Of a stretch of DNA of 64,000 bases, positions 1-64,000 are shown piece by piece; within the stretch, counting starts at the first letter, position 1, and each line of letters opens with the position of its first letter. Source of the DNA: Teredinibacter turnerae T7901. Its GTDB lineage: Bacteria > Pseudomonadota > Gammaproteobacteria > Pseudomonadales > Cellvibrionaceae. Made by a program: the position numbers and the translations under genes. The notes below the pieces were generated by a model. The model had not been told where the DNA came from and did not search any database. It saw only the letters and a list, made by a program, of their open reading frames with translations. The stretch lies in assembly GCF_000023025.1 (NCBI RefSeq), contig NC_012997.1, positions 3,841,125 through 3,905,124 on the forward strand. Reading direction: 5' to 3'.

Positions 1-233
1 ACAGCGCTATCCAAAGGTATCGCTGGGTCACCGAGATAGTCACTGCGGCAAAAACGTGCTGGTGCAACATGGTTCGTAGACCAAAACACGGATTGCCCAA
101 ATACGTCATCCAACTCGGACAGATCCAAATACATCATAAAAACCTGATAGCGGAATTTGTGCTCAACAGGCGTCAATCGTCGGTGGCGCACCCACCCCCG
201 ATAGATACCACTTTTCAATGGTTTCGCACTCAT
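1..233 (-). CDS. DUF1365 family protein, 3' part cut by window edge
   Basis: This is the N-terminal 77 residues of a gene that runs off the left edge. Its ATG overlaps the stop codon of the upstream FAD oxidoreductase in an ATGA arrangement, so the two are translationally coupled. The readable protein begins MSAKPLKSGIYRGWVRHRRL and continues with the family's conserved features: a short YRG/VRHRRL start, an HKFRY-type motif, a YLDL strand, and an ARF-RSDYLGDP segment. DUF1365 has no firmly established enzymatic role. It is commonly found next to an FAD amine-oxidase-like protein and a cyclopropane-fatty-acid-synthase-like methyltransferase in singlet-oxygen regulons, so a role in modifying membrane fatty acids is inferred. 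The next gene to the left is predicted to be such a methyltransferase, but it is outside the window. Confidence 0.85.
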   Translation of the reverse strand, partial: MSAKPLKSGIYRGWVRHRRLTPVEHKFRYQVFMMYLDLSELDDVFGQSVFWSTNHVAPARFCRSDYLGDPAIPLDSA

Positions 234-1483
234 GGCCACGCCACTCCCAGACCTTCAGCAACACGCACAGCACTCGCACAACCGTCTTCATGAAAACCGT
301 TTTTCCAGTATGCACCACAAAACCAGGTGCGGTTGACACCGTTGATTTCACCCCAACGCTTTTGCGCAGACATCCCCGCCAGCGTAAATACCGGGTGAGC
401 GTAGCTGTACTCACCCAATATTTTTTTCTCATCAATACGCTCTTTTGAATTTAACGTCACTACGAAGGTATCTTCAGACTGAATACCCTGGAGAATATTC
501 ATGTCGTAACTCAAGGTCGCAGGCGTATCTGGATTTAGGCCCAGCTGATAATTCCAACTGCTCCACGCCAGTCGTTTACGCGGCAAAATACTCGCATCCG
601 TGTGCAGTACAACCTGATTTTTGCGGTAAGGAATAGCGCCGAGTAATTCGGCTTCGCGGGTTGATGGGTCTTCGAGCAACGCAAGGGCTTCATCACTGTG
701 GCATGCAAACACCACCTGATCGAAAACCTGAGTACTGCCGTCCTTAAACAGCAAAACAACCGAATCCTCATTGCGTTTAACTTTTGATATCGTTGCGGAC
801 GTATGAATACGCTGCTTGAAGTTTACAGTCAGTGGTTCCAGGTATGCGTGTGAACCGCCTTTGAGCACTCGCCATTGCGGCCGGTTTTTCACACTTAGCA
901 AACCGTGGTTCTTGAAGAATCGCACAAAAAACAGCAGTGGAAAGTCGAGCATTTCCTGTAACGTGGACGACCAAATCGCACTTCCCATTGGAACAAGATA
1001 GTGACTTGCAAACAGTTTTCCATAACCGCGCAGACGTATATAGTCACCCAGCGACATATCTGTCGGCAACGAGTCTGCCTCAAGGTCTGCTATCGCCTCT
1101 TTATTAAATCTCAAGATATCCAACAGCATTCCCAAAAAACTACCGCTAAAAATATTTTTTCGCTGGGCGAACAAGGTATTTAGATTGGTGCCGCTATATT
1201 CAAGGCCGGTTTTTTGGCAGCTGACACTAAAACTCATTTCTGTCGGCTGGCTGGCAATACCTAGCTCATTCATAAGCTTGATAAAGTTGGGATAGGTCCA
1301 GTCATTGTAGACAATAAACCCCGTATCTATGTGGTAGGTCTGGTTCTTGTGTTCAATTGTTTTAGTGGCGGTGTGCCCGCCTATGCGCGCCTGTTTTTCG
1401 AAAACGTGTATCTCGTGCTCTGCGTTTAAAAGATACGCACAAGTTAAGCCGGATATACCTGAACCTATAATGGCGATTTTCAC
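230..1483 (-). CDS. FAD-dependent amine-oxidase-like oxidoreductase
   Basis: A 417-residue flavoprotein of the COG2907 type. The N-terminus (MKIAIIGSGISGLTCAYLL) is a Rossmann GxGxxG dinucleotide-binding fold, with an acidic residue at the end of the second strand (HVFEK) for the FAD ribose. The body resembles the amine oxidase/phytoene desaturase fold, and the C-terminal segment around WFCGAYWKNGFHEDG is the usual second FAD contact. There is no signal peptide, so the protein is cytoplasmic or peripheral at the inner membrane. It is the third readable gene of a minus-strand operon (NTF2-like, SDR, this gene, DUF1365) that starts from a RpoE/ChrR-type promoter. In Rhodobacter, related gene sets belong to the singlet-oxygen response and have been tied to modified (furan-type) fatty acids. 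The substrate here is inferred to be a fatty acyl chain, not shown. Confidence 0.85.
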   Translation of the reverse strand: MKIAIIGSGISGLTCAYLLNAEHEIHVFEKQARIGGHTATKTIEHKNQTYHIDTGFIVYNDWTYPNFIKLMNELGIASQPTEMSFSVSCQKTGLEYSGTNLNTLFAQRKNIFSGSFLGMLLDILRFNKEAIADLEADSLPTDMSLGDYIRLRGYGKLFASHYLVPMGSAIWSSTLQEMLDFPLLFFVRFFKNHGLLSVKNRPQWRVLKGGSHAYLEPLTVNFKQRIHTSATISKVKRNEDSVVLLFKDGSTQVFDQVVFACHSDEALALLEDPSTREAELLGAIPYRKNQVVLHTDASILPRKRLAWSSWNYQLGLNPDTPATLSYDMNILQGIQSEDTFVVTLNSKERIDEKKILGEYSYAHPVFTLAGMSAQKRWGEINGVNRTWFCGAYWKNGFHEDGCASAVRVAEGLGVAWP

Positions 1484-1511
1484 GAACCTGTGATCTCCCG
1501 GAGTAAATTTT

Positions 1512-2267
1512 TTAGTTTTTCTTTTGCGCGCTACGCGCCTGCAACTTAAGCCACAAACGCGGCAACCAAGATGCGATGCGCAACATTAGGTACAACCGCT
1601 TAGGGAAGTAATACTGGAATGGGCGTTTTTCTATCGCGCGCACAATTCTGTCTGCGGCCTGATCGACAGGCTGTAAAAATGGCATCGCAAAATCATTACG
1701 CGCAGTCAGCGGCGTCTTCACAAATCCCGGAAGAATTTCAGTAACATCAATACCCTCTTTGTACACATCCATGCGCAAAGATGAGAGAAAGTAGCTTACC
1801 GCGGCTTTCGATGCGCCGTACCCTTCGGCACGCGGGAAGGGTGCAAATATCGCTTGCGACCCAACACCAATGAGATGTCCCCGTTCACTGTGTCTCAACA
1901 GTGGCAGGCACACCCTCACACTATTTACCATGCCGAGAAAATTCACTTGTACCATCTTTTCAAGACTAGCCCAGTTCTCCGAGCTTAGATCCAGGTACTC
2001 GCAATCCCCGGCGTTTAATATCGCGCGATCCAGCACCGGTGCGAGTGTACGCAAACGTTGCTGTGTTGTTTTGATGGTGTCTTCAGCAGTTACATCGAAC
2101 GGTAAAACCTCTATGCTGGGCTCCTCTACCCTCAACGCCGAAAGCTTTTCGACTGAACGCCCGCTAGCGATGACCAGATTCCCCTGACGCGCGAGCTTTA
2201 GTGCCAGCGCGCGTCCAATGCCGGATGTTGCGCCGGTAATCCAAATCGTTTCGTTACACACAGCCAT
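1512..2267 (-). CDS. Short-chain dehydrogenase/reductase (SDR)
   Basis: A 251-residue classical SDR. The cofactor motif TGATSGIGRALA is at residues 11-22. An NAG motif (AILNAG) follows near residue 87, and the catalytic YxxxK is seen as YGASKAA near residue 149, with a preceding serine. The arginine after the second strand (SGRS) suggests NADP(H) preference. The C-terminus is basic and hydrophobic (YLMLRIASWLPRLWLKL), which could tether it to the membrane. It lies 1 nt after the NTF2-like gene and 28 nt before the FAD oxidoreductase, so it is co-transcribed with them and expected to be under the same sigma factor. The natural substrate is not evident. Confidence 0.9.
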   Translation of the reverse strand: MAVCNETIWITGATSGIGRALALKLARQGNLVIASGRSVEKLSALRVEEPSIEVLPFDVTAEDTIKTTQQRLRTLAPVLDRAILNAGDCEYLDLSSENWASLEKMVQVNFLGMVNSVRVCLPLLRHSERGHLIGVGSQAIFAPFPRAEGYGASKAAVSYFLSSLRMDVYKEGIDVTEILPGFVKTPLTARNDFAMPFLQPVDQAADRIVRAIEKRPFQYYFPKRLYLMLRIASWLPRLWLKLQARSAQKKN

Positions 2268-2268
2268 A

Positions 2269-2712
2269 CTAATTTACCGCCTTGGCCATGCGATTCTTCA
2301 ACCACCGGGTTACTCGCCCCATAATGGGTAAATGCTCGTATAACAGCTCGCCCATGTCATATACGTCTTCGTGGTAATAAATTCGATCACCAAATTCGAT
2401 CTGGCTAATTCCACGTACACTAATCTGTTTACCGCCTAACGATTTGTGGCTGAAGTACATATTCCACTTGATATAAGCACGATTGTCGCTCACTACCTGG
2501 TCCAGGTATTCAAAGCGGCAACGGGTCACGTTTTTGTACATATCGCTCATATACGAATGGAGTGCATTTATGCCACGCACTTCGTGCACCGGGTCCTTGA
2601 ACAATATTTTGCTGTCATAGACGTTCGGCAGGCTGTCCAAACGGGTGCCATTGAGGTCCCGGTAGAACTCCTTGAACGTCTCGACAATCAAAACAGTAGA
2701 TTTTGCAGACAT
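2269..2712 (-). CDS. NTF2/SnoaL-like protein
   Basis: A 147-residue protein with the small alpha+beta cone of the nuclear transport factor 2 / SnoaL-like superfamily. The helix near residues 9-24 (VETFKEFYRDL) is followed by YDSKILFKDPVHEVRG, the usual start of the pocket, and then strands ending in YYHEDVYDMG. It is the first gene of the minus-strand operon. An AGGGG ribosome-binding site lies 8 nt before the ATG, and a -35/-10 pair fitting ChrR-controlled ECF sigma factors lies just upstream. Homologues at this position are regular members of ChrR regulons, but their biochemical function is unknown. It may bind a lipid or polyketide-like ligand, or act as a scaffold. Confidence 0.8.
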   Translation of the reverse strand: MSAKSTVLIVETFKEFYRDLNGTRLDSLPNVYDSKILFKDPVHEVRGINALHSYMSDMYKNVTRCRFEYLDQVVSDNRAYIKWNMYFSHKSLGGKQISVRGISQIEFGDRIYYHEDVYDMGELLYEHLPIMGRVTRWLKNRMAKAVN

Positions 2713-2740
2713 GTGTCGCCCCTAACATTCGGTTTGATAA

Positions 2741-2769
2741 CCTTACGCGCAGGGGTGTTCACAAGATCA
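2741..2769 (-). promoter_or_regulatory. Predicted ECF (RpoE-ChrR type) promoter
   Basis: Read on the minus strand, TGATCT is followed by exactly 18 nt and then TAAGG. This matches the TGATCC-N18-TAAGA pattern of Rhodobacter-type RpoE promoters controlled by ChrR. It sits about 30-55 nt upstream of the NTF2-like start codon. The cognate sigma/anti-sigma pair is encoded divergently next to it. I found no equally good match in front of the sigma gene itself. Confidence 0.75.
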
Positions 2770-2956
2770 CTCAAGCTCTGCAACAAAGCCATAAATTAGA
2801 CGTTTGTCGCCAAAAACATGTCGTGAGCGGGGTGAGAGCAGCGATATAGGCTGATGGAAAATTCTTTTCTAGTTGAGTTCATCCAACTTGAGACGCAGCG
2901 CGTATACTCCAGCAAGATATGTTACATGTTGCATAAACGATCTCAGGACACCGCAA

Positions 2957-3535
2957 ATGGCGACGGTAGAAAACCGGAAACCCGAGCAAATACAACACCT
3001 TAACGACATCAAAGCGGTTGCAGACACGCGCGACCGCAAGGCGTTCGAACGGTTGTTTGACCACTTCGTACCACTCTTGCGAGCGTTCAGCTTGAGTGCC
3101 CAGCCCGGCGCTTACATCCTGGCTGACGAAGTCGCTCAGGAAGTGATGATCAAAGTCTGGAAAAAAGCTCACACCTACAACCCCGACGTAGCGTCGGTCA
3201 GCACCTGGATTTTCACTCTGGCTCGTAACGCGCGGATTGACTACCTGCGCAAAAACAGCCGTCACCAATCCGATATCGACCCCGAGAATGTGTGGGGTGA
3301 TCTTGTCGACGAGGGCAACGATCCATTTCTCGCCGCGCAGCAAAAACGAAACGAAACCATGATTCGCGATAGCCTGGCAGAGCTACCCGAGGAGCAAAAG
3401 ACCGCGCTTATGAAAGTCTATATGGAAGGCAAAACCCATAAAGAAGTGGCCACTGACCTTGGCTTACCCCTAGGTACGGTCAAGTCCCGTATCCGCTTGG
3501 CGCTCCACAAAATGGCTATCAGCGTAACGAGGTAA
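2957..3535 (+). CDS. rpoE: ECF RNA polymerase sigma factor, ChrR-associated
   Basis: A 192-residue ECF sigma factor. Region 2 spans about residues 30-105, including EVAQEVMIKVWKK and STWIFTLARNARIDYLRK, the -10 recognition helix. Region 4 spans about residues 140-190 (LAELPEEQKTALMKVYMEGK, then the helix-turn-helix around LGLPLGTVKSRIRLALHKM). The start at 2957 is preferred because AGGA lies about 8 nt upstream. An in-frame upstream start at 2873 would add 28 residues not typical of the family. It is followed 5 nt later by its ChrR-like anti-sigma factor. Known family behaviour is that the sigma factor is held inactive until singlet oxygen or organic peroxide triggers release. The predicted target is the divergent operon. 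The symbol rpoE is by analogy with Rhodobacter. Confidence 0.9.
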   Translation: MATVENRKPEQIQHLNDIKAVADTRDRKAFERLFDHFVPLLRAFSLSAQPGAYILADEVAQEVMIKVWKKAHTYNPDVASVSTWIFTLARNARIDYLRKNSRHQSDIDPENVWGDLVDEGNDPFLAAQQKRNETMIRDSLAELPEEQKTALMKVYMEGKTHKEVATDLGLPLGTVKSRIRLALHKMAISVTR

Positions 3536-3540
3536 ATTCG

Positions 3541-4227
3541 ATGATAAAACACCATCCATCTGCTGAATTGCTTGCCGATTACGCATCGGGCAGCCTGAAA
3601 CCAAGCCATTCACTGTGTATTGCCGCTCACTTGGAACAGTGCGAAAGCTGCCGCCGTCAGGCAATGCAGCTCGAACTCCTGGGCGCCCAGCTTTTTGACC
3701 AGTTGCGCGCGCCAGCAGCGACCAATACCGATACACTTAAGGCGGCAGTGTTTGCCAACCTGGACGACGACGCCACACCTGAAGTGAATAGTGCGAGCAA
3801 GTCCGCAATCGACTCAGCAATAGAAAAATACCGTGTACCCAGAGCACTCGGTCAATTCTTGCAGGGCGGTTACAGTGAACTATCCTGGGTAAAGGTGTCT
3901 CCGTCCATAAAGATCACAACATTGCTCAAGGATAAAGACGGTTCGCAAATCGCGCTCAGCCGCGTAAAACCCGGCGGCAAAATGCCGCATCATCGCCATA
4001 CGGGTGATGAGCTCACTGTTGTGCTGGAAGGGGCGTTTTCGGATGAAACCGGGTTGTACCGTAAAGGGGATTTTGTTAGTCGCGATAGCCGCCATAAGCA
4101 CAAACCCATGGTCACCAAAGACTCTGAGTGTATTTGCTTAATGGTATTGGACGCGCCTATTGAATTTACCGGCATGTTCTCCCGTTTTCTCAATCCTTTG
4201 GTGAAACGCAATCACAGCCATGGCTGA
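3541..4227 (+). CDS. chrR: ChrR-type zinc anti-sigma factor with cupin domain
   Basis: A 228-residue protein with the two ChrR domains. The N-terminal anti-sigma domain carries the zinc ligands: an early histidine (MIKHHP) and the HLEQCESCR motif at about residues 30-38 (HxxxCxxC). The C-terminal cupin (about residues 110-200) has the metal motif MPHHRHTGDE near residue 147 and a later histidine-rich strand (SRHKHKP). In studied ChrR proteins the first zinc is needed to bind the sigma factor, and the cupin senses singlet oxygen. All these residues are present, so a working sensor is expected in the cytoplasm. It is 5 nt downstream of the sigma gene and overlaps the next gene by 8 nt. Confidence 0.9.
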   Translation: MIKHHPSAELLADYASGSLKPSHSLCIAAHLEQCESCRRQAMQLELLGAQLFDQLRAPAATNTDTLKAAVFANLDDDATPEVNSASKSAIDSAIEKYRVPRALGQFLQGGYSELSWVKVSPSIKITTLLKDKDGSQIALSRVKPGGKMPHHRHTGDELTVVLEGAFSDETGLYRKGDFVSRDSRHKHKPMVTKDSECICLMVLDAPIEFTGMFSRFLNPLVKRNHSHG

Positions 4228-5167
4228 CGAAAAAATACGGATCGGTATCAGCTCCTGTTTGCTTGGCGAACAGGTTCGCTTCGATGGTGGTCACAAACAC
4301 CAAAAATATATTACTCGTGAGCTCGCAAAATTTTTTGAGTTTCGTTCATTTTGTCCGGAAGTGGCCATTGGTCTCGGCATTCCCAGAGAACCGATTCGGT
4401 TGGTGTTAGACGATGATCGAGACCACCCGATACGAGTCGTCGGAACAAAAGATCCGAGTATCGATGTCACTCAGGACCTTATCGACTGTGCCAATGCACA
4501 GCAGGTGTGGCTGACAGACCTTTCCGGGTACATTTTCAAAAAAGACTCCCCAAGCTGTGGAATGGAACGCGTAAAAGCTTACCGCAACTCACAGCCGACA
4601 CGCCAAGGCGTTGGCCTGTTCGCTCGCACAGTTATGGAAAACAACCCGCTAATTCCTGTGGAAGAAGAAGGGCGGCTAAACGACGAAGACCTGCGCGAAA
4701 ATTTTATCGAACGCGTCTATGTTTATCACCGCTGGCGTGCACTCGTTGCCGAGGGTCTCACGGCAAAATCCCTGGTAGAGTTTCATGCCCGCCACAAATT
4801 TATAGCGATGGCCCACAACCAGAAGCTCTATCGGGAACTGGGGAGATACATCGCCGCCATTCCTAAAAACGACCTACACAGCTACGCGGAAGGCTACATA
4901 GCTCGCCTGATGTTTTGTTTGCGCAAACCTGCCACACTGAAAAATCACATAAATGTGCTTCAGCACATTCAGGGTTTCCTGGGTGACCAGATTGATGCCG
5001 AAGACAAGCAGGAAATGGTACAGGCAATAGAGAACTGTCGCGTCAGAAAAGCACCGCTGACCATTCCTCGCACGTTACTCAAACATCACTTTCGCAAACA
5101 TCCGAACGAGTACATTGCCGATTCTTACTACCTGGCGCCCTTCCCCGAAGAATTGGCACATCGGTAA
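4220..5167 (+). CDS. DUF523 and DUF1722 domain protein (YbgA-like)
   Basis: A 315-residue two-domain protein. Residues 1-150 form DUF523, with conserved cysteines in ISSCLLGEQVRFDGGHK, FCPEVAIGL, and KKDSPSCGMERVK. The rest (about 175-310) is the all-alpha DUF1722/YbgA domain (FHARHKFIAMAHNQ; the C-terminal PLTIPRTLLKHHFRKH). YbgA-type proteins often neighbour photolyase genes and appear in light or singlet-oxygen stress regulons. DUF523 has been linked to thiouracil desulfurase activity in some bacteria. The start overlaps chrR by 8 nt, so it is translationally coupled and is the third gene of the sigma-anti-sigma operon. Function here is inferred only from that context. Confidence 0.88.
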   Translation: MADEKIRIGISSCLLGEQVRFDGGHKHQKYITRELAKFFEFRSFCPEVAIGLGIPREPIRLVLDDDRDHPIRVVGTKDPSIDVTQDLIDCANAQQVWLTDLSGYIFKKDSPSCGMERVKAYRNSQPTRQGVGLFARTVMENNPLIPVEEEGRLNDEDLRENFIERVYVYHRWRALVAEGLTAKSLVEFHARHKFIAMAHNQKLYRELGRYIAAIPKNDLHSYAEGYIARLMFCLRKPATLKNHINVLQHIQGFLGDQIDAEDKQEMVQAIENCRVRKAPLTIPRTLLKHHFRKHPNEYIADSYYLAPFPEELAHR

Positions 5168-5234
5168 AATTCTGGTCGACTTACAGCAGGCCTTTCGACG
5201 CACAAAAACCGAGGTTATGTCGACCACTCTCGCT

Positions 5235-7919
5235 TTATATTTTCGGGGTTATGACGATCTCGTACCATAATGTTCGCGCTTTGCTATCCACATCGATACG
5301 ACTGCCTGTCGCTGTTTGCACAACCTTCAACGACCGCATTCGCTGACCACGCTCATCCAAACACCAGGCACTAACCCGCCTGGCAGCAATTGGCAACGAG
5401 AGACTAAAAGGCACAACTTCAACCCTCGTCGGCGCTTCACCCCAATTGCGGCCGAGCGAATTATGAGCGTCGTTCCAGCGCATTTTACTGTTTTCAATTT
5501 TTGCGGTCGCAACTGCCAACAGCGAAGCTCCTGCTGCAAGATCCTGCAAACTACCCTCTTGCGCAGTGACCATCCAGCTGGCCCAGCCCATCTGTAGATC
5601 GCCCAAGGTCAACCCCAACGCACCGAGCTGGAAGTGTTGATCTGCAACAAAGCCCACTACGCCAGCGGATTTTTCTGTGTTTATTGTCACCCTACCCTGC
5701 GCTTGGATAGTTGTATCCCAACTGAGTTCGCCCGTCTCGGCAGTCACTTTGTTAACATCAAGCACAGGCGGTTTAGACTCCGTCGTTGACATACCCAACT
5801 GCAAGCCCATTTGCTCGTGAAAAGCGTAGCCACGCCATTCCGGAGGGAAGTCCGCCGGACTCACACTCCAAGATGCACCGGCGTTTGTAATTCGTGCGAG
5901 CTCGCCGGATCGCGAAAAATTTAACCAGCGCTTGCCCTGCGCAGGCTGCACATCTCCACGTCGAAACAGATTACCGCCGACGGCAAAATTAACCATTGCC
6001 GCTGGGTTCAAATTAGTTTTAAAGAATCCGTCGATAAATTCCTGTTGCCAACCCAGTTCCCCCTGATCGTACGAAAACAGATAAACGCCGTCCCAATCCT
6101 GCAAACCCGCATAGGCCGCTACCAGCAGCGGGCCTTCTGCAGAATAGGGATTTGGCATAGCATGCTGATATTCAGAGACTACAAAAGGCAGCCCGGCCAC
6201 GCGCTGACGCGCCAGAGCGCTTAACGTGTTGTTTGGGAAGGCGTTAACCATGGACGACATATCGACACTCCACTGCTGTGCATCCCAGGCTCCAGCGGGA
6301 AAATGTGGGTGCGCCCAATAGATATGACTATCGATAAATCCAAATTCGCGCTGAATTGAAGGCGGACTCAAGCTCGCGATAGTCCCATAAATATTGTTTT
6401 TAACCTTGAGTTCATCAGCCAAATAGCCGCGCATATCCTGCCAGTAAGCCAGCTCAAGGCTGTACAAAAATGCAAACCAGTCTTCCCGCCGCTGCGCGAG
6501 ATAGGATTCATCGTTACGGTTTAATCCTATAGAACGGCGTTCGAGAGTCTGGTTCTTAGCAAGTTCACCGACAGTTCCGCCAGACTGCAGGCGAAGATCC
6601 CTAACATCTATTGCCCCTATTACCGAACCCAATTCACCTAACGTTAAGCGCAACGGTTGCGCTGATCCAGTATGCACATACTGAAACCTGAATTCCTGCC
6701 ATTCGGAATCGAGCTTCAAAGGGAAAGATTCGACCACCTGCCAGGGTTCCACACTCTGCATCAGCAGAGGTGTAATTCTGCTGTGCGACTGCGAGCGTGC
6801 GGCAAACGACAATGTGTAAATCTCACCGTCTTTGAGTTCAGGTAAGTTTTGAGAAAGTTGAATGTTCCATAACGCAGGCCCTACGGTATCTATTTGGATA
6901 CGCAAACCAGCGGATGCGAGCGGATTGGCCTGCGCCTTTGCGCCGTCGATCTGGTCTAAATGCCAACCCTGTAAGCCCGCCACAAAATCCGCATTTTTTA
7001 ACAGATTGTTGCCCAGAGGTTTATCAATCACCTGCCAGGCACGCTCGAGTGCAGCGTGATCTTTATACTTGCGAGCCAGCCAAGCATTCCACTCTTGCGC
7101 CAGTGGCTGACTAAACGCTTCCGGCCAGCGGTCTATATTGCCGTCAAAAAACTGTTGAAACAGGCTGTTTTCATTGTTTATTTCAACAAACGCGATGGCC
7201 GGATCTACCCGATACGCCAAGCGCGTGTACGGATTTACATGTTGCAGAATTTGTTTCGCGTAGGCTTTTTCCAAATTGCGGACCGAGGGAGAAATCGCGC
7301 CGAGCATTTGCCGCGCCTTCCAATCGATTTGAGTAATCGATGCAGGCAATCCGTCAGCAGGTAAAAATTCGCGCGCGGTAAGCAGGTTTATATTGCTGTA
7401 GATTCCACGCGATTTTAAAGCGGCAATAAAATAATCGAGCTTATCGAGATTTTCCTTACTCAAATGACGGGAGTCTCCCCGTCGATAATCAATTAGGCCC
7501 GCACCACCCCAGTTATTGTCCAAATGATGAAACCGAACAATGTTCACGCCGAATTTTGCTAAACGTCCGGCAACTTTTTCCGCATCCTTGTGTGAGGGGA
7601 AGGCGGAGTCCCCTGTTATATTTACGCCCCAAAGCCTAAACCTATTCCCGGCGACGGAGAAATGTCCGGCGGAATCGATAGTGAGCGGAGCAAGCCTCTC
7701 CCCTCGCTGGTGCGACCCGTTATTAAAAGCGGTAATACCCGCACCATCATCGTCGAAGGGAAGCACGAACGGTGCTAACCCAGCGTGATTTACCGATTTT
7801 GTCGGTGGTTGCGAAAGACGCTCTGCTGCCGGAGCATCAACACAGAAGAGCAACAACGGAAACAGGAGTGCCCGGTACAGACACAAGCTTCGCGAGTACG
7901 CATAGGTAAACCAAAACAT
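5235..7919 (-). CDS. Secreted clan GH-A glycoside hydrolase with CBM4/9-like insert
   Basis: An 894-residue exported enzyme. A basic/hydrophobic signal peptide (about residues 1-32, ending APAA) precedes a (beta/alpha)8 glycoside hydrolase. An NIVRFHHLDNNWGG strand lies near residue 130. The likely acid/base glutamate is in VEINNEN near residue 250, and the likely nucleophile is in FVVSEYQ near residue 578. A jelly-roll segment typical of carbohydrate-binding family 4/9 modules (NADFVAGLQGWHLD) is inserted at about residues 310-450, between the two catalytic elements. The C-terminal 200 residues look like beta-sandwich domains. It fits the loosely named cellulase-family glycosylhydrolase group. 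The exact GH family and polysaccharide are not determined. GAGGA lies 7 nt before the ATG. It is a single gene. Confidence 0.8.
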   Translation of the reverse strand: MFWFTYAYSRSLCLYRALLFPLLLFCVDAPAAERLSQPPTKSVNHAGLAPFVLPFDDDGAGITAFNNGSHQRGERLAPLTIDSAGHFSVAGNRFRLWGVNITGDSAFPSHKDAEKVAGRLAKFGVNIVRFHHLDNNWGGAGLIDYRRGDSRHLSKENLDKLDYFIAALKSRGIYSNINLLTAREFLPADGLPASITQIDWKARQMLGAISPSVRNLEKAYAKQILQHVNPYTRLAYRVDPAIAFVEINNENSLFQQFFDGNIDRWPEAFSQPLAQEWNAWLARKYKDHAALERAWQVIDKPLGNNLLKNADFVAGLQGWHLDQIDGAKAQANPLASAGLRIQIDTVGPALWNIQLSQNLPELKDGEIYTLSFAARSQSHSRITPLLMQSVEPWQVVESFPLKLDSEWQEFRFQYVHTGSAQPLRLTLGELGSVIGAIDVRDLRLQSGGTVGELAKNQTLERRSIGLNRNDESYLAQRREDWFAFLYSLELAYWQDMRGYLADELKVKNNIYGTIASLSPPSIQREFGFIDSHIYWAHPHFPAGAWDAQQWSVDMSSMVNAFPNNTLSALARQRVAGLPFVVSEYQHAMPNPYSAEGPLLVAAYAGLQDWDGVYLFSYDQGELGWQQEFIDGFFKTNLNPAAMVNFAVGGNLFRRGDVQPAQGKRWLNFSRSGELARITNAGASWSVSPADFPPEWRGYAFHEQMGLQLGMSTTESKPPVLDVNKVTAETGELSWDTTIQAQGRVTINTEKSAGVVGFVADQHFQLGALGLTLGDLQMGWASWMVTAQEGSLQDLAAGASLLAVATAKIENSKMRWNDAHNSLGRNWGEAPTRVEVVPFSLSLPIAARRVSAWCLDERGQRMRSLKVVQTATGSRIDVDSKARTLWYEIVITPKI

Positions 7920-8081
7920 CGGACATCCTCAAATAAGGTGGCAGGCAAATTAGGCTAGCGGCTATTTTAAACGTCTATGAATGCGGACATTGTTGCACAG
8001 CGCAACAATGGCAGGTTTGCAGATGGTTGATATTCCAAATGAACGGCCCCGCCAGCAGACTAGCGGTCACCGATGGTGAAG

Positions 8082-11000
8082 TTAGCTTTCGAGATGAGCG
8101 TTCAAAACAATCAGCAAAGCCGACGTTTCTGTGGCCATAGCCGCAGCGAGCGCAGGGACAGCACTATGCTCGCCTGCTTTTACCTGCTTTTCAAGCTCCG
8201 CAGAAATGTCCTGCAATTGATAGGCGCGCAATTGCGCAGCACTTCCTTTAGTGGAATGTGCAATAAAGCCAATTTTTTCGTAATCGAAATGGTCGCGAGC
8301 AAGCTTAAATTCCTCCAGCGTTTCCGGCATTCGACCGCAAAAGGAGCGCAATAAAAGCCTTACCCTGTCATCACGGTTTTTGAGCGACGCCAGCATCGCG
8401 TCATAATCCCAGCGTTGATCTGGTGCTACCTCGCTGCCAGTGCTTGCATCTGTGGAATTACCACTGACATTCAAGTTAGCTGCGAACATTTCCACCACAG
8501 GGTTAATAGCCTTGGGTTGCAACGTGTCTGTGGCTGGCTTTTGGGCGTTGGATTCAGGTACTCGGGGCAACCATTTACGCAAACGATCTTCCAGTACTTG
8601 GGGGTCAATGGGCTTGCTGATGTAGTCATCCATGCCGGCCGCAAAGCACCGTTCCTTATCGCCTTTCATCGCATTCGCCGTCATCGCTATGATAGGTATT
8701 TTTTTGTAAATTTCGCCAGCTTTGCCGGCGCGAATACTTCTTGTAGTTTCGTAGCCGTCCATTTCCGGCATTTGGCAATCCATTAATACCAGCGAATACA
8801 GATCCCATTGTTGCGCGCTTTGCAAAGCGTCCAGAGCTTCTACCCCGTTGCCTGCAGTCGTTACCACTACTCCAACATCATCAAGCATCATACGGGCAAC
8901 ATCCTGGTTTACCGGGTTGTCTTCAACCAGTAAGACACGCCCGTTAACCTGACCGGAGTCCAGCTCATCACCTTCTCCCGCGGCCTGGCTGTGTTCTTTG
9001 ATTTGCGTCCAACCGCGCAGGGTCGATCCTCCCTCCAGGAGAACTTTAACAGACTCCACAAGGCCTGCCCGCGTTAGCGGTTTGGCGACATAACCTCGCG
9101 CACCGGCATCGCAAAACTTTTGCAATTCGCCCTCGGCGATGCGGCTGAGTATCAGCACGGGTAAATCCGCGCACCCTTCGATACCGAGCATCTGTTTAGC
9201 TAAGTCGCAGCCGGTTTGATCCGGCAAATACTGATCGATCAATACGACATCGGGCAGATTATTCAACGCTTTTAAATCCTGACACCGAGCCAGGCCCTGT
9301 GCGCCATCTTCCGCCGCGAATACGTTCGCTCCCCAACTGTCCAACCACCGATATACCAACTCACGAACCGATTTATTGTCTTCAATCAGCAGTACCGATT
9401 TATTTTCCAGATTCATAACAGGTACAGCAACCTGTTGTTCGCATGCCTGAAGCAGAACGTGAAAATCGAACGTACTGCCGCTACCGAGTTCACTGTGCGC
9501 TGCAATGTCGCCGCCCATCAATACACACAATTTTTTGCAGATTGCCAAGCCAAGCCCGGTACCGCCATACTCCCGCGTAGTCGATGCGTCGACCTGGGTG
9601 AAAGGGTTAAACAGTTCATCGAGCTTGTCGTTTTCAATTCCAATGCCGGTATCCACTACCGATACCTGAAATATTAAATCGTCCTTCTGTGGCACTAAAG
9701 CACAGCGCACCAGCACTTCGCCTTCAGCGGTAAATTTAATCGCGTTGCCTACCAGGTTCGCGAGTACCTGGCGAATACGACCTGGGTCACCACATACCAT
9801 TGGGGTGTTAATGTCGGTCGTATCCAAAATGAGCTCAACATGTTTTTCCTGCGCGCGCATCGCCATTGATTCAGAAAACTCCTCCAGCTGCGCGATTAAA
9901 TTAAACTCAATAGACTCGAGTTCTATTTTTCCAGCATCCACTTTAGAGAAATCGAGAATATCGTTAATAATATTCAACAACGTATTTGATGAGTGGCTGG
10001 CGATGGTGAGTTTACGCCGCTGCTCGTCGCTTAATTGCGTGCGATTCAACAAGCTCAACATGCCCATTACCCCGTTGAGCGGGGTGCGAATTTCGTGACT
10101 CATCATCGCCAGAAAATCGCTTTTCGCATGGGCCGCCTGTTCCGCAGCTTCTTTAGCGGCAACCAACGCCTTCTCAGCTTTCTGCCGAGCATGAATTCCT
10201 CGCGCTCCATGCACGAACTGACCCACGGTATTCATTAAAGGTTTGAGCCACTCGATAATATCGTCGTTAAACCCACCGATTCGATTTGCAAGCCCCACTA
10301 GTGCAATCCCGTTACCACTGTGCGTGATCGGTACGCCGAGAAAGTTGTTGATATGCACAGCGGTTTGGGGTGACGTACACATATGCCAGGTTTGATCAAT
10401 ATTTTCCAAAACCACAGGCTGCAAGCGAAATAGTGCCTGGCGGAGGTGTTGCTCGTAATCATTTAATTTGCAGGAGCTTAAATCGTTATCGCACGCGGTT
10501 TGAGCACCAGCAAAATACCAGCGGTGAAGGTAGGGGCGCTTGCCTGTGTCGTAATCGATTTCAGCAATAAAACCAAAATCTGTGCGCGTAAGCTTAAGGA
10601 TATTATCGAGAAACTCCTGAAATGCGCTATCGATATCGTTTTGCTCGATAAAACTCGCCTGAGATTCGGCGATTAATTGCAACATACTCATCTGCTGCTG
10701 CAGTTCCTGCTGGGTGCGCTCGATATTTTGTTCGATTAGCTTGCGCGCATTAATATCCTGGTACGATCCGTAGATACGCACACAGCGTCCATCATGAAAT
10801 TCTGCCTTGCCGGTGACAAGAACCCAAAGGTCGTGCTCCTTCGCCGTGGTAATTTGCACTTCCTCACTGAATGCCTGGCCAGACTCAGTGCACAATTGAA
10901 TCGCCTGTTCAATAGTTGAAAGACTTTTGCCTGGTTTGTAAAACTGCAGCGCGGAATCGAGAAACGGCTCGAAATCTTCGTCGACCTCGTGAATAACTTT

Positions 11001-12725
11001 AGTCATTCCCGACCAATACACGGCTGCCTCTGCCAGGTTAATTTCCCAGGCGCCAATGCGTGCGAGCTTGCTCATCGACTGAAGCATTTCCTGTTGCTGC
11101 GCGAGTCGGCTCTCGTGTTCGCGATGGCTGGTAACGTCGACAGCCGTCGCATATACGTTGCTCGAGGCGGGGTCGACACTCACATTCCAATTGAGGTGCA
11201 CATAGCTGCCATCCTTACAGCGTACCCGGCAAACGAATGATGTGGAGGTTTTAACTTTCAGCAAGTGCTCCAGTTCCGCCACCACTTCGCGATAATCCTC
11301 CGGGTGCACAAAGCTAAGAAAAGGCGACGACTGCACTTCTTCTTTGTTGTATCCCAACAACCACAAAAACGCATTGTTAAAAACTTTAAACTCACCGAGG
11401 TGTGTGAAGGTACACATTAAACTGCCGGATAATTCAAAAAACCGGTGCAGATTTTCGCGGGATTCGTCCAGCGCCTGCTGCGCCGCTTGGCGCTGCGATA
11501 AGTCCTCTACAATCGACCAGATACATTGGCGCCCCGAGTGATCGTCCACCAGCACGGCCATGAAGCTGACCGGGTAGTGGCTGCCGTCCTTGCGAATAAA
11601 CTCTTTCTCGACTGGGCCATAGCGGCCTTCCCGCAAAAGAATTTTTTTCTGTGCCTGCTCCTCTTTGCGAAAGCGACTCGCGGTAATGCCTGCAAAACTC
11701 AGCTGAGACAGCTCTTCTCTGGCATAGCCTGTTGGCTCAAGGAGGGCGTCGTTAATTTCAAGAAAGTTCCCCGTGGCGAGATCGTTTAGTGCAATTCCAA
11801 TCGGCGACATATCGAATAAACTACGTAGCCTCGCCTGCTGTAATTCGCGTATACGTGACAGGCGTATAACGAAAGCGCCAGCTGCTGCAAACAAACCAAT
11901 GGTAATGATTTCCAGGAAACGAATAACCCAGGCGTCGTCTGCGACCCTAAGCCAACCTTTGCGCGGGATCGCAGCAACCTCCCAACCACCATTGGGGAAA
12001 TCTACCCGTGTCAATACAGGTTCTTGCTCAAATACACTGGCATCACCGTAGAACACCTGACCTTCAACCAAGTCTCCGTCACGCCCTTTAATGGCAATCT
12101 GGAGTAGTGTTTCCGCTTTCGTCAATTGACTGGCAAGGTAGAATTCGTCGAGGTCGATCACCGCCGATAACAGGCCCCAAAACTGATCCGACAACCCGCT
12201 TTCCGAGCGGGTGTACACCGGCAGTCGCCCAATCAAGGCGACCCCGCCCTGCTCCAGTTGGATAGGGCCAGCCACTACCATCTCACCAGTGTCACGCGCC
12301 AATTCAGCCGCTTTTCGCTGCTCAGGGTGATTTCTATAATCGAGTCCCAAGGCCGCTTCGTTGCCGGCGAGAGGGTACACATAACGGATCACCATATCCG
12401 GCGCCGCACCGATGTTACGCAATTGAGGGTGCGCTTCGATGACTTGACGGGCAAGCTGCGCAAAACGCGCCTGGCTCATTTCCGGTTCCAGGCTCACCAC
12501 GGCCTGCAGGCCTCGTAATACTTCGAAATCTGTATTCAGGTTGCCTTCCAGGCGCGCGCGAACCGTAGCGAGCTCATTTTGAGCAAGCAGGCGTTGCTGC
12601 TGGTAGAAACGCTCATTGTTGACCCAATCGGAAAACCCTGCAGCTGCCGACAGCAGTGCCACCGCAGCAGCGATCAGAGTGCCGGTAAGGAAACTTTTGC
12701 GATGTATGAATTTACTGGTATTCAT
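8082..12725 (-). CDS. CHASE-PAS-GAF hybrid sensor histidine kinase with two REC and Hpt domains
   Basis: A 1547-residue membrane-bound phosphorelay kinase. Domains in order: TM1 (about 14-32), an extracytoplasmic CHASE sensor (about 60-250), TM2 (about 265-290), three PAS/PAC units (about 295-660), and a GAF domain (about 690-850). Then comes a HisKA dimerisation helix with the phospho-accepting histidine in MMSHEIRTPLNG (about 873), and the HATPase with an N box near 995 and GGTGLGLAICKKL near 1057. Two receiver domains have phospho-Asp in VLIDQYLPD (about 1160) and LVLMDCQMPEMDG (about 1313). A C-terminal Hpt has its histidine in IAHSTKGSA (about 1487). This is a complete internal His-Asp-His relay that must pass phosphate to a separate regulator. 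No partner gene is adjacent, and the signal is unknown. It is divergent from the guanidine operon with about 570 nt between. Confidence 0.9.
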   Translation of the reverse strand: MNTSKFIHRKSFLTGTLIAAAVALLSAAAGFSDWVNNERFYQQQRLLAQNELATVRARLEGNLNTDFEVLRGLQAVVSLEPEMSQARFAQLARQVIEAHPQLRNIGAAPDMVIRYVYPLAGNEAALGLDYRNHPEQRKAAELARDTGEMVVAGPIQLEQGGVALIGRLPVYTRSESGLSDQFWGLLSAVIDLDEFYLASQLTKAETLLQIAIKGRDGDLVEGQVFYGDASVFEQEPVLTRVDFPNGGWEVAAIPRKGWLRVADDAWVIRFLEIITIGLFAAAGAFVIRLSRIRELQQARLRSLFDMSPIGIALNDLATGNFLEINDALLEPTGYAREELSQLSFAGITASRFRKEEQAQKKILLREGRYGPVEKEFIRKDGSHYPVSFMAVLVDDHSGRQCIWSIVEDLSQRQAAQQALDESRENLHRFFELSGSLMCTFTHLGEFKVFNNAFLWLLGYNKEEVQSSPFLSFVHPEDYREVVAELEHLLKVKTSTSFVCRVRCKDGSYVHLNWNVSVDPASSNVYATAVDVTSHREHESRLAQQQEMLQSMSKLARIGAWEINLAEAAVYWSGMTKVIHEVDEDFEPFLDSALQFYKPGKSLSTIEQAIQLCTESGQAFSEEVQITTAKEHDLWVLVTGKAEFHDGRCVRIYGSYQDINARKLIEQNIERTQQELQQQMSMLQLIAESQASFIEQNDIDSAFQEFLDNILKLTRTDFGFIAEIDYDTGKRPYLHRWYFAGAQTACDNDLSSCKLNDYEQHLRQALFRLQPVVLENIDQTWHMCTSPQTAVHINNFLGVPITHSGNGIALVGLANRIGGFNDDIIEWLKPLMNTVGQFVHGARGIHARQKAEKALVAAKEAAEQAAHAKSDFLAMMSHEIRTPLNGVMGMLSLLNRTQLSDEQRRKLTIASHSSNTLLNIINDILDFSKVDAGKIELESIEFNLIAQLEEFSESMAMRAQEKHVELILDTTDINTPMVCGDPGRIRQVLANLVGNAIKFTAEGEVLVRCALVPQKDDLIFQVSVVDTGIGIENDKLDELFNPFTQVDASTTREYGGTGLGLAICKKLCVLMGGDIAAHSELGSGSTFDFHVLLQACEQQVAVPVMNLENKSVLLIEDNKSVRELVYRWLDSWGANVFAAEDGAQGLARCQDLKALNNLPDVVLIDQYLPDQTGCDLAKQMLGIEGCADLPVLILSRIAEGELQKFCDAGARGYVAKPLTRAGLVESVKVLLEGGSTLRGWTQIKEHSQAAGEGDELDSGQVNGRVLLVEDNPVNQDVARMMLDDVGVVVTTAGNGVEALDALQSAQQWDLYSLVLMDCQMPEMDGYETTRSIRAGKAGEIYKKIPIIAMTANAMKGDKERCFAAGMDDYISKPIDPQVLEDRLRKWLPRVPESNAQKPATDTLQPKAINPVVEMFAANLNVSGNSTDASTGSEVAPDQRWDYDAMLASLKNRDDRVRLLLRSFCGRMPETLEEFKLARDHFDYEKIGFIAHSTKGSAAQLRAYQLQDISAELEKQVKAGEHSAVPALAAAMATETSALLIVLNAHLES

Positions 12726-12885
12726 TGCGTGGCGGTTATCGCGTCATGAACGACAGTCTCGAGACAAAATGTAGGGGAAATCACCGTCGGCGATTTAGCC
12801 AAGCGTGAGTGGTTTAAACCTGAGTATAGAACAACCTGTAACGCCGGCTTCTACCGTATAGCCGCAAAAAAACGCACCATAGACG

Positions 12886-12897
12886 ATCAATTTTTTA
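12886..12897 (+). promoter_or_regulatory. IHF-like binding site
   Basis: ATCAATTTTTTA matches the IHF core WATCAANNNNTTR except for the first base. It is embedded in an AT tract that stands out from its surroundings. It lies about 60 nt upstream of a sigma-54-type promoter, the usual place for a DNA bend between an activator and the polymerase. Functional assignment is inference. Confidence 0.5.
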
Positions 12898-12957
12898 TAA
12901 AATCACCACAAAAGCGCATAAATGGCATATAAAACAGCAAAAACATGCTCTGCCAAC

Positions 12958-12973
12958 TGGCATTAGAATTGCT
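12958..12973 (+). promoter_or_regulatory. Sigma-54 (-24/-12) promoter for the guanidine operon
   Basis: TGGCATTAGAATTGCT has the invariant GG and GC doublets with the required spacing of 12 nt between them. It fits the consensus TGGCAC-N5-TTGC with one change (T for C). A transcript would start near 12984, just ahead of the riboswitch. Nitrogen-limitation control through NtrC would make sense for an operon that frees ammonia from guanidine. I did not find a clear NtrC palindrome, only a GCACC half-site-like sequence near 12873. Confidence 0.65.
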
Positions 12974-13035
12974 GTTCAAGAGTCACACAACGCGAGGATT
13001 CAATAACCGCCGGGTTATTGAGTTTCCACAGGACG

Positions 13036-13190
13036 TTAATGGACGGCTAGGGTTCCGGCTTTCTTGCTCGAGTAATCTCGGTGGATTACATGAGCTGGAA
13101 AGTGACTGGTCCGAGAGCTGTCGACCTTCCACGGGTAACCATCACTACCCCCTGGCAGGTTACACGGCGGGATAAAAGCCCGGGAGGAAT
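13036..13190 (+). ncRNA. Guanidine-I (ykkC) riboswitch aptamer
   Basis: The conserved signature blocks of the guanidine-I aptamer occur in order: CTAGGGTTCCG at 13047-13057, ACTGGTCCGAGAG at 13105-13117, and ACACGGCGGGATAAAAGCCC at 13162-13181, followed by GGGAGG. An additional stem is formed by GGTAACC (13134-13140) with GGTTAC (13158-13163). This class switches genes on when guanidinium is bound. It lies about 100 nt before the first gene of the operon and tells that the carboxylase operon is for guanidine rather than urea. Ends of the aptamer are approximate. Confidence 0.92.
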
Positions 13191-13229
13191 GGAGCAACGG
13201 CAAGGCGCACTCGGCTGCGCTACCGGTCG

Positions 13230-13290
13230 CTTCTCAATAGCACTGCGCTATTGAATCCTCAATTATCCGTGTAACCCTTGGGAGGTTAAC
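13230..13290 (+). promoter_or_regulatory. Riboswitch expression platform and RBS
   Basis: A hairpin TCAATAGC/GCTATTGA (13234-13254, 5-nt loop) is followed by CCGTGTAACC at 13267-13276. That sequence is exactly complementary to GGTTACACGG at 13158-13167 inside the aptamer. The next bases form AACC-cttggga-GGTT around the ribosome-binding site of the first gene. No U-tract follows any hairpin, so control at translation initiation is more likely than termination. This reading is inference from complementarity. Confidence 0.6.
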
Positions 13291-13291
13291 C

Positions 13292-14401
13292 ATGCATAAC
13301 AACATCTTTGCCCGCGCAATTCTGGGCACGACCATCGCTCTGCTTTTCGCCTGTTCCGATAAATCACCGGCACCCGCCACTTCCGAAGCAACACCTGCCC
13401 CGGTCGCCAGTGCGCCCGCCGAAAAATTTAAAGTGTGCTGGTCTATCTACGTCGGTTGGATGCCCTGGGATTTCGGTGCGCAGCAAGGCATCGTGAAAAA
13501 ATGGGCCGACAAATACGGCATTGAAATCGAAGTAACCCAAATCAACGACTATATCGAGTCCATCAACCAATACACCGCTGGCGAATATGACGGTTGCACC
13601 ATGACTAACATGGACGCGCTCACAATTCCGGCGGCGGGTGGCGTGGATTCCACTGCGTTGATCGTGGGGGACTTCTCCAACGGCAACGACGGTGTTGTGC
13701 TGAAAGACAAAACTGAACTCGCCGATATCAAAGGCCAAAACGTTAACCTGGTGGAATTGAGTGTGTCTCACTACCTGCTGGCACGCGCGTTGGAATCGGT
13801 CGGGATGAGTGAAAAAGATGTAACCGTGGTGAACACCTCCGACGCCGACATGGTCGCCGCTTATTCCACCGACAGTGTTTCTTCTGTAGTCACCTGGAAC
13901 CCGCTGTTGAGTGAAATCACCACTATGCCTGGTGCCAACAAAGTGTTCGACTCAGCAAACATCCCTGGCGAAATTATCGATTTGATGGTGGTCAACACCA
14001 AAACCCTTAGCGAGCACCCTGCACTGGGTAAAGCGCTGGCTGGCGCCTGGTACGAGATCATGAGTACGATGAACGGCGACAGTGACGCTGCGGTGGCCGC
14101 GCGCACCTTTATGGGCAGTGCCTCTGGTACTGACCTTGCCGGTTACGACGCGCAATTGGCCTCCACCAAGATGTTCTACAAGCCCGCCGAAGCGGTTGAG
14201 TTCGTCAACAGCGACAAGCTGAAAACCACCATGCAAACGGTTGCTGAATTCTCGTTTGACCACGGCCTGTTGGGCGAAGGTGCCAGTGATGCGTCTTTCA
14301 TCGGTATTGAAACACCCGCAGGCGTCTACGGCGATAGCAGCAATATCAAACTGCGGTTCGACCCGACCTATATGGATATGGCCGCAAAAGGCTCTCTGTA
14401 A
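13292..14401 (+). CDS. ABC transporter substrate-binding lipoprotein, guanidine operon
   Basis: A 369-residue periplasmic binding protein of the NMT1/TauA-like fold found in urea-carboxylase regions. The N-terminus has a signal peptide with a lipobox-like LLFAC at about residues 17-21, then an Ala/Pro-rich linker (to about 45) before the binding domain, which begins KFKVCWSIYVGWMPWDFG. The ligand pocket includes the TMTNMDALTIPAAGG segment. It is the first gene under the guanidine riboswitch and is followed by a matching permease and ATPase, so its ligand is most likely guanidine or a guanidino compound. It is commonly annotated for urea or taurine only by family. GGGAGG lies 6 nt before the ATG. 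Confidence 0.87.
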   Translation: MHNNIFARAILGTTIALLFACSDKSPAPATSEATPAPVASAPAEKFKVCWSIYVGWMPWDFGAQQGIVKKWADKYGIEIEVTQINDYIESINQYTAGEYDGCTMTNMDALTIPAAGGVDSTALIVGDFSNGNDGVVLKDKTELADIKGQNVNLVELSVSHYLLARALESVGMSEKDVTVVNTSDADMVAAYSTDSVSSVVTWNPLLSEITTMPGANKVFDSANIPGEIIDLMVVNTKTLSEHPALGKALAGAWYEIMSTMNGDSDAAVAARTFMGSASGTDLAGYDAQLASTKMFYKPAEAVEFVNSDKLKTTMQTVAEFSFDHGLLGEGASDASFIGIETPAGVYGDSSNIKLRFDPTYMDMAAKGSL

Positions 14402-14438
14402 CCGCCACCCATAATCGCAACACCAGGGCGTGACCGCT

Positions 14439-15263
14439 ATGAAACTTATCAATCGCAAGCCATCGCGCCCTGTTCGCGTGATCCTGGGGATTCTGCCATT
14501 CCTGTTGCTGCTGGTGCTCTATCTCGGCGCCAGCAATGCCCGCTTGGCAGCAAACCCCAACGATAAATTATTGCCCGCGCTCACGACCATAGGCGCGGCC
14601 ATTGAGCGTATGGCGTTCCAGCCAGACAAACGCAGCGGCGATGTACTGTTATGGCGGGACACCGCCAGCAGTCTCGGTCGCCTCGCGGTTGGCGTCAGCA
14701 TCAGTGCTGCCTGTGCGCTCATTCTCGGCGTGCTGATGGGAGCAATCCCGTTTGCGCGCGCCAAACTGTCACCGCTAGTCACCGCTATATCGCTGGTGCC
14801 GCCGATGGCGATTCTGCCGGTGCTCTTTATTGTGTTTGGCCTGGGTGAAGTATCCAAGATCGTGCTGATTGTGATCGGCATTACGCCTTTTATGACACGT
14901 GATCTGCTGCAGCGCGTGCGCGAAATTCCGACCGAACAAATTATCAAAGCACAAACTCTGGGCGCCAACACCTGGCAGATTATTGTGCGGGTGATACTCC
15001 CGCAAATTATGCCCCGCCTGATTGCCGCTGTGCGCCTGTCGCTTGGTGCTGCCTGGCTGTTCCTGATTGCGGCAGAGGCCATTGCGTCTACCGATGGGCT
15101 CGGCTACCGCATTTTTTTAGTCAGGCGCTATCTGGCCATGGATGTGATCCTACCCTACGTCATTTGGATAACGTTTCTGGCGTTTGTCGTGGACTATCTG
15201 CTGCGTCGGGTATCCCTGTTGTGCTATCCCTGGTTTCACAGTCAGGCCAAGGAGAACGATTAA
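14439..15263 (+). CDS. ABC transporter permease, guanidine operon
   Basis: A 274-residue inner-membrane permease of the SsuC/TauC type with about six transmembrane helices. The EAA-like cytoplasmic loop that contacts the ATPase is visible around residues 165-195 (IIKAQTLGANTWQIIVRVIL). The ATG at 14439 is chosen over the in-frame GTG at 14430 because the AGGG ribosome-binding site at about 14425 is 2 nt from the GTG but 11 nt from the ATG. It forms the membrane channel for the binding protein upstream and the ATPase downstream. The substrate is inferred from the riboswitch-controlled operon. Confidence 0.87.
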   Translation: MKLINRKPSRPVRVILGILPFLLLLVLYLGASNARLAANPNDKLLPALTTIGAAIERMAFQPDKRSGDVLLWRDTASSLGRLAVGVSISAACALILGVLMGAIPFARAKLSPLVTAISLVPPMAILPVLFIVFGLGEVSKIVLIVIGITPFMTRDLLQRVREIPTEQIIKAQTLGANTWQIIVRVILPQIMPRLIAAVRLSLGAAWLFLIAAEAIASTDGLGYRIFLVRRYLAMDVILPYVIWITFLAFVVDYLLRRVSLLCYPWFHSQAKEND

Positions 15264-15264
15264 A

Positions 15265-16059
15265 ATGGCATTTTTAGAAATACAACATTTGTGGAAGGAG
15301 TACGGCGATCAAGTCGTCCTGGAACAGCTAAACAAGCAGGTTGCCAAAGGCGATTTTATTACTATCGTCGGCGCGTCCGGATGCGGTAAAACCACCTTCC
15401 TCAATTTATTACTCGGTACCGAGCAGCCCACACGGGGCCGCATCACGCTGAACGGTGCCCCCTTGAAACCCGAACCCAATGCCGAACGCGGTATCGTTTT
15501 TCAGCGCTACTCGGTATTTCCGCACCTCACCGCATTGGAAAACGTGATTATCGCGCGCGAGTTGGAAAAAAGCCCGGTATTGGGCCGCCTGTTTGGCAAG
15601 GCAAAAAAAGCCGCGCGCACAGAAGCAGAAACCTTGCTGGATGCGGTTGGCCTCGGCCACGCCAAAACCAAATACCCGCATGAACTTTCCGGCGGGATGC
15701 AACAGCGCCTCGCACTGGCGCAGTCGCTGATTAAAAAGCCCGCGATTTTATTGTTAGATGAGCCTTTCGGCGCACTTGATCCCGGCATTCGCGCCGACAT
15801 GCACAATCTGGTGTTACAGCTGTGGCACGAACACCAGCTCACCATATTTATGATTACCCACGACCTGAAAGAAGGTTTTCATCTGGGCACCCGCCTGTGG
15901 GTATTCGACAAAGACCGCTACGACCCGCAGGCACCAGGTGCGTTCGGCGCACAGATTACTTACGACCTGGATGTATCGCAAAAGGACCGCGCTCAGCTGG
16001 AGCACATTATTCACCATCACTCACAACCCACAGAGGAGGTACAGGCCAGCCTTGCCTGA
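15265..16059 (+). CDS. ABC transporter ATP-binding protein, guanidine operon
   Basis: A 264-residue ATPase of the nitrate/sulfonate/taurine importer family. Walker A is GASGCGKTT (about 36-44), the Q-loop is in GIVFQRYSVFPHLT, the signature is LSGGMQQRLALAQ (about 141), Walker B is ILLLDEPFGALDP (about 161), and the switch histidine is in MITHDLKEG. The ATG at 15265 follows AAGGAG by 10 nt. A longer in-frame start at 15184 would overlap the permease and is rejected. It powers the importer encoded by the two preceding genes. Confidence 0.9.
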   Translation: MAFLEIQHLWKEYGDQVVLEQLNKQVAKGDFITIVGASGCGKTTFLNLLLGTEQPTRGRITLNGAPLKPEPNAERGIVFQRYSVFPHLTALENVIIARELEKSPVLGRLFGKAKKAARTEAETLLDAVGLGHAKTKYPHELSGGMQQRLALAQSLIKKPAILLLDEPFGALDPGIRADMHNLVLQLWHEHQLTIFMITHDLKEGFHLGTRLWVFDKDRYDPQAPGAFGAQITYDLDVSQKDRAQLEHIIHHHSQPTEEVQASLA

Positions 16060-16069
16060 ATCCGATTCC

Positions 16070-16804
16070 ATGACACATTCAACAGCACAACCGCTTTATA
16101 CGTTTGAATTGCCCGCCGCCAGCCACTGGTCGCTAAAAATCAAACGCGGCCTCGAACTGACACTCACCGATATTACCGGTGGAGCCAATCTGGGAATGAT
16201 GTTCTACAACCCGGAAAATTTATTGGAACGTTACAACGCACCCGACACCCTGAAGTGTCAGCACACTTTTAAATTAACGCGCGGCAACTGCCTGTACTCG
16301 GATATGGGCCGCATTTTCTGCTCGATTACCGCAGATAATTTTGGCTGGCACGAGACCGTGTGCGGCAACAGCCGCAAGCAGCATATCGAAAAAACCTGGG
16401 GGTCGCTCTCCTATCAGGATGCGCAAAACGACTGGCGCCAAAACGGCTTCGATGCCTTTCTGGTGGAATTGACCAAATACGGTCTCAACGAGCGGGACAT
16501 GGGGGCGAACCTTAACCTGTTCAGCAAAGTGGTAGCCGACGAAAGCGGCAATCTCAGCCTCGATGCCAGCGCAGCAAAACCCGGCGCAAGCCTGACTTTG
16601 CGCTTTGAAATGGACACGCTGGTGGTAATGCACAGCTGCCCACATCCACTCAACCAGGCAGCGAGCTACCCCCGCACGCCGGTGCTGTGTGAATTGTTTG
16701 AAGCGGCGCCGGTCGCCGACGATGACTTCTGCAAAAACTTCCGCCCGGAAAACGGACGGGGTTTTGAAAATAACCGTTTGTACCATTTGGGGATAGGCGC
16801 ATGA
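16070..16804 (+). CDS. Carboxyguanidine deiminase subunit (urea carboxylase-associated protein 1)
   Basis: A 244-residue protein of the DUF1989 family, usually annotated urea amidolyase-associated protein 1. It is related to the next gene: both start with a segment like [20 protein letters not shown] and share an internal ITAD motif. Biochemical work on this gene pair showed a heteromeric carboxyguanidine deiminase (CgdAB) that turns carboxyguanidine into allophanate plus ammonia. Conserved Cys and His residues ([16 protein letters not shown]) probably bind metal. The start is uncertain. ATG at 16070 is used, but a TTG at 16052 lies 12 nt after a GGAGG and would add 6 residues. The next gene's ATG overlaps this stop. 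Which subunit is called A or B is not settled here. Confidence 0.85.
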
Positions 16805-17436
16805 TCAGAGAAAGTGACATGTTGTTAAGCGAAGCGCAGGAATCGACTGTCGTACCCGCTGGCGATTATTTACTGAAAAAAATCAAGCGCGGCCAAACCG
16901 TGAGAATTACCGACCTGGAAGGCAATCAGGCCGCAGACACCTTGTTTTACAACGCCAACAATACGGCCGAACGCTACAGTGCCATGGATACCATTCGCGA
17001 ACAGGGCAATGTATACCTGAGCGCGGGAACGCTGTTGCGCAGTAATTTTGGCAACCCGCTGCTGGAAATTACCGCAGACACCTGCGGTCGCCACGATACC
17101 CTCGGCGGCGCCTGTGCGACCGAGAGCAACACCGTGCGCTACGACCTGAACAAGCGCTGTATGCACGCCTGCCGCGACAGTTGGATGCTGGCTATCGGCG
17201 AACACGAATCTGTCGGTATCAGCAAACGAGACATCACCCACAACATTAATTTTTTTATGAACGTGCCCGTCACGGCAGAAGGTGGACTGACTTTCGAAGA
17301 CGGCATCTCGGCGCCCGGCAAATACGTGGAAATGGTGGCGCATATGGACGTGTATATGCTGGTGTCCAACTGCCCGCAACTGAACAACCCCTGCAACGGC
17401 TACAACCCGACGCCGGTTGAAATTACGCTCTGGTAA
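16801..17436 (+). CDS. Carboxyguanidine deiminase subunit (urea carboxylase-associated protein 2)
   Basis: A 211-residue DUF1989 protein, partner of the preceding gene, to which it is translationally coupled (ATGA overlap). Recognisable features are [20 protein letters not shown] near the N-terminus, [24 protein letters not shown] in the middle, with probable metal-binding Cys/His, and [18 protein letters not shown] near the C-terminus. Together with subunit 1 it is expected to deaminate carboxyguanidine made by the downstream carboxylase. This step is what separates a guanidine pathway from a plain urea amidolyase pathway. It acts in the cytoplasm. Confidence 0.87.
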
Positions 17437-17522
17437 TCTGCCGCTCCACGCGTCTCCGGACGACCGGATCAGGACGCAAGCTCACGCGGGACGACCCGCC
17501 GCAAACATGAGTGTAGACCGCC

Positions 17523-20500
17523 ATGTTTAACAAAATTCTTATCGCCAACCGCGGCGCAATCAGCACCCGTATCAGTCGTACGTTAAATACCATGGGCGTA
17601 GCCTCGGTTGCGGTTTACAGCGAAGCCGATGCCCACTCGTTGCATGTGACCGCCGCCGACGAAGCTTATTCGCTCGGCGAGGGCGGCGCCGCCGAGACCT
17701 ATCTCAACACCGAAAAACTGTTTGCCATTATGGCGCAGGCGGGCGTTGATGCCGTGCATCCCGGCTACGGCTTTCTCAGTGAAAACGCCGACTTCGTTGC
17801 CGAGTGCGATAAGCGCAACATTGCTTTTATCGGCCCGCGCCCGGAACACATGCAGGCGTTCGGATTAAAACACGAAGCGCGCGCTCTGGCAGTGGCGCAA
17901 CAGGTGCCCCTGTTGCCCGGCAGTGACCTGCTGGATTCGGAAGACGAAGCACTTCTCGCTGCCGCGACAATTGGCTACCCCATTATTTTAAAAAGCACCG
18001 CCGGTGGCGGCGGTATCGGCATGCAGGTGTGCAAAGACGCGGCCGAACTGCAGAAAAATTTTGCGTCGGTAAAACGCCTGGGCGCGAACAACTTTGCCAA
18101 CGACGGCGTGTTTATCGAAAAATACATCGAGTTTGCCCGCCATATTGAAGTGCAGGTTTTCGGTGATGGCGCAGGCAACGCCGTTGCCTTTGGCGAGAGA
18201 GATTGCTCGGCACAACGCCGCCATCAAAAAGTTATCGAAGAAACACCGGCCCCCAACATTCCCGACGACGTACGCAGTCAACTGCATCTCACGGCCACCA
18301 AATTGCTGGCCGCGGTAAATTACCTCAATGCCGGCACGGTAGAATTTATTTACGACCAGAACACCCACCAGTTTTACTTTCTGGAGGTCAATACCCGTTT
18401 GCAGGTTGAGCACGGGGTTACCGAAGAGGTGTTTAAGGTGGATCTGGTCGCCTGGATGGTGCGCCAAGCCGCAGGTGAACTCGGCGATATTACCAAATTG
18501 CGCGCTCAGCTCGCGCCGCAAGGTCACGCGATTCAGGCGCGCGTGTACGCCGAAGACCCTCACAAAAACTTTCAGCCGAGCGCCGGGCTTTTGTCCTGTG
18601 TCGCGCTGCCGGACAATACGTCGCAGCGCCGTATAGATCACTGGATCGAAACCGGCCTGGAAGTATCGGCATTTTTCGACCCGATGCTGGCCAAATTTAT
18701 TTGCCGCGCGGATTCCCGCGAAGCGGCAATCGCCGAACTAAGCGCCGCACTATCCGCCAGCCGCATCCAGGGTATCGAAACCAATATGGCGTACTTGTGC
18801 GATCTGCTGGATGACCCGGTATTGCTGGAGGGCAGGTTGTACACCCGCTACCTCAATAATCGTAGCTTTGTACCGCAAACGATGGATGTACTCAGCGGCG
18901 GCACGCTGACTACGCTGCAGGATTTTCCCGGGCGCACCGGCTACTGGGATGTGGGCGTACCCCCGTCGGGGCCGTTTGATAATCTTGCTTTGCGCCTGGC
19001 CAATGCCGCGCTGGGCAACCCGGCCGATGCCGCCGGTCTGGAGATTACGCTGCAAGGCCCAACGTTGCGCTTTAATTGCGCGACCCAGTTTATTTTGACC
19101 GGCGCAGATTTTTCCGCAGAATTGGATGCAGAACCGCTGCAAAGTTATCGGGTTTACGCAGCCACTGCAGGCCAGGTGCTGCGCATCGGCCAGCCTCTCG
19201 GGGCCGGTGCACGCGCCTACCTCGCGGTCGCTGGCGGGCTCGATGGCAATGTGTATTTGGGTTCGCGTTCCACCTTTACCCTGGGCCAGTTTGGCGGCCA
19301 CAGCGGCCGTGCTCTGCGCACGGGCGACGTGCTGCATTTTGCGCAAGGCGCGAGCGCAATCGCCGCCGACAACATTCAGCACCTGAAGCCGACGGTCAAT
19401 ACTGACTGGAATATCCGGGTGATTTACGGGCCTCACGGTGCGCCGGATTTTTTCACCGAAAAAGATATCGCCACTTTTTTTAACAGTGATTGGAAAATTC
19501 ATTACAACTCCAGTCGCACCGGCATTCGCCTGATTGGCCCCAAACCTGACTGGGCGCGCACCACCGGTGGCGAAGCCGGCATGCACCCGTCAAATATTCA
19601 CGATAACGCCTACGCGGTTGGCACTATTGATTTTACCGGCGATATGCCGGTGATTCTGGGGCCGGATGGGCCCTCCCTCGGTGGGTTTGTATGCCCGGCC
19701 ACCGTGATAAAAGCCGACTTGTGGAAACTCGGCCAATTAAAAGCGGGCGACCGTGTACGATTCACTCCCGTAAATTTAGCGACCGCAGAAAAACTCGAAC
19801 GCCATCAGCTTGCCTGCTGCACCCAGTTAACCGCCAGTGCCGAGCCACTATACAGCAGCGAAGATATTGCCACGGCAAGCCCGGTTTTACATCGCCTTAG
19901 CGAACAGGAAAATGCGGTAGAGGTGTGTTACCGGCTGGCGGGCGATGACTATTTGTTGGTGGAATACGGCCCCCAGCAATTGGATATTGCACTGCGTTTT
20001 CGCGCGCACGCACTTATGCTGAAATTGCAGGAATTAAACCACCCGGCAATTATGGAGCTCACCCCCGGGATTCGCTCGCTGCAAATTCACTACGATAATC
20101 TCGCCCTGCCTGCGCAGGCGCTGCTGCAATTATTGTTGAGTGCCGAACGCGCGTTAAAAGATGTCGAGCAACAGCGAATTGCCGCGCGCGTGGTCCACCT
20201 GCCACTGAGCTGGAACGACCAGGCCTGCCAGTTGGCAGTGCAAAAATATACCCAATCGGTGCGCAAAGATGCGCCCTGGTGCCCGGACAATATCGAATTT
20301 ATTCGCCGCATTAACGGCCTCGACTCGGTCGATGATGTAAAACGCATTGTGTTCGATGCCTCTTACGTTGTCATGGGATTGGGCGATGTGTACCTGGGGG
20401 CGCCAGTGGCGACGCCGCTGGACCCGCGCCACCGCCTGGTAACAACCAAATACAACCCGGCGCGCACCTGGACCGCAGAAAACTCGGTGGGTATCGGCGG

Positions 20501-21128
20501 CGCCTATTTGTGCGTATACGGTATGGAAGGGCCTGGCGGTTACCAGTTTATTGGTCGCACCCTGCAAATGTGGAATAAAAACAAAACCACCCGGGAATTC
20601 AGTCGCCCATGGCTGCTGCGCTTTTTCGATCAAATTCGTTTTTACGAAGTGAGTGAAGAGGAATTAATCGATATTCGCCGCCGCTTCCCCCACGGTGATT
20701 ATCCGCTAAAAATTGAGGACACCGAGTTCAGCCTTGCTGACTACCAGGCGTTTTTAACGCAGCATCAAACCAGTATCGACAATTTTGTTGAACAGCGACA
20801 AACCGCGTTCGACGAGGAATTAGCGCGCTGGATCAGCTCTGGCCAGATGAACTTTGATGCAACCACGACGAGCGCACCGGCGGAAGACGAGGCACCCCTC
20901 GCCGCAAACTGCACCGCGCTGGAAAGCCCGGCCGCAGGCAGCCTTTGGCAATGGTGTGTGGCCGAAGGGGAAACCGTTAACGAAGGCGATGTGGTATGTA
21001 TTCTGGAATCCATGAAAATGGAAATTGAAATCTACGCCCCCGCCGCCGGTACCCTGCTAAAACAACAACGTCACCAGGGCGATGTCATTGCCGCTGGCCA
21101 AACGCTAGGAGTCATAAGCCATGCTTAA
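17523..21128 (+). CDS. Biotin-dependent guanidine (urea) carboxylase
   Basis: A 1201-residue ATP- and biotin-dependent carboxylase with the full urea-carboxylase layout. A biotin carboxylase with ATP-grasp spans about 1-450 (KILIANRGAIS; HPGYGFLSENADF; glycine-rich STAGGGGIGMQ). The carboxyltransferase half is built of KipA-like (from about 459) and KipI-like (from about 798) domains. A biotin carboxyl carrier domain has its biotinyl lysine in ESMKMEIE near residue 1163. Riboswitch control and the adjacent carboxyguanidine deiminase genes argue that guanidine is the physiological substrate, as shown for similar operons. Most databases would call it urea carboxylase. A published Asn/Asp difference in the carboxyltransferase pocket that separates the two substrates was not checked here. 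It overlaps the hydrolase gene by 8 nt. Confidence 0.9.
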   Translation: MFNKILIANRGAISTRISRTLNTMGVASVAVYSEADAHSLHVTAADEAYSLGEGGAAETYLNTEKLFAIMAQAGVDAVHPGYGFLSENADFVAECDKRNIAFIGPRPEHMQAFGLKHEARALAVAQQVPLLPGSDLLDSEDEALLAAATIGYPIILKSTAGGGGIGMQVCKDAAELQKNFASVKRLGANNFANDGVFIEKYIEFARHIEVQVFGDGAGNAVAFGERDCSAQRRHQKVIEETPAPNIPDDVRSQLHLTATKLLAAVNYLNAGTVEFIYDQNTHQFYFLEVNTRLQVEHGVTEEVFKVDLVAWMVRQAAGELGDITKLRAQLAPQGHAIQARVYAEDPHKNFQPSAGLLSCVALPDNTSQRRIDHWIETGLEVSAFFDPMLAKFICRADSREAAIAELSAALSASRIQGIETNMAYLCDLLDDPVLLEGRLYTRYLNNRSFVPQTMDVLSGGTLTTLQDFPGRTGYWDVGVPPSGPFDNLALRLANAALGNPADAAGLEITLQGPTLRFNCATQFILTGADFSAELDAEPLQSYRVYAATAGQVLRIGQPLGAGARAYLAVAGGLDGNVYLGSRSTFTLGQFGGHSGRALRTGDVLHFAQGASAIAADNIQHLKPTVNTDWNIRVIYGPHGAPDFFTEKDIATFFNSDWKIHYNSSRTGIRLIGPKPDWARTTGGEAGMHPSNIHDNAYAVGTIDFTGDMPVILGPDGPSLGGFVCPATVIKADLWKLGQLKAGDRVRFTPVNLATAEKLERHQLACCTQLTASAEPLYSSEDIATASPVLHRLSEQENAVEVCYRLAGDDYLLVEYGPQQLDIALRFRAHALMLKLQELNHPAIMELTPGIRSLQIHYDNLALPAQALLQLLLSAERALKDVEQQRIAARVVHLPLSWNDQACQLAVQKYTQSVRKDAPWCPDNIEFIRRINGLDSVDDVKRIVFDASYVVMGLGDVYLGAPVATPLDPRHRLVTTKYNPARTWTAENSVGIGGAYLCVYGMEGPGGYQFIGRTLQMWNKNKTTREFSRPWLLRFFDQIRFYEVSEEELIDIRRRFPHGDYPLKIEDTEFSLADYQAFLTQHQTSIDNFVEQRQTAFDEELARWISSGQMNFDATTTSAPAEDEAPLAANCTALESPAAGSLWQWCVAEGETVNEGDVVCILESMKMEIEIYAPAAGTLLKQQRHQGDVIAAGQTLGVISHA

Positions 21129-22941
21129 CCTCGACCATATCGATTTAACCATTAGCGGGCTGCAGGCACACTACCGCAACGGCGATTTTACCCCGGCACA
21201 ATTGGTTGCCGCACTCAACGCAAAAGCCGACAGCCTGGGCGATAACCCGATCTGGATTACGCGCGTAAGCGAAGCCGAGATCGCGCAATACCTCGCTTAT
21301 ATTGACAGCCAAGGGCAAGCTGACTTACCGCTGTACGGCGTACCTTTCGCCATTAAAGACAATATCGACCTCGCGGCAATACCCACCACGGCCGCCTGTA
21401 AAGCCTTCGAATTTACCCCCGACGACAGCGCCACAGTGGTCGCGCACTTGATTGCGGCGGGGGCAATTCCGATGGGCAAAACCAATATGGACCAGTTCGC
21501 CACCGGTCTGGTGGGCGTGCGTTCACCCTGGGGCGCGTGCCGCAATGCACTCAATAGCGACATAATTTCCGGCGGCTCAAGCTCCGGCTCGGCCGTAGCC
21601 GTGGCACTGGGTCTCGCCAGCTTCTCACTGGGCACCGATACCGCAGGCTCGGGCCGGGTGCCCGCGTCACTCAATAATCTGGTGGGGCTCAAGCCCAGCC
21701 GCGGACTGCTCAGCTGTCACGGTGTGGTGCCTGCGTGTAAAAGTCTGGATTGCGTCAGCATATTCGCGCTCAATGTCGATGATGCCAATCAGGTGTTGGA
21801 TGTGGCAACGGCGCACGACCGCAACGACCCCTTCAGCCGCAAAGCACACTTTGCGAATGGCCCGCGCTACTACCGCGCAGAAAGCCAGCGTCGCAAAATC
21901 GGGGTACCGGACAAAGCCAGCCTCGAATTTTTTGGTAGCAGTGAAGCGGAGTCCCTGTTCAACCACTTTGTCGCCAATACCCTGTCGATAGACCACGATG
22001 TTGTGGGGGTGGACTTCACCCCGTTTTTGCAAGCCGCCAAACTGCTCTACGAAGGGCCGTGGGTCGCAGAGCGCTACCTGGCAACACTACCGCTGATCGA
22101 CGCCAACCCTGAGGCGCTGCTACCGGTAATTAACACCATTATCGGCGGCGGCAAACACCCCCGCGCGGCCGATGCATTTGCCGCACAATACAGGTTGCAG
22201 GCGCTGAAGGCGGCCGCCGATGCGGTGCTGGCCGACGTTGATGCGGTGATTACGCCCACCAATCCGCGCGCCTATACCATCGCCGAGGTGGAAGCCGACC
22301 CTATCGCACTCAACTCGCAAATGGGTTACTACACCAATTTTATGAACCTGCTGGACTACGCCGCGCTGGCGATACCGGTGGATTTTTTCGCCAACGGTGT
22401 CGGCTTCGGTGTCACGCTGTTCCATCACGCCCAGCGCGACAAAGACCTGCTCAGCATTGCCGCCCAACTGCAAAATAGGTTGGCGATCCCCCCCGGGAGT
22501 GGCCACAGCCCGTTTAAGGTGCAGGGGCAAACCACATCTCTACCGCCTTCAACTTGGGTGGATATCGTAGTCTGCGGTGCTCACCTCGAGGGTCTGCCGC
22601 TGAACTGGCAGCTGCGCGAGCGCGGCGCCGAGTTTGTTGCACGCACCACCACCAGCGACAACTATCGGTTGTTTGCACTCCCTGGTGGCCCCCCGGCGCG
22701 GCCCGCGCTATTGCGCGATGCGGATGCAAGCACAGCTATTGAAGTGGAAGTGTGGCGCTTACCGGCCGATGCCGTGGGCACATTTATCGCCGAAATTCCG
22801 GCACCTTTGGGCATTGGCAAAGTCGAACTGGCAGACGGCCGTTGGCTGAGTGGTTTTATCTGCGACAACTGGGGGTTGGACGGCGCGAAGGAGATCTCAT
22901 CGTTGGGCGGTTGGCGAGCTTATATCGCAAACGCGGGCTAG
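21121..22941 (+). CDS. atzF: Allophanate hydrolase
   Basis: A 606-residue amidase-signature enzyme that splits allophanate to two ammonia and two carbon dioxide, the last step of the pathway. The Ser-cisSer-Lys triad is present: the lysine in FAIKDNID (about 79), the cis-serine in GGSSSGSAVA (about 151), and the nucleophile serine in GTDTAGSGRVPA (about 175). The C-terminal domain (about 470-606) is the family's extra domain. The length is standard for stand-alone AtzF/DUR1,2-type hydrolases. An AGGAG lies 9 nt before the ATG, and the start overlaps the carboxylase stop. No gene follows in the operon. Confidence 0.93.
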   Translation: MLNLDHIDLTISGLQAHYRNGDFTPAQLVAALNAKADSLGDNPIWITRVSEAEIAQYLAYIDSQGQADLPLYGVPFAIKDNIDLAAIPTTAACKAFEFTPDDSATVVAHLIAAGAIPMGKTNMDQFATGLVGVRSPWGACRNALNSDIISGGSSSGSAVAVALGLASFSLGTDTAGSGRVPASLNNLVGLKPSRGLLSCHGVVPACKSLDCVSIFALNVDDANQVLDVATAHDRNDPFSRKAHFANGPRYYRAESQRRKIGVPDKASLEFFGSSEAESLFNHFVANTLSIDHDVVGVDFTPFLQAAKLLYEGPWVAERYLATLPLIDANPEALLPVINTIIGGGKHPRAADAFAAQYRLQALKAAADAVLADVDAVITPTNPRAYTIAEVEADPIALNSQMGYYTNFMNLLDYAALAIPVDFFANGVGFGVTLFHHAQRDKDLLSIAAQLQNRLAIPPGSGHSPFKVQGQTTSLPPSTWVDIVVCGAHLEGLPLNWQLRERGAEFVARTTTSDNYRLFALPGGPPARPALLRDADASTAIEVEVWRLPADAVGTFIAEIPAPLGIGKVELADGRWLSGFICDNWGLDGAKEISSLGGWRAYIANAG

Positions 22942-23259
22942 TGACAGCAATCCAAGCATGAAATTATAAGCGACATTTTCGTCATACCATTTCCACCTGA
23001 CCTACACTCTAAAGACCCAGTCAGAGGTACTTTTCGTCGGGCAGGTGGAACAGCCACGCGTAACACATTTCCTTAATCTAGCCGTCATAAGAATGTCATA
23101 CCATGCGCGAGCCGCGATTAATGGAAGCCATTAGAAGATCGCTAAAACGCCGTTATCTGCGTATATGTTTGACAGCGTGTAACCACACTTGCGAATAAGA
23201 TGACACAGACCTTCGACACAGACCTCGACCCTACCAGCAGGTGTTAACACCGGTTTTCT
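22942..23259. other. Intergenic region with inverted and direct repeats
   Basis: No gene was seen here. A 9-bp perfect inverted repeat, TTCCACCTG at 22991-22999 and CAGGTGGAA at 23042-23050, encloses 42 nt. A 10-bp direct repeat GTCATACCAT occurs at 22981-22990 and 23095-23104. A TTGACA at about 23166 could be a -35 box for the next gene, but its -10 partner is poor. Confidence 0.5.
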
Positions 23260-24765
23260 ATGCGACTGACTCACCTACAACGTTTGCTCCGCTTCGGCCG
23301 ACGCAAACACCTTACCCACCCCTATCACCATATTGGCCAGCAGCGGGCACAGGTCGAGTTACTCAATCGCGTGCCGGTGGAAAAAATAGACCCAGCCTAC
23401 CTCTCATTTTCTATCGACATTTCAGTCCTGGCAGGGGGATATTGGTGGGAAGGCAGCAACGGGGTGCGCAAAGGTCTCGGCACCTTGCGGGTTCCACCAC
23501 TGGACTTAAATACGAAGAAACTGGACCGTCTGGTCCAGGCGCTTGGCCCAGCCTATTTGCGCGTAGGTGGCTCCGAAGCCGACAAAATTCACTATTTTGA
23601 ATGCGACGAAAGCAACCCTTCCGATTTTATTCTCACCAAAGCGATGTGGGATAACCTGCACGCCTTTATTCAACGCAATAACCTGAAATTTTCTTTCACT
23701 TTTAAATACGGTTTATTCAAACGCAAATACCACGGTGAATGGCAGGGCACAGAAATTCAAAAACTGCTGCAGTATTCCAAGGAGCAGGGATACCACATCG
23801 ACGTTTGCGAACTGGGCAATGAACTCAATGCCTATTGGGCATTTCACGGTTTGCGCGCCCAGCCGGGGCCAAAAAACCTCGCTCAGGACTACGCCACCTT
23901 TGCGCAACTGGTGCGCCGCTACTATCCAGACATTAAAATTTGTGGCCCCGGGAGTGCGTTCTGGCCGAAGCTGGGCGAAACCATTAAACCGTTTTCCAAT
24001 TTAACCAAACGGTTTCTAGAGAGCCTGCCCACCGAACTGGATATTGTTGACTGGCACTATTACCCATTCCAAAGTGATCGCTCCCCCATTCGCACCCGCG
24101 CCGCCAATGTTAAAAATGTGCTGCACGCGCGATCATTTGAATATTTCACCGACTACAGCAAACGCCTGCGCGCCTGGCGCGACCTCTACCAGCCGAACGC
24201 ACAACTGTGGACCGGCGAAACCGGCTCGGCTCAGTGCGGAGGCCAACCGAAAATTTCTGACCGCTTCGCATCCTGCTTCTGGTGGGCGGATCAACTCGGC
24301 CAGGGTGCCGCGCAAGGCCAGAAAGTGATGATTCGCCAGAGCCTGATCGGCGGCGACTACGGCATGATCGATCGCATTACGCTGAAACCCCGTCCCGATT
24401 ACTGGGTAAGCTGGCTCTGGGCGCAACTTATGGGCGACGATGTGTATCGGGTGCAGAGCAACAACCCGGATGTACGCGTCTACGCGCACCAAAGCCAGGA
24501 CGCAGAAGACATTTGGCTGTTATTGATTAACATCGCAAATGATCACCTCGAAATCAGTACCCCCCACTTCGGCGAACCAACGGAAATATATCAACTTACC
24601 GCCACAAAACTGACCGCAAAAAAACTGCGCATCAACGGGCACAAGCCGTCTTTCGATAAAGGCCGGGTAAGCCTGCAGGATTTTCCGCAACCGCAAGTCA
24701 CCAACCAACTGCCACCAAATTCGATAAATTTTTGGCGAGTGCGTATCAACAATCATTTGCAATAG
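23260..24765 (+). CDS. GH79-like glycoside hydrolase (heparanase/glucuronidase family)
   Basis: A 501-residue clan-A hydrolase with the heparanase-like layout. A short N-terminal strand (LSFSIDISVLAGGYWW) and YLRVGGSEADK are followed by the acid/base glutamate in CELGNELN (about 187) and the nucleophile glutamate in WTGETGSAQ (about 319). A C-terminal beta domain (about 410-500) ends the protein. Family members remove glucuronic acid or cut uronate-containing chains. The exact substrate is unknown. No convincing signal peptide is visible: the first 30 residues are basic and His-rich, so it may act in the cytoplasm or be exported another way. The ribosome-binding site is weak. It is a single gene. 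Confidence 0.78.
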   Translation: MRLTHLQRLLRFGRRKHLTHPYHHIGQQRAQVELLNRVPVEKIDPAYLSFSIDISVLAGGYWWEGSNGVRKGLGTLRVPPLDLNTKKLDRLVQALGPAYLRVGGSEADKIHYFECDESNPSDFILTKAMWDNLHAFIQRNNLKFSFTFKYGLFKRKYHGEWQGTEIQKLLQYSKEQGYHIDVCELGNELNAYWAFHGLRAQPGPKNLAQDYATFAQLVRRYYPDIKICGPGSAFWPKLGETIKPFSNLTKRFLESLPTELDIVDWHYYPFQSDRSPIRTRAANVKNVLHARSFEYFTDYSKRLRAWRDLYQPNAQLWTGETGSAQCGGQPKISDRFASCFWWADQLGQGAAQGQKVMIRQSLIGGDYGMIDRITLKPRPDYWVSWLWAQLMGDDVYRVQSNNPDVRVYAHQSQDAEDIWLLLINIANDHLEISTPHFGEPTEIYQLTATKLTAKKLRINGHKPSFDKGRVSLQDFPQPQVTNQLPPNSINFWRVRINNHLQ

Positions 24766-25113
24766 GCCCGTCGCTCGTCATAAAGTTGACGCGCAAGTTA
24801 CAAAAAAGCGTTATACGAATGTCACTGAAGGCTGTGAAGCTCTGTTGCATTCGCAATTGTTGTTACGCAGTCCGACGAGACACGACATTCAAGCCTTGGT
24901 ATGCCCATTCTGGCGCTTCGTAAAGAGTCGGCAAGTCACTTGCCGCCTGCCATGCAGCCCGCCGTAATGTTTCCGCCACTTAGGTGCGTCTTCAATCTCG
25001 CAAAGACAAAACAATAACGATAACCAACCAGACAGTTGCGAAGCCGGCAGAGATTACCCAGCGTTCACTGAGGTAAACACTCTCTTCGTCATCATTAACA
25101 TGGAAAGAAAATT
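24766..25113. other. Intergenic region with a short palindrome
   Basis: No gene is supported. The only structure I see is the palindrome GGCAAGT-C-ACTTGCC at 24930-24944, which might be an operator for the downstream nuclease gene. A GGAAAG ribosome-binding site precedes 25114. Confidence 0.4.
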
Positions 25114-27921
25114 ATGAAACGACTCGGTTTGGCTATCGCGCTCGCTGGCGGTTGTGCCAGTGCGCATGCAAATCTTTTATTAACGGCAGTGTTCGACGGC
25201 CCGCTCAGCGGCGGTGTACCCAAGGGCGTGGAGCTCTACGTACTCGACGATATCGCAGATCTAAGCAGCTACGGCCTGGGCAGTGCCAACAACGGCGGCG
25301 GCAGCGATGGCGAAGAATTTAGTTTTCCGCCAATCAGCGTAAGTGCAGGCACTTACCTCTATGTGGCTTCGGAAAACGACGGCTTTACAGCGTTCTTCGG
25401 CTTCGCGCCTGACTTTACCTCATCCGCCATGAGCATCAACGGCGACGATGCCATTGAACTGTTCCACAACGGTACTCTGTTTGATCTGTTTGGCGACCCA
25501 AACGCAGACGGCACCGGCACTGCTTGGGATTACATGGACGGTTGGGCCTACCGCGCGACCGGCAGCGCACCTTCCGCGATTTTCACAACCGCCCAATGGT
25601 CTTTCTCCCAGCCAAATGCGCTGGATGGGGAAACCGTAAATAACGCCGAAACCCTGATTCCCATTGGCAGTTTCGCCGACGGTGGCACCGGCTGCGGCGA
25701 CTGTAGCAACGAGCCGGTTGCCGCGTTTATTTCCGCAATTCAGGGCACACCGGATACCCAGACCAGCAACAGTTTCGGCGAAACCGATGTAAGCCCGATG
25801 CTGGATACCCGCGTGGTGGTCGAGGCTGTCGTGGTCGGCGATTTTCAGGATAACGACAGCGATCCCAAGCGCAACTTGAGCGGCTTTTACATTCAGGAAG
25901 AAACCGCTGACGAAGACGGCGACCCGGCGTCGTCCGAGGGTGTTTTTGTATTTGACCCGGACACCACCGCAGACGTGAATGTTGGCGACCGCGTAAAAGT
26001 TGTGGCCACCGTAGATCAATACTTTGGCGAAACCCAGTTGAGCAGTGTTGAAAGCATTGAGGTCGTTGCGCAAAATCAGCTCGGCAGCATCACCGCGGCA
26101 AGTGTTTCATTGCTGAGCAGCGATGCGGTAACCCTGAGTGGAGCTGACCGTTATCAGGCCGACCTGGAAGCCTACGAAGGCATGCTGGTAACCCTGGCGG
26201 AGCCGGTGCAAATTATCGAGCAGTTTCAGTTGGATCGGTTCAACGAAATTCGCGTAACCGCTGGCGACCGCCCGGCTCAATTCAGTCAGTTACATACACC
26301 GGATCCTGCCGCCTACGATGCCTGGTTGCAACGAACGGCCGCACGGGGAATTGTGTACGACGACGGCCTCAACGAACAAAATGCCGCGATCGACATGCTC
26401 GCAGGCTTCAGCCCCTATGCTGAAGCAACCGCACCGCGCATGGGCGATACCGCCTATGGGTTAACAGGTGTGATGGACTACAAATGGGCTGGAAACGGCA
26501 GTTCACAATCCACTTGGCGCGTGCGTGCGCACACCGATGACGCCAACACATTCGTTGCCACCAACCCTAGACCGGCCGCAGCGCCACAAGTGGATGGCGA
26601 CCTGCGGGTAACCTCGTTCAACGTACTCAACCTGTTCAAAACACTCGACAACGGTGCTAGCACAGCACTCGGCCACGACCCGCGCGGCGCCAATAACGCC
26701 GAAGAGCTGACCCGACAGTTGCAGAAAACCGTTAACGCGATTGTATCTTTAGATGCGGACGTGTTGGGGCTGGTAGAACTGGAGAACGAATTTGACCCGG
26801 TAAACGATGGCTCAACCGCGATTGAAATGCTGGTAAACGCACTCAACAGCCGCCTGGGCAGCAACACCTTCGCTTACGTGTACCCCGGCAGTCGATTCGT
26901 GGGCAGCGATGCGATTGCTGTAGGTGTGATCTACAAACCGGCAGTTGTCGCTATCGCCGACGGCAGTGCACCCGCGATACTCGACGATACAGTCGCGGCC
27001 ACTCTGCCGATCTTCGCGGACCATGATTTTGTAAACGAGCCGCTGTTTGACGGCCCGTCCACTAACCGCGCCTCTCTGGCGGTAACCTTTACACATATCA
27101 GCGGCGGCGACAATTTTACCGTGGTGGTTAACCACTTGAAGTCCAAGGGCAGTGGCGACGGCCTGGCTTCCGACGACCCCAACGCCGATCACACTGATGG
27201 TGCCGGTGCCTGGAACCAGCGGCGTCTGGACGGCGCGCGCGCAGTGGACGCCTGGTTGCAAACTGCACCCACCGGTATTGCTGATAACGATGCAATTATT
27301 ATGGGCGACCTGAACGCTTACGCCGCTGAAGCGCCGCTCACATTTTTGCTCAGCAACGGCTACAGCAATGTCGAGTCTGCCGAGAGCTACTCCTACGTAT
27401 TCGATGGCCAGGTGGGCACACTGGATTATGTGCTGCTCAGCGACAGCCTATACAGTAAATTCGAGCAGGCGGAGATTTGGCATGTTAATTCCGACGAAGC
27501 CGATGCACTGGACTACAACACCGATTACGGACGCAGCCTCACCTATTACGACGGCAGCACCGCAACCCGCAATTCCGACCATGATCCTGTGCTGGTAGGG
27601 TTACGCATGGACTCCGCACCAGTGGCAGACCCGGAATCACTCAAGCTCGCCTTCGATGCCTGGATCGCTGATGGTACGCTGTCCGGTGCCGGTGAAAACC
27701 CACTGGCGGAAATTGATCGAGTCGGGTATTTCAGCCGATTACTCGCACATATTGTCGATCTCAACAGCGAAGGGCGCCTTAACCAGGCGTGTAACAAGCT
27801 TGCCGAAGCCGACAATCGCACCGACGGAATGGACACTCCACGCGACACTCTCGAAGGCGTAAACGTAGCCGCGCTTAACACGATGATCAATGAAGTGATC
27901 ACTGGATTGAGCTGCAACTAG
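25114..27921 (+). CDS. ExeM/NucH-type extracellular endonuclease
   Basis: A 935-residue secreted nuclease. A signal peptide (MKRLGLAIALAGGCASAHA) is followed by a lamin-tail-like beta-sandwich (about 20-180), then an OB-fold-rich region (about 195-470). An exonuclease-endonuclease-phosphatase domain begins at LRVTSFNVLNLF near residue 496 and ends at SDHDPVLVGLRMD near residue 825. Catalytic features of this domain are visible: the ELENEFD metal site, the NHLKSKG, the GDLNAY and the final SDHDP. The last 100 residues are helical and of unknown role. Such enzymes degrade extracellular DNA in biofilms or for phosphate and nitrogen. No rhombosortase-type tail is present. Confidence 0.88.
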   Translation: MKRLGLAIALAGGCASAHANLLLTAVFDGPLSGGVPKGVELYVLDDIADLSSYGLGSANNGGGSDGEEFSFPPISVSAGTYLYVASENDGFTAFFGFAPDFTSSAMSINGDDAIELFHNGTLFDLFGDPNADGTGTAWDYMDGWAYRATGSAPSAIFTTAQWSFSQPNALDGETVNNAETLIPIGSFADGGTGCGDCSNEPVAAFISAIQGTPDTQTSNSFGETDVSPMLDTRVVVEAVVVGDFQDNDSDPKRNLSGFYIQEETADEDGDPASSEGVFVFDPDTTADVNVGDRVKVVATVDQYFGETQLSSVESIEVVAQNQLGSITAASVSLLSSDAVTLSGADRYQADLEAYEGMLVTLAEPVQIIEQFQLDRFNEIRVTAGDRPAQFSQLHTPDPAAYDAWLQRTAARGIVYDDGLNEQNAAIDMLAGFSPYAEATAPRMGDTAYGLTGVMDYKWAGNGSSQSTWRVRAHTDDANTFVATNPRPAAAPQVDGDLRVTSFNVLNLFKTLDNGASTALGHDPRGANNAEELTRQLQKTVNAIVSLDADVLGLVELENEFDPVNDGSTAIEMLVNALNSRLGSNTFAYVYPGSRFVGSDAIAVGVIYKPAVVAIADGSAPAILDDTVAATLPIFADHDFVNEPLFDGPSTNRASLAVTFTHISGGDNFTVVVNHLKSKGSGDGLASDDPNADHTDGAGAWNQRRLDGARAVDAWLQTAPTGIADNDAIIMGDLNAYAAEAPLTFLLSNGYSNVESAESYSYVFDGQVGTLDYVLLSDSLYSKFEQAEIWHVNSDEADALDYNTDYGRSLTYYDGSTATRNSDHDPVLVGLRMDSAPVADPESLKLAFDAWIADGTLSGAGENPLAEIDRVGYFSRLLAHIVDLNSEGRLNQACNKLAEADNRTDGMDTPRDTLEGVNVAALNTMINEVITGLSCN

Positions 27922-28025
27922 GACTTAGCCGAGGTGGTTGTAGAAGTGATTCTGCTGAATTGGCAGTACTGAAGCGCTAGACAGCAATAGTGACCCCTGG
28001 GGGCGGCGGCCTTGCCGCTCCCAAC

Positions 28026-28850
28026 TCACGCCATCTGCAGCAAGCTCTGCGGCATAATATTGAGATAAAGCGCGTCGCCCGTTTGAAAGTAGCCGTCGTA
28101 ACAACAGTTGTCGCCTGCGTTCTGATCGGGCAACCAGGCGCTAGTTTCAAACTGCTTAATGTCGCCAATAGACTCTACCTGGAGCCCAAATTTGTGGCGA
28201 CCATCTTCCAGAACGATCACCACCGGCTTGTTCAATTCTTCCAGGCGCCGCTGGGCGTCGTCGAACAAGGTCAGCAGCTCACCAAAAGTGGTTTCTCTAG
28301 CCTGTTGCAGTTGACGCAACACGCTCTCCAACGCAATGCCGCGTTTTACCTGCCCGGTTAACTCTTCAGCGAGCGCATGCAGGCGCCGGTGAGGATCGCG
28401 AAATGCGGCCAATATGCGTTTTAATTCCGCGTCCTGGGCTTGGTAACTGTCGTACCACTTACCGAACGCACACTGGTGATGATCACCAGCCTTGGTAAAG
28501 GGCTGGCCTGTTTTAAGGCTGGTCTCCAGCTCAGCGAGCCAGCTAACGTGGTCTTCCTGCCGATCGTTCAGCAGCGTAATCAGGGCTTCGATCTCTTCGG
28601 TGTGGGCGCCGGTTTTTATCATTTCATTGAAGTTATAAAGCGCGAGCGATTCACCGCCAAAGTCGAACACAATATGGGTCTTACCTTCTTTGGTTGGTGA
28701 ACTACGGCGATTCAGCGATTGTGATGTGGTGATATAGCGTACGTAGCTGACCGCAAGGGCAAAATGGGTGTCGCCAGCGCGGAAGGTGATATAAGCGCCC
28801 TCCGCATGGGTATTTCCGGTAAAGTCTGTGTTGAATGCCTGAGCAACCAC
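28026..28850 (-). CDS. CheW-like protein with inserted CZB zinc domain
   Basis: A 274-residue cytoplasmic chemotaxis-type protein. The first half of a CheW fold (about 15-85; YITFRAGDTHFALAVSYVRY and a VFDFGGESLALYNFNEM strand) is interrupted by a chemoreceptor zinc-binding (CZB) four-helix domain (about 95-195). The zinc ligands are in the HVSW, CAFGKW and HRRLH motifs. The second CheW half follows (about 205-270; VIVLEDGRHKFGLQVESIG). CZB domains sense zinc or hypochlorite through the zinc-Cys core. The GTG at 28850 is chosen because GAGGAT lies 6 nt before it. A TTG 21 nt upstream is the alternative. No che genes are near. Confidence 0.83.
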   Translation of the reverse strand: MVAQAFNTDFTGNTHAEGAYITFRAGDTHFALAVSYVRYITTSQSLNRRSSPTKEGKTHIVFDFGGESLALYNFNEMIKTGAHTEEIEALITLLNDRQEDHVSWLAELETSLKTGQPFTKAGDHHQCAFGKWYDSYQAQDAELKRILAAFRDPHRRLHALAEELTGQVKRGIALESVLRQLQQARETTFGELLTLFDDAQRRLEELNKPVVIVLEDGRHKFGLQVESIGDIKQFETSAWLPDQNAGDNCCYDGYFQTGDALYLNIMPQSLLQMA

Positions 28851-28970
28851 ATTGATATCCTCCGTGCACAACGCCGCTGGCGAATTAGCTCGATGTTTTC
28901 ATGAGCATAGCGCAAGGGGAGGTTTTCGAGAGCGAGATGCGCGAATGTGTGGTCGGGTTTTAGAGCTTTT

Positions 28971-29014
28971 GGCGATACGTTTAAAGATTTCAGCGATACA
29001 TTTTAGCGATACAT
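28971..29014. repeat. Three GCGATAC iterons
   Basis: GGCGATACGT at 28971 is followed by AGCGATACAT at 28992 and again at 29005. The last two are spaced 13 bp apart. They lie upstream of the CheW-CZB gene and downstream of the YaiI-family gene. They could be binding sites for a regulator or simply a short tandem duplication. Confidence 0.5.
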
Positions 29015-29048
29015 AGGCACTATCGCAGAAATCCGACACAGCTGAGAG

Positions 29049-29492
29049 CTATCGTTTCGCCAGCCATTTATCCAGCTGTTTGGCGAATGCCTGATTATCG
29101 CTTTGCGAGAGCGCCGAGGGCCCACCTGTGTGCACGCCGCTGCTGCGCATGGTTTCCAGAAAATCACGCATATTCAGGCGCGCTACGATATTGGCCCGGG
29201 TAAACAGTTCGCCGCGCGGGCTCAATGCCAGCGCGTCTTTATCGATCACCTCTTTGGCCAAGGGGATATCCTGGGTAATGACCAAATCACCAGCCACGAC
29301 TCTACGGGCGATTTCGTCATCTGCTGCGTCGTATCCCTGCGGCACCTGCAGCATGGAAATATTGGGTACGGAGGGTGTCGCGATGGATTGATTGGCGACC
29401 AACACTAGTGGCTCACCGGTGCGGCGTGCGGCGCGAAACAATATTTCCCTCACCACCACCGGACACGCGTCCGCATCAACCCATATTGTCAT
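29049..29492 (-). CDS. YaiI/YqxD (UPF0178) family protein
   Basis: A 147-residue protein of the UPF0178/DUF188 family with a PIN-like fold. It starts [20 protein letters not shown], the family's signature acidic motif, and later has [15 protein letters not shown] and SPRGELFT. The acidic residues suggest a metal-dependent nuclease, but no activity is established for the family. AGGT lies 8 nt before the ATG. It sits 19 nt after the GFA-family gene and is probably co-transcribed with it. Confidence 0.9.
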
Positions 29493-29511
29493 CTAATTAC
29501 CTCATTCATTG

Positions 29512-29928
29512 CTAAGTTTTGGGCGGCAGAGTATCGTATTCCGGCAAGTCTGCCGCCGCTTTGTACCACGTCGCCCGCGAACCACAAAATACATTTTGCG
29601 ACGGCTCCACACCCGGATGCTCATCCAGCGTACCTGCGGGCACCACCATCACTTTGCCATTTTTCGACAACCATGGCAGCGATGAACCGCAGACAGCACA
29701 AAACGCAGTGCGAAAATATTTAGTGTCTGGCGGCGAGTACTCGCGCATATTTTCTTCCCCCGCAACCCAGAAAAAGTTGTCACGCAGGACAAATAAATTG
29801 GCGGCATGGGCGCTGCCGGTAAACCGCCGACAGCGGGAACAATGACAGTATTGAAAAATACCCAGATTATCTGCGACGCGATAATGTACAGCACCGCAAA
29901 GGCAGTGCCCAGTGACTTCTTGTGCCAT
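29512..29928 (-). CDS. GFA/CENP-V family zinc protein
   Basis: A 138-residue protein of the glutathione-dependent formaldehyde-activating (GFA) family. Zinc cysteines are visible in GHCLCGAVHY (about 7-16), in the CHCSRCRRFTGS block (about 29-40), and in FCAVCGSSLPW (about 76-86). This family was named for adduct formation between glutathione and formaldehyde, but many members have no known substrate. AGGAG lies about 9 nt before the ATG. It is the first gene of a likely two-gene unit with the YaiI-family gene. Confidence 0.9.
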   Translation of the reverse strand: MAQEVTGHCLCGAVHYRVADNLGIFQYCHCSRCRRFTGSAHAANLFVLRDNFFWVAGEENMREYSPPDTKYFRTAFCAVCGSSLPWLSKNGKVMVVPAGTLDEHPGVEPSQNVFCGSRATWYKAAADLPEYDTLPPKT

Positions 29929-30105
29929 AGCTACTTTCTCCTATTAACTAGGCGGCAGTTTATGCCTGGTTATATAGGCGGTGCAGGGACGCACCGCCAT
30001 GAACTGAAAGTTCGTGCGAGCCCTAAAAAAACCAGGGTTTTCGCACAAAGCCGCCAGATTTATAGGGCGACGGCAAAATAGACGGTCCTTTAACACCAGC
30101 GCTCG

Positions 30106-30531
30106 TCAAGCACAGACATGCTGAAATGCCTGACGTACAGCTTCTTCATCCCAGGGGTAACCGTATGGGCCAACCCTGCCAATCGCCCGCGAGTAAACCC
30201 GCCCTTCGGCAATCGCCGCCTGTTTGGCACCCCGCACCAGAATAATAATAGCGTCCCCCGCGTCCGACCAAATAAACGATATATCCCGCGCAGACCTGGG
30301 CAGGTTACCGGTGAATGCGGTGGTGTAATCTCGGGTGGGCGGCGGCGGACAACCGGCTTTTGCCAAACGTTTGGCTTCACGAATATCCGTAAGAATAACC
30401 GATGAGGCGACGAGGACCTCGAACGCCGGACGAGAACCGTTCGGATGCGTTAAATAGGCATAGCACACACCGCCCTCCAGTTCGACAATCACAGAGCGTC
30501 GACTGGCCGCCGATGCATTAGAAAGCAACAT
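30106..30531 (-). CDS. Hypothetical protein
   Basis: A 141-residue protein that I do not recognise. The ATG at 30531 is used because AGGA lies 8 nt upstream. A TTG two codons earlier is possible. The sequence is a compact alpha+beta mix: VIVELEGGVCYAYLTHP looks like two strands, EAKRLAKAGCPPPP is a helix with a proline run, and DAIIILVRGAKQA is a buried strand. There is no clear signal peptide or membrane segment. Codon use looks like its neighbours. It is isolated between the GFA gene and nifJ. Confidence 0.6.
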   Translation of the reverse strand: MLLSNASAASRRSVIVELEGGVCYAYLTHPNGSRPAFEVLVASSVILTDIREAKRLAKAGCPPPPTRDYTTAFTGNLPRSARDISFIWSDAGDAIIILVRGAKQAAIAEGRVYSRAIGRVGPYGYPWDEEAVRQAFQHVCA

Positions 30532-30838
30532 AAACAATCCTTGTTGTGGTTGCGCTGTTTAAGGGCGCAATGGGATATTTGCATGGCATTCCTTAGCCAC
30601 ATTCTTAAACGCTGAGTGGAACTAGCGCGCTGAAATTTACTTTACTTGAGGGTATACGAAAAGGCGTGCTGTCTGCGCGACAAAGTTAACACGCTACTCA
30701 ATTAGATGCTTTGCCGTACGCCGGAGAAATGTGCTTAACTTAACAGAGAAAAATAAGCGGCGGAAAAACCGGCTCTGAAGCCTGCTTATCCGCCAGCGAA
30801 AAAGCAACGTATTTCAATAAACCTATTTAATCGCCAGG
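30532..30838 (-). terminator. Intergenic region with possible nifJ terminator
   Basis: No gene was seen. On the minus strand, downstream of nifJ, ATAAGC and GCTTAT (30784-30789 and 30753-30758) enclose a smaller GGCT-tcag-AGCC hairpin and are followed by a run of five T. The stem is interrupted, so this is only a moderate terminator candidate. Confidence 0.4.
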
Positions 30839-34426
<3,588 letters not shown>

Positions 34427-34443
34427 GGCAAACTCCTTGTGGC

Positions 34444-36072
34444 TCAGGCTTTTTCAGTCATGTGGATGGCGGCGGTTGGGCACTGGGTGGTGCAGGCACC
34501 ACACCCGGTGCAGCGGGAATAATCGATTTGATAAAAACGCCCGCTCCCCAGTTTGATAATGGCGTGCTCCGGGCATGCGCCGTAACAGCCATCACACTCA
34601 AAGCAGTTGCCGCAGGAATAACAGCGGCTGGCTTCGTATTGCACCTCTTGCTCGCTCAGGCCGCCCAGCACCTCATCAAAACTTTTATTGCGCTCTTCGG
34701 CCGGAACAGTTGGCTGCTGCGACTGGCTGGCATTGGCGTAGTACCAGATATTCAGCTCTTCCAGATCGACAATTTTGGCTTTGTTTTTGGTTAGCGGTGT
34801 TTGCCCGCTGATAAACGCATGAATATTCAGTGCAGCTTTTTTACCGTGCCCAGTGGCAATAGTAACGGTGCGCTGGCTGGGCACCATGTCACCCCCGGCG
34901 AATATTCCCGGCGAACCGGTCATCATGTTCGGGTCGACCTGCACTGTGCCGTCTTTGGAAAAATCGATGGCGGGAATATGTTGCATCAGTTTGGAATCGA
35001 TATTTTGTCCGAGCGCCAGAATCAGCGCATCCGCAGACAGGGTCTCAAACTCGCCAGTAGGTTGTGGCCGACCATCGTCGTCCAGCGCCATTTTTTCCAC
35101 CTTAATCTGGTCGTCTTCAAATTCGTGGATAGTGCGCAGCCAGTTTATTTTCACGCCCTCTTCCATCGCCTCTTCCGCTTCGAATTTATGGGCTGGCATA
35201 TGCTCCATATCGCGGCGGTAAATAATGAGGGTTTCTTCGGCCCCCAGGCGCTTGGCTGTGCGCGCGGCGTCCATCGCGGTATTGCCGCCACCGTAAATTG
35301 CAACGCGGCGACCAATCAGCGGCTGGTTGCCCTCACTCACCTCATGTAGAAAGGTCACCGCGTCAAGAATGCGGCCCGCTTCTTTCGCGGGAATTTCCAC
35401 CTTTTTCGAAATGTGCGCGCCTACCGCGACAAATACCGCGTCAAACGCGCCTTCGTCTTTTTCCCGCTGCAGGTCTTCCACTTTGTAGTTGAGGGTGATC
35501 TTTACACCCATTTTTTCGATGCGTGCAATCTCCGCTTTGAGAATATTGCGCGGCAGTCGGTACGCGGGAATACCAAAATGCATCATGCCACCGGCTACAC
35601 TACCGGCCTCGCGAATTTCCACCGTATGTCCGAGGCGGGCCAGATGATAGGCCGCGCTTAAGCCACTGGGGCCGGCTCCTATCACCAGCACCCGCTTACC
35701 CGTTTTGCGAGTGGTAAACGTGGGCATCCAGCCTTGCTCAATGGCCATATCGCCAAGAAAGCGCTCCACCTGGTGGATACTGACAGCGCCATCGACCTGA
35801 TCCCGGTTGCAGCCGGATTCACATGGGTGGTAACACACCCGGCCATGTACTGCTGGCATAGGGTTGTTCTCCATCAGGAGATCCCAGGCCTGCTCGTACT
35901 TACCATCATGGACCAGAGCCAGCCAGCCCTGAATGTTCTCGCCCGCCGGACATGCGTTGTTGCAGGGCGGCATATAGTCCTGATACACCGGGCGCTGGTT
36001 TGCCGCTGGCCCCGTACCTTTACTCAGCGTTAAATCCGGCGGTGCCGTCATATCCGTGGAACGTATTCTCAT
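34444..36072 (-). CDS. GltD-like NAD(P)H:ferredoxin flavoprotein with 2x[4Fe-4S]
   Basis: A 542-residue cytoplasmic flavoprotein of the glutamate-synthase small-subunit family. The N-terminal helical domain has cysteines in PPCNNACPAGENI. The FAD fold follows (VLVIGAGPSGLSAAYHL near 127), then the NAD(P)H fold (AIYGGGNTAMDAART near 258). A C-terminal ferredoxin domain has CYSCGNCFECDGCYGACP near 482 and CTGCGACTTQCP near 518. Such proteins without a large GltB partner move electrons between NAD(P)H and ferredoxin. Its position as first gene in an operon with PFOR suggests it couples pyruvate oxidation to NADPH. GAGG lies 6 nt before the ATG. A second ATG 7 codons later is possible. A perfect palindrome lies 62 nt upstream. 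Confidence 0.88.
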   Translation of the reverse strand: MRIRSTDMTAPPDLTLSKGTGPAANQRPVYQDYMPPCNNACPAGENIQGWLALVHDGKYEQAWDLLMENNPMPAVHGRVCYHPCESGCNRDQVDGAVSIHQVERFLGDMAIEQGWMPTFTTRKTGKRVLVIGAGPSGLSAAYHLARLGHTVEIREAGSVAGGMMHFGIPAYRLPRNILKAEIARIEKMGVKITLNYKVEDLQREKDEGAFDAVFVAVGAHISKKVEIPAKEAGRILDAVTFLHEVSEGNQPLIGRRVAIYGGGNTAMDAARTAKRLGAEETLIIYRRDMEHMPAHKFEAEEAMEEGVKINWLRTIHEFEDDQIKVEKMALDDDGRPQPTGEFETLSADALILALGQNIDSKLMQHIPAIDFSKDGTVQVDPNMMTGSPGIFAGGDMVPSQRTVTIATGHGKKAALNIHAFISGQTPLTKNKAKIVDLEELNIWYYANASQSQQPTVPAEERNKSFDEVLGGLSEQEVQYEASRCYSCGNCFECDGCYGACPEHAIIKLGSGRFYQIDYSRCTGCGACTTQCPTAAIHMTEKA

Positions 36073-36372
36073 GATTGCCTCACTCGTGGTTTATTCTGTG
36101 ATTCCCCGCTAATTGCCATAGCTGGGGCGAGATGCGGTACGTCGTACCGCAGTGCTGAATTTGGAGGATGCGAGTGTGCGCACCTGGAACAGCGGGTGTC
36201 GCTAAATGATGTGGATGACAGAGCGGCTTCGCCTCGGTGCGATGCTCCGTCGGGCCAGGGGTTCACATTCGCCCAGAATCAAATTAGGCGAATGCGCGAG
36301 CGAAGGTATTGACCTGACGCAACCGGCGGCAGCTTTTAAACCCAGAGGGGAAAAGAATGTGGCGTGAAACGC
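36073..36372. other. Intergenic region containing the PFOR operon control DNA
   Basis: No gene was seen. The region holds the 17-bp palindrome listed separately and otherwise nothing recognisable. Confidence 0.5.
36134..36150. promoter_or_regulatory. 17-bp perfect palindrome, likely operator
   Basis: GCGGTACG-T-CGTACCGC is a perfect dyad of two 8-bp arms around a single base, centred at 36142, 70 bp upstream of the flavoprotein start. Position and symmetry fit a dimeric repressor or activator for the flavoprotein-PFOR operon. The regulator is not in the window, or at least not adjacent. Confidence 0.55.
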
Positions 36373-37098
36373 TTAAGCGTGTAATCCGAGGACTTCGATT
36401 TCTTCGCCATGAGGAAGCTGGCGATAACACCACTGCAGGTTATATTCCAGCAAAAGCATGCCATAAACCCGGTCGGGCTGGTGCTTTTGATATTTGGGCC
36501 GAGGGTCCTGCTGGAGCACCTGAACGATAAGTTGCACTAGTTGAGAATGGTTATCACACGCTTCCAGCTGCCGCTCCACCGCGAGTGAAAATCGAACCGG
36601 GATGTGTGGAGGCTGATCGCTTGCAATAGCGTAATGGGCGTCGGCAACACAATCCACGTAGGGTACGTAGGGCTTGATATCGAGTATCGGGGTACCCTCT
36701 ACCAGATCGCAACCGCCGATATGCACCAATATGCCGTCGCGGGTGTCTTCTATGGATTCAAGGCGTACGACAGAAAGACCAATTGCGGCAGGCCGCACCG
36801 GGGAGCGGGTCGCAAACACCCCGAGGCTGGCGTTGCCGCCCAGCCGGGGCGGCCGCACTTTCGGCTTCCATTGCTCGCGCAATGACAGATGAAACACAAA
36901 CTGCAGCCAAATGTGGGAACAGCTTTCCAGCCCATCGAATGCAGCCTTCACGCTGTACGGGGCCTGCATCGCGATACTCGCGCGCGCTGCCGGTGCCAGG
37001 CCCGGCTGTCTCGGCACCCCGAATTTTTCCTTAAAGCAGGATTGAACAACGCCAATGACGGGGAACTCGTAGCGGGAATGTGAACTTTTTTGGCTCAT
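36373..37098 (-). CDS. trmO: tRNA N6-threonylcarbamoyladenosine methyltransferase TrmO
   Basis: A 241-residue protein of the TrmO/TsaA (YaeB) family, which methylates t6A37 in ANN-decoding tRNAs using S-adenosylmethionine. Typical motifs are present: FPVIGVVQSCFKEKFGVPRQ at the N-terminus, HIWLQFVFHL, RPPRLGG, FATRSPVRPAAIGLSVVRLE, and GCDLVEGTPILDIKPYVPY. The C-terminal part ends with DPRPKYQ and RVYGM. The ATG at 37098 is chosen because the family starts close to this point. A GTG 12 codons upstream is in frame but adds residues without family support. It is a single gene. Confidence 0.93.
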   Translation of the reverse strand: MSQKSSHSRYEFPVIGVVQSCFKEKFGVPRQPGLAPAARASIAMQAPYSVKAAFDGLESCSHIWLQFVFHLSLREQWKPKVRPPRLGGNASLGVFATRSPVRPAAIGLSVVRLESIEDTRDGILVHIGGCDLVEGTPILDIKPYVPYVDCVADAHYAIASDQPPHIPVRFSLAVERQLEACDNHSQLVQLIVQVLQQDPRPKYQKHQPDRVYGMLLLEYNLQWCYRQLPHGEEIEVLGLHA

Positions 37099-37259
37099 AA
37101 GGGTTGTAATATCAATACTTCGTGGCAAAATCACGTCAGCAAAAAGTTGACCATTTTTTCGGCGTTTTCGCTTTCCGCCATTTTACGGCAAAGCACACAA
37201 ACCCGTAACACTTCCGTTTTATCGTTAAGCCAAGCCAAAGTAATCACATAGGATTCTGC

Positions 37260-38066
37260 ATGACCAACAGAGCTGTACCGCTGTTCTTAATTCCATCCTT
37301 TTTTGTATCTGTCCACGCCCTTGCCACCGAGCATGAAGAACATCAGGGTCCCGTATCGGTCGATGCGGAAGTAGGTGCACTGCTCACTAACGGCAACACC
37401 CAATCCAGCGCGTTCAAAGGCAAAGTGGACATCAATCACGAATTAAAGCACTGGCGTAACGAGTATATCGTAGAGGGTCTGTATAAACGCGATGAAGTGA
37501 CTGTTGGTGACGGGGACAACGCCTACAAAGAAGATCAGGTCACTGCAGAAAAATACTTCTTTTCAGCGCAAACAGACTACAAGCTGAATTCAGAGTACCA
37601 GGGTGTGTTCGGTTACGTTTCCTATGAGGAAAATAAATTCAGCGGCTACAAATACCAGGCAACCGCCGCTTTCGGTTATTCAGACCGGGCGTTCGAAAAG
37701 CAAAACCAGCATCTGGATTACAGCGTGGGTCCTGGTATGTCCATGGCTGAAACCGAGCCCAGCGAAGACGAAGATGGCGTATACGTGCCTGCGGACAAAC
37801 AAGATGCCGTTATACTGCGCGTATCCGCTAAATACGTCTATCGGTTTAATCCAAACACCAAGTTCACCCAGAGCTTGAGCAGTGATATTGCATTTGGTGA
37901 CGAAGACAATACGCGCACCAAGTCAGAAACCGCGATCACCGCCGCACTAAACGGCTCTTTTGCGATTAAAACTTCGTTTAAATACGAGCATAATTCTGTA
38001 GTATCCGATGAGGATATAGAGCAAACAGATACCCAGACTGCGGTCACCTTCGTATACACGTACTAA
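37260..38066 (+). CDS. DUF481 outer-membrane protein
   Basis: A 268-residue exported protein. A short signal peptide (about 1-22, ending HALAT) is followed by alternating beta strands typical of the DUF481/YdiY family. These include VDAEVGALLTNGNTQSSAF, WRNEYIVEGLYKR, YKLNSEYQGVFGYVSYEENK, and a terminal strand TQTAVTFVYTY ending in tyrosine, as expected for an outer-membrane beta-barrel. Family members are induced by acid or salt stress in some species, but the function is unknown. AGGA lies 7 nt before the ATG. It is a single gene. Confidence 0.85.
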   Translation: MTNRAVPLFLIPSFFVSVHALATEHEEHQGPVSVDAEVGALLTNGNTQSSAFKGKVDINHELKHWRNEYIVEGLYKRDEVTVGDGDNAYKEDQVTAEKYFFSAQTDYKLNSEYQGVFGYVSYEENKFSGYKYQATAAFGYSDRAFEKQNQHLDYSVGPGMSMAETEPSEDEDGVYVPADKQDAVILRVSAKYVYRFNPNTKFTQSLSSDIAFGDEDNTRTKSETAITAALNGSFAIKTSFKYEHNSVVSDEDIEQTDTQTAVTFVYTY

Positions 38067-38154
38067 GTTTGTATCTGCTTACTTTTTATTAATGCACAAC
38101 ATAGTGCACAACCTGGTGCACTGCAATCGACATCCGTTACTCGCGTAGCGCGGT

Positions 38155-38454
38155 TTAATCTGTGTAGCGAATAGTAAATTCTGTGAGCAGGTATTGCGCC
38201 TGCTCTTTTTCTATCTGGCTTTCGAGAAGTGTTTTGGCTTCCACCGAGTCAACTCTTGCCCATACCGGACCCCGACCAAGCCATCGCTCAAATTCCTCGA
38301 GCGCAGACTCGTCACCGGAAGCACAGGCTTCCACCGAACCATCCTCACAATTCTGCACCCATCCTCGCAACTGTAATGCCCGCGCCCGCTTACGTGCGTT
38401 AGCGCGGAAACTTACCCCTTGAACCTTACCCCGGACTCGAAAATGTCTAATCAT
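38155..38454 (-). CDS. acyP: Acylphosphatase
   Basis: A 99-residue acylphosphatase, an enzyme that hydrolyses carboxyl-phosphate bonds. The active-site signature RVRGKVQGVSFR contains the catalytic arginine, and GWVQNCEDGSVE contains the catalytic asparagine. The usual glycine before Phe-Arg is replaced by serine. Length and fold fit the family. A solitary copy of the TIR-like sequence lies about 40 nt upstream. It is transcribed away from the surface-protein block. Confidence 0.92.
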   Translation of the reverse strand: MIRHFRVRGKVQGVSFRANARKRARALQLRGWVQNCEDGSVEACASGDESALEEFERWLGRGPVWARVDSVEAKTLLESQIEKEQAQYLLTEFTIRYTD

Positions 38455-38782
38455 TCTTGCCCCCTATCGTCTCGGTACCCAGGTAATTCGCTTAGAGCCT
38501 GTTAACACTAACAACTCCCTGGTTTTATTTCACCTGCATCTAATTAAATTCGCTTTACGTCTGTTGCTTCATGACTGTTGATAGTCCCTTCATTCAGGGT
38601 GTGCCTGCAACAACCATAAAGGATTCCCTGACGCCTGCGCAATCCGGGTAGAAACGAAACAAATGAATTACCCAAATTCCCTGCATAAACATTTTGTCAC
38701 GTACATAATCCCGTTCCTGGTTTTCTTCAGCAGCTGAGGACTAGCGCGTCTACGCTTGAGGTAGCCAACAAGGAGAATAATA
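38455..38782. other. Intergenic region with solitary TIR-like sequence
   Basis: No gene was seen. The notable feature is TTAGAGCCTGTTAACACTAA at 38492-38511, which matches the MITE end at 41648 in most positions. AAGGAG precedes the gene at 38783. Confidence 0.5.
38492..38514 (+). repeat. Solitary MITE-terminus-like repeat, left edge of block
   Basis: Aligned to the terminal inverted repeat of the element at 41648, the core GCCTGTTAACACTAA is identical, and about 18 of 23 positions agree overall. There is no second inverted arm close by. It has the same orientation as the copy at 52447, and the two enclose the whole surface-protein gene block. Confidence 0.6.
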
Positions 38783-40066
38783 ATGTCGCGACCACTGAAT
38801 GTCGGTACTTCCGCCACGAGCGCAACCCGCTCAACGGTCATTTCGCAGCTTGGCATGTCGATTGGTGAATTCAAGGAACATATCCGTAACCAGATAGCGA
38901 CAAGCACAGCGCAATCCGTGGCACAACTTGGCGAGTCAGTGCTCGAAGACCTAAATCAACTCGTTCATTTAATATTGCAACAGGACTTTTCCCTGGCGGT
39001 GGAAGAAAAGCTCGCAGCGATTTTCCCTACTCTTTATAAATTATATGTGGCTGCCGATGTACCCAGAAATATGCGTACACGTCGCTTTATCAACAAGGGC
39101 GGCCTCGTTATTTCGCCGGACCACTGCGTGAATACCATCAAAGACGCGAAGCGAGTGTATTGTTTTATTAAAGGCTTACATCAACAAATTGTATATATGG
39201 CGCGCGATGGTCATCCAGTACGAATTGCCTACCCTGCGTGCGGGCCATTCGCCCCATTTGTGTTACCGCTGCTGGCGTATTACTCCGCAATACGAGATTC
39301 ACCCACCTGCACATTCACATTTATCGATATACAGCCCGGCGCAGTACACGCACTAAAATTTTTGCTGACAACAATGGGCATGAGCCGCTTTGTTGAGGAT
39401 ACAGTTTGCGTAGATGCGCTAGAGTACACTCCCACACAACCTTTCGATATTGTAGTGCTGGAAGCCATGCAACACGGTTTTAGCCGAGAGGCGCATTTGC
39501 AACTCGCGATGCGATTCGCGCGCCACCTGACTCCCGATGGTGTGCTGCTGCCCAAAAAAATAATCGTAGGCGCTTCACTGGTAAATGCGCAAACGGAATT
39601 TGTCGATCAATGGCACAGCGAAACAGGAAATCGATTCCTGCACGCACAACCAACATCCGCGCGCGCCCAACGTCTTTTTCTAGGGCAATTGCTCGCACTG
39701 GATATTGAGCAGATACGACGCTGGAATAAGGCAACTGACTATGCCGGCGACGAGCCCATTCCCTGTGGCAAGATCACACTACCAACACTTCCTGCTTCAC
39801 AGCGACCCTACACACTCATTATTCATTCCACCGTGAGCGTATGCGATGGCCTGGACATCGCCGAATACGAATCAGGTATTACTCATCCGCTACCCGATCC
39901 GCAAGTGTGTATCGACTATCAACCAAATTCACCCGAACCTGGAGATTTTATCGCGCACTCTGGCGATGTCCTGCAATTTTATTACTGCCATGTGGGTATT
40001 CCAGGGTTTCTTCCTGTGAAGGTAATCACCAGCGAATCGGGCTGCGAAAGTGGAGTGGCCTCATGA
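38783..40066 (+). CDS. Methyltransferase-like protein
   Basis: A 427-residue protein with a Rossmann-like core resembling class I S-adenosylmethionine methyltransferases of the PRMT-like type. In the middle, VRIAYPACGPFAPFVLPLLA stands in place of a glycine-rich motif I, then TFTFIDIQPGAVHALKFLL (acidic motif II), and FDIVVLEAMQHGFSREAHL, whose glutamate is like the double-E loop of arginine methyltransferases. The C-terminal 150 residues form a beta-rich domain (GDFIAHSGDVLQFYY). The N-terminal 100 residues are helical. The target is unknown. It is translationally coupled (ATGA) to the formyltransferase, and the two precede a tail-collar protein. AAGGAG is 9 nt before the ATG. Confidence 0.6.
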   Translation: MSRPLNVGTSATSATRSTVISQLGMSIGEFKEHIRNQIATSTAQSVAQLGESVLEDLNQLVHLILQQDFSLAVEEKLAAIFPTLYKLYVAADVPRNMRTRRFINKGGLVISPDHCVNTIKDAKRVYCFIKGLHQQIVYMARDGHPVRIAYPACGPFAPFVLPLLAYYSAIRDSPTCTFTFIDIQPGAVHALKFLLTTMGMSRFVEDTVCVDALEYTPTQPFDIVVLEAMQHGFSREAHLQLAMRFARHLTPDGVLLPKKIIVGASLVNAQTEFVDQWHSETGNRFLHAQPTSARAQRLFLGQLLALDIEQIRRWNKATDYAGDEPIPCGKITLPTLPASQRPYTLIIHSTVSVCDGLDIAEYESGITHPLPDPQVCIDYQPNSPEPGDFIAHSGDVLQFYYCHVGIPGFLPVKVITSESGCESGVAS

Positions 40067-41040
40067 ACGATAACAATACTAAACCACTGGTGGTGTTCAC
40101 CGCCTCGTCTCTCGCGCTTCCTTTACTTAACCAATTGCAGAAAAACGGACAATTGACGACGGTCGTGCTACCCGCACTGGAGAGTAGCTCGCCGTTCGCT
40201 CATGAAGTTTTCAACCTGCGTGCACGACTACAGGAAAAAGGTATTCCCTACCTGAACTGCGGCAAAGAGCAACTCTCCGAGTTGGTGCACGATCTGGATC
40301 GCATGCAAGTAGAGGTCGGGGTTATATTCACCTACCCACACGTGTTACCAGAAAAATTACTTGCTTATTTTGCGCACGGTGTTTTCAATCTCCACGGCTC
40401 TCGCCTACCGGCCTATCCCGGACCCTGCCCGCTCTACTGGCAAATTCGCAATCGCGAGCCCGTACTCACACTCACACTTCACAAGGCAACCAACGAGCCG
40501 GATCAAGGAGACATCGTGGCTACGCGGGAGATTCCGATTCATCCGCTGGACACGCTACAAAGCCTTTCCAACCAAATGGCGTGGCTGGCGCTGCCGCTCA
40601 TCGCCGAATTACAGCAGGTTTTAGCGGGCCAGAAACTTACTTACCAGCCACAACTTACGGCAGACAAAAACTGGGAGTCGATGCCAGGGAAAAACTATGC
40701 TCGCCGGCCGCGCGCGAGTGATCTGCAAATTATTTGGCACAACATGTCTGCAGAAGCGATTAGTGCGATGTGCCGTGCCGGCGCCGGGCAGCCATTTTCT
40801 GCGCTGTTTTATTACAACAATTGTCCACTGCTGTTGCAGCAGGCTACGCCTGTCGATTACCCACAATTTGGTATTACAGCAGGCACCATTTTATTTATTG
40901 GCGAACCCGAAGGGTTAATTGTCGCAACTCGGGAAAATGCCGTTCGCCTTGACATCATCTCCTGCGCCGACGGTCTGTTTACTGGCTATGCCTTTGCAGA
41001 ACGGTTTTCTCTGGACGCAGGAATTCAACTGAAGTCCTGA
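40063..41040 (+). CDS. 10-formyltetrahydrofolate-dependent formyltransferase
   Basis: A 325-residue formyltransferase related to Fmt and the formyl domain of ArnA. The catalytic signature is NLHGSRLPAYPGPCPLYWQI (about 108-127), with the Asn-His and Leu-Pro of the active site, followed by the aspartate in EPDQGDIVATREI. The C-terminal part has the Fmt-C-like RRPRASDLQIIWHNMSAEAI. A dedicated initiator-tRNA Fmt would be expected elsewhere, next to def. This copy is coupled to a methyltransferase-like gene in a surface-structure cluster, so formylation of an amino sugar or amino-acid side chain is more likely. The ATG at 40063 overlaps the preceding stop. Confidence 0.8.
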   Translation: MNDNNTKPLVVFTASSLALPLLNQLQKNGQLTTVVLPALESSSPFAHEVFNLRARLQEKGIPYLNCGKEQLSELVHDLDRMQVEVGVIFTYPHVLPEKLLAYFAHGVFNLHGSRLPAYPGPCPLYWQIRNREPVLTLTLHKATNEPDQGDIVATREIPIHPLDTLQSLSNQMAWLALPLIAELQQVLAGQKLTYQPQLTADKNWESMPGKNYARRPRASDLQIIWHNMSAEAISAMCRAGAGQPFSALFYYNNCPLLLQQATPVDYPQFGITAGTILFIGEPEGLIVATRENAVRLDIISCADGLFTGYAFAERFSLDAGIQLKS

Positions 41041-41063
41041 CTCACGTGACATGAGGGAACACA

Positions 41064-41651
41064 ATGCAACCCATCATAGGTGATATACATCTTTTCGGCT
41101 TTAACTTCGGACAGGAAGGCTGGGCACTTTGCCAGGGACAGCTCATGGCCATCCAGGATAACACCGCACTGTATTCGCTAATCGGCACCCAATACGGTGG
41201 CGATGGCCGTTCGAGCTTCGGTATTCCCGACTTGCGAGGTCGTGTGCCACTGGGAACAGGAAATCCCCCCGGCGGCAGCCAATGGCCGATGGGGCGCGAT
41301 GCAGGCGCGGAAACCTGTGTCATCCAGGAATCGCAAATGCCGACCCACAGCCATCCAGCTAACTTTAGCTCACAATCGAGTCTCTTCGGTACTACCGAGC
41401 CCGCAGACCTGACAACGCCAGAAACAGGCGCCGTACTGGCCAATGTAGTTGCCGGTGGCACGGGAGCTGATAAACCCGAAAAAATTTACACGGTTACTAC
41501 CGCAAACCCGGTGACCCTCGGCGGCCTGGATGTCACCGGAGAAGTGCAAGTGGGTAACGCAGGTAATTCCAGTTTATTTAGCCTGTTGCAACCCTGCCTG
41601 GCGGTCAGCTACGCAATCGCCACCGAGGGTGTGTACCCGAATAGAAGCTAG
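41064..41651 (+). CDS. Phage tail collar domain protein (MdpB-like)
   Basis: A 195-residue protein with an N-terminal phage tail Collar domain: MQPIIGDIHLFGFNFGQEGW, then CQGQLMAIQDNTALYSLIGTQYG, and FGIPDLRGRVPLG. It is followed by a variable Thr/Gly-rich region and a C-terminal strand (LLQPCLAVSYAIATEG). This matches the microcystin-dependent-protein group of chromosomal, non-phage collar proteins found in many bacteria. No other phage genes are present. The TAG stop lies inside the terminal repeat of a MITE-like element, so the original 3' end may have been altered by the insertion. GAGG is 7 nt before the ATG. Function is unknown. A cell-surface or fibre role is inferred. Confidence 0.88.
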   Translation: MQPIIGDIHLFGFNFGQEGWALCQGQLMAIQDNTALYSLIGTQYGGDGRSSFGIPDLRGRVPLGTGNPPGGSQWPMGRDAGAETCVIQESQMPTHSHPANFSSQSSLFGTTEPADLTTPETGAVLANVVAGGTGADKPEKIYTVTTANPVTLGGLDVTGEVQVGNAGNSSLFSLLQPCLAVSYAIATEGVYPNRS

Positions 41652-41916
41652 GGCCTGTTAACACTAATTCGATTCATTCTGTTGCGGCTAAAATTTCGCT
41701 ATCAAGGCGTTTGGAGCATAGTTTGATTGTTCCAAATGAGCGATAAACAACGCTGAGAGCGGGATTTTAGCCGCAACCCGCAGGGCTGGGTCTGTATTTC
41801 CAGGCTGATGCGTTATTTTTCGCTCGTTTAGCCCGCTAAACAACGCCAAAAATGCCTTTCATCCTGAAAATACAGGCTCCAGCAGAGCGAATTGAATTAG
41901 TGTTAACAGGCCCTAG
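41648..41916. mobile_element. 269-bp MITE-like element
   Basis: The ends are near-perfect inverted repeats (CTAGGGCCTGTTAACACT... , 27 of 28 bases matching) at 41648-41675 and 41889-41916, with TA at the outer border as in TA-inserting elements. Inside are a perfect 14-bp inverted repeat (GTTGCGGCTAAAAT at 41681, its complement at 41764), a 13-bp repeat with one mismatch (41792 and 41863), and the hairpin GTTTAGC-cc-GCTAAAC at 41826-41841. There is no open reading frame of note. It would depend on a transposase in trans. Confidence 0.8.
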
Positions 41917-42273
41917 GGAACCTGATTAACCTAACACCTTTTGACACTGCACCACCGGCAGTTACTTACAGACTGACCCGTACGTTTAAAGCTGGGCTGA
42001 TAAAATTCTAAATCGAAATGTGGAAGCCGATGTTTAAGCGTGCGGGCGGCACTATTTAATGGCTCGCTCCTCCGACAAAACGCAACAAATTCGCGACAAA
42101 CGCACTACCCAGGTTACCAAGATAAAAACTGTCTTCTTACTATTGAAATGAATTGGCTTATTTTTATAACCAGAGGGGCTTATTTCTAACAGTTCTGAAT
42201 CCGCCTGCTAAGCTTAAAACGTGTACTACACCGCGCGTTTACGCAACGTGCCAAGAACAAGAAGGTTAGCCAG
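41917..42273. other. Intergenic region upstream of sulfotransferase
   Basis: No gene or clear signal was seen in this stretch apart from an AAGAAGG ribosome-binding site before the GTG at 42274. Confidence 0.5.
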
Positions 42274-43089
42274 GTGTCTCAATTTCACTTCATTTCAGGT
42301 CTGCCACGATCAGGCTCGACCCTGCTCGCAGGCCTATTGCGACAAAATCCCCGATTCCACGCTGCGATGAGCAGCCCTGTCTCAAATTTAATGAATTCCA
42401 TCCTGGAACAAACAGGCGCAGGCAGCGAATTTTATTCTTTTTTCAATGCTGATAAGCGCAAGCGCTTGTGTAAAAGTCTATTTGAGGCTTACTACGCCGA
42501 AGAGGAAAATCCGCCGATTATTTTTGATACCAGTCGTGCCTGGACTGCGCGTCTGCACCAACTGGTCGAACTATTCGGTGACTTTAAAGTGATTTGTTGC
42601 GTGCGTAACCCAGCTTGGATTATGGACAGTTTCGAACGTATCCATCGTAAGAATCCTTTTGATTACAGCCGCATGTTCTCCGCTGGCAATCGCGCCACTG
42701 TCTACTCGCGCTGCGAAACGCTCGCCAATTCAAACGGCGCATTGGGCGGAGCCTGGACTGCGCTGAAGGAAGCCTACTACGGCGATTTTTCCGATCGTTT
42801 ACTTCTCATCGACTATCAACTGCTCACCCAGCATCCCAGCCGCACGCTGGAGCTGCTATACCAGTTTATCGGCGAAGATTTTTATCAGCACGATTTTGAC
42901 AATGTGGAATACGAAGCAACCGAATTCGATCAGCAACTTGGGGTGCGCGACTTACATACGGTGCAGCGCAAAGTGGAGTTTTCGCCCAGGCGCAGCCTGT
43001 TACCGCCGGATCTGTTTAACAAATACCAGGATATGGCCTTTTGGCAGGATACGACCGGCACCGCCGCCAGCACTATCGCCCCTCGATAA
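42274..43089 (+). CDS. PAPS-dependent sulfotransferase family protein
   Basis: A 271-residue cytosolic sulfotransferase-like protein. The phosphosulfate-binding loop is FISGLPRSGSTLLAGLL at residues 5-21. The 3'-phosphate motif is VICCVRNPAWIMDSFERI near residue 110. These are the two diagnostic elements of enzymes that transfer sulfate from PAPS. Start is GTG with a weak AAGG box. The acceptor is unknown. Placement between a collar protein and a giant secreted protein suggests that it sulfates a component of that surface structure or a glycan on it. It lies downstream of the MITE, so it may have a separate promoter. Confidence 0.85.
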   Translation: MSQFHFISGLPRSGSTLLAGLLRQNPRFHAAMSSPVSNLMNSILEQTGAGSEFYSFFNADKRKRLCKSLFEAYYAEEENPPIIFDTSRAWTARLHQLVELFGDFKVICCVRNPAWIMDSFERIHRKNPFDYSRMFSAGNRATVYSRCETLANSNGALGGAWTALKEAYYGDFSDRLLLIDYQLLTQHPSRTLELLYQFIGEDFYQHDFDNVEYEATEFDQQLGVRDLHTVQRKVEFSPRRSLLPPDLFNKYQDMAFWQDTTGTAASTIAPR

Positions 43090-43135
43090 GACTTATACCC
43101 TTAATATTTTTAGCGACTAAAACCTGAGCCTGTTT

Positions 43136-46100
43136 ATGAAACATTTTCTCGCACAAGGAATTACCTCGATACTTCTCCCGTTCACCGCCTACGCGGCAAC
43201 AGGCAGCTACGCCAACACCTATCAGCGCAATGCGCGGGCACAAACACCACAACAGGCAGCCTTGCTGTGGTCAAACGACAAGGCTCACTCTGTCGCTGCC
43301 CCTTATTCGCCAGAGACGTTGAACACAAACGCGCCAGTGTTAATGCACGGCAACCCGGTGCGAGAGCTGGTGATCATTGACTCTGCGGTGCAGGACAAGC
43401 AGACCTTATTCAACGGTATCGCGCCGGGAGTGGCTGTCGCAGAGATTGTTCCTGGCGAGGATGGCGTAACACAGCTCGTGGAGATTCTCGCTAAGTACCA
43501 ACACTTGGACGCAGTACATCTTTTCAGCCACGGCAACAGCGGCAATTTACAGCTTGCGGGTCGGCAAATTCCAGCGACAGAACTGCGCGAAAAAACTGAA
43601 TTATTCGCAACGTTGGAAAATGCGGTAAGTCCAGGTGGAGACTTTTTGTTGTACGGCTGTAATTTTGCTGCGAACGCAGAGGGTGAGGATTTTCTCGACC
43701 TGGTGAGTCATACAACGGGTCTGGACACTGCAGCTTCCGCAGACCTCACCGGCAACACGGCGAATGACGGTGACTGGGACCTTGAAATAGCCCGCGGAGA
43801 CATTACCGCGAAAACGCCTTTCAGTGAGCAGGCGCTGCGAGATTTCTCCGGCGTGCTGGCTCCACAAACATACACAGCGCAGCAGCTGTATAACGACAAC
43901 ACACCATCGAGTTACTACTACCAGACAGTGATATCAACGGGCGATGGTTATTTTGATGCTACCAACCTCGGCGGCAGAGTCTCAGCCGTGGACGGTGGTG
44001 GCAGTTACGGATACCTCTATGCATCGACAGGCTCCGGGCTCTACGGTAAAACCCTACAAATTGCCGCCGACGGTACCAATGTAGGTACCTTCGAACTCAA
44101 TACCTTACAGCTTTCCGTGGGTGAATTGGGCTGCACCGCATCGGACATTTCGGTAAACGTCACTATTGAAGGTTATTACCCCAACAACTCTTCAGCCGGG
44201 ACCCAGAATGTAACCGTGGCAACGCCTACCACCTTTTGCGGCTACGGGGACGTGGATACCGTCGATGTTTCCTCAACCTTTGGCGCGGGCAAGGCGTTAT
44301 CGCGGTTTGTGGTTAAGTATCAGGGCACAGCCCCCAACAACCGCTATTTCCTTATCGCCTCGTTCACCGTCGATAACCTGCAAGCCCCTGACGCAACTGC
44401 ACCGACGCTAACCGCTGTCACCGGGGTACCCTCGCCCACAACGGACTCGACGCCAGACTACACCTTCAGCACGGATGAAGCGGGAACCCTGACTGTCGGC
44501 GGTTCTTGCGGCAGCTCTGACGAAGGGGCAATAAGCTCCGGGTCCAACACTATTACCTTGACCCAAACCGACAACAGCACCCCCTTGGCAGATGGCACTT
44601 ACAGCGACTGCACGGTCACGGTTCAGGATTCTTACGGCAACAGCAGTACTCCGCTGGCCATCAACTCTTTTACAGTCGATGCGAGTGCGCCGGTGTTGAG
44701 CGAGGTGACACCAGTCGTCAGCCCAACCAACGACGCCACGCCCAACGTGACCTTTTCGACGAACGAAGCAGGCACCCTCTCCGTCGGCGGTTTATGCGGC
44801 ACCAGTACATCGACAACGATCAGCGCCACGGGCAATCATACAATTACGCTAACACAAGCGGATAACAGCACACCGCTAACCGATTCGACCTACACGAACT
44901 GCACGCTAACAGTGACAGATAGCGCAGGTAACGCCAGCAGTCCGTTGGCACTCAGCACGTTTATTGTTGATACCACTGCACCCGCCAACCCTTCCACGCC
45001 AGATATGCAGGCTGGCAGTGACAGCGGCAGCTCGAACACCGATAACACCACAGCCGATACCACACCGAGCTTCACGGGTACCAGCGAGGCCAGCGCAACA
45101 ATCACTCTGTCTTCCAACGTAGATGGCATTGTTGGGAGTACAACCGCGGATGGCAGCGGCAATTGGACGGTGACCGCGTCAACGCTCAGCGCCGGTGCGC
45201 ATCAGATTTCCGCGACGGCAACTGATCAGGCGACAAATACTTCCGGTTCCTCAACCAGTTTAAGCATCCTTATCGACACCCTCGCGCCATCAGCGCCATC
45301 CACCGCGGATCTCGCCGCTGCGAGCGATCTCGGCACCTCGAGTTCGGACGATCTGACGTCGAACACAACACCACAATTCACCGGCACCGCTGAAGCAAAC
45401 GGGCTGCTGAGCCTGCAGTCGTCTCTGGATGGCAGTATTGGCTCGGCAACCGTTGACGGCAGCGGCAACTGGACGGTTACCGCATCAACCCTGTCTCAAG
45501 GGGCGCACACAATAACCAGCACCGTGACAGATATTGCAGGCAATACATCGGCGGCATCGGCAGGTTTGAGTGTCACTATCGATACCACCGCACCGGCTGT
45601 TACTTCGGTGTCCGTGCCAGTCAACAATACCTATGGCTTGAGCGACACGCTTAGCTTCGTGGTTAATCTGGACGACACGGTTGTGGTCAACACCTCAGGC
45701 GGCACGCCGCGGCTGGCAATGACCATTGGCGCAGCTACACGTTACGCCAGCTATGTTTCCGGCTCGGGTACCTCGTCACTGGTTTTTTCTTACTCTGTTG
45801 AGTCTGGCCTTAACGACAGCGATGGCATTTCCTTAAATGGTTCGCTGGACTTGAACAGCGGCGCCATAACCGACAGCGCGGGCAACAGTATCAGCACCAC
45901 GCTCGCCAGTGTAGGCAGCTTGACTTCGGTGCTGGTCGACACCCTAGCACCCTCGCTCACGGAGTTTACTGCCGTGGCGAGTGCCACCAATGCAACAACG
46001 CCAAGTGTGGTGGTCAATGTTTCGGAAGACGGAACCCTCGCGTTTTCCGGCAGTTGTGGCAGCCTGGATGCGGGCAGTGTGAGCGCGGGCAATGTCAGCT

Positions 46101-49100
46101 TGCGGCTCACCCAGCCGGATAACACCACCAGCCTCACTGAAGGCACTTATAGCGATTGTGCAATTACGGCTACCGACGCGGGGGGCAATACCAGCCCGCC
46201 GCTATCGTTGAGCAGCTTTACAGTTGATCGAACCTCGCCAACGCTCACAGAATTCACGGCAGTAACAACACTTGGCAACGACAGCTCACCAGCGTTCGTA
46301 GTCGCGGCGTCCGAAGTCGGCAGCCTCGCGATCGGTGGGAGTTGTGGCCTGGGCAGCAGTCCAGCTATGAGTGTAGGCAACAACAGTGTCACGCTGCTCA
46401 ATTCATCCGCGTCCGCCGATTTAGCGGACGGTACCTACAGCGATTGTACGGCAGTACTCACCGACGCCGCAGGCAATGCCAGCAGCCCGCTGAGTCTCAG
46501 CAGCTTCACTATCGACACCAGTGCGCCGACATTGGCCGTGGTGACCGCGGTGCCGAGTCTGGGTACGGACTCAACCCCGAGCCTCACCTTTTCCAGCTCA
46601 GAAGCGGGCACACTTGCTGTCGGCGGCAGTTGTGGCAGCAGCGACATAGGCACGATAAGTAGTGGCAACACCCCTATCACCCTCACCGCCACCAACAACA
46701 GCAGCAGTCTGAGCGATGGAACATACGCCGACTGTACTCTGACTGTGACTGATAGTGCCGGCAACAGCAGTACCCCACTGGCGCTGGCACAGTTCACCAT
46801 CGACACCACACCGCCATCTATCGCCCAGGCAACCGCCGTAGCAACACCCACCAATGATGCAACACCGGATGTGGCTTTACTGTTGAGTGAAGCGGGTATT
46901 CTGGCGGTGAATGGTAGTTGTGGCAGCGCGGCGGAAGGCAGCATAGGCGCAGGTAGCCAAACCATCACGCTGACCCAGACAGACAACAGCAGCGCGCTGG
47001 CAGATGGCACCTACAGCGACTGTACCGTGAGCCTTACCGACCCGGCAGGCAACAGCAGCGCGCCCGCCGCCCTATCTGCGTTCCAGGTAGACACCCAGGC
47101 GCCTACCTTAACGGAAGCAACTGCAGTCAGCACACCCACGGCGGACACAACGCCCAGCCTGACGCTGGCGGTGAACGAAACCAGCACCCTGCAGATCACG
47201 GGCAGTTGTGCCCTCGGCAGTACTAGCGCACTGATCACCGGCAATAACAGCGTAACTCTGGCAACGCTGAGCGACGCCACCTACAGTGACTGCGTTGCTC
47301 AGGCAACCGACAGCGCCGGTAATTTAAGTACCCCGGTTACCTTGTCGAGCTTTACTATCGACAGTGCTGGCCCGGTACTGGCCGAAACCAGCGCCGTAAA
47401 CACTCCGACCTCTGACAGTTCGCCCAGCGTGACCTTTACCAGCAGTGAAGCCGGTGTACTAACCATTACTGGTAACTGCGGCAGCCCCGATACTGGCTCG
47501 GTCGCCAGCGGCAGTGTGACAATTACTCTCACCCAACTCGACGGGGTAACGCCATTGGCTGATGGCAGTTACAGCAATTGTGCAGTCACTGTGACTGACA
47601 ACCTCGGCAACGCGAGTACGCCACTCCTGTTAAGCAGCTTCGAGGTGGATACCGCAGCGCCAGTTGTCACCGAGTCTGCCGCTGTAACCAGCCCGAACCG
47701 CGATGCCACCCCAACGCTGAGCATCACTTTGTCAGAAGCGGGCAGCATTACTGTCGGCGGTGACTGTGGCAGTTCGGACGAGGGCCCGCTGGCCAGCGGC
47801 ACTCACACCATCACCCTGACTCAACCCGACAATATCAACGCTCTTGCTGACGGTACTTACAGCAATTGCACTATTAGCGTTAGTGACGGCGCCGGAAACC
47901 TGAGCACTCAGCTCAGCTTGAGTGCGTTTACCATAGATGCAACTGCGCCAGTACTCGCCACCAATGCAGGCCTGACCCTGGATGAAGGCGCCAGTGCCCC
48001 CATTAGCGCCAGCCTGCTTTCGGCGACTGATCAGACCACTGCCGTAGCGGATATTCTGATTTCTCTGAGCAGTAGCCCTACGAATGGAAATCTGCGTCGC
48101 AACGGTGTCGCACTTAGCGCCGGTAGCAGCTTTTATCAAACGGAAATAACCCAAGGAAACATTCAATACAGCCACGACGGCGGCGAAAGCACCGGCGACA
48201 GCTTCAGCTTTACGCTGACCGATGCACTGGATAACACCAGCAGTCCACAAACGTTTGCGATCACGGTAACGCCACAGAACGACGCCCCAGACACCACAGC
48301 CGATACCGCCACAACCAATGAGGATACCCCGGTAACCGTGGACGTACTGGCCAACGATGTTGACCCGGACGATACCATTAACGCCGCCAGCGTATTGATT
48401 GTTGCGGCTGCCAGTAACGGTCAGGCAAGCGTTAATACAGCCAACGGTGATATCACCTACACACCGAACGCAGACTTTAACGGCGTGGATAGCTTCAGCT
48501 ATACCGTGCAGGATACAACCGGTGACACCTCTGCCTCGACCCTGGTGTCGATCACAATTAGCGCGGTAAACGACGCACCTGTCGCTGTCGCTGACGCGGT
48601 GTCTACCGACATCAACACCCCTGTCACGATTGATGTGGCAGCGAATGATTCGGATATTGATGTGGGCGACAGTCTGGATACCGCGAGCCTGAGCGTCGTA
48701 AATGCGCCAGCGCACGGCACCGCGCAAGTTGTTAACGGCAGTATTAGCTATACGCCGACCACGGATTATCTGGGCAACGACAGCTTCACTTACACCATTG
48801 ACGACACTAATGGCCTCAGTTCCAACGCGGCAACGGTCACCATAAGTGTTATCGACCCCAACAGCTCACCGAGTGCCGCAAACGACTCTGCCACCACGAA
48901 TGAAGATACACCGGTAACCATCGCCGTCCTCAGCAACGATTCTGATCCAGACGGATCATTGGTCCCTGGCAGCGTCGCAATCGCCACGCCGCCAATGCAC
49001 GGCACAGCGAGTGTGACCAGCAACGGCACGGTGAACTACACGCCCGCCAGCAACTACTTCGGCAGCGATAGCTTCACCTACACTGTCGCCGATGATGATG

Positions 49101-52100
49101 GCGCCGTATCTGCAGCAGCAACAGTTTCCATAACAGTCAACAGCGTGAACGACGCACCACAGGCCAACGACGACACTGTGCGACTGCTGGAGGATGCAAG
49201 CCTCACCATCAATGTGCTCGGTAACGACAGTGATGTGGACGGCACCCTGGCCCCTGCGACCCTGGTAATTGTGACCAACGCAGCATCCGGCATTGCCGGG
49301 GTGGACAACGGCCAAGTGGTGTACACGCCGTTGGATGACTATGTTGGCAGCGATACGTTCACGTACACCGTGGCCGATAACGCGGGCACCGTGTCCAACA
49401 CGGCAACTGTAACGCTCACCGTTGACCCGGTTAACGACGCGCCTAAAGCCGCTGACGATAACTTCACTATCCTAGCCGCAAGTGCCAGCGATCTGGTGGT
49501 GCTGGAAAACGACGCCGATATCGATGGCAGCCTGGACGCCGCAAGTATTACTGTGGTGGCTGCGCCCGCTCAGGGCACGCTGACTAACAACAACGATGGC
49601 ACATTGCGCTACACCCCCAGTGCGGGTATTGCGCCGCTTGATGGCGACAGCTTCAGCTACACCGTGTTGGACAACGATGGCGAAAGCTCAAACACCGCAA
49701 CCGTTACCCTCACGTTTGTACCTGGCTCAACACTGGTGATTACCGGCGCTCCGGCGGAGGACATCATCGAAGGTCAGGCGTTTTCCTTCACACCTACCGT
49801 GATGGACGCTGACAGCCTGTTCACGCTCACCTTCAGTGTGCAGAACCTGCCCGCCTGGATGGCATTCGACAGCGCCACCGGAAGCTTATCCGGCACACCT
49901 ACCCGCGACGACGTCGGCGCCTATGACAACATCACTCTGAGTGTGTCTGACGGCGTTAACACCAGTGTGCTCAGCGCGTTTAGTGTGGAGGTGTTCGCTG
50001 ATGTCGATACGGACAACGACACCATCAGCGACTACCAGGAGCAGCTCGACGGTACCGACCCGAACGACCCGCTGGATTATCTCGACTTGACGCCGCCAGA
50101 CCTGCTCGCTCCGGCAGATATTATTGTGGATGCGACCGGTCTGTTCACCCGGGTAACCCTGGCGCAGCTGCTGTCAATGGCTGCGGATGCAACCCAAGCA
50201 GAGCTCGACGAGGCGGTTGCTGCGCTGGTAACCGACAATGTGAATGGCGATGGCTGCTGCAACGCTGCTCCCCAAGGCATCACTGACGGTCGCTATCAGC
50301 TTCGCCCAGGTGTCCATGCCACCCATTGGACCGCCGAAGACTTTATGGGCAACAGCAGCCAGGTTACCCAAACTGTGTTTGTGCGACCACTGGTGAGCCT
50401 GAGTAAAGATCAGACTTCGGTTGAAGGTGCAACCGCAAGCTTTCAGGTGCTGTTGAACGGCCCGGCGATCAGCTATCCGTTTGAAGTGCCTCTAATGATC
50501 GATACCTCGTCTACAGCCACAGAGACAGATTACGAGCCAGTGCCAACCAGTGTTGTATTTAATGAGGGGCAAACCGAGGTTTCTGTCGCGATCCGCACCC
50601 TGGCAGACACCACGACTGAAAACGATGAAGTACTGCGCGTGCAATTGGATGATCGCACCAGCGCAGCTGAAGACTTGAGCGATGGCTTCGACGCAGATAT
50701 TTACGATATCAACGCCGGTGCGAAAACCACATTCGCACTCACCATTGTTGAACGCAACGTGCCGCCCAAGCTGACACTTACCCTGCGTCAAGCGGGTAAA
50801 CAGACCATCCAGGTAACGCCCAATGGTGGCGAAGTTACGGTCACAAGCGCCGTTGTTGACCCAAATCCAAACGATACCCACAGTATCGACTGGAGCGGCA
50901 CTGACAGCCTCCTGAACGACACCAGCGCTATACCAACGGTACTGACGTTCTCCCCCGCAGACCTCGCCAGCGGCCGCTACAAGGTAAAAGCCAAAGCCAC
51001 GGATAGCGCAAATGGCAGCAACACCGCCGTCCTGCACTTTGTGGTTGTGCAGAGCTTGCCCCAGCTATTGGCAACGGACGACACCGACAACGACGGTATT
51101 GACGATGAAACCGAAGGTACCGCCGACAGCGATGACGATGGCATCGCCGATTATCTCGATAACATTACTGCGACCAATGTGCTTCCCGAACGAGCGCGCC
51201 AGACCGACTCGTTCCTGATCGAGTGCGATCCCGGAGTCCGCTGCCGCCTCGGCGAATTTTCCATCCAAACGCCGAGTAGCGGTGCGCGATTGCTGGAAGA
51301 TGAGCGATCTGCCCTTAACGACTTCAACGAGGACACTCACTTCAACAGCTCGGGTATTTTTGACTTTGAGCTGGCGGACCTGCCCGAAGCCGGGCGCAGC
51401 ACGTCGGTGGTGATTCCGCAAATCGCGCCAATTCCCGCCAACGCGTTGTACCGTAAATTTCAAAATGGCGAGTGGCGTACCTTTATCGAGGATACCAACA
51501 ACCTGTTGCACTCGACCGCAGGCACCGAGGGCTTCTGCCCTCCACCCGGTGACAGCGCCTGGCAGCCAGGGCTTACCGAAGGTCACTGGTGTGTGCAGCT
51601 CACCATTGAAGATGGTGGCCCCAACGATGCCGATGGCGAGGTGAACGGCAGCGTTTCCGATCCAGGCGCGGTGGCAACACAAAAACGCCGTACTATCAAA
51701 ACTGGCGGTGGTGCCACTAGCGGTGTTTTGATGCTTCTAATTGCCCTGCTGGCGATCGGAAGACGCACACAAGTCAGCCGTAAACTGCCATTGGCCGCAC
51801 TGCTGGCTGGCGGCTTGACTGGAACAGCTCCTGCCCCAGCACAAGCCTACGAACCGGAAACGTTTTTTGTGAGCGCAACCGCCCTTACGAGCGAATCACA
51901 GCACAGCGCCGGCGACTACGCGTCCACTATGACTGCCAACGGGGTGGAAACAACGGTACTGAACTACGATGCCAAGTCCAACGGCTACCACATCAATCTA
52001 GGCCACACCTTCACCCCTTTTGTTTCATCCATGTTTGGCTACTTGGATCTGGGCAAGGCAGACACAGAACTAAGCTTCCTGGACGAGGATGATGCGATTG

Positions 52101-52405
52101 TATCCAAGGCGTTGGAGGAGTCTTACCCTCACCTGGGCAAAGGTGTTACCACCAATGCCCGATTCCACTACGACCTGCACTCTGCATTTACAATTTATGC
52201 AGATGCAGGACTTTATTACTGGCGCTCAAAAATTCACGTTGGCCAAAGCGATATAGAAGCGGAACAGAAGGGGCTGGACCCATGGGGTGGCTTGGGAATT
52301 CAGTTAAATTATCAAGCTGTTTCGGTAAATGTGAGTTACCAATATTTTAAATTGGACGAAACCAGCGCAACAACGCTGGGAATAGGCCTCGGGTATCAGT
52401 TCTAA
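43136..52405 (+). CDS. Giant DUF4347/Ig-like/VCBS surface protein with internal sorting signal and C-terminal barrel
   Basis: A 3089-residue secreted protein. In order: a signal peptide (1-22); DUF4347 (about 76-235), with HLFSHGNSGNLQL and LLYGCNFA; and a discoidin/beta region to about 420. Then come Ig-like repeats (about 425-1605), nine of which carry a Cys pair (VGGSCGSS...TYSDCTV). Next are a cadherin-like module (about 1605-1720), five VCBS/tandem-95 repeats (NDAP...NEDTPVT) to about 2195, and a putative Ig domain. A thrombospondin-3-like Asp-rich stretch (DVDTDNDTISD), a Calx-beta-like domain, and a choice-of-anchor-U-like Cys domain (about 2690-2850) follow. Then comes a GlyGly-CTERM-like tail (GGG at 2857-2859, hydrophobic stretch, RR at 2876-2877). 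It is followed directly by a signal-peptide-like segment ending APAQA at 2904 and a 185-residue outer-membrane barrel ending GLGYQF. Calcium-binding adhesin is inferred. Confidence 0.85.
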   Translation: MKHFLAQGITSILLPFTAYAATGSYANTYQRNARAQTPQQAALLWSNDKAHSVAAPYSPETLNTNAPVLMHGNPVRELVIIDSAVQDKQTLFNGIAPGVAVAEIVPGEDGVTQLVEILAKYQHLDAVHLFSHGNSGNLQLAGRQIPATELREKTELFATLENAVSPGGDFLLYGCNFAANAEGEDFLDLVSHTTGLDTAASADLTGNTANDGDWDLEIARGDITAKTPFSEQALRDFSGVLAPQTYTAQQLYNDNTPSSYYYQTVISTGDGYFDATNLGGRVSAVDGGGSYGYLYASTGSGLYGKTLQIAADGTNVGTFELNTLQLSVGELGCTASDISVNVTIEGYYPNNSSAGTQNVTVATPTTFCGYGDVDTVDVSSTFGAGKALSRFVVKYQGTAPNNRYFLIASFTVDNLQAPDATAPTLTAVTGVPSPTTDSTPDYTFSTDEAGTLTVGGSCGSSDEGAISSGSNTITLTQTDNSTPLADGTYSDCTVTVQDSYGNSSTPLAINSFTVDASAPVLSEVTPVVSPTNDATPNVTFSTNEAGTLSVGGLCGTSTSTTISATGNHTITLTQADNSTPLTDSTYTNCTLTVTDSAGNASSPLALSTFIVDTTAPANPSTPDMQAGSDSGSSNTDNTTADTTPSFTGTSEASATITLSSNVDGIVGSTTADGSGNWTVTASTLSAGAHQISATATDQATNTSGSSTSLSILIDTLAPSAPSTADLAAASDLGTSSSDDLTSNTTPQFTGTAEANGLLSLQSSLDGSIGSATVDGSGNWTVTASTLSQGAHTITSTVTDIAGNTSAASAGLSVTIDTTAPAVTSVSVPVNNTYGLSDTLSFVVNLDDTVVVNTSGGTPRLAMTIGAATRYASYVSGSGTSSLVFSYSVESGLNDSDGISLNGSLDLNSGAITDSAGNSISTTLASVGSLTSVLVDTLAPSLTEFTAVASATNATTPSVVVNVSEDGTLAFSGSCGSLDAGSVSAGNVSLRLTQPDNTTSLTEGTYSDCAITATDAGGNTSPPLSLSSFTVDRTSPTLTEFTAVTTLGNDSSPAFVVAASEVGSLAIGGSCGLGSSPAMSVGNNSVTLLNSSASADLADGTYSDCTAVLTDAAGNASSPLSLSSFTIDTSAPTLAVVTAVPSLGTDSTPSLTFSSSEAGTLAVGGSCGSSDIGTISSGNTPITLTATNNSSSLSDGTYADCTLTVTDSAGNSSTPLALAQFTIDTTPPSIAQATAVATPTNDATPDVALLLSEAGILAVNGSCGSAAEGSIGAGSQTITLTQTDNSSALADGTYSDCTVSLTDPAGNSSAPAALSAFQVDTQAPTLTEATAVSTPTADTTPSLTLAVNETSTLQITGSCALGSTSALITGNNSVTLATLSDATYSDCVAQATDSAGNLSTPVTLSSFTIDSAGPVLAETSAVNTPTSDSSPSVTFTSSEAGVLTITGNCGSPDTGSVASGSVTITLTQLDGVTPLADGSYSNCAVTVTDNLGNASTPLLLSSFEVDTAAPVVTESAAVTSPNRDATPTLSITLSEAGSITVGGDCGSSDEGPLASGTHTITLTQPDNINALADGTYSNCTISVSDGAGNLSTQLSLSAFTIDATAPVLATNAGLTLDEGASAPISASLLSATDQTTAVADILISLSSSPTNGNLRRNGVALSAGSSFYQTEITQGNIQYSHDGGESTGDSFSFTLTDALDNTSSPQTFAITVTPQNDAPDTTADTATTNEDTPVTVDVLANDVDPDDTINAASVLIVAAASNGQASVNTANGDITYTPNADFNGVDSFSYTVQDTTGDTSASTLVSITISAVNDAPVAVADAVSTDINTPVTIDVAANDSDIDVGDSLDTASLSVVNAPAHGTAQVVNGSISYTPTTDYLGNDSFTYTIDDTNGLSSNAATVTISVIDPNSSPSAANDSATTNEDTPVTIAVLSNDSDPDGSLVPGSVAIATPPMHGTASVTSNGTVNYTPASNYFGSDSFTYTVADDDGAVSAAATVSITVNSVNDAPQANDDTVRLLEDASLTINVLGNDSDVDGTLAPATLVIVTNAASGIAGVDNGQVVYTPLDDYVGSDTFTYTVADNAGTVSNTATVTLTVDPVNDAPKAADDNFTILAASASDLVVLENDADIDGSLDAASITVVAAPAQGTLTNNNDGTLRYTPSAGIAPLDGDSFSYTVLDNDGESSNTATVTLTFVPGSTLVITGAPAEDIIEGQAFSFTPTVMDADSLFTLTFSVQNLPAWMAFDSATGSLSGTPTRDDVGAYDNITLSVSDGVNTSVLSAFSVEVFADVDTDNDTISDYQEQLDGTDPNDPLDYLDLTPPDLLAPADIIVDATGLFTRVTLAQLLSMAADATQAELDEAVAALVTDNVNGDGCCNAAPQGITDGRYQLRPGVHATHWTAEDFMGNSSQVTQTVFVRPLVSLSKDQTSVEGATASFQVLLNGPAISYPFEVPLMIDTSSTATETDYEPVPTSVVFNEGQTEVSVAIRTLADTTTENDEVLRVQLDDRTSAAEDLSDGFDADIYDINAGAKTTFALTIVERNVPPKLTLTLRQAGKQTIQVTPNGGEVTVTSAVVDPNPNDTHSIDWSGTDSLLNDTSAIPTVLTFSPADLASGRYKVKAKATDSANGSNTAVLHFVVVQSLPQLLATDDTDNDGIDDETEGTADSDDDGIADYLDNITATNVLPERARQTDSFLIECDPGVRCRLGEFSIQTPSSGARLLEDERSALNDFNEDTHFNSSGIFDFELADLPEAGRSTSVVIPQIAPIPANALYRKFQNGEWRTFIEDTNNLLHSTAGTEGFCPPPGDSAWQPGLTEGHWCVQLTIEDGGPNDADGEVNGSVSDPGAVATQKRRTIKTGGGATSGVLMLLIALLAIGRRTQVSRKLPLAALLAGGLTGTAPAPAQAYEPETFFVSATALTSESQHSAGDYASTMTANGVETTVLNYDAKSNGYHINLGHTFTPFVSSMFGYLDLGKADTELSFLDEDDAIVSKALEESYPHLGKGVTTNARFHYDLHSAFTIYADAGLYYWRSKIHVGQSDIEAEQKGLDPWGGLGIQLNYQAVSVNVSYQYFKLDETSATTLGIGLGYQF

Positions 52406-52413
52406 TTGACACG

Positions 52414-52444
52414 AAGCGTCGTGCTTCGGCATGCACGACGCTTT
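52414..52444 (+). terminator. Hairpin terminator of the giant gene
   Basis: AAGCGTCGTGC and GCACGACGCTT form a perfect 11-bp stem with an 8-nt loop, starting 9 nt after the stop codon at 52405. Only a short T run follows, so it may be a terminator or a transcript-stabilising hairpin. Confidence 0.65.
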
Positions 52445-52836
52445 ACCTAAAGCCTGTTAACACCAATTCTTCCTCGCGCAAAAATTCACTTTGATTGTCA
52501 TATTAAATACCAGGAAATTAGACCGCCATTAGTGCAATGCAAATGGCGGGCTTACCAATATACTAAGGTTTTTATCGAGTATTAATGAAATAAACCGTTA
52601 CAGTTTTCTTTCTCCTAAGTCTTAATATAGGAACCTCTGCTTCACCTAGTAAATTCTGCACTTTCATTTATGCGTACATGTTTCGTGTGAAGCACGACCG
52701 AGTTTAATCATCTCGCCGCAACTTAAGGAATAGCCTGTGATAGGCTTTACAGGCGAAATAACCAGGCGCCCTGTTAACACGCAACTACCACTGTCAAATT
52801 TCGCAACACCGTTAGACGCAGCGATAAGGAATAATC
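52445..52836. other. Intergenic region with repeat remnants
   Basis: No gene was seen. It holds the solitary TIR-like copy at 52447, an 8-bp hairpin CCGCCATT/AATGGCGG (52523-52549), an inverted repeat GCCTGT/ACAGGC (52733-52754), and a further CCTGTTAACAC at 52770. The concentration of GCCTGT and GTTAAC words suggests decayed copies of the same element family. Confidence 0.5.
52447..52469 (+). repeat. Solitary MITE-terminus-like repeat, right edge of block
   Basis: CTAAAGCCTGTTAACACCAATTC matches the 23-base outer end of the element at 41648 in 20 positions and has the same orientation as the copy at 38492. No inverted partner was found within a few hundred bases. Confidence 0.65.
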
Positions 52837-53346
52837 ATGACTCTGGAACGTAAAGTAGCGAACGTATTTCAATTGGATGACGAAAATTGGATGAAGCACT
52901 CCAACCCCTGGAGTGTATGGACTCGATATTCTGTTCTACCCTTTATTGTATTGGCATTTTGGAGCCGCACCTGGATCGGCTGGTGGTGTTTAATTCCAGG
53001 TTTGGCATCGTTATTCTGGATGTTTTTGAATCCTATTTTTTTCAATCGCCCCGCCTCTACGCGTAACTGGGCTTCAAAATCCGTGCTCGGTGAGAGGGTA
53101 TACCTAAATCGAGACAAAATCGACATCCCAGATATTCACAAAACCCCACTGTTTTCCTTACTCAACCTGATTTCTTCAGTGGGGATGCTGTTGGCAATAT
53201 GGGCCATCGTTTACTACTCCGTTTGGGGCGCAGTGCTGGGTGTTTCTCTTGCTTACATAGGCAAGAGTTGGTACCTGGACCGGATGGTCTGGCTCTATGA
53301 ATCGATGAAAAACAATAACGCAGAATATAAAAGCTGGGACTACTAA
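52837..53346 (+). CDS. Small integral membrane protein (possibly DUF6653)
   Basis: A 169-residue membrane protein. Two hydrophobic hairpins are visible: about residues 32-70 (YSVLPFIVLAFWS and WCLIPGLASLFWMFLNPIFF) and about 107-150 (LLNLISSVGMLLAIWAIVYY and VLGVSLAYIGKSWYLDRMVW). A polar loop containing RNWASKSVLGERVYLNRDKI lies between them. I believe it belongs to the DUF6653 family, but this is from memory of the motif only. The function is unknown. AAGGA lies 7 nt before the ATG. It is a single gene. Confidence 0.75.
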   Translation: MTLERKVANVFQLDDENWMKHSNPWSVWTRYSVLPFIVLAFWSRTWIGWWCLIPGLASLFWMFLNPIFFNRPASTRNWASKSVLGERVYLNRDKIDIPDIHKTPLFSLLNLISSVGMLLAIWAIVYYSVWGAVLGVSLAYIGKSWYLDRMVWLYESMKNNNAEYKSWDY

Positions 53347-53421
53347 AAAGCAGCGCATAAAACCCACTGTACCGCAAAGTGACGCCCTAGCGGCACACAA
53401 AAGAGTTATACACCGTTACCC

Positions 53422-53454
53422 AAAAAAATGCCCGGCGAAATATTAAGCTGGGCA
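53422..53454 (-). terminator. Terminator of transglutaminase-like gene
   Basis: On the minus strand the stem TGCCCAGC/GCCGGGCA (8 bp with one G-U, 10-nt loop) is followed immediately by a run of seven T. It lies 33 nt past the stop codon at 53488, a standard intrinsic terminator arrangement. Confidence 0.75.
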
Positions 53455-53487
53455 TCCACTGCCAACAAAGCTGTTCTCGTTAGCGAA

Positions 53488-54363
53488 CTATTGAACTGCA
53501 GGCTCGTCGCTATCTAACTCTTCAACCCAAACACCCACCGTTAACTGACCAGGCGCACTACATAGGACTTCGCCAGCAATTGGCGGTACCGATTCAGGGT
53601 CCGCGGTTACTGCCACGGGAAAATGCTCAGCCCCCACAATTGAGCCAATAGTAGGATCAAATCCCTTCCACCCCGCTCCGGGAAGATAAACCTCCGCCCA
53701 TGCGTGGGTGGCTCCCGGTATTTCACTCGATGACGGGGTGTGTAAATAGCCACTGACAAATCGCGCTGCACACCCCCAGAATCTTGCAGTTTCCAAAAAG
53801 AGCGTAGCAAAATCACGACATGAACCCGTTCCCAGCGTCAGGGTTTCCTCCGGGGTCTGGACACCGACGTCCTCCCTGACATTGTATTTAAATTCACTCT
53901 GAATTTTTTTGCTCAAGTGGCTGAGAAATGCGTAAGTTTCCAGGTTTTCAGCGCTGTTTAGCACGCCAGCGGCCCACTCTCTAAAACGGCGTCCAGCGTG
54001 TCCGTAAGGGATTTTGAGATAGTAATCCAAATAGGTCTGGTCTCTAGCATCATAGGTGAAAGGGAACAATTCGGCGTTTTTTGTCAAAATAAAATCCAGC
54101 GGAGCCTCGTTGTATTGCTGTACGACCACTTCGCTTTTTATTACCAGTTGCATCGCAGGCTCAGTAAATTCTGCGAAGGCTATCGAATTATCTTCCGCAT
54201 CCCGGCACCAATAAAGAAGCGCCGCAGGCTGAATATCCAATTTGGAGGATTCAATACGTAGTTCGTGACTTTCTTTTGGACGCAACCGTAACTCATGGGA
54301 GCCGAACGTTGCCGCTTCATTGTAGTCGTACTGAGTTGTGTGAGTAATTTTAAAGCGCTTCAT
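53488..54363 (-). CDS. Transglutaminase-like cysteine protease family protein
   Basis: A 291-residue protein with an N-terminal bacterial transglutaminase-like beta region (MKRFKITHTTQYDYNEAATF) and a transglutaminase core. The catalytic cysteine is in LGTGSCRDFATLFLETAR (about 180), the histidine in GATHAWAEVYLPG (about 220), and the aspartate in GFDPTIG (about 235). These proteins usually act as cytoplasmic peptidases or amide hydrolases, and several are encoded with circularly permuted ATP-grasp proteins, which are absent here. The ATG at 54363 is preferred over a start 44 codons upstream because the family begins with this strand and GGAGA lies near it. Confidence 0.9.
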   Translation of the reverse strand: MKRFKITHTTQYDYNEAATFGSHELRLRPKESHELRIESSKLDIQPAALLYWCRDAEDNSIAFAEFTEPAMQLVIKSEVVVQQYNEAPLDFILTKNAELFPFTYDARDQTYLDYYLKIPYGHAGRRFREWAAGVLNSAENLETYAFLSHLSKKIQSEFKYNVREDVGVQTPEETLTLGTGSCRDFATLFLETARFWGCAARFVSGYLHTPSSSEIPGATHAWAEVYLPGAGWKGFDPTIGSIVGAEHFPVAVTADPESVPPIAGEVLCSAPGQLTVGVWVEELDSDEPAVQ

Positions 54364-54633
54364 ACCTGAGATGTCTCCGTGAACTGAAATAAGCACTATG
54401 GGGAACGCGGTCCGTGTAAACATTACAAAAAACTGTAACTTAAAATCCTTTTGCCGGGTCTTTTGGGCAAAATTCGATACAAAATCGGGTGGCACATCGC
54501 TTGCGTAACCTTATTTAAAGCTAGTGGAAATCCACTACAGCACGAATGCACAAGACCTGCCAATCAGCAACAAGACCGCAGGATGTAAGTGCAAAGCCAT
54601 TGCCAAAAACAGAACACCCAACAGGATGCGACC

Positions 54634-55365
54634 ATGAAATCGAAAGCTGTACTTTATCGAATGAGCACACCTGAACATATCTGTCCGTATGGACTGAAAT
54701 CCCGCGCGTTGCTAAAACGTAAAGGTTTTGAACTAGAGGATCACCTGCTTAAAACCCGAGAGGCAACTGATGCGTTTAAAGCTGAGCACAACGTCGAAAC
54801 TACACCCCAAACATTTATCGACGGCGAACGCATCGGAGGCTATAGCGATCTGAAAGCGTATTTCGGAGAACCCTTACCCAACGACGATGAACCCAGCTAT
54901 ACCCCCGTTATCGCCATCTTCGCAACTGCCTTTTTGATGGCACTGGGGCTGCAATTGAGCAACCCCGAACCTTTCACCGCAACTGGCGTTGCGCAAACAT
55001 TTATCGCGTTGAGCATGTGTATTCTGGCAATACAGAAATTGCGAGATTTACGCGCTTTTTCCATGCAATTTATCACCTACGACCTGCTAGCCATGCATTG
55101 GGTGCGCTATGCTTACGTTTACGCATTTGTTGAGGCTTACGCTGGAATCGGCATGCTGGCCTCACTGCCAGCGATGCTAGTCGGCCCGCCCGCAATATTT
55201 ATCGGTTTGCTGGGGGCAATCTCAGTAATTAAAGCCGTCTATATTGATGAACGAGAGCTTAAATGCGCCTGTGTGGGCGGAAATAGCCGCGTCCCCCTGG
55301 GTGCTGTATCACTAACAGAAAATCTACTAATGCTATGCATGGGCGTGTGGGTGTTCCTGCAATAA
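54634..55365 (+). CDS. Glutaredoxin-MauE-like membrane fusion protein
   Basis: A 243-residue protein joining two modules. Residues 1-80 form a glutaredoxin-like domain with the active site HICPYGLKSR, which keeps only the first cysteine (CPYG), and the glutathione-binding TTPQTFIDGERIGGYSDL. Residues 90-243 form four membrane helices resembling MauE/DoxX-type quinone-linked redox proteins (VIAIFATAFLMALGLQL; LASLPAMLVGPPAIFIGLLG). A conserved CACVGGNSRVPLG loop follows near residue 210, supplying two more cysteines. A role in passing reducing equivalents across the inner membrane is inferred. The ATG at 54634 follows AGGA by 7 nt. The upstream start at 54589 is not supported. Confidence 0.82.
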   Translation: MKSKAVLYRMSTPEHICPYGLKSRALLKRKGFELEDHLLKTREATDAFKAEHNVETTPQTFIDGERIGGYSDLKAYFGEPLPNDDEPSYTPVIAIFATAFLMALGLQLSNPEPFTATGVAQTFIALSMCILAIQKLRDLRAFSMQFITYDLLAMHWVRYAYVYAFVEAYAGIGMLASLPAMLVGPPAIFIGLLGAISVIKAVYIDERELKCACVGGNSRVPLGAVSLTENLLMLCMGVWVFLQ

Positions 55366-55492
55366 TGGCACCGCAGAAAGAACGGTCCGAACTGATGGCA
55401 AATGGGTATTTCCCAATGACCATACCCAAACGTGGACGCTAAGGCCGTTTGAAAACACGGGATCAATCTGTATGATGGCGGGCTTTACGACT

Positions 55493-55524
55493 GGGCGAGT
55501 AGCGTCTTAAGTCGCTACTCGCCC
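55493..55524. repeat. Perfect 12-bp stem hairpin
   Basis: GGGCGAGTAGCG and CGCTACTCGCCC form a perfect 12-bp stem with the 8-nt loop tcttaagt, in the gap between the glutaredoxin fusion and the DUF2788 gene. No T run follows on either strand. It could be a terminator-like processing site or a protein-binding palindrome. Confidence 0.6.
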
Positions 55525-55645
55525 CCAGGCCGTCTCCAGCAGCCAAGAGGCTCAGGCAGGTTTACATTTTGCGTTAGGGCCGAAATCGATCGGCCGCGCC
55601 TTCGGCGAAAATTTGTGGGCCAGGGCTAGATTCCATGAGGTAGGT

Positions 55646-55852
55646 ATGACGTTAGAGCACTTTATAAGCGAATGGGGCCTCACTCTGGGCCTAACAGCGC
55701 TGATGGGCTTTATGGTGTTTATTATTTGGGACCTTGCCAGGCAGAGTAAAGCCGGGAAATTCGGCACTCTGATACTTTTTATTGGACTGGGCGCAGGGTT
55801 GTTTGGATTTACGGTGAAGCTTGTAATTCAGTATTTGATGGAGCACCAATAG
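55646..55852 (+). CDS. DUF2788 family small membrane protein
   Basis: A 68-residue protein with two transmembrane helices separated by the conserved cytoplasmic turn: LGLTALMGFMVFIIWDLARQ, then SKAGKFGT, then LILFIGLGAGLFGFTVKLVIQ. This matches DUF2788, a small gammaproteobacterial family of unknown role. The ATG at 55646 follows GAGGTAGGT closely. The longer reading from 55613 lacks a ribosome-binding site. Confidence 0.85.
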   Translation: MTLEHFISEWGLTLGLTALMGFMVFIIWDLARQSKAGKFGTLILFIGLGAGLFGFTVKLVIQYLMEHQ

Positions 55853-56284
55853 CGGCAGTGCCGGCTTATAATTACTTCCGTGGCTAAGCCGGGAATCTAC
55901 GCCCGGAATCCAAGCCCCGAAGCCCATTGTCCCCAGGAACCTTTTAGCCCTTCCCATCCAACGCTGGGTCAACCCGGACTTAAGCCAGACGACCCTTGTA
56001 TTCCCGCAGCTCAACCTCCTATCATTCACCCTCACACCAATCAACCTCCCACAGTTCTACCACGCTCTGCGTTAACGGTATAGGTTTGACAGTATTTCAC
56101 CAGCTCGATCAGATAAACACGGGTTACCAATGCGGTAAAGCGCGTCGGCAATAGTCTACCGATACTAAACAAGCCACTCCACTCAACAACATACGCGCGG
56201 ATCTCTCACACATCCCCGACTGTCTGCCACCTAAATCTGGATCGTCTAAAGATGTCTTCGATACGCCAGCAGGGCATGCGCTCG
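55853..56284. other. Intergenic region, nothing recognised
   Basis: A proline-rich 67-codon reading frame at 55880-56083 has no ribosome-binding site and odd composition, so I do not call it. Nothing else was seen. Confidence 0.5.
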
Positions 56285-56476
56285 TCAAGAAGTGAGTTCG
56301 GCCTGAGGGTGAGGAATTTCCGGTTCGAGAGGCATAACGGGGGCACAGCCAGAACGCAAAGCGCGAAAGTTTGCAAGTAAAGACCTTACTTCTGCAGGAG
56401 GCATCGATTCCAGCATGGCGGAAACCAATAAATCGACCTCGTCAGCAACTACATCATCAAAACCTCTGATTTTCAT
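56285..56476 (-). CDS. Possible small hypothetical protein
   Basis: A 63-residue reading frame beginning MKIRGFDDVVADEVDLLVSA. AGGG lies 8 nt before the ATG. The first 45 residues could form two amphipathic helices (DEVDLLVSAMLESM and AEVRSLLANFRALR), and the tail is Pro/Glu-rich. There is no recognised family, no signal peptide and no membrane segment. It faces away from the long leader of the regulator gene. It may be real, judged only from its ribosome-binding site and composition. Confidence 0.45.
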   Translation of the reverse strand: MKIRGFDDVVADEVDLLVSAMLESMPPAEVRSLLANFRALRSGCAPVMPLEPEIPHPQAELTS

Positions 56477-57288
56477 ATCGTACCCTTTTTTAACATCCTG
56501 ATTTCAGCAAATTCCATTTGCTCCGGATCTAGAGATTAGTTCGGATCGCTCCAGAGTCAACATATTTGGTGCATAGACATAGGCGTCCAGTTTTCGACAT
56601 GGCGAACACGCCAATAAAAATTTATGCGCGCCAAAATTCTTTTATTTAAACCAAAAATATTTTTAAATTGCCAAAACTCTAACTTTTAAATAAATATACT
56701 GGTCGCCAGCACACCAAACTTCGCGAAAAGTGGTAAGAATTTCGCTGTCTGTCCATTTTTCACCAGCATTTTTACTGCCATAACGCGAATTTCAATACAA
56801 TTAATTTGTAATCAAAACCGTCTATATTGCAGCTACCCATGCCTGGGTAGAGGAGCGCTTCTTCCACTCGCGAGCATTTCCTGTTTGGCGAAGGCATCTG
56901 AAACAAGTATAGACCGGAAGGTTGGATGTCTTTTGTTACAGTGAATTACCAATAAATGTTAGAGCAGCAGATTTGGCGGTATAGCAACTAAATTTGCTTG
57001 AGTTATGTTGCGACACTGCTAAAACGCGCCACATAAAAAATTGTTCACACGCAAGCATCAAGGGCGGTGAAAAGTATTAGGCCACCATGAGCAAGTGGCT
57101 AATGGTGGTTAAGCCCAAGGAGGAGGGACAAAGGCTAAGCCATCCCGAAGTATTAGTTTCCAGTGATTTAACACAAATTTAAGGCACACCAGAAAGTACT
57201 GAAAACCTTAAGTTAAGGAAGACGTAAACAATTATTCTAAGAGCACAGACCGCAGGAGCGCGCTGTCTTTTAGGAGAGGACAGGTTCA
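56477..57288 (+). promoter_or_regulatory. 812-nt leader region with alternative hairpins
   Basis: No gene was seen. Structures in order: hairpin CTACCCA-tgcc-TGGGTAG (56833-56850). Then a direct repeat AAGTATTAG at 57072 and 57148 brackets two overlapping stems. ATTAGGCCAC (57076-57085) can pair with GTGGCTAAT (57095-57103, one bulge), or CCACCAT (57082-57088) with ATGGTGG (57102-57108). These cannot form together. A third hairpin, CCTTA-agt-TAAGG, lies near 57206-57218. Finally CTGTC (57263-57267) and GACAG (57279-57283) place the AGGAGAG ribosome-binding site in a loop. It looks like a regulated 5' leader. I do not recognise a named riboswitch class. Confidence 0.45.
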
Positions 57289-58200
57289 GTGACGCACCTT
57301 TTTTTTCTTAGTGGCATTTCATTGCTGCTCAAGCTACTCACATTATTACAATTCAGGAAATGTTTTCGCACATTTCCCGTGTGCATTCTCTTAATTGCAT
57401 TCTCGTTTATAGCGATGAATCTCTGCGAACTCTGCTTCCAACATGTTCTTCTTGAACAAGATGGCGGCTATACGGTGGTAACGCTTTATTATGTCTTTTC
57501 CCTGCTGGGGATCTATGCTGTCCTATCCTACGCCATTCAGTTTTCACCACATTTCCAACTCTGGTGGCAGATCATCACGACCGGATTACTACTCGCCCCT
57601 CAATTATTCGTTCTTTTGACGGGTATAGGGATTACTACCATAGTTCGTTGGGACGACAGTTTTACCCAACTGTCAGGACACTACTTTTTTATAGTGCAGC
57701 TGGGATACTACCTACAGCCCTTCATTATTGTTACGGTGCTCCTTTACACCATGGCATCGACCAAAACTCATAACGTGCGGCTAAGAGTAAAATCGCTACT
57801 CGTGGCACTACTGCCCTTACTAGCTGCGGCTCCCGGTATTGTTAATCTGTTCACTTCCAGCCTACCAATCTACATTTCAGGAGTCACCTCGATACTATTT
57901 GCCATCACCTTGTGGTTCGTTTGCTTCACACACATCGCAAAAAATCAATTTTTATTAATGAGCTATATGCCATTTTCCAGGGAAAGCCGGATATTACGCT
58001 CCCTGGCAGAATCAGTCGCGCAGCCTGACAGAGGGCTTAGAAAAGTACTACAGGAGTATGAAACTCAGATACTCAACGAGACGCTCGCGAAAACAGATGG
58101 AAACATCACCCACGCGGCGAAAATACTGAAAATTGGCCGCAGTACACTTAGCCAGAAAATGAGTAAGCAGGAATGCCAGCCGCCAGAAGAACCCAGTTAG
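57289..58200 (+). CDS. Membrane-bound regulator with C-terminal Fis-type HTH
   Basis: A 303-residue protein with about seven transmembrane helices in residues 1-225, comparable to the 7TM sensor parts of some histidine kinases. A linker (SYMPFSRESRILRSLAESVA) leads to a C-terminal helix-turn-helix of the Fis/NtrC type (about 258-292: ILNETLAKTDGNITHAAKIL and KIGRSTLSQKM). A DNA-binding Fis domain directly tied to a membrane sensor, with no kinase or AAA+ domain, is uncommon. It would act as a one-component membrane regulator if the prediction holds. Start is GTG, with AGGAGAGG about 11 nt upstream, itself in a small hairpin loop. The target is unknown. Confidence 0.72.
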   Translation: MTHLFFLSGISLLLKLLTLLQFRKCFRTFPVCILLIAFSFIAMNLCELCFQHVLLEQDGGYTVVTLYYVFSLLGIYAVLSYAIQFSPHFQLWWQIITTGLLLAPQLFVLLTGIGITTIVRWDDSFTQLSGHYFFIVQLGYYLQPFIIVTVLLYTMASTKTHNVRLRVKSLLVALLPLLAAAPGIVNLFTSSLPIYISGVTSILFAITLWFVCFTHIAKNQFLLMSYMPFSRESRILRSLAESVAQPDRGLRKVLQEYETQILNETLAKTDGNITHAAKILKIGRSTLSQKMSKQECQPPEEPS

Positions 58201-58301
58201 CTACTGAGTTCTTTACTGCAATTGAAGCTGGGACTGATTGAAACGATGACTCGATAAACGTTGCACCCCGTGGTAGGCGTCTTTTTATACACGTTTTCGA
58301 T
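58201..58301. other. Short spacer, nothing recognised
   Basis: Convergent spacer between the regulator and the small membrane peptide. No feature was seen. Confidence 0.4.
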
Positions 58302-58412
58302 TTAAGCGGCTTTAGCGTGTAGTCGATTGACGTTACGACAGGCAACATACAGTGTCGCAGACAAAAAAACTAAAGGCACAGCACATAGGGTTAAAGCGAC
58401 AAAATACTCCAT
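58302..58412 (-). CDS. 36-residue single-pass membrane peptide
   Basis: A short reading frame of 36 codons. AGGGAG lies exactly 7 nt before the ATG, which is a strong ribosome-binding site for so short a gene. The peptide begins MEYFVALTLCAVPLVFLSAT and continues as one hydrophobic helix (about 4-24), followed by a positively charged tail (CRNVNRLHAKAA), giving an N-out/C-in single-pass topology. I do not recognise the family. Small peptides of this kind often serve as subunits of membrane complexes. It is located between the Fis-type regulator and the CE15 gene. Confidence 0.6.
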   Translation of the reverse strand: MEYFVALTLCAVPLVFLSATLYVACRNVNRLHAKAA

Positions 58413-58589
58413 TTCGATTTCTCCCTGAATGAGATGATTGGAGAGAACCTCTAGACGTTTTGGCGCACGATCAGCACGCCAAAACTCATAAGTGCAAACA
58501 GCTTAAGTTCGCGCGCGTATTCTAATCCTCACACAATGCGTAACCATGATCTCGGACAAACTTCCTCATAAAGAGCGCGCCAATTAATA
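58413..58589. other. Intergenic, likely promoter of the small peptide
   Basis: No gene was seen. The stretch contains only the upstream region of the 36-residue peptide. Confidence 0.35.
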
Positions 58590-58625
58590 AAAAGGCCGAT
58601 CACTCTTCAGAGTGACCGGCCTTTT
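58590..58625. terminator. Bidirectional terminator downstream of CE15 gene
   Basis: AAAAGGCCGATCACTC and GAGTGACCGGCCTTTT form a stem of about 16 bp with one mismatch and a 4-nt loop (ttca), with A and T runs on either side. It lies 24 nt past the CE15 stop at 58649 and can end transcripts from both directions. Confidence 0.85.
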
Positions 58626-58648
58626 GAGATACCCAATTCAGCTAACGA

Positions 58649-60475
58649 TTAATCCGCCAGCGTCGGGGTCGTCCAATCGATCCAGCTAGACAGGTCGCCG
58701 GTTTTATTGGTGTGTGGATTCATTTCTCCAGGTACATCACCAGTGTGCAGCAGGAACTTCGCAAAATTGTCGCGTAAGGGCTGCTCGAACTCAGGGCGAG
58801 CGGAGCAGTGACCGCCATCAGCAACATTGGACTGATACGAAATATTGGCTTCTGCACCCAGCGCTTTATAAATTTCAGCACCGCCCAACGCTGCCACGTG
58901 CGCAGACAGTGGCCCAAGGTTGTCGATATGCGGGTTATCCAGAATCAACAAGCCGCGAGGAGCGACCATACCAACGACTTCATGAGTATCGATCGGCAAT
59001 TTCTTCACCTTGGTGTTGGTGGCGAAATCTTTGAAAGCATCGCCCATCCAGTATTGCTCGCCATAGATGCTACCTGGAGATTGAGCACCTTCACCAGGAA
59101 GACCACGCATAATTGGCACGCCGCCAGAACCGGATTCAAATGGAATCGTTAAGTCGATACGCTGATCGAAAGCACCCGCAATGAAGGCGCCTTTACCAAA
59201 TCGTGAACAGCCCGTAACCGCAGTATCGGCTGCACGCAAAATCGAACCATCCGACGCTTCGATCACATCGATCAAACGGCTGACCCCCCAACCCCAAGCA
59301 ACCAGCAGGCCGGTTTCGCTGTCAGAACCGTAAATATCGTAAAACGCGCCTTTCTTGCTCGCTCTGCTACCACCACCAAAGCTCTCTGCACCAACATCGT
59401 AGGGGTTGTATTTAACTACCGCCACGCCTTCAGCTTTTGCGAGATCTGCGTGCGCAAAGCTGGAGTACATAAACAACACAGGAAAAGGACCGTCGCCATC
59501 CGGGAGATCAACTTCAGCAGTGAATGACGTCATCTTTCCGCCGTTCTCAACGTTGACGGTAATCGTATCAGAGGTGACCGAACCGGTGACTTTTTCCGGC
59601 TTAGGCGGCTTAAAGCCATACATATAGGCTTCCGCTTCACGCTGTATTTCCTGACGGCGGCAGCGCCACTCGGATTTAGCCGTCATGCGATTACCATCCA
59701 GCTTGGTGAAAGGATCTGGCAAGTTCGGGTTGACGGCCAAATCTTCAACAGCGACTAAACCACTAACATCACAGTCAGACCCCATATTTTCAGGTGTGGC
59801 AGCTGTTGGGTCGGGTAAAGTTGGGGGTTCCGGGACTGTCGGAGGCGGCTCCACGAACTCACCATCAGTTGAGTAAATCGCAATACCGGAAAGGGTTGCG
59901 TTTTCCACAATCGATTCGACTGAAACAGTGAGGAATCCATCGGAGACTGCCACATCATCAATGGTCAGCTCATCGGCGGCAAATGCACCGACTTCAGCAA
60001 CCGGGTCATAGTTACTGGCGACAGTGTTACCCTCCACTGTTACATTAAATACACGGCCACCTACTTGGTCCTGGTAGCTTTCAGCCACGTAGAGAACGAC
60101 ATTGTAAGACGCATCAGTAACGGGAATCTCGTAGGAATAGGTACCATAGCGCTCCGACTGATAAACCCCATTTGCTGGCGCGTTAGCTATATCTTTGCCA
60201 TGCGTGTGGCCTGTACCTGCTGTAGAAAAGCGGTCTTCGTGGAAAACAATACCACTCATGGTAATTTCTTCGGCGCCCGCATTTATCGCGTAAACCAGCT
60301 CAGGAGTCGCGGGCATACCCGAAGATGAGCTCGAAGAGCTTGATGAAGAACTTGATGAACTGGAGGACGAACTCGAACTGGACCCTCCTGCAGGCGTGTC
60401 ATTATCATCTGAGCCACCACAGGCGGCCAACAGGGCTACCGCGGAAAGCACAGCAAATGCTTTTATAGTTTTCAT
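58649..60475 (-). CDS. CE15 glucuronoyl esterase lipoprotein with polyserine linker and malectin-like domain
   Basis: A 608-residue lipoprotein. The signal peptide has the lipobox LLAAC at about residues 16-20, followed by a polyserine linker of more than 20 serines. A malectin-like (CBM57-type) domain (about 60-200) starts VYAINAGAEEITMSG. The CE15 catalytic domain follows. The nucleophile serine is in GCSRFGKGAF (about 421), the acidic residue in IPFESGSGG (about 445), and the histidine in DGGHCSARPE (about 555). CE15 enzymes cut the ester bond between 4-O-methylglucuronate of xylan and lignin alcohols. Polyserine linkers are typical of marine cellulolytic Cellvibrionaceae. The ATG at 60475 follows GAGGAA by 6 nt. 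The longer start at 60502 would break the signal peptide. Confidence 0.9.
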   Translation of the reverse strand: MKTIKAFAVLSAVALLAACGGSDDNDTPAGGSSSSSSSSSSSSSSSSSSSSSGMPATPELVYAINAGAEEITMSGIVFHEDRFSTAGTGHTHGKDIANAPANGVYQSERYGTYSYEIPVTDASYNVVLYVAESYQDQVGGRVFNVTVEGNTVASNYDPVAEVGAFAADELTIDDVAVSDGFLTVSVESIVENATLSGIAIYSTDGEFVEPPPTVPEPPTLPDPTAATPENMGSDCDVSGLVAVEDLAVNPNLPDPFTKLDGNRMTAKSEWRCRRQEIQREAEAYMYGFKPPKPEKVTGSVTSDTITVNVENGGKMTSFTAEVDLPDGDGPFPVLFMYSSFAHADLAKAEGVAVVKYNPYDVGAESFGGGSRASKKGAFYDIYGSDSETGLLVAWGWGVSRLIDVIEASDGSILRAADTAVTGCSRFGKGAFIAGAFDQRIDLTIPFESGSGGVPIMRGLPGEGAQSPGSIYGEQYWMGDAFKDFATNTKVKKLPIDTHEVVGMVAPRGLLILDNPHIDNLGPLSAHVAALGGAEIYKALGAEANISYQSNVADGGHCSARPEFEQPLRDNFAKFLLHTGDVPGEMNPHTNKTGDLSSWIDWTTPTLAD

Positions 60476-61071
60476 GAAAATTCCTCTATGACTGAGAAGC
60501 AAGAACAGGGCGGAAGACAGGCGTCTAAAACCCCGTGTTATTTATGTTTTTATGGTTATTCAGTGTGTCTTTTGGTACTTAACAAATCGTAACTTATTGC
60601 TTTTATTAAATTTGAATACTGGCACACATGTATACAGTGACGCAGTATTCGACCTGATTGTAAAAGTTTTGCTACAGAAAACAAGAGATATTGCAAATAA
60701 ATTAACCTGATTCTACATCCCCTTATATAACCAAAGGATTAACCAGGTTGACTACTTTCGTCGCCCACGCCCCCTGTAATCGGTTACATCAAGTAATAAC
60801 AACTCTCATCTATTCCGGAGCCGAGTGCAGTTCATACACATCCACTGAGTTATTCGGCGGGAGAGAACAAGTATCGCCCCGGGGAGTGACAACGCGTAAT
60901 AAGCCTAAAAAGTAGTAAACCTCCTACCGTTTAAAACTCGTTTGTATTAAGAAAGTCGCTTTCTGACGTTTTTTTCTTTTTTTCTACCGAACCATGGGCT
61001 CTTGAACTAGAGTTTCGTGAGAACCGTCTGATTTTTAAAATCATTTTGATAATCGATTGAGTAATTTATTC
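60476..61071. other. Divergent intergenic region
   Basis: This 596-bp stretch separates the CE15 gene and the chemoreceptor and must carry both promoters. No gene is supported. A T-rich stretch near 60968-60987 is the only standout. I found no cyclic-di-GMP riboswitch signature. Confidence 0.45.
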
Positions 61072-62997
61072 ATGACTATTGCGCGCAAACTCAATATCAC
61101 TATTGCCGGCGTACTCAGTGGTGTTGCCGTGGTCGCGATTGCTTTGAGCATCAAAAGCGAACGCACCTATTTGTTAGAACAAGCATCGGCACACATGAGC
61201 GAAGCCGAATCGCAAACATTGCGTATTCTCACGATTATCGACCAGCTTAAAATGGAACAAGTACGCAGCAGTATGGCGCAGTTAAAAGAGTCCGGACTCA
61301 GCATCGGAACACCCTTTCTCGGCGATGAGGAGGTGAAGGTCAAAGAGAAATCCGTGCCGCAGCTCTATCTAGGATATCAACCTCAAGCAAACAATTTTGA
61401 TCTGGTGGACAATCTCACGAAAAAAATGGGTGGTACTGCAACTTTATTTGTTTTAAGCGGCGATGAATTTGTACGCGTTACAACGAATGTCATGACCAAA
61501 AACGGAAGAGCGATAGGCACTATCCTCGCCCCTCAAGGGGCCGCCATCCAAAAAATAAAACGCAACCAAGCCTACTACGGCGACGTCGATATTCTAGGTA
61601 CGCCATATATTACTGGCTACGAGCCAATGCACGATAAAGACGGCAGCGTAATTGGAATTTGGTACGTTGGTTACAAGGCCGACCTTGAATTACTAACCAC
61701 CTATCTTGAAGGTTCACGAATTATGCAAGGTGGTTTTGTTGCCCTAATCGACGATAAGGGGCGAATTCGCAGCCATTCAGACAATGTCCCGGAACCAGAG
61801 GTCGTCACCGCGATAAACGGAAATAACGACTGGGAAGTACGCGAAGCGACCTTTGGCAACTGGGATTATAAAGTTGTTCTGGCTTACCCCAAATCCGAAA
61901 TCAGCAACGCATTGCTCGCGCAAAGTGTGGAGATAATTACGATATGCATTATTACGTTAATATGTCTTATTGCATTGATAACATTCCTGTTGCGCCAATC
62001 GGTAACCCGCCCGCTCAGCGAGATTTCACAGCGACTACATGCAATCACCAAAGGGGATGGCGACCTTACCTTGCGTTTTAACATGCGCGGTGAAGATGAG
62101 CTTTCAAAAATGGCGCAAGGTTTCGACTCGCTACTGGGTCAATTGTGCGATATGCTCAGCGCCGTAAAAAGCATGTCGGCTTCGCTCACTGAATCCTGCT
62201 CCGCACTTAAAGAAAGTGCAAACAAATCTCATGCAGAAATCGCCAATCAATCCCAACGTACTGAGCGTATTGTGAGCGCTGTCACCGAGATATCCTACTC
62301 GTTGAATGAAGTTAATCAACGAATAAATACAGTAAACGAGTCGGTCAGCTCGACCAACGAACTGGCAACAGACAGTAGCGCACAGCTCAAAGCCAGTGTT
62401 GAAGCCATTCGCATCCAGTCAAAAAGCCTCGAAGAATCAGCACGGGTAATCAGTGATCTTAACGAAGCGAGCTCAGGTATTGGTAAAGTTCTTGAGGTTA
62501 TCCAGAATATTGCAGAACAAACCAACCTGCTTGCACTCAACGCCGCCATTGAGGCCGCGAGAGCGGGTGAACAAGGTCGAGGTTTCGCTGTGGTCGCGGA
62601 TGAAGTTCGTTCACTGGCCAGCCGTACTCAGGAATCGACCGGCGAGATCAATAAAATGATTGAACGCCTGCAGGCGGGAGCAGAAAAAGCCAAAGCAACT
62701 ATGGATGAAAACAGTGAGAACGCGCAAAAAAATGTAGCGCAAATATCCTCTATGTTTGATGTGCTTGAGCAAATTATGTCTTCGGTCGTCAATGTAGGAA
62801 AATTGAGTAACGCAATCCTTCATGAAGCCCAGCAACAACAGATTGCCATCGAGCAAATATCCGAGGATATGCACGAGATTGCCGATGCATCCAACAACGT
62901 GAGCAGTCAGTCCGATATCACCTCGGAACACAGTCGAAATTTAAGTAATATCGCTAGCGATCTTTCAAAACGCGTCAGCCGATACAAAACACAATAG
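61072..62997 (+). CDS. Methyl-accepting chemotaxis protein with Cache-type sensor
   Basis: A 641-residue chemoreceptor. TM1 is at about residues 8-27, and a periplasmic Cache_3/Cache_2-like sensor spans about 35-275 ([20 protein letters not shown] and [19 protein letters not shown]). TM2 is at about 280-305 and a HAMP domain at about 306-360 ([19 protein letters not shown]). The cytoplasmic coiled coil has the conserved hairpin tip [20 protein letters not shown] near 482. There is no C-terminal pentapeptide tether for CheR. The ATG at 61072 is used, since the in-frame TTG at 61057 has no better ribosome-binding site. The ligand is unknown. No che genes are adjacent. Confidence 0.92.
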
Positions 62998-63082
62998 CAC
63001 CAACTCAAGCGCTCCGGTCGAAAAAAAGCAGCGCGAAATGCGCTGCAAACCTTGGGGGAATACAATCTGATTCGTCAGTCCA

Positions 63083-63571
63083 CTAAAGGCCCAATTCAGA
63101 TAGTTCTGGATGGTCATCAGGGCGTCGACCCAATGACCAATGGAACTTTCGATCACTTTCAGCAATAGCCACATCGTTAATACTTGCATGCCGTTGCGCC
63201 ATTAGTCCCCGGTCATTGAACTCCCAGTTTTCATTGCCGTGAGATCGAAACCACTGTCCATTCTCATCATGCCATTCGTAGACATAGCGAACAGCGATAC
63301 GATATTCACTAAACGACCACAACTCTTTTATCAGACGATAATCCAACTCTTTCCGCCACTTACCTTGCAGAAAGGTCACAATATCGTCGCGGCCTTGTAG
63401 AAACACATCACGGTTTCTCCAGCGACTGTCCAGACTGTAGGCAGTCGCAATTTTCTCCGCGTTCTTCAGGTTCCACGCATCTTCCGCGAGACGAATTTTT
63501 TTTATCGCCGTATCCCGGGTAAACGGGGGCAGCGGCTCGCGCACATCTTCAACTGACAAATCAAAATTCAT
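63083..63571 (-). CDS. DUF1348 (NTF2-like) protein
   Basis: A 162-residue protein of the DUF1348 family in the SnoaL/NTF2-like superfamily. Conserved blocks include [75 protein letters not shown], and [19 protein letters not shown]. It is a cytoplasmic one-domain protein that may bind a small ligand or act as an isomerase or hydratase. No activity is established. AAGGAG lies 8 nt before the ATG. It is a single gene, convergent with the chemoreceptor. Confidence 0.9.
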
Positions 63572-63829
63572 AGATCATCTCCTTGGTAGTCGTCGTATAC
63601 GATTTACAAAACTTTCTCGTTAAGATATTGAATCAACTCAAGAGCGAAAATCAGTCAAAAGATAATTTTCTCACTTAAAACGAGGGTAATTTAAAAATAA
63701 AGTAATTCAAAACCTGGTTTAGTCATCAGTTTTATTAGAGAGCAGTTACAAATCTGCTGTTCCCAAAGAGCCTCCCTAACAACCTTTTATTTGTTAAGCA
63801 CCAATAAGTATGCTTTGGCTGGGCTCCTA
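63572..63829. other. Intergenic region, nothing recognised
   Basis: AT-rich spacer holding the upstream region of the DUF1348 gene. No terminator or small gene was recognised. Confidence 0.4.
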
Positions 63830-64000
63830 CTACACCGAAAAATCACAATTCAGCTTCAGCCCGAGACTAAAATGGCTGATTATTACTTTCGCACAGTTGC
63901 TATCCGGCGTACGTTCACCCACCGCAATCTCATAATATTCGCCGCTTTCGCCCACAGAAGTAATCACATAGTTTTGCAGCACCAGACTAGCGTCGGGCAA
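63830..64000 (-). CDS. C-terminal end of an unidentified protein, 5' part outside the window
   Basis: The last 56 codons of a minus-strand gene run in from the right edge and end in TAG followed by another stop-like TAG. The readable part contains LVLQNYVITSVGESGEYYEI, then an acidic/Asn stretch with one cysteine (SNCAKVII), and ends LKLNCDFSV. Two cysteines near the C-terminus with strand-like segments between could be a disulfide-closed beta sheet, as in type IV pilin-like or other exported proteins, but this is a guess from little sequence. The frame is open through the edge with coding-like composition. Confidence 0.55.
   Translation of the reverse strand: MPDASLVLQNYVITSVGESGEYYEIAVGERTPDSNCAKVIISHFSLGLKLNCDFSV

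Follow-up and report, generated by a model that had tools for sequence, protein, structure and literature searches.

The window analyzed here is a 64,000-nucleotide stretch of the genome of Teredinibacter turnerae T7901, and it carries a single giant open frame that appears to join an adhesin to an OmpA-type beta-barrel. The parts of this gene and two of its upstream neighbors lie as follows, in window positions; split pairs are relatives in which adhesin and barrel are encoded by two genes:

41064..41651, + strand: gene with a phage-tail-collar domain, upstream of the adhesin gene; the split pairs L105 and L106 likewise have collar genes ahead of them
42274..43089, + strand: sulfotransferase-family gene, upstream of the adhesin gene; its counterpart beside the split pair L106 (genome G117) is 70% identical
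43136..52405, + strand: whole precursor open reading frame, 3089 aa in a single frame, stop included
43136..43198, + strand: putative N-terminal signal peptide, residues ~1-21, a signal-like sequence assigned by eye
43367..43858, + strand: DUF4347 (PF14252), residues 78-241, 172.7 bits
~44600..50000, + strand: tandem Ig-like and cadherin-like repeats (Big_13, Big_9, Cadherin_4/5) forming the adhesin body, bounds approximate
51350..51676, + strand: choice-of-anchor U domain (NF041766), residues 2739-2847, 39.8 bits against a cut-off of 32
51704..51766, + strand: internal GlyGly-CTERM (TIGR03501) of GGG, hydrophobic helix and RR, residues 2857-2877; GG is the predicted rhombosortase site
51761..51784, + strand: short basic loop RRTQVSRK, residues 2876-2883, predicted to be cytoplasmic from its sequence and from comparison with relatives
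51785..51847, + strand: putative second, internal signal peptide LPLAALLAGGLTGTAPAPAQA, residues 2884-2904, with a predicted signal peptidase I cut after Ala2904
51848..52402, + strand: mature OmpA-type beta-barrel, residues 2905-3089, 185 aa, from Pfam, profile and an AlphaFold model

The original prediction, made from the letters of the DNA, had described a junction consisting of GGG at residues 2857-2859, a hydrophobic helix, RR at 2876-2877 and APAQA at 2900-2904, and all of these match letter for letter. It had further described a 185-residue C-terminal barrel ending in Phe; residues 2905-3089 indeed end in GLGYQF and are of OmpA type. By sequence and hydropathy, residues 2884-2904 form a second hydrophobic segment besides the signal peptide and the tail, and the protein runs on for 212 residues after the internal GlyGly-CTERM match, so that the tail does not stand at the extreme C-terminus. 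We judged the second signal by its anatomy, its conservation and the split-gene relatives. At the other end of the chain, the SHG (131) and YGC (173) motifs of DUF4347 look somewhat like the paired His and Cys of clan CD cysteine peptidases, and this N-terminal part of the adhesin is a possible protease domain.

The second part of the protein matches both PF13505 (OMP_b-brl, 41.7 bits) and PF01389 (OmpA_membrane, 35.5 bits) over their cut-offs. An AlphaFold model of the mature segment built with 36 sequences is a small barrel with a mean pLDDT of 89, its best matches among solved structures are OmpA (TM-score 0.68 on the query), and a PDB profile search with 45 relatives also ranks OmpA first. 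DSSP divides the model into 11 strand pieces, and by reference to OmpA we infer eight membrane strands. The first strand of the model starts four residues past the predicted cut. The genome of the window encodes five such fused genes, in which adhesin and barrel share one frame; three have a plain barrel and two a barrel followed by the OmpA peptidoglycan-binding domain.

The GlyGly-CTERM model TIGR03501 (cut-off 15.5 bits) gave a mixed answer at the junction. In two contexts the predicted signal passed: searching the genome gave 16.6 bits, and a 56-aa segment reached 16.3 bits. A 98-aa segment, however, scored 14.2 bits, under the cut-off, and no match to the full-length protein was listed at E≤10. 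Matches at E≤10 also turned up in 11 of 14 control genomes, one of which had a match over the cut-off. Even at this lax threshold the model finds only 38 of 55 junctions, and MYXO-CTERM matches 23 of them. The score is thus marginal when taken alone, and the case therefore rests on recurrence. Within the genus, 33 GlyGly-CTERM matches were found and the loci of 30 were read. Twenty-one of these 30 are terminal, with 0-16 residues beyond the match, at least two of them (L235 and L245) resembling PEP-CTERM or chance matches. Eight of the nine internal matches carry a barrel, with 206-348 residues beyond. The internal match at L230, with 85 residues beyond and neither GG nor barrel, was set aside as a likely multi-helix false match. 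Among the three matches left unread, G004:2882018 is the junction of the fused gene L052.

The arrangement is far from unique to the window gene. Its genome, a single contig, contains five giant frames with the same order of parts, the window gene included, and a profile of their junction-plus-barrel stretches was searched in 144 genomes of the family. Some match was obtained in 79 of the 144, many of the matches being ordinary barrels; from 60 fetched stretches, fused genes were read in at least 37 of the 144 genomes and at least 12 of 32 genera. A search of 390 genomes of the order added fused genes in 19 more genomes from seven other families, and one was also read in G045, which belongs to a further family. 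When the window C-terminus was used to scan titled genome records, 73 loci were recovered, of which 44 are fused, six are split and 23 have no barrel by script; among these last, the fused junction of L190 is cut short where its contig stops, L206 and L214 are truncated, and neither L182 nor L192 has a GG tail. Fused genes in the titled records include representatives from Vibrio, Photobacterium, Shewanella, Rheinheimera, Ferrimonas, Motilimonas and Colwellia. A sequencing artefact or missing stop can be ruled out, since dozens of genomes share the arrangement and one single-contig genome has it in five genes. Two loci have peculiarities of their own. In the draft genome G164 the frame of L104 is broken shortly upstream of an otherwise typical junction, and the second part of L143 appears by eye to have been rearranged, its barrel being preceded by an Ig-like stretch and by a C-terminal stretch of OmpA type; the L143 junction lies further upstream, with other stretches between junction and barrel.

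The residues at the two predicted cleavage sites are largely retained in relatives. In an alignment of 45 rows, 42 have alanine immediately ahead of the predicted signal peptidase cut, against a mean column identity of 30%; the barrel glycines in the same alignment are kept in 44-45 of 45. The GG columns are kept in 45/45 and 41/43, counts on which we do not rely: trimming had put a GG-type motif at the head of each row, so that they are partly set by construction. An independent sample comes from the titled fused rows, which were fetched mainly via the choice-of-anchor U stretch and not via GG: with L143 left out, all 43 show a GG-type motif before an uncharged stretch, as compared with 695 of 2000 stretches drawn at random from the adhesin body of the window gene. 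Among 117 fused rows, which contain near-copies and are not independent, a script placed two uncharged hydrophobic segments in 115. The loops between them have a net charge of at least +2 in 113 of 115 and total 457 basic versus 32 acidic residues, figures that are partly by construction since the script accepted only uncharged segments separated by one or more basic residues. Of the 115 rows, 105 have a GG-type motif according to the same script, and the remaining ten show one by eye; the script favors alanine at the cut site, and its count there was set aside. Having read the junction segments of the relatives, we can confirm that the signal-like character of residues 2857-2904 is conserved, as the original prediction required. 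Exceptions do occur: L141 and L068 have a single helix between GG motif and barrel, and L098 has a helix and a very short second stretch. Lacking a clear second helix, the barrel of these three would be expected to end up on the wrong side of the membrane. At shorter evolutionary distance, four orthologue pairs between the window genome and G004 show no indels across the junction, and pooled dN/dS is 0.36 for the junction (198 codons), 0.077 upstream and 0.136 for the barrel part. At the level of codons, then, the junction is constrained, loosely, and evolves faster than its flanks.

The search for homologues in which the two parts are separate adjacent genes, proposed along with the original prediction, proved informative: in twelve relatives adhesin and barrel are encoded by two neighboring genes, some of them overlapping, that meet at the predicted junction. 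Six are in the titled loci and the others in G136, G117, G031, G026, G512 and G275. The downstream gene starts with its own signal-like stretch followed by the barrel, and in eight of the twelve pairs the genes overlap by 1-14 bases. The adhesin frames of G136 and G117 close with a GG tail, and 14 bases past each stop, behind an AAGGA run, comes the ATG of the barrel gene; these two pairs (L105 and L106, respectively) are preceded by collar-domain and sulfotransferase genes, as in the window (Pfam), and the collar, sulfotransferase and adhesin genes may act together. Adhesin and barrel genes overlap by four bases (ATGA) in G031 and G026 and are adjacent without overlap in G512 and G275, and in the six titled loci the barrel starts, which were chosen mechanically, lie 1-14 bases ahead of the point where the adhesin stop codon ends. 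A clear GG precedes the helix at the adhesin end in seven of the twelve pairs (L105, L106, L133, L135, L185, L203 and L209); the other five (L107, L108, L180, L210 and L212) have an SG-type or displaced motif and no clear GG. The adhesin tails of L107 (G031) and L108 (G026) read SGHSG or SGHSS; both genomes pass the rhombosortase cut-off.

A quick tree of 130 barrels included 117 from fused genes, 11 from split pairs and two standing alone, proportions that reflect a sample gathered with fused queries; the split row L180 was left out because its barrel was missed by the local profile at the length required. The split label changes seven times on this tree, at least four of the changes being forced by well-supported branches. 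As judged from these sequences, fusion or fission has happened several times, and the one-gene and two-gene forms interchange. This would make sense if the fused chain, as we propose, ended up as two proteins anyway.

The machinery that would be needed to process a GlyGly-CTERM signal is encoded in the same genome, which has a rhombosortase at C1:23753-24217, scoring 145.8 bits against a cut-off of 84, and a type II secretin, with 578 bits against 351. The rhombosortase cut-off was passed by none of the 14 control genomes. Across the family, 107 of 144 genomes have a rhombosortase over the cut-off, including 35 of the 37 carriers of fused genes (Fisher p 0.0008), and across the order it is found in 27 of 29 carriers versus 5 of 17 genomes not known as carriers (Fisher p 1e-5), where both tests ignore kinship and a non-carrier is a genome in which a fused gene was not seen among the matches listed. 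The 29 carriers comprise 20 with a fused gene read, two with split pairs and seven recognized by profile match alone, and the 17-genome baseline leaves out G045, itself a carrier. The carriers without an over-cut-off rhombosortase are G079 (no match) and G158 (71.5 bits) in the family and G457 (no match) and G045 (60.4 bits) in the order. A rhombosortase-type gene is the direct neighbor of the fused gene in three genomes, each from a different family: in G354 (L223) its mechanically chosen frame starts before the fused gene has ended, in G486 (L222) it lies 108 bases further on in the same orientation, and in G045 (L215) the below-cut-off rhomboid is convergent with the fused gene. The adjoining proteins of G486 and G354 show GxSGxxHG, which we take to be the rhombosortase active-site pattern.

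Taken together, the anatomy of the junction, its recurrence, the split-gene relatives and the rhombosortase and type II secretin of the genome, each visible in sequence, suggest that the window gene probably encodes a secretory precursor of two proteins, a giant adhesin and an OmpA-type barrel. The idea of a surface polyprotein had been raised with the original prediction, and it gains support from relatives that keep the signal-like segments and from adjacent-gene versions that split at the predicted boundary. We envisage the following course of events, in which the topology, both cuts and the C-terminal tagging are deduced from the order of the parts. The N-terminal signal would direct the chain into Sec, and the internal GlyGly-CTERM helix would then act as a stop-transfer segment, with GG outside and RR inside. 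Given this orientation, the next hydrophobic stretch would point the opposite way and could work as a signal peptide, so that the barrel leaves the cytoplasm; the basic loop and this stretch would thus constitute the second signal peptide, re-opening Sec for export of the barrel. Rhombosortase cleavage at GG would free an adhesin of ~2.86 kilo-residues, whose C-terminus would be modified before type II export to the surface, and signal peptidase I would cut after Ala2904 to free the OmpA-type barrel for the outer membrane. The remaining two-helix hairpin would presumably be discarded. One consequence of such a one-chain arrangement is that it would fix a 1:1 output of the adhesin and a dedicated outer membrane partner. 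A role for the barrel in docking or anchoring the adhesin, the "anchor or port" function suggested originally, is a tentative proposal in which we place slightly less than even confidence.

Other readings of the junction must be weighed against this one. The most obvious is that the chain stays uncut, both hydrophobic segments persisting as a transmembrane hairpin so that adhesin and barrel form one working protein. The single open frame and the relaxed constraint on the junction relative to its flanks are compatible with such a protein. However, with the first strand beginning only four residues past the predicted cut, an uncut chain would tie an outer membrane barrel to the inner membrane, and neither the near-invariance of the cut-site alanine (42/45) nor the division of twelve two-gene relatives at this very point would be expected. 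We therefore regard an uncut chain as unlikely. The alternative raised alongside the original prediction, a recent gene fusion with both signals surviving as relics, has fared worse and appears very improbable: adjacent-gene versions do show that fusion or fission occurs, but the fused forms are diverse, spread across many families and far-diverged paralogues with several events between them, they make up 117 of the 130 tree rows (albeit in a sample collected with fused queries), and their cut-site alanine has been kept.

Alternatively, the barrel might be made separately by translation initiating inside the fused gene. In 14 of 53 fused genes an in-frame start codon and a Shine-Dalgarno-like run are found 14-60 residues past GG, as compared with 4.2 of 53 expected from random windows of the same genes. 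The expectation rises to 8.3 of 53, however, when the protein is held constant and synonymous codons are redrawn, indicating that much of the excess follows from the residues of the helix. The window gene itself has no ATG in residues 2871-2916 and no Shine-Dalgarno-like run before the TTG and GTG codons there, and for these reasons we consider internal initiation quite improbable as the general explanation. As a separate observation, several loci of one genus, g2 (L061, L064, L067, L073, L075, L080, L083-L085 and others), have start codons near the end of the first helix with Shine-Dalgarno-like runs ahead of them, and these could permit some separate barrel synthesis. Finally, the C-terminal barrel might itself carry the adhesin to the surface. 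Classical autotransporters have a large passenger ahead of a C-terminal barrel, a layout that the window protein shares. Pfam and the fold nevertheless point to a small, 185-residue OmpA-type barrel and not to a translocator barrel of the autotransporter or Omp85 kind found in type V systems, a helix pair and a signal peptidase-like site separate the two parts, and split genes with separate signals exist, all of which makes autotransport extremely improbable.

If the two-product precursor is correct, its implications extend beyond a single gene. Sortase-like tails are treated as C-terminal, a position assumed by models and annotation alike, and here one is predicted to work in mid-chain. OmpA-type barrels become candidate outer membrane partners for rhombosortase-sorted adhesins, a proposal that can be tested, and there would be a bacterial example of one protein pair whose genes either overlap or are fully fused. 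There is also a warning for annotation: a giant "OmpA family" protein may in many cases turn out to be two. More broadly, it seems likely, though we say so a shade less firmly than for the window gene, that these genes represent a widespread class of surface polyproteins, each an adhesin and its dedicated partner joined by a stop-transfer/re-start hairpin and separated by two membrane proteases, with repeated shifts between one gene and two and, in some lineages, an adjoining gene for the protease.

How does this compare with known systems? The production of two proteins from one bacterial chain by cutting at an internal signal has a precedent in Bradyrhizobium fbcH, where signal peptidase acts on a single precursor to yield cytochromes b and c1. 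The window reading shares this principle with fbcH, which differs in having one cut, products that are subunits of an inner membrane enzyme and no sorting tail. In the type IX system of Bacteroidota, as described in passages of PMC9143113, surface proteins with a C-terminal sorting domain bind outer membrane barrels in the SprB/SprF and PG1035/PorP pairs, and SprB and SprF are co-expressed, apparently at 1:1. The pairing resembles the one proposed for the window gene and serves only as a working analogy; those pairs use another secretion system and signal and are made as separate proteins. Ordinary OmpA is translated from a start codon of its own and opens with an N-terminal signal, whereas the window barrel, despite sharing the profile and fold of the family (and, in some second parts, the OmpA peptidoglycan-binding domain), sits behind an adhesin.

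The closest parallel is VesB of V. cholerae, which, according to passages of PMC6219818, is exported by Sec, held by its GlyGly-CTERM helix and cut by rhombosortase at GG, whereupon the new end receives a glycerophosphoethanolamine-containing group and the protein is exported by the type II system to the cell surface. The tail is transferable, as stated in a passage of PMC13393428. The window gene has in common with this system the glycine motif, the hydrophobic helix, the basic end and a signal-like N-terminus, and its genome likewise holds a rhombosortase and a type II secretin. As described in relevant passages of Haft and Varghese (PMC3237569), GlyGly-CTERM stands at the extreme C-terminus, where its position may aid recognition, and no further transmembrane segment was found between signal peptide and tail in known proteins of this type. 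No internal GlyGly-CTERM is described in passages of PMC3237569, PMC13393428, PMC6219818, PMC11389362 and PMC5300114, or in the titles and abstract openings of a survey of the rhombosortase, GlyGly-CTERM, OmpA, choice-of-anchor and polyprotein literature that was mostly open-access, with preprints outside its scope. Thus, whereas known GlyGly-CTERM signals end their proteins, that of the window gene is followed by another signal-like stretch and then by 185 residues of barrel. Both signal and barrel belong to known kinds, and what is new is their use in the middle of a chain.
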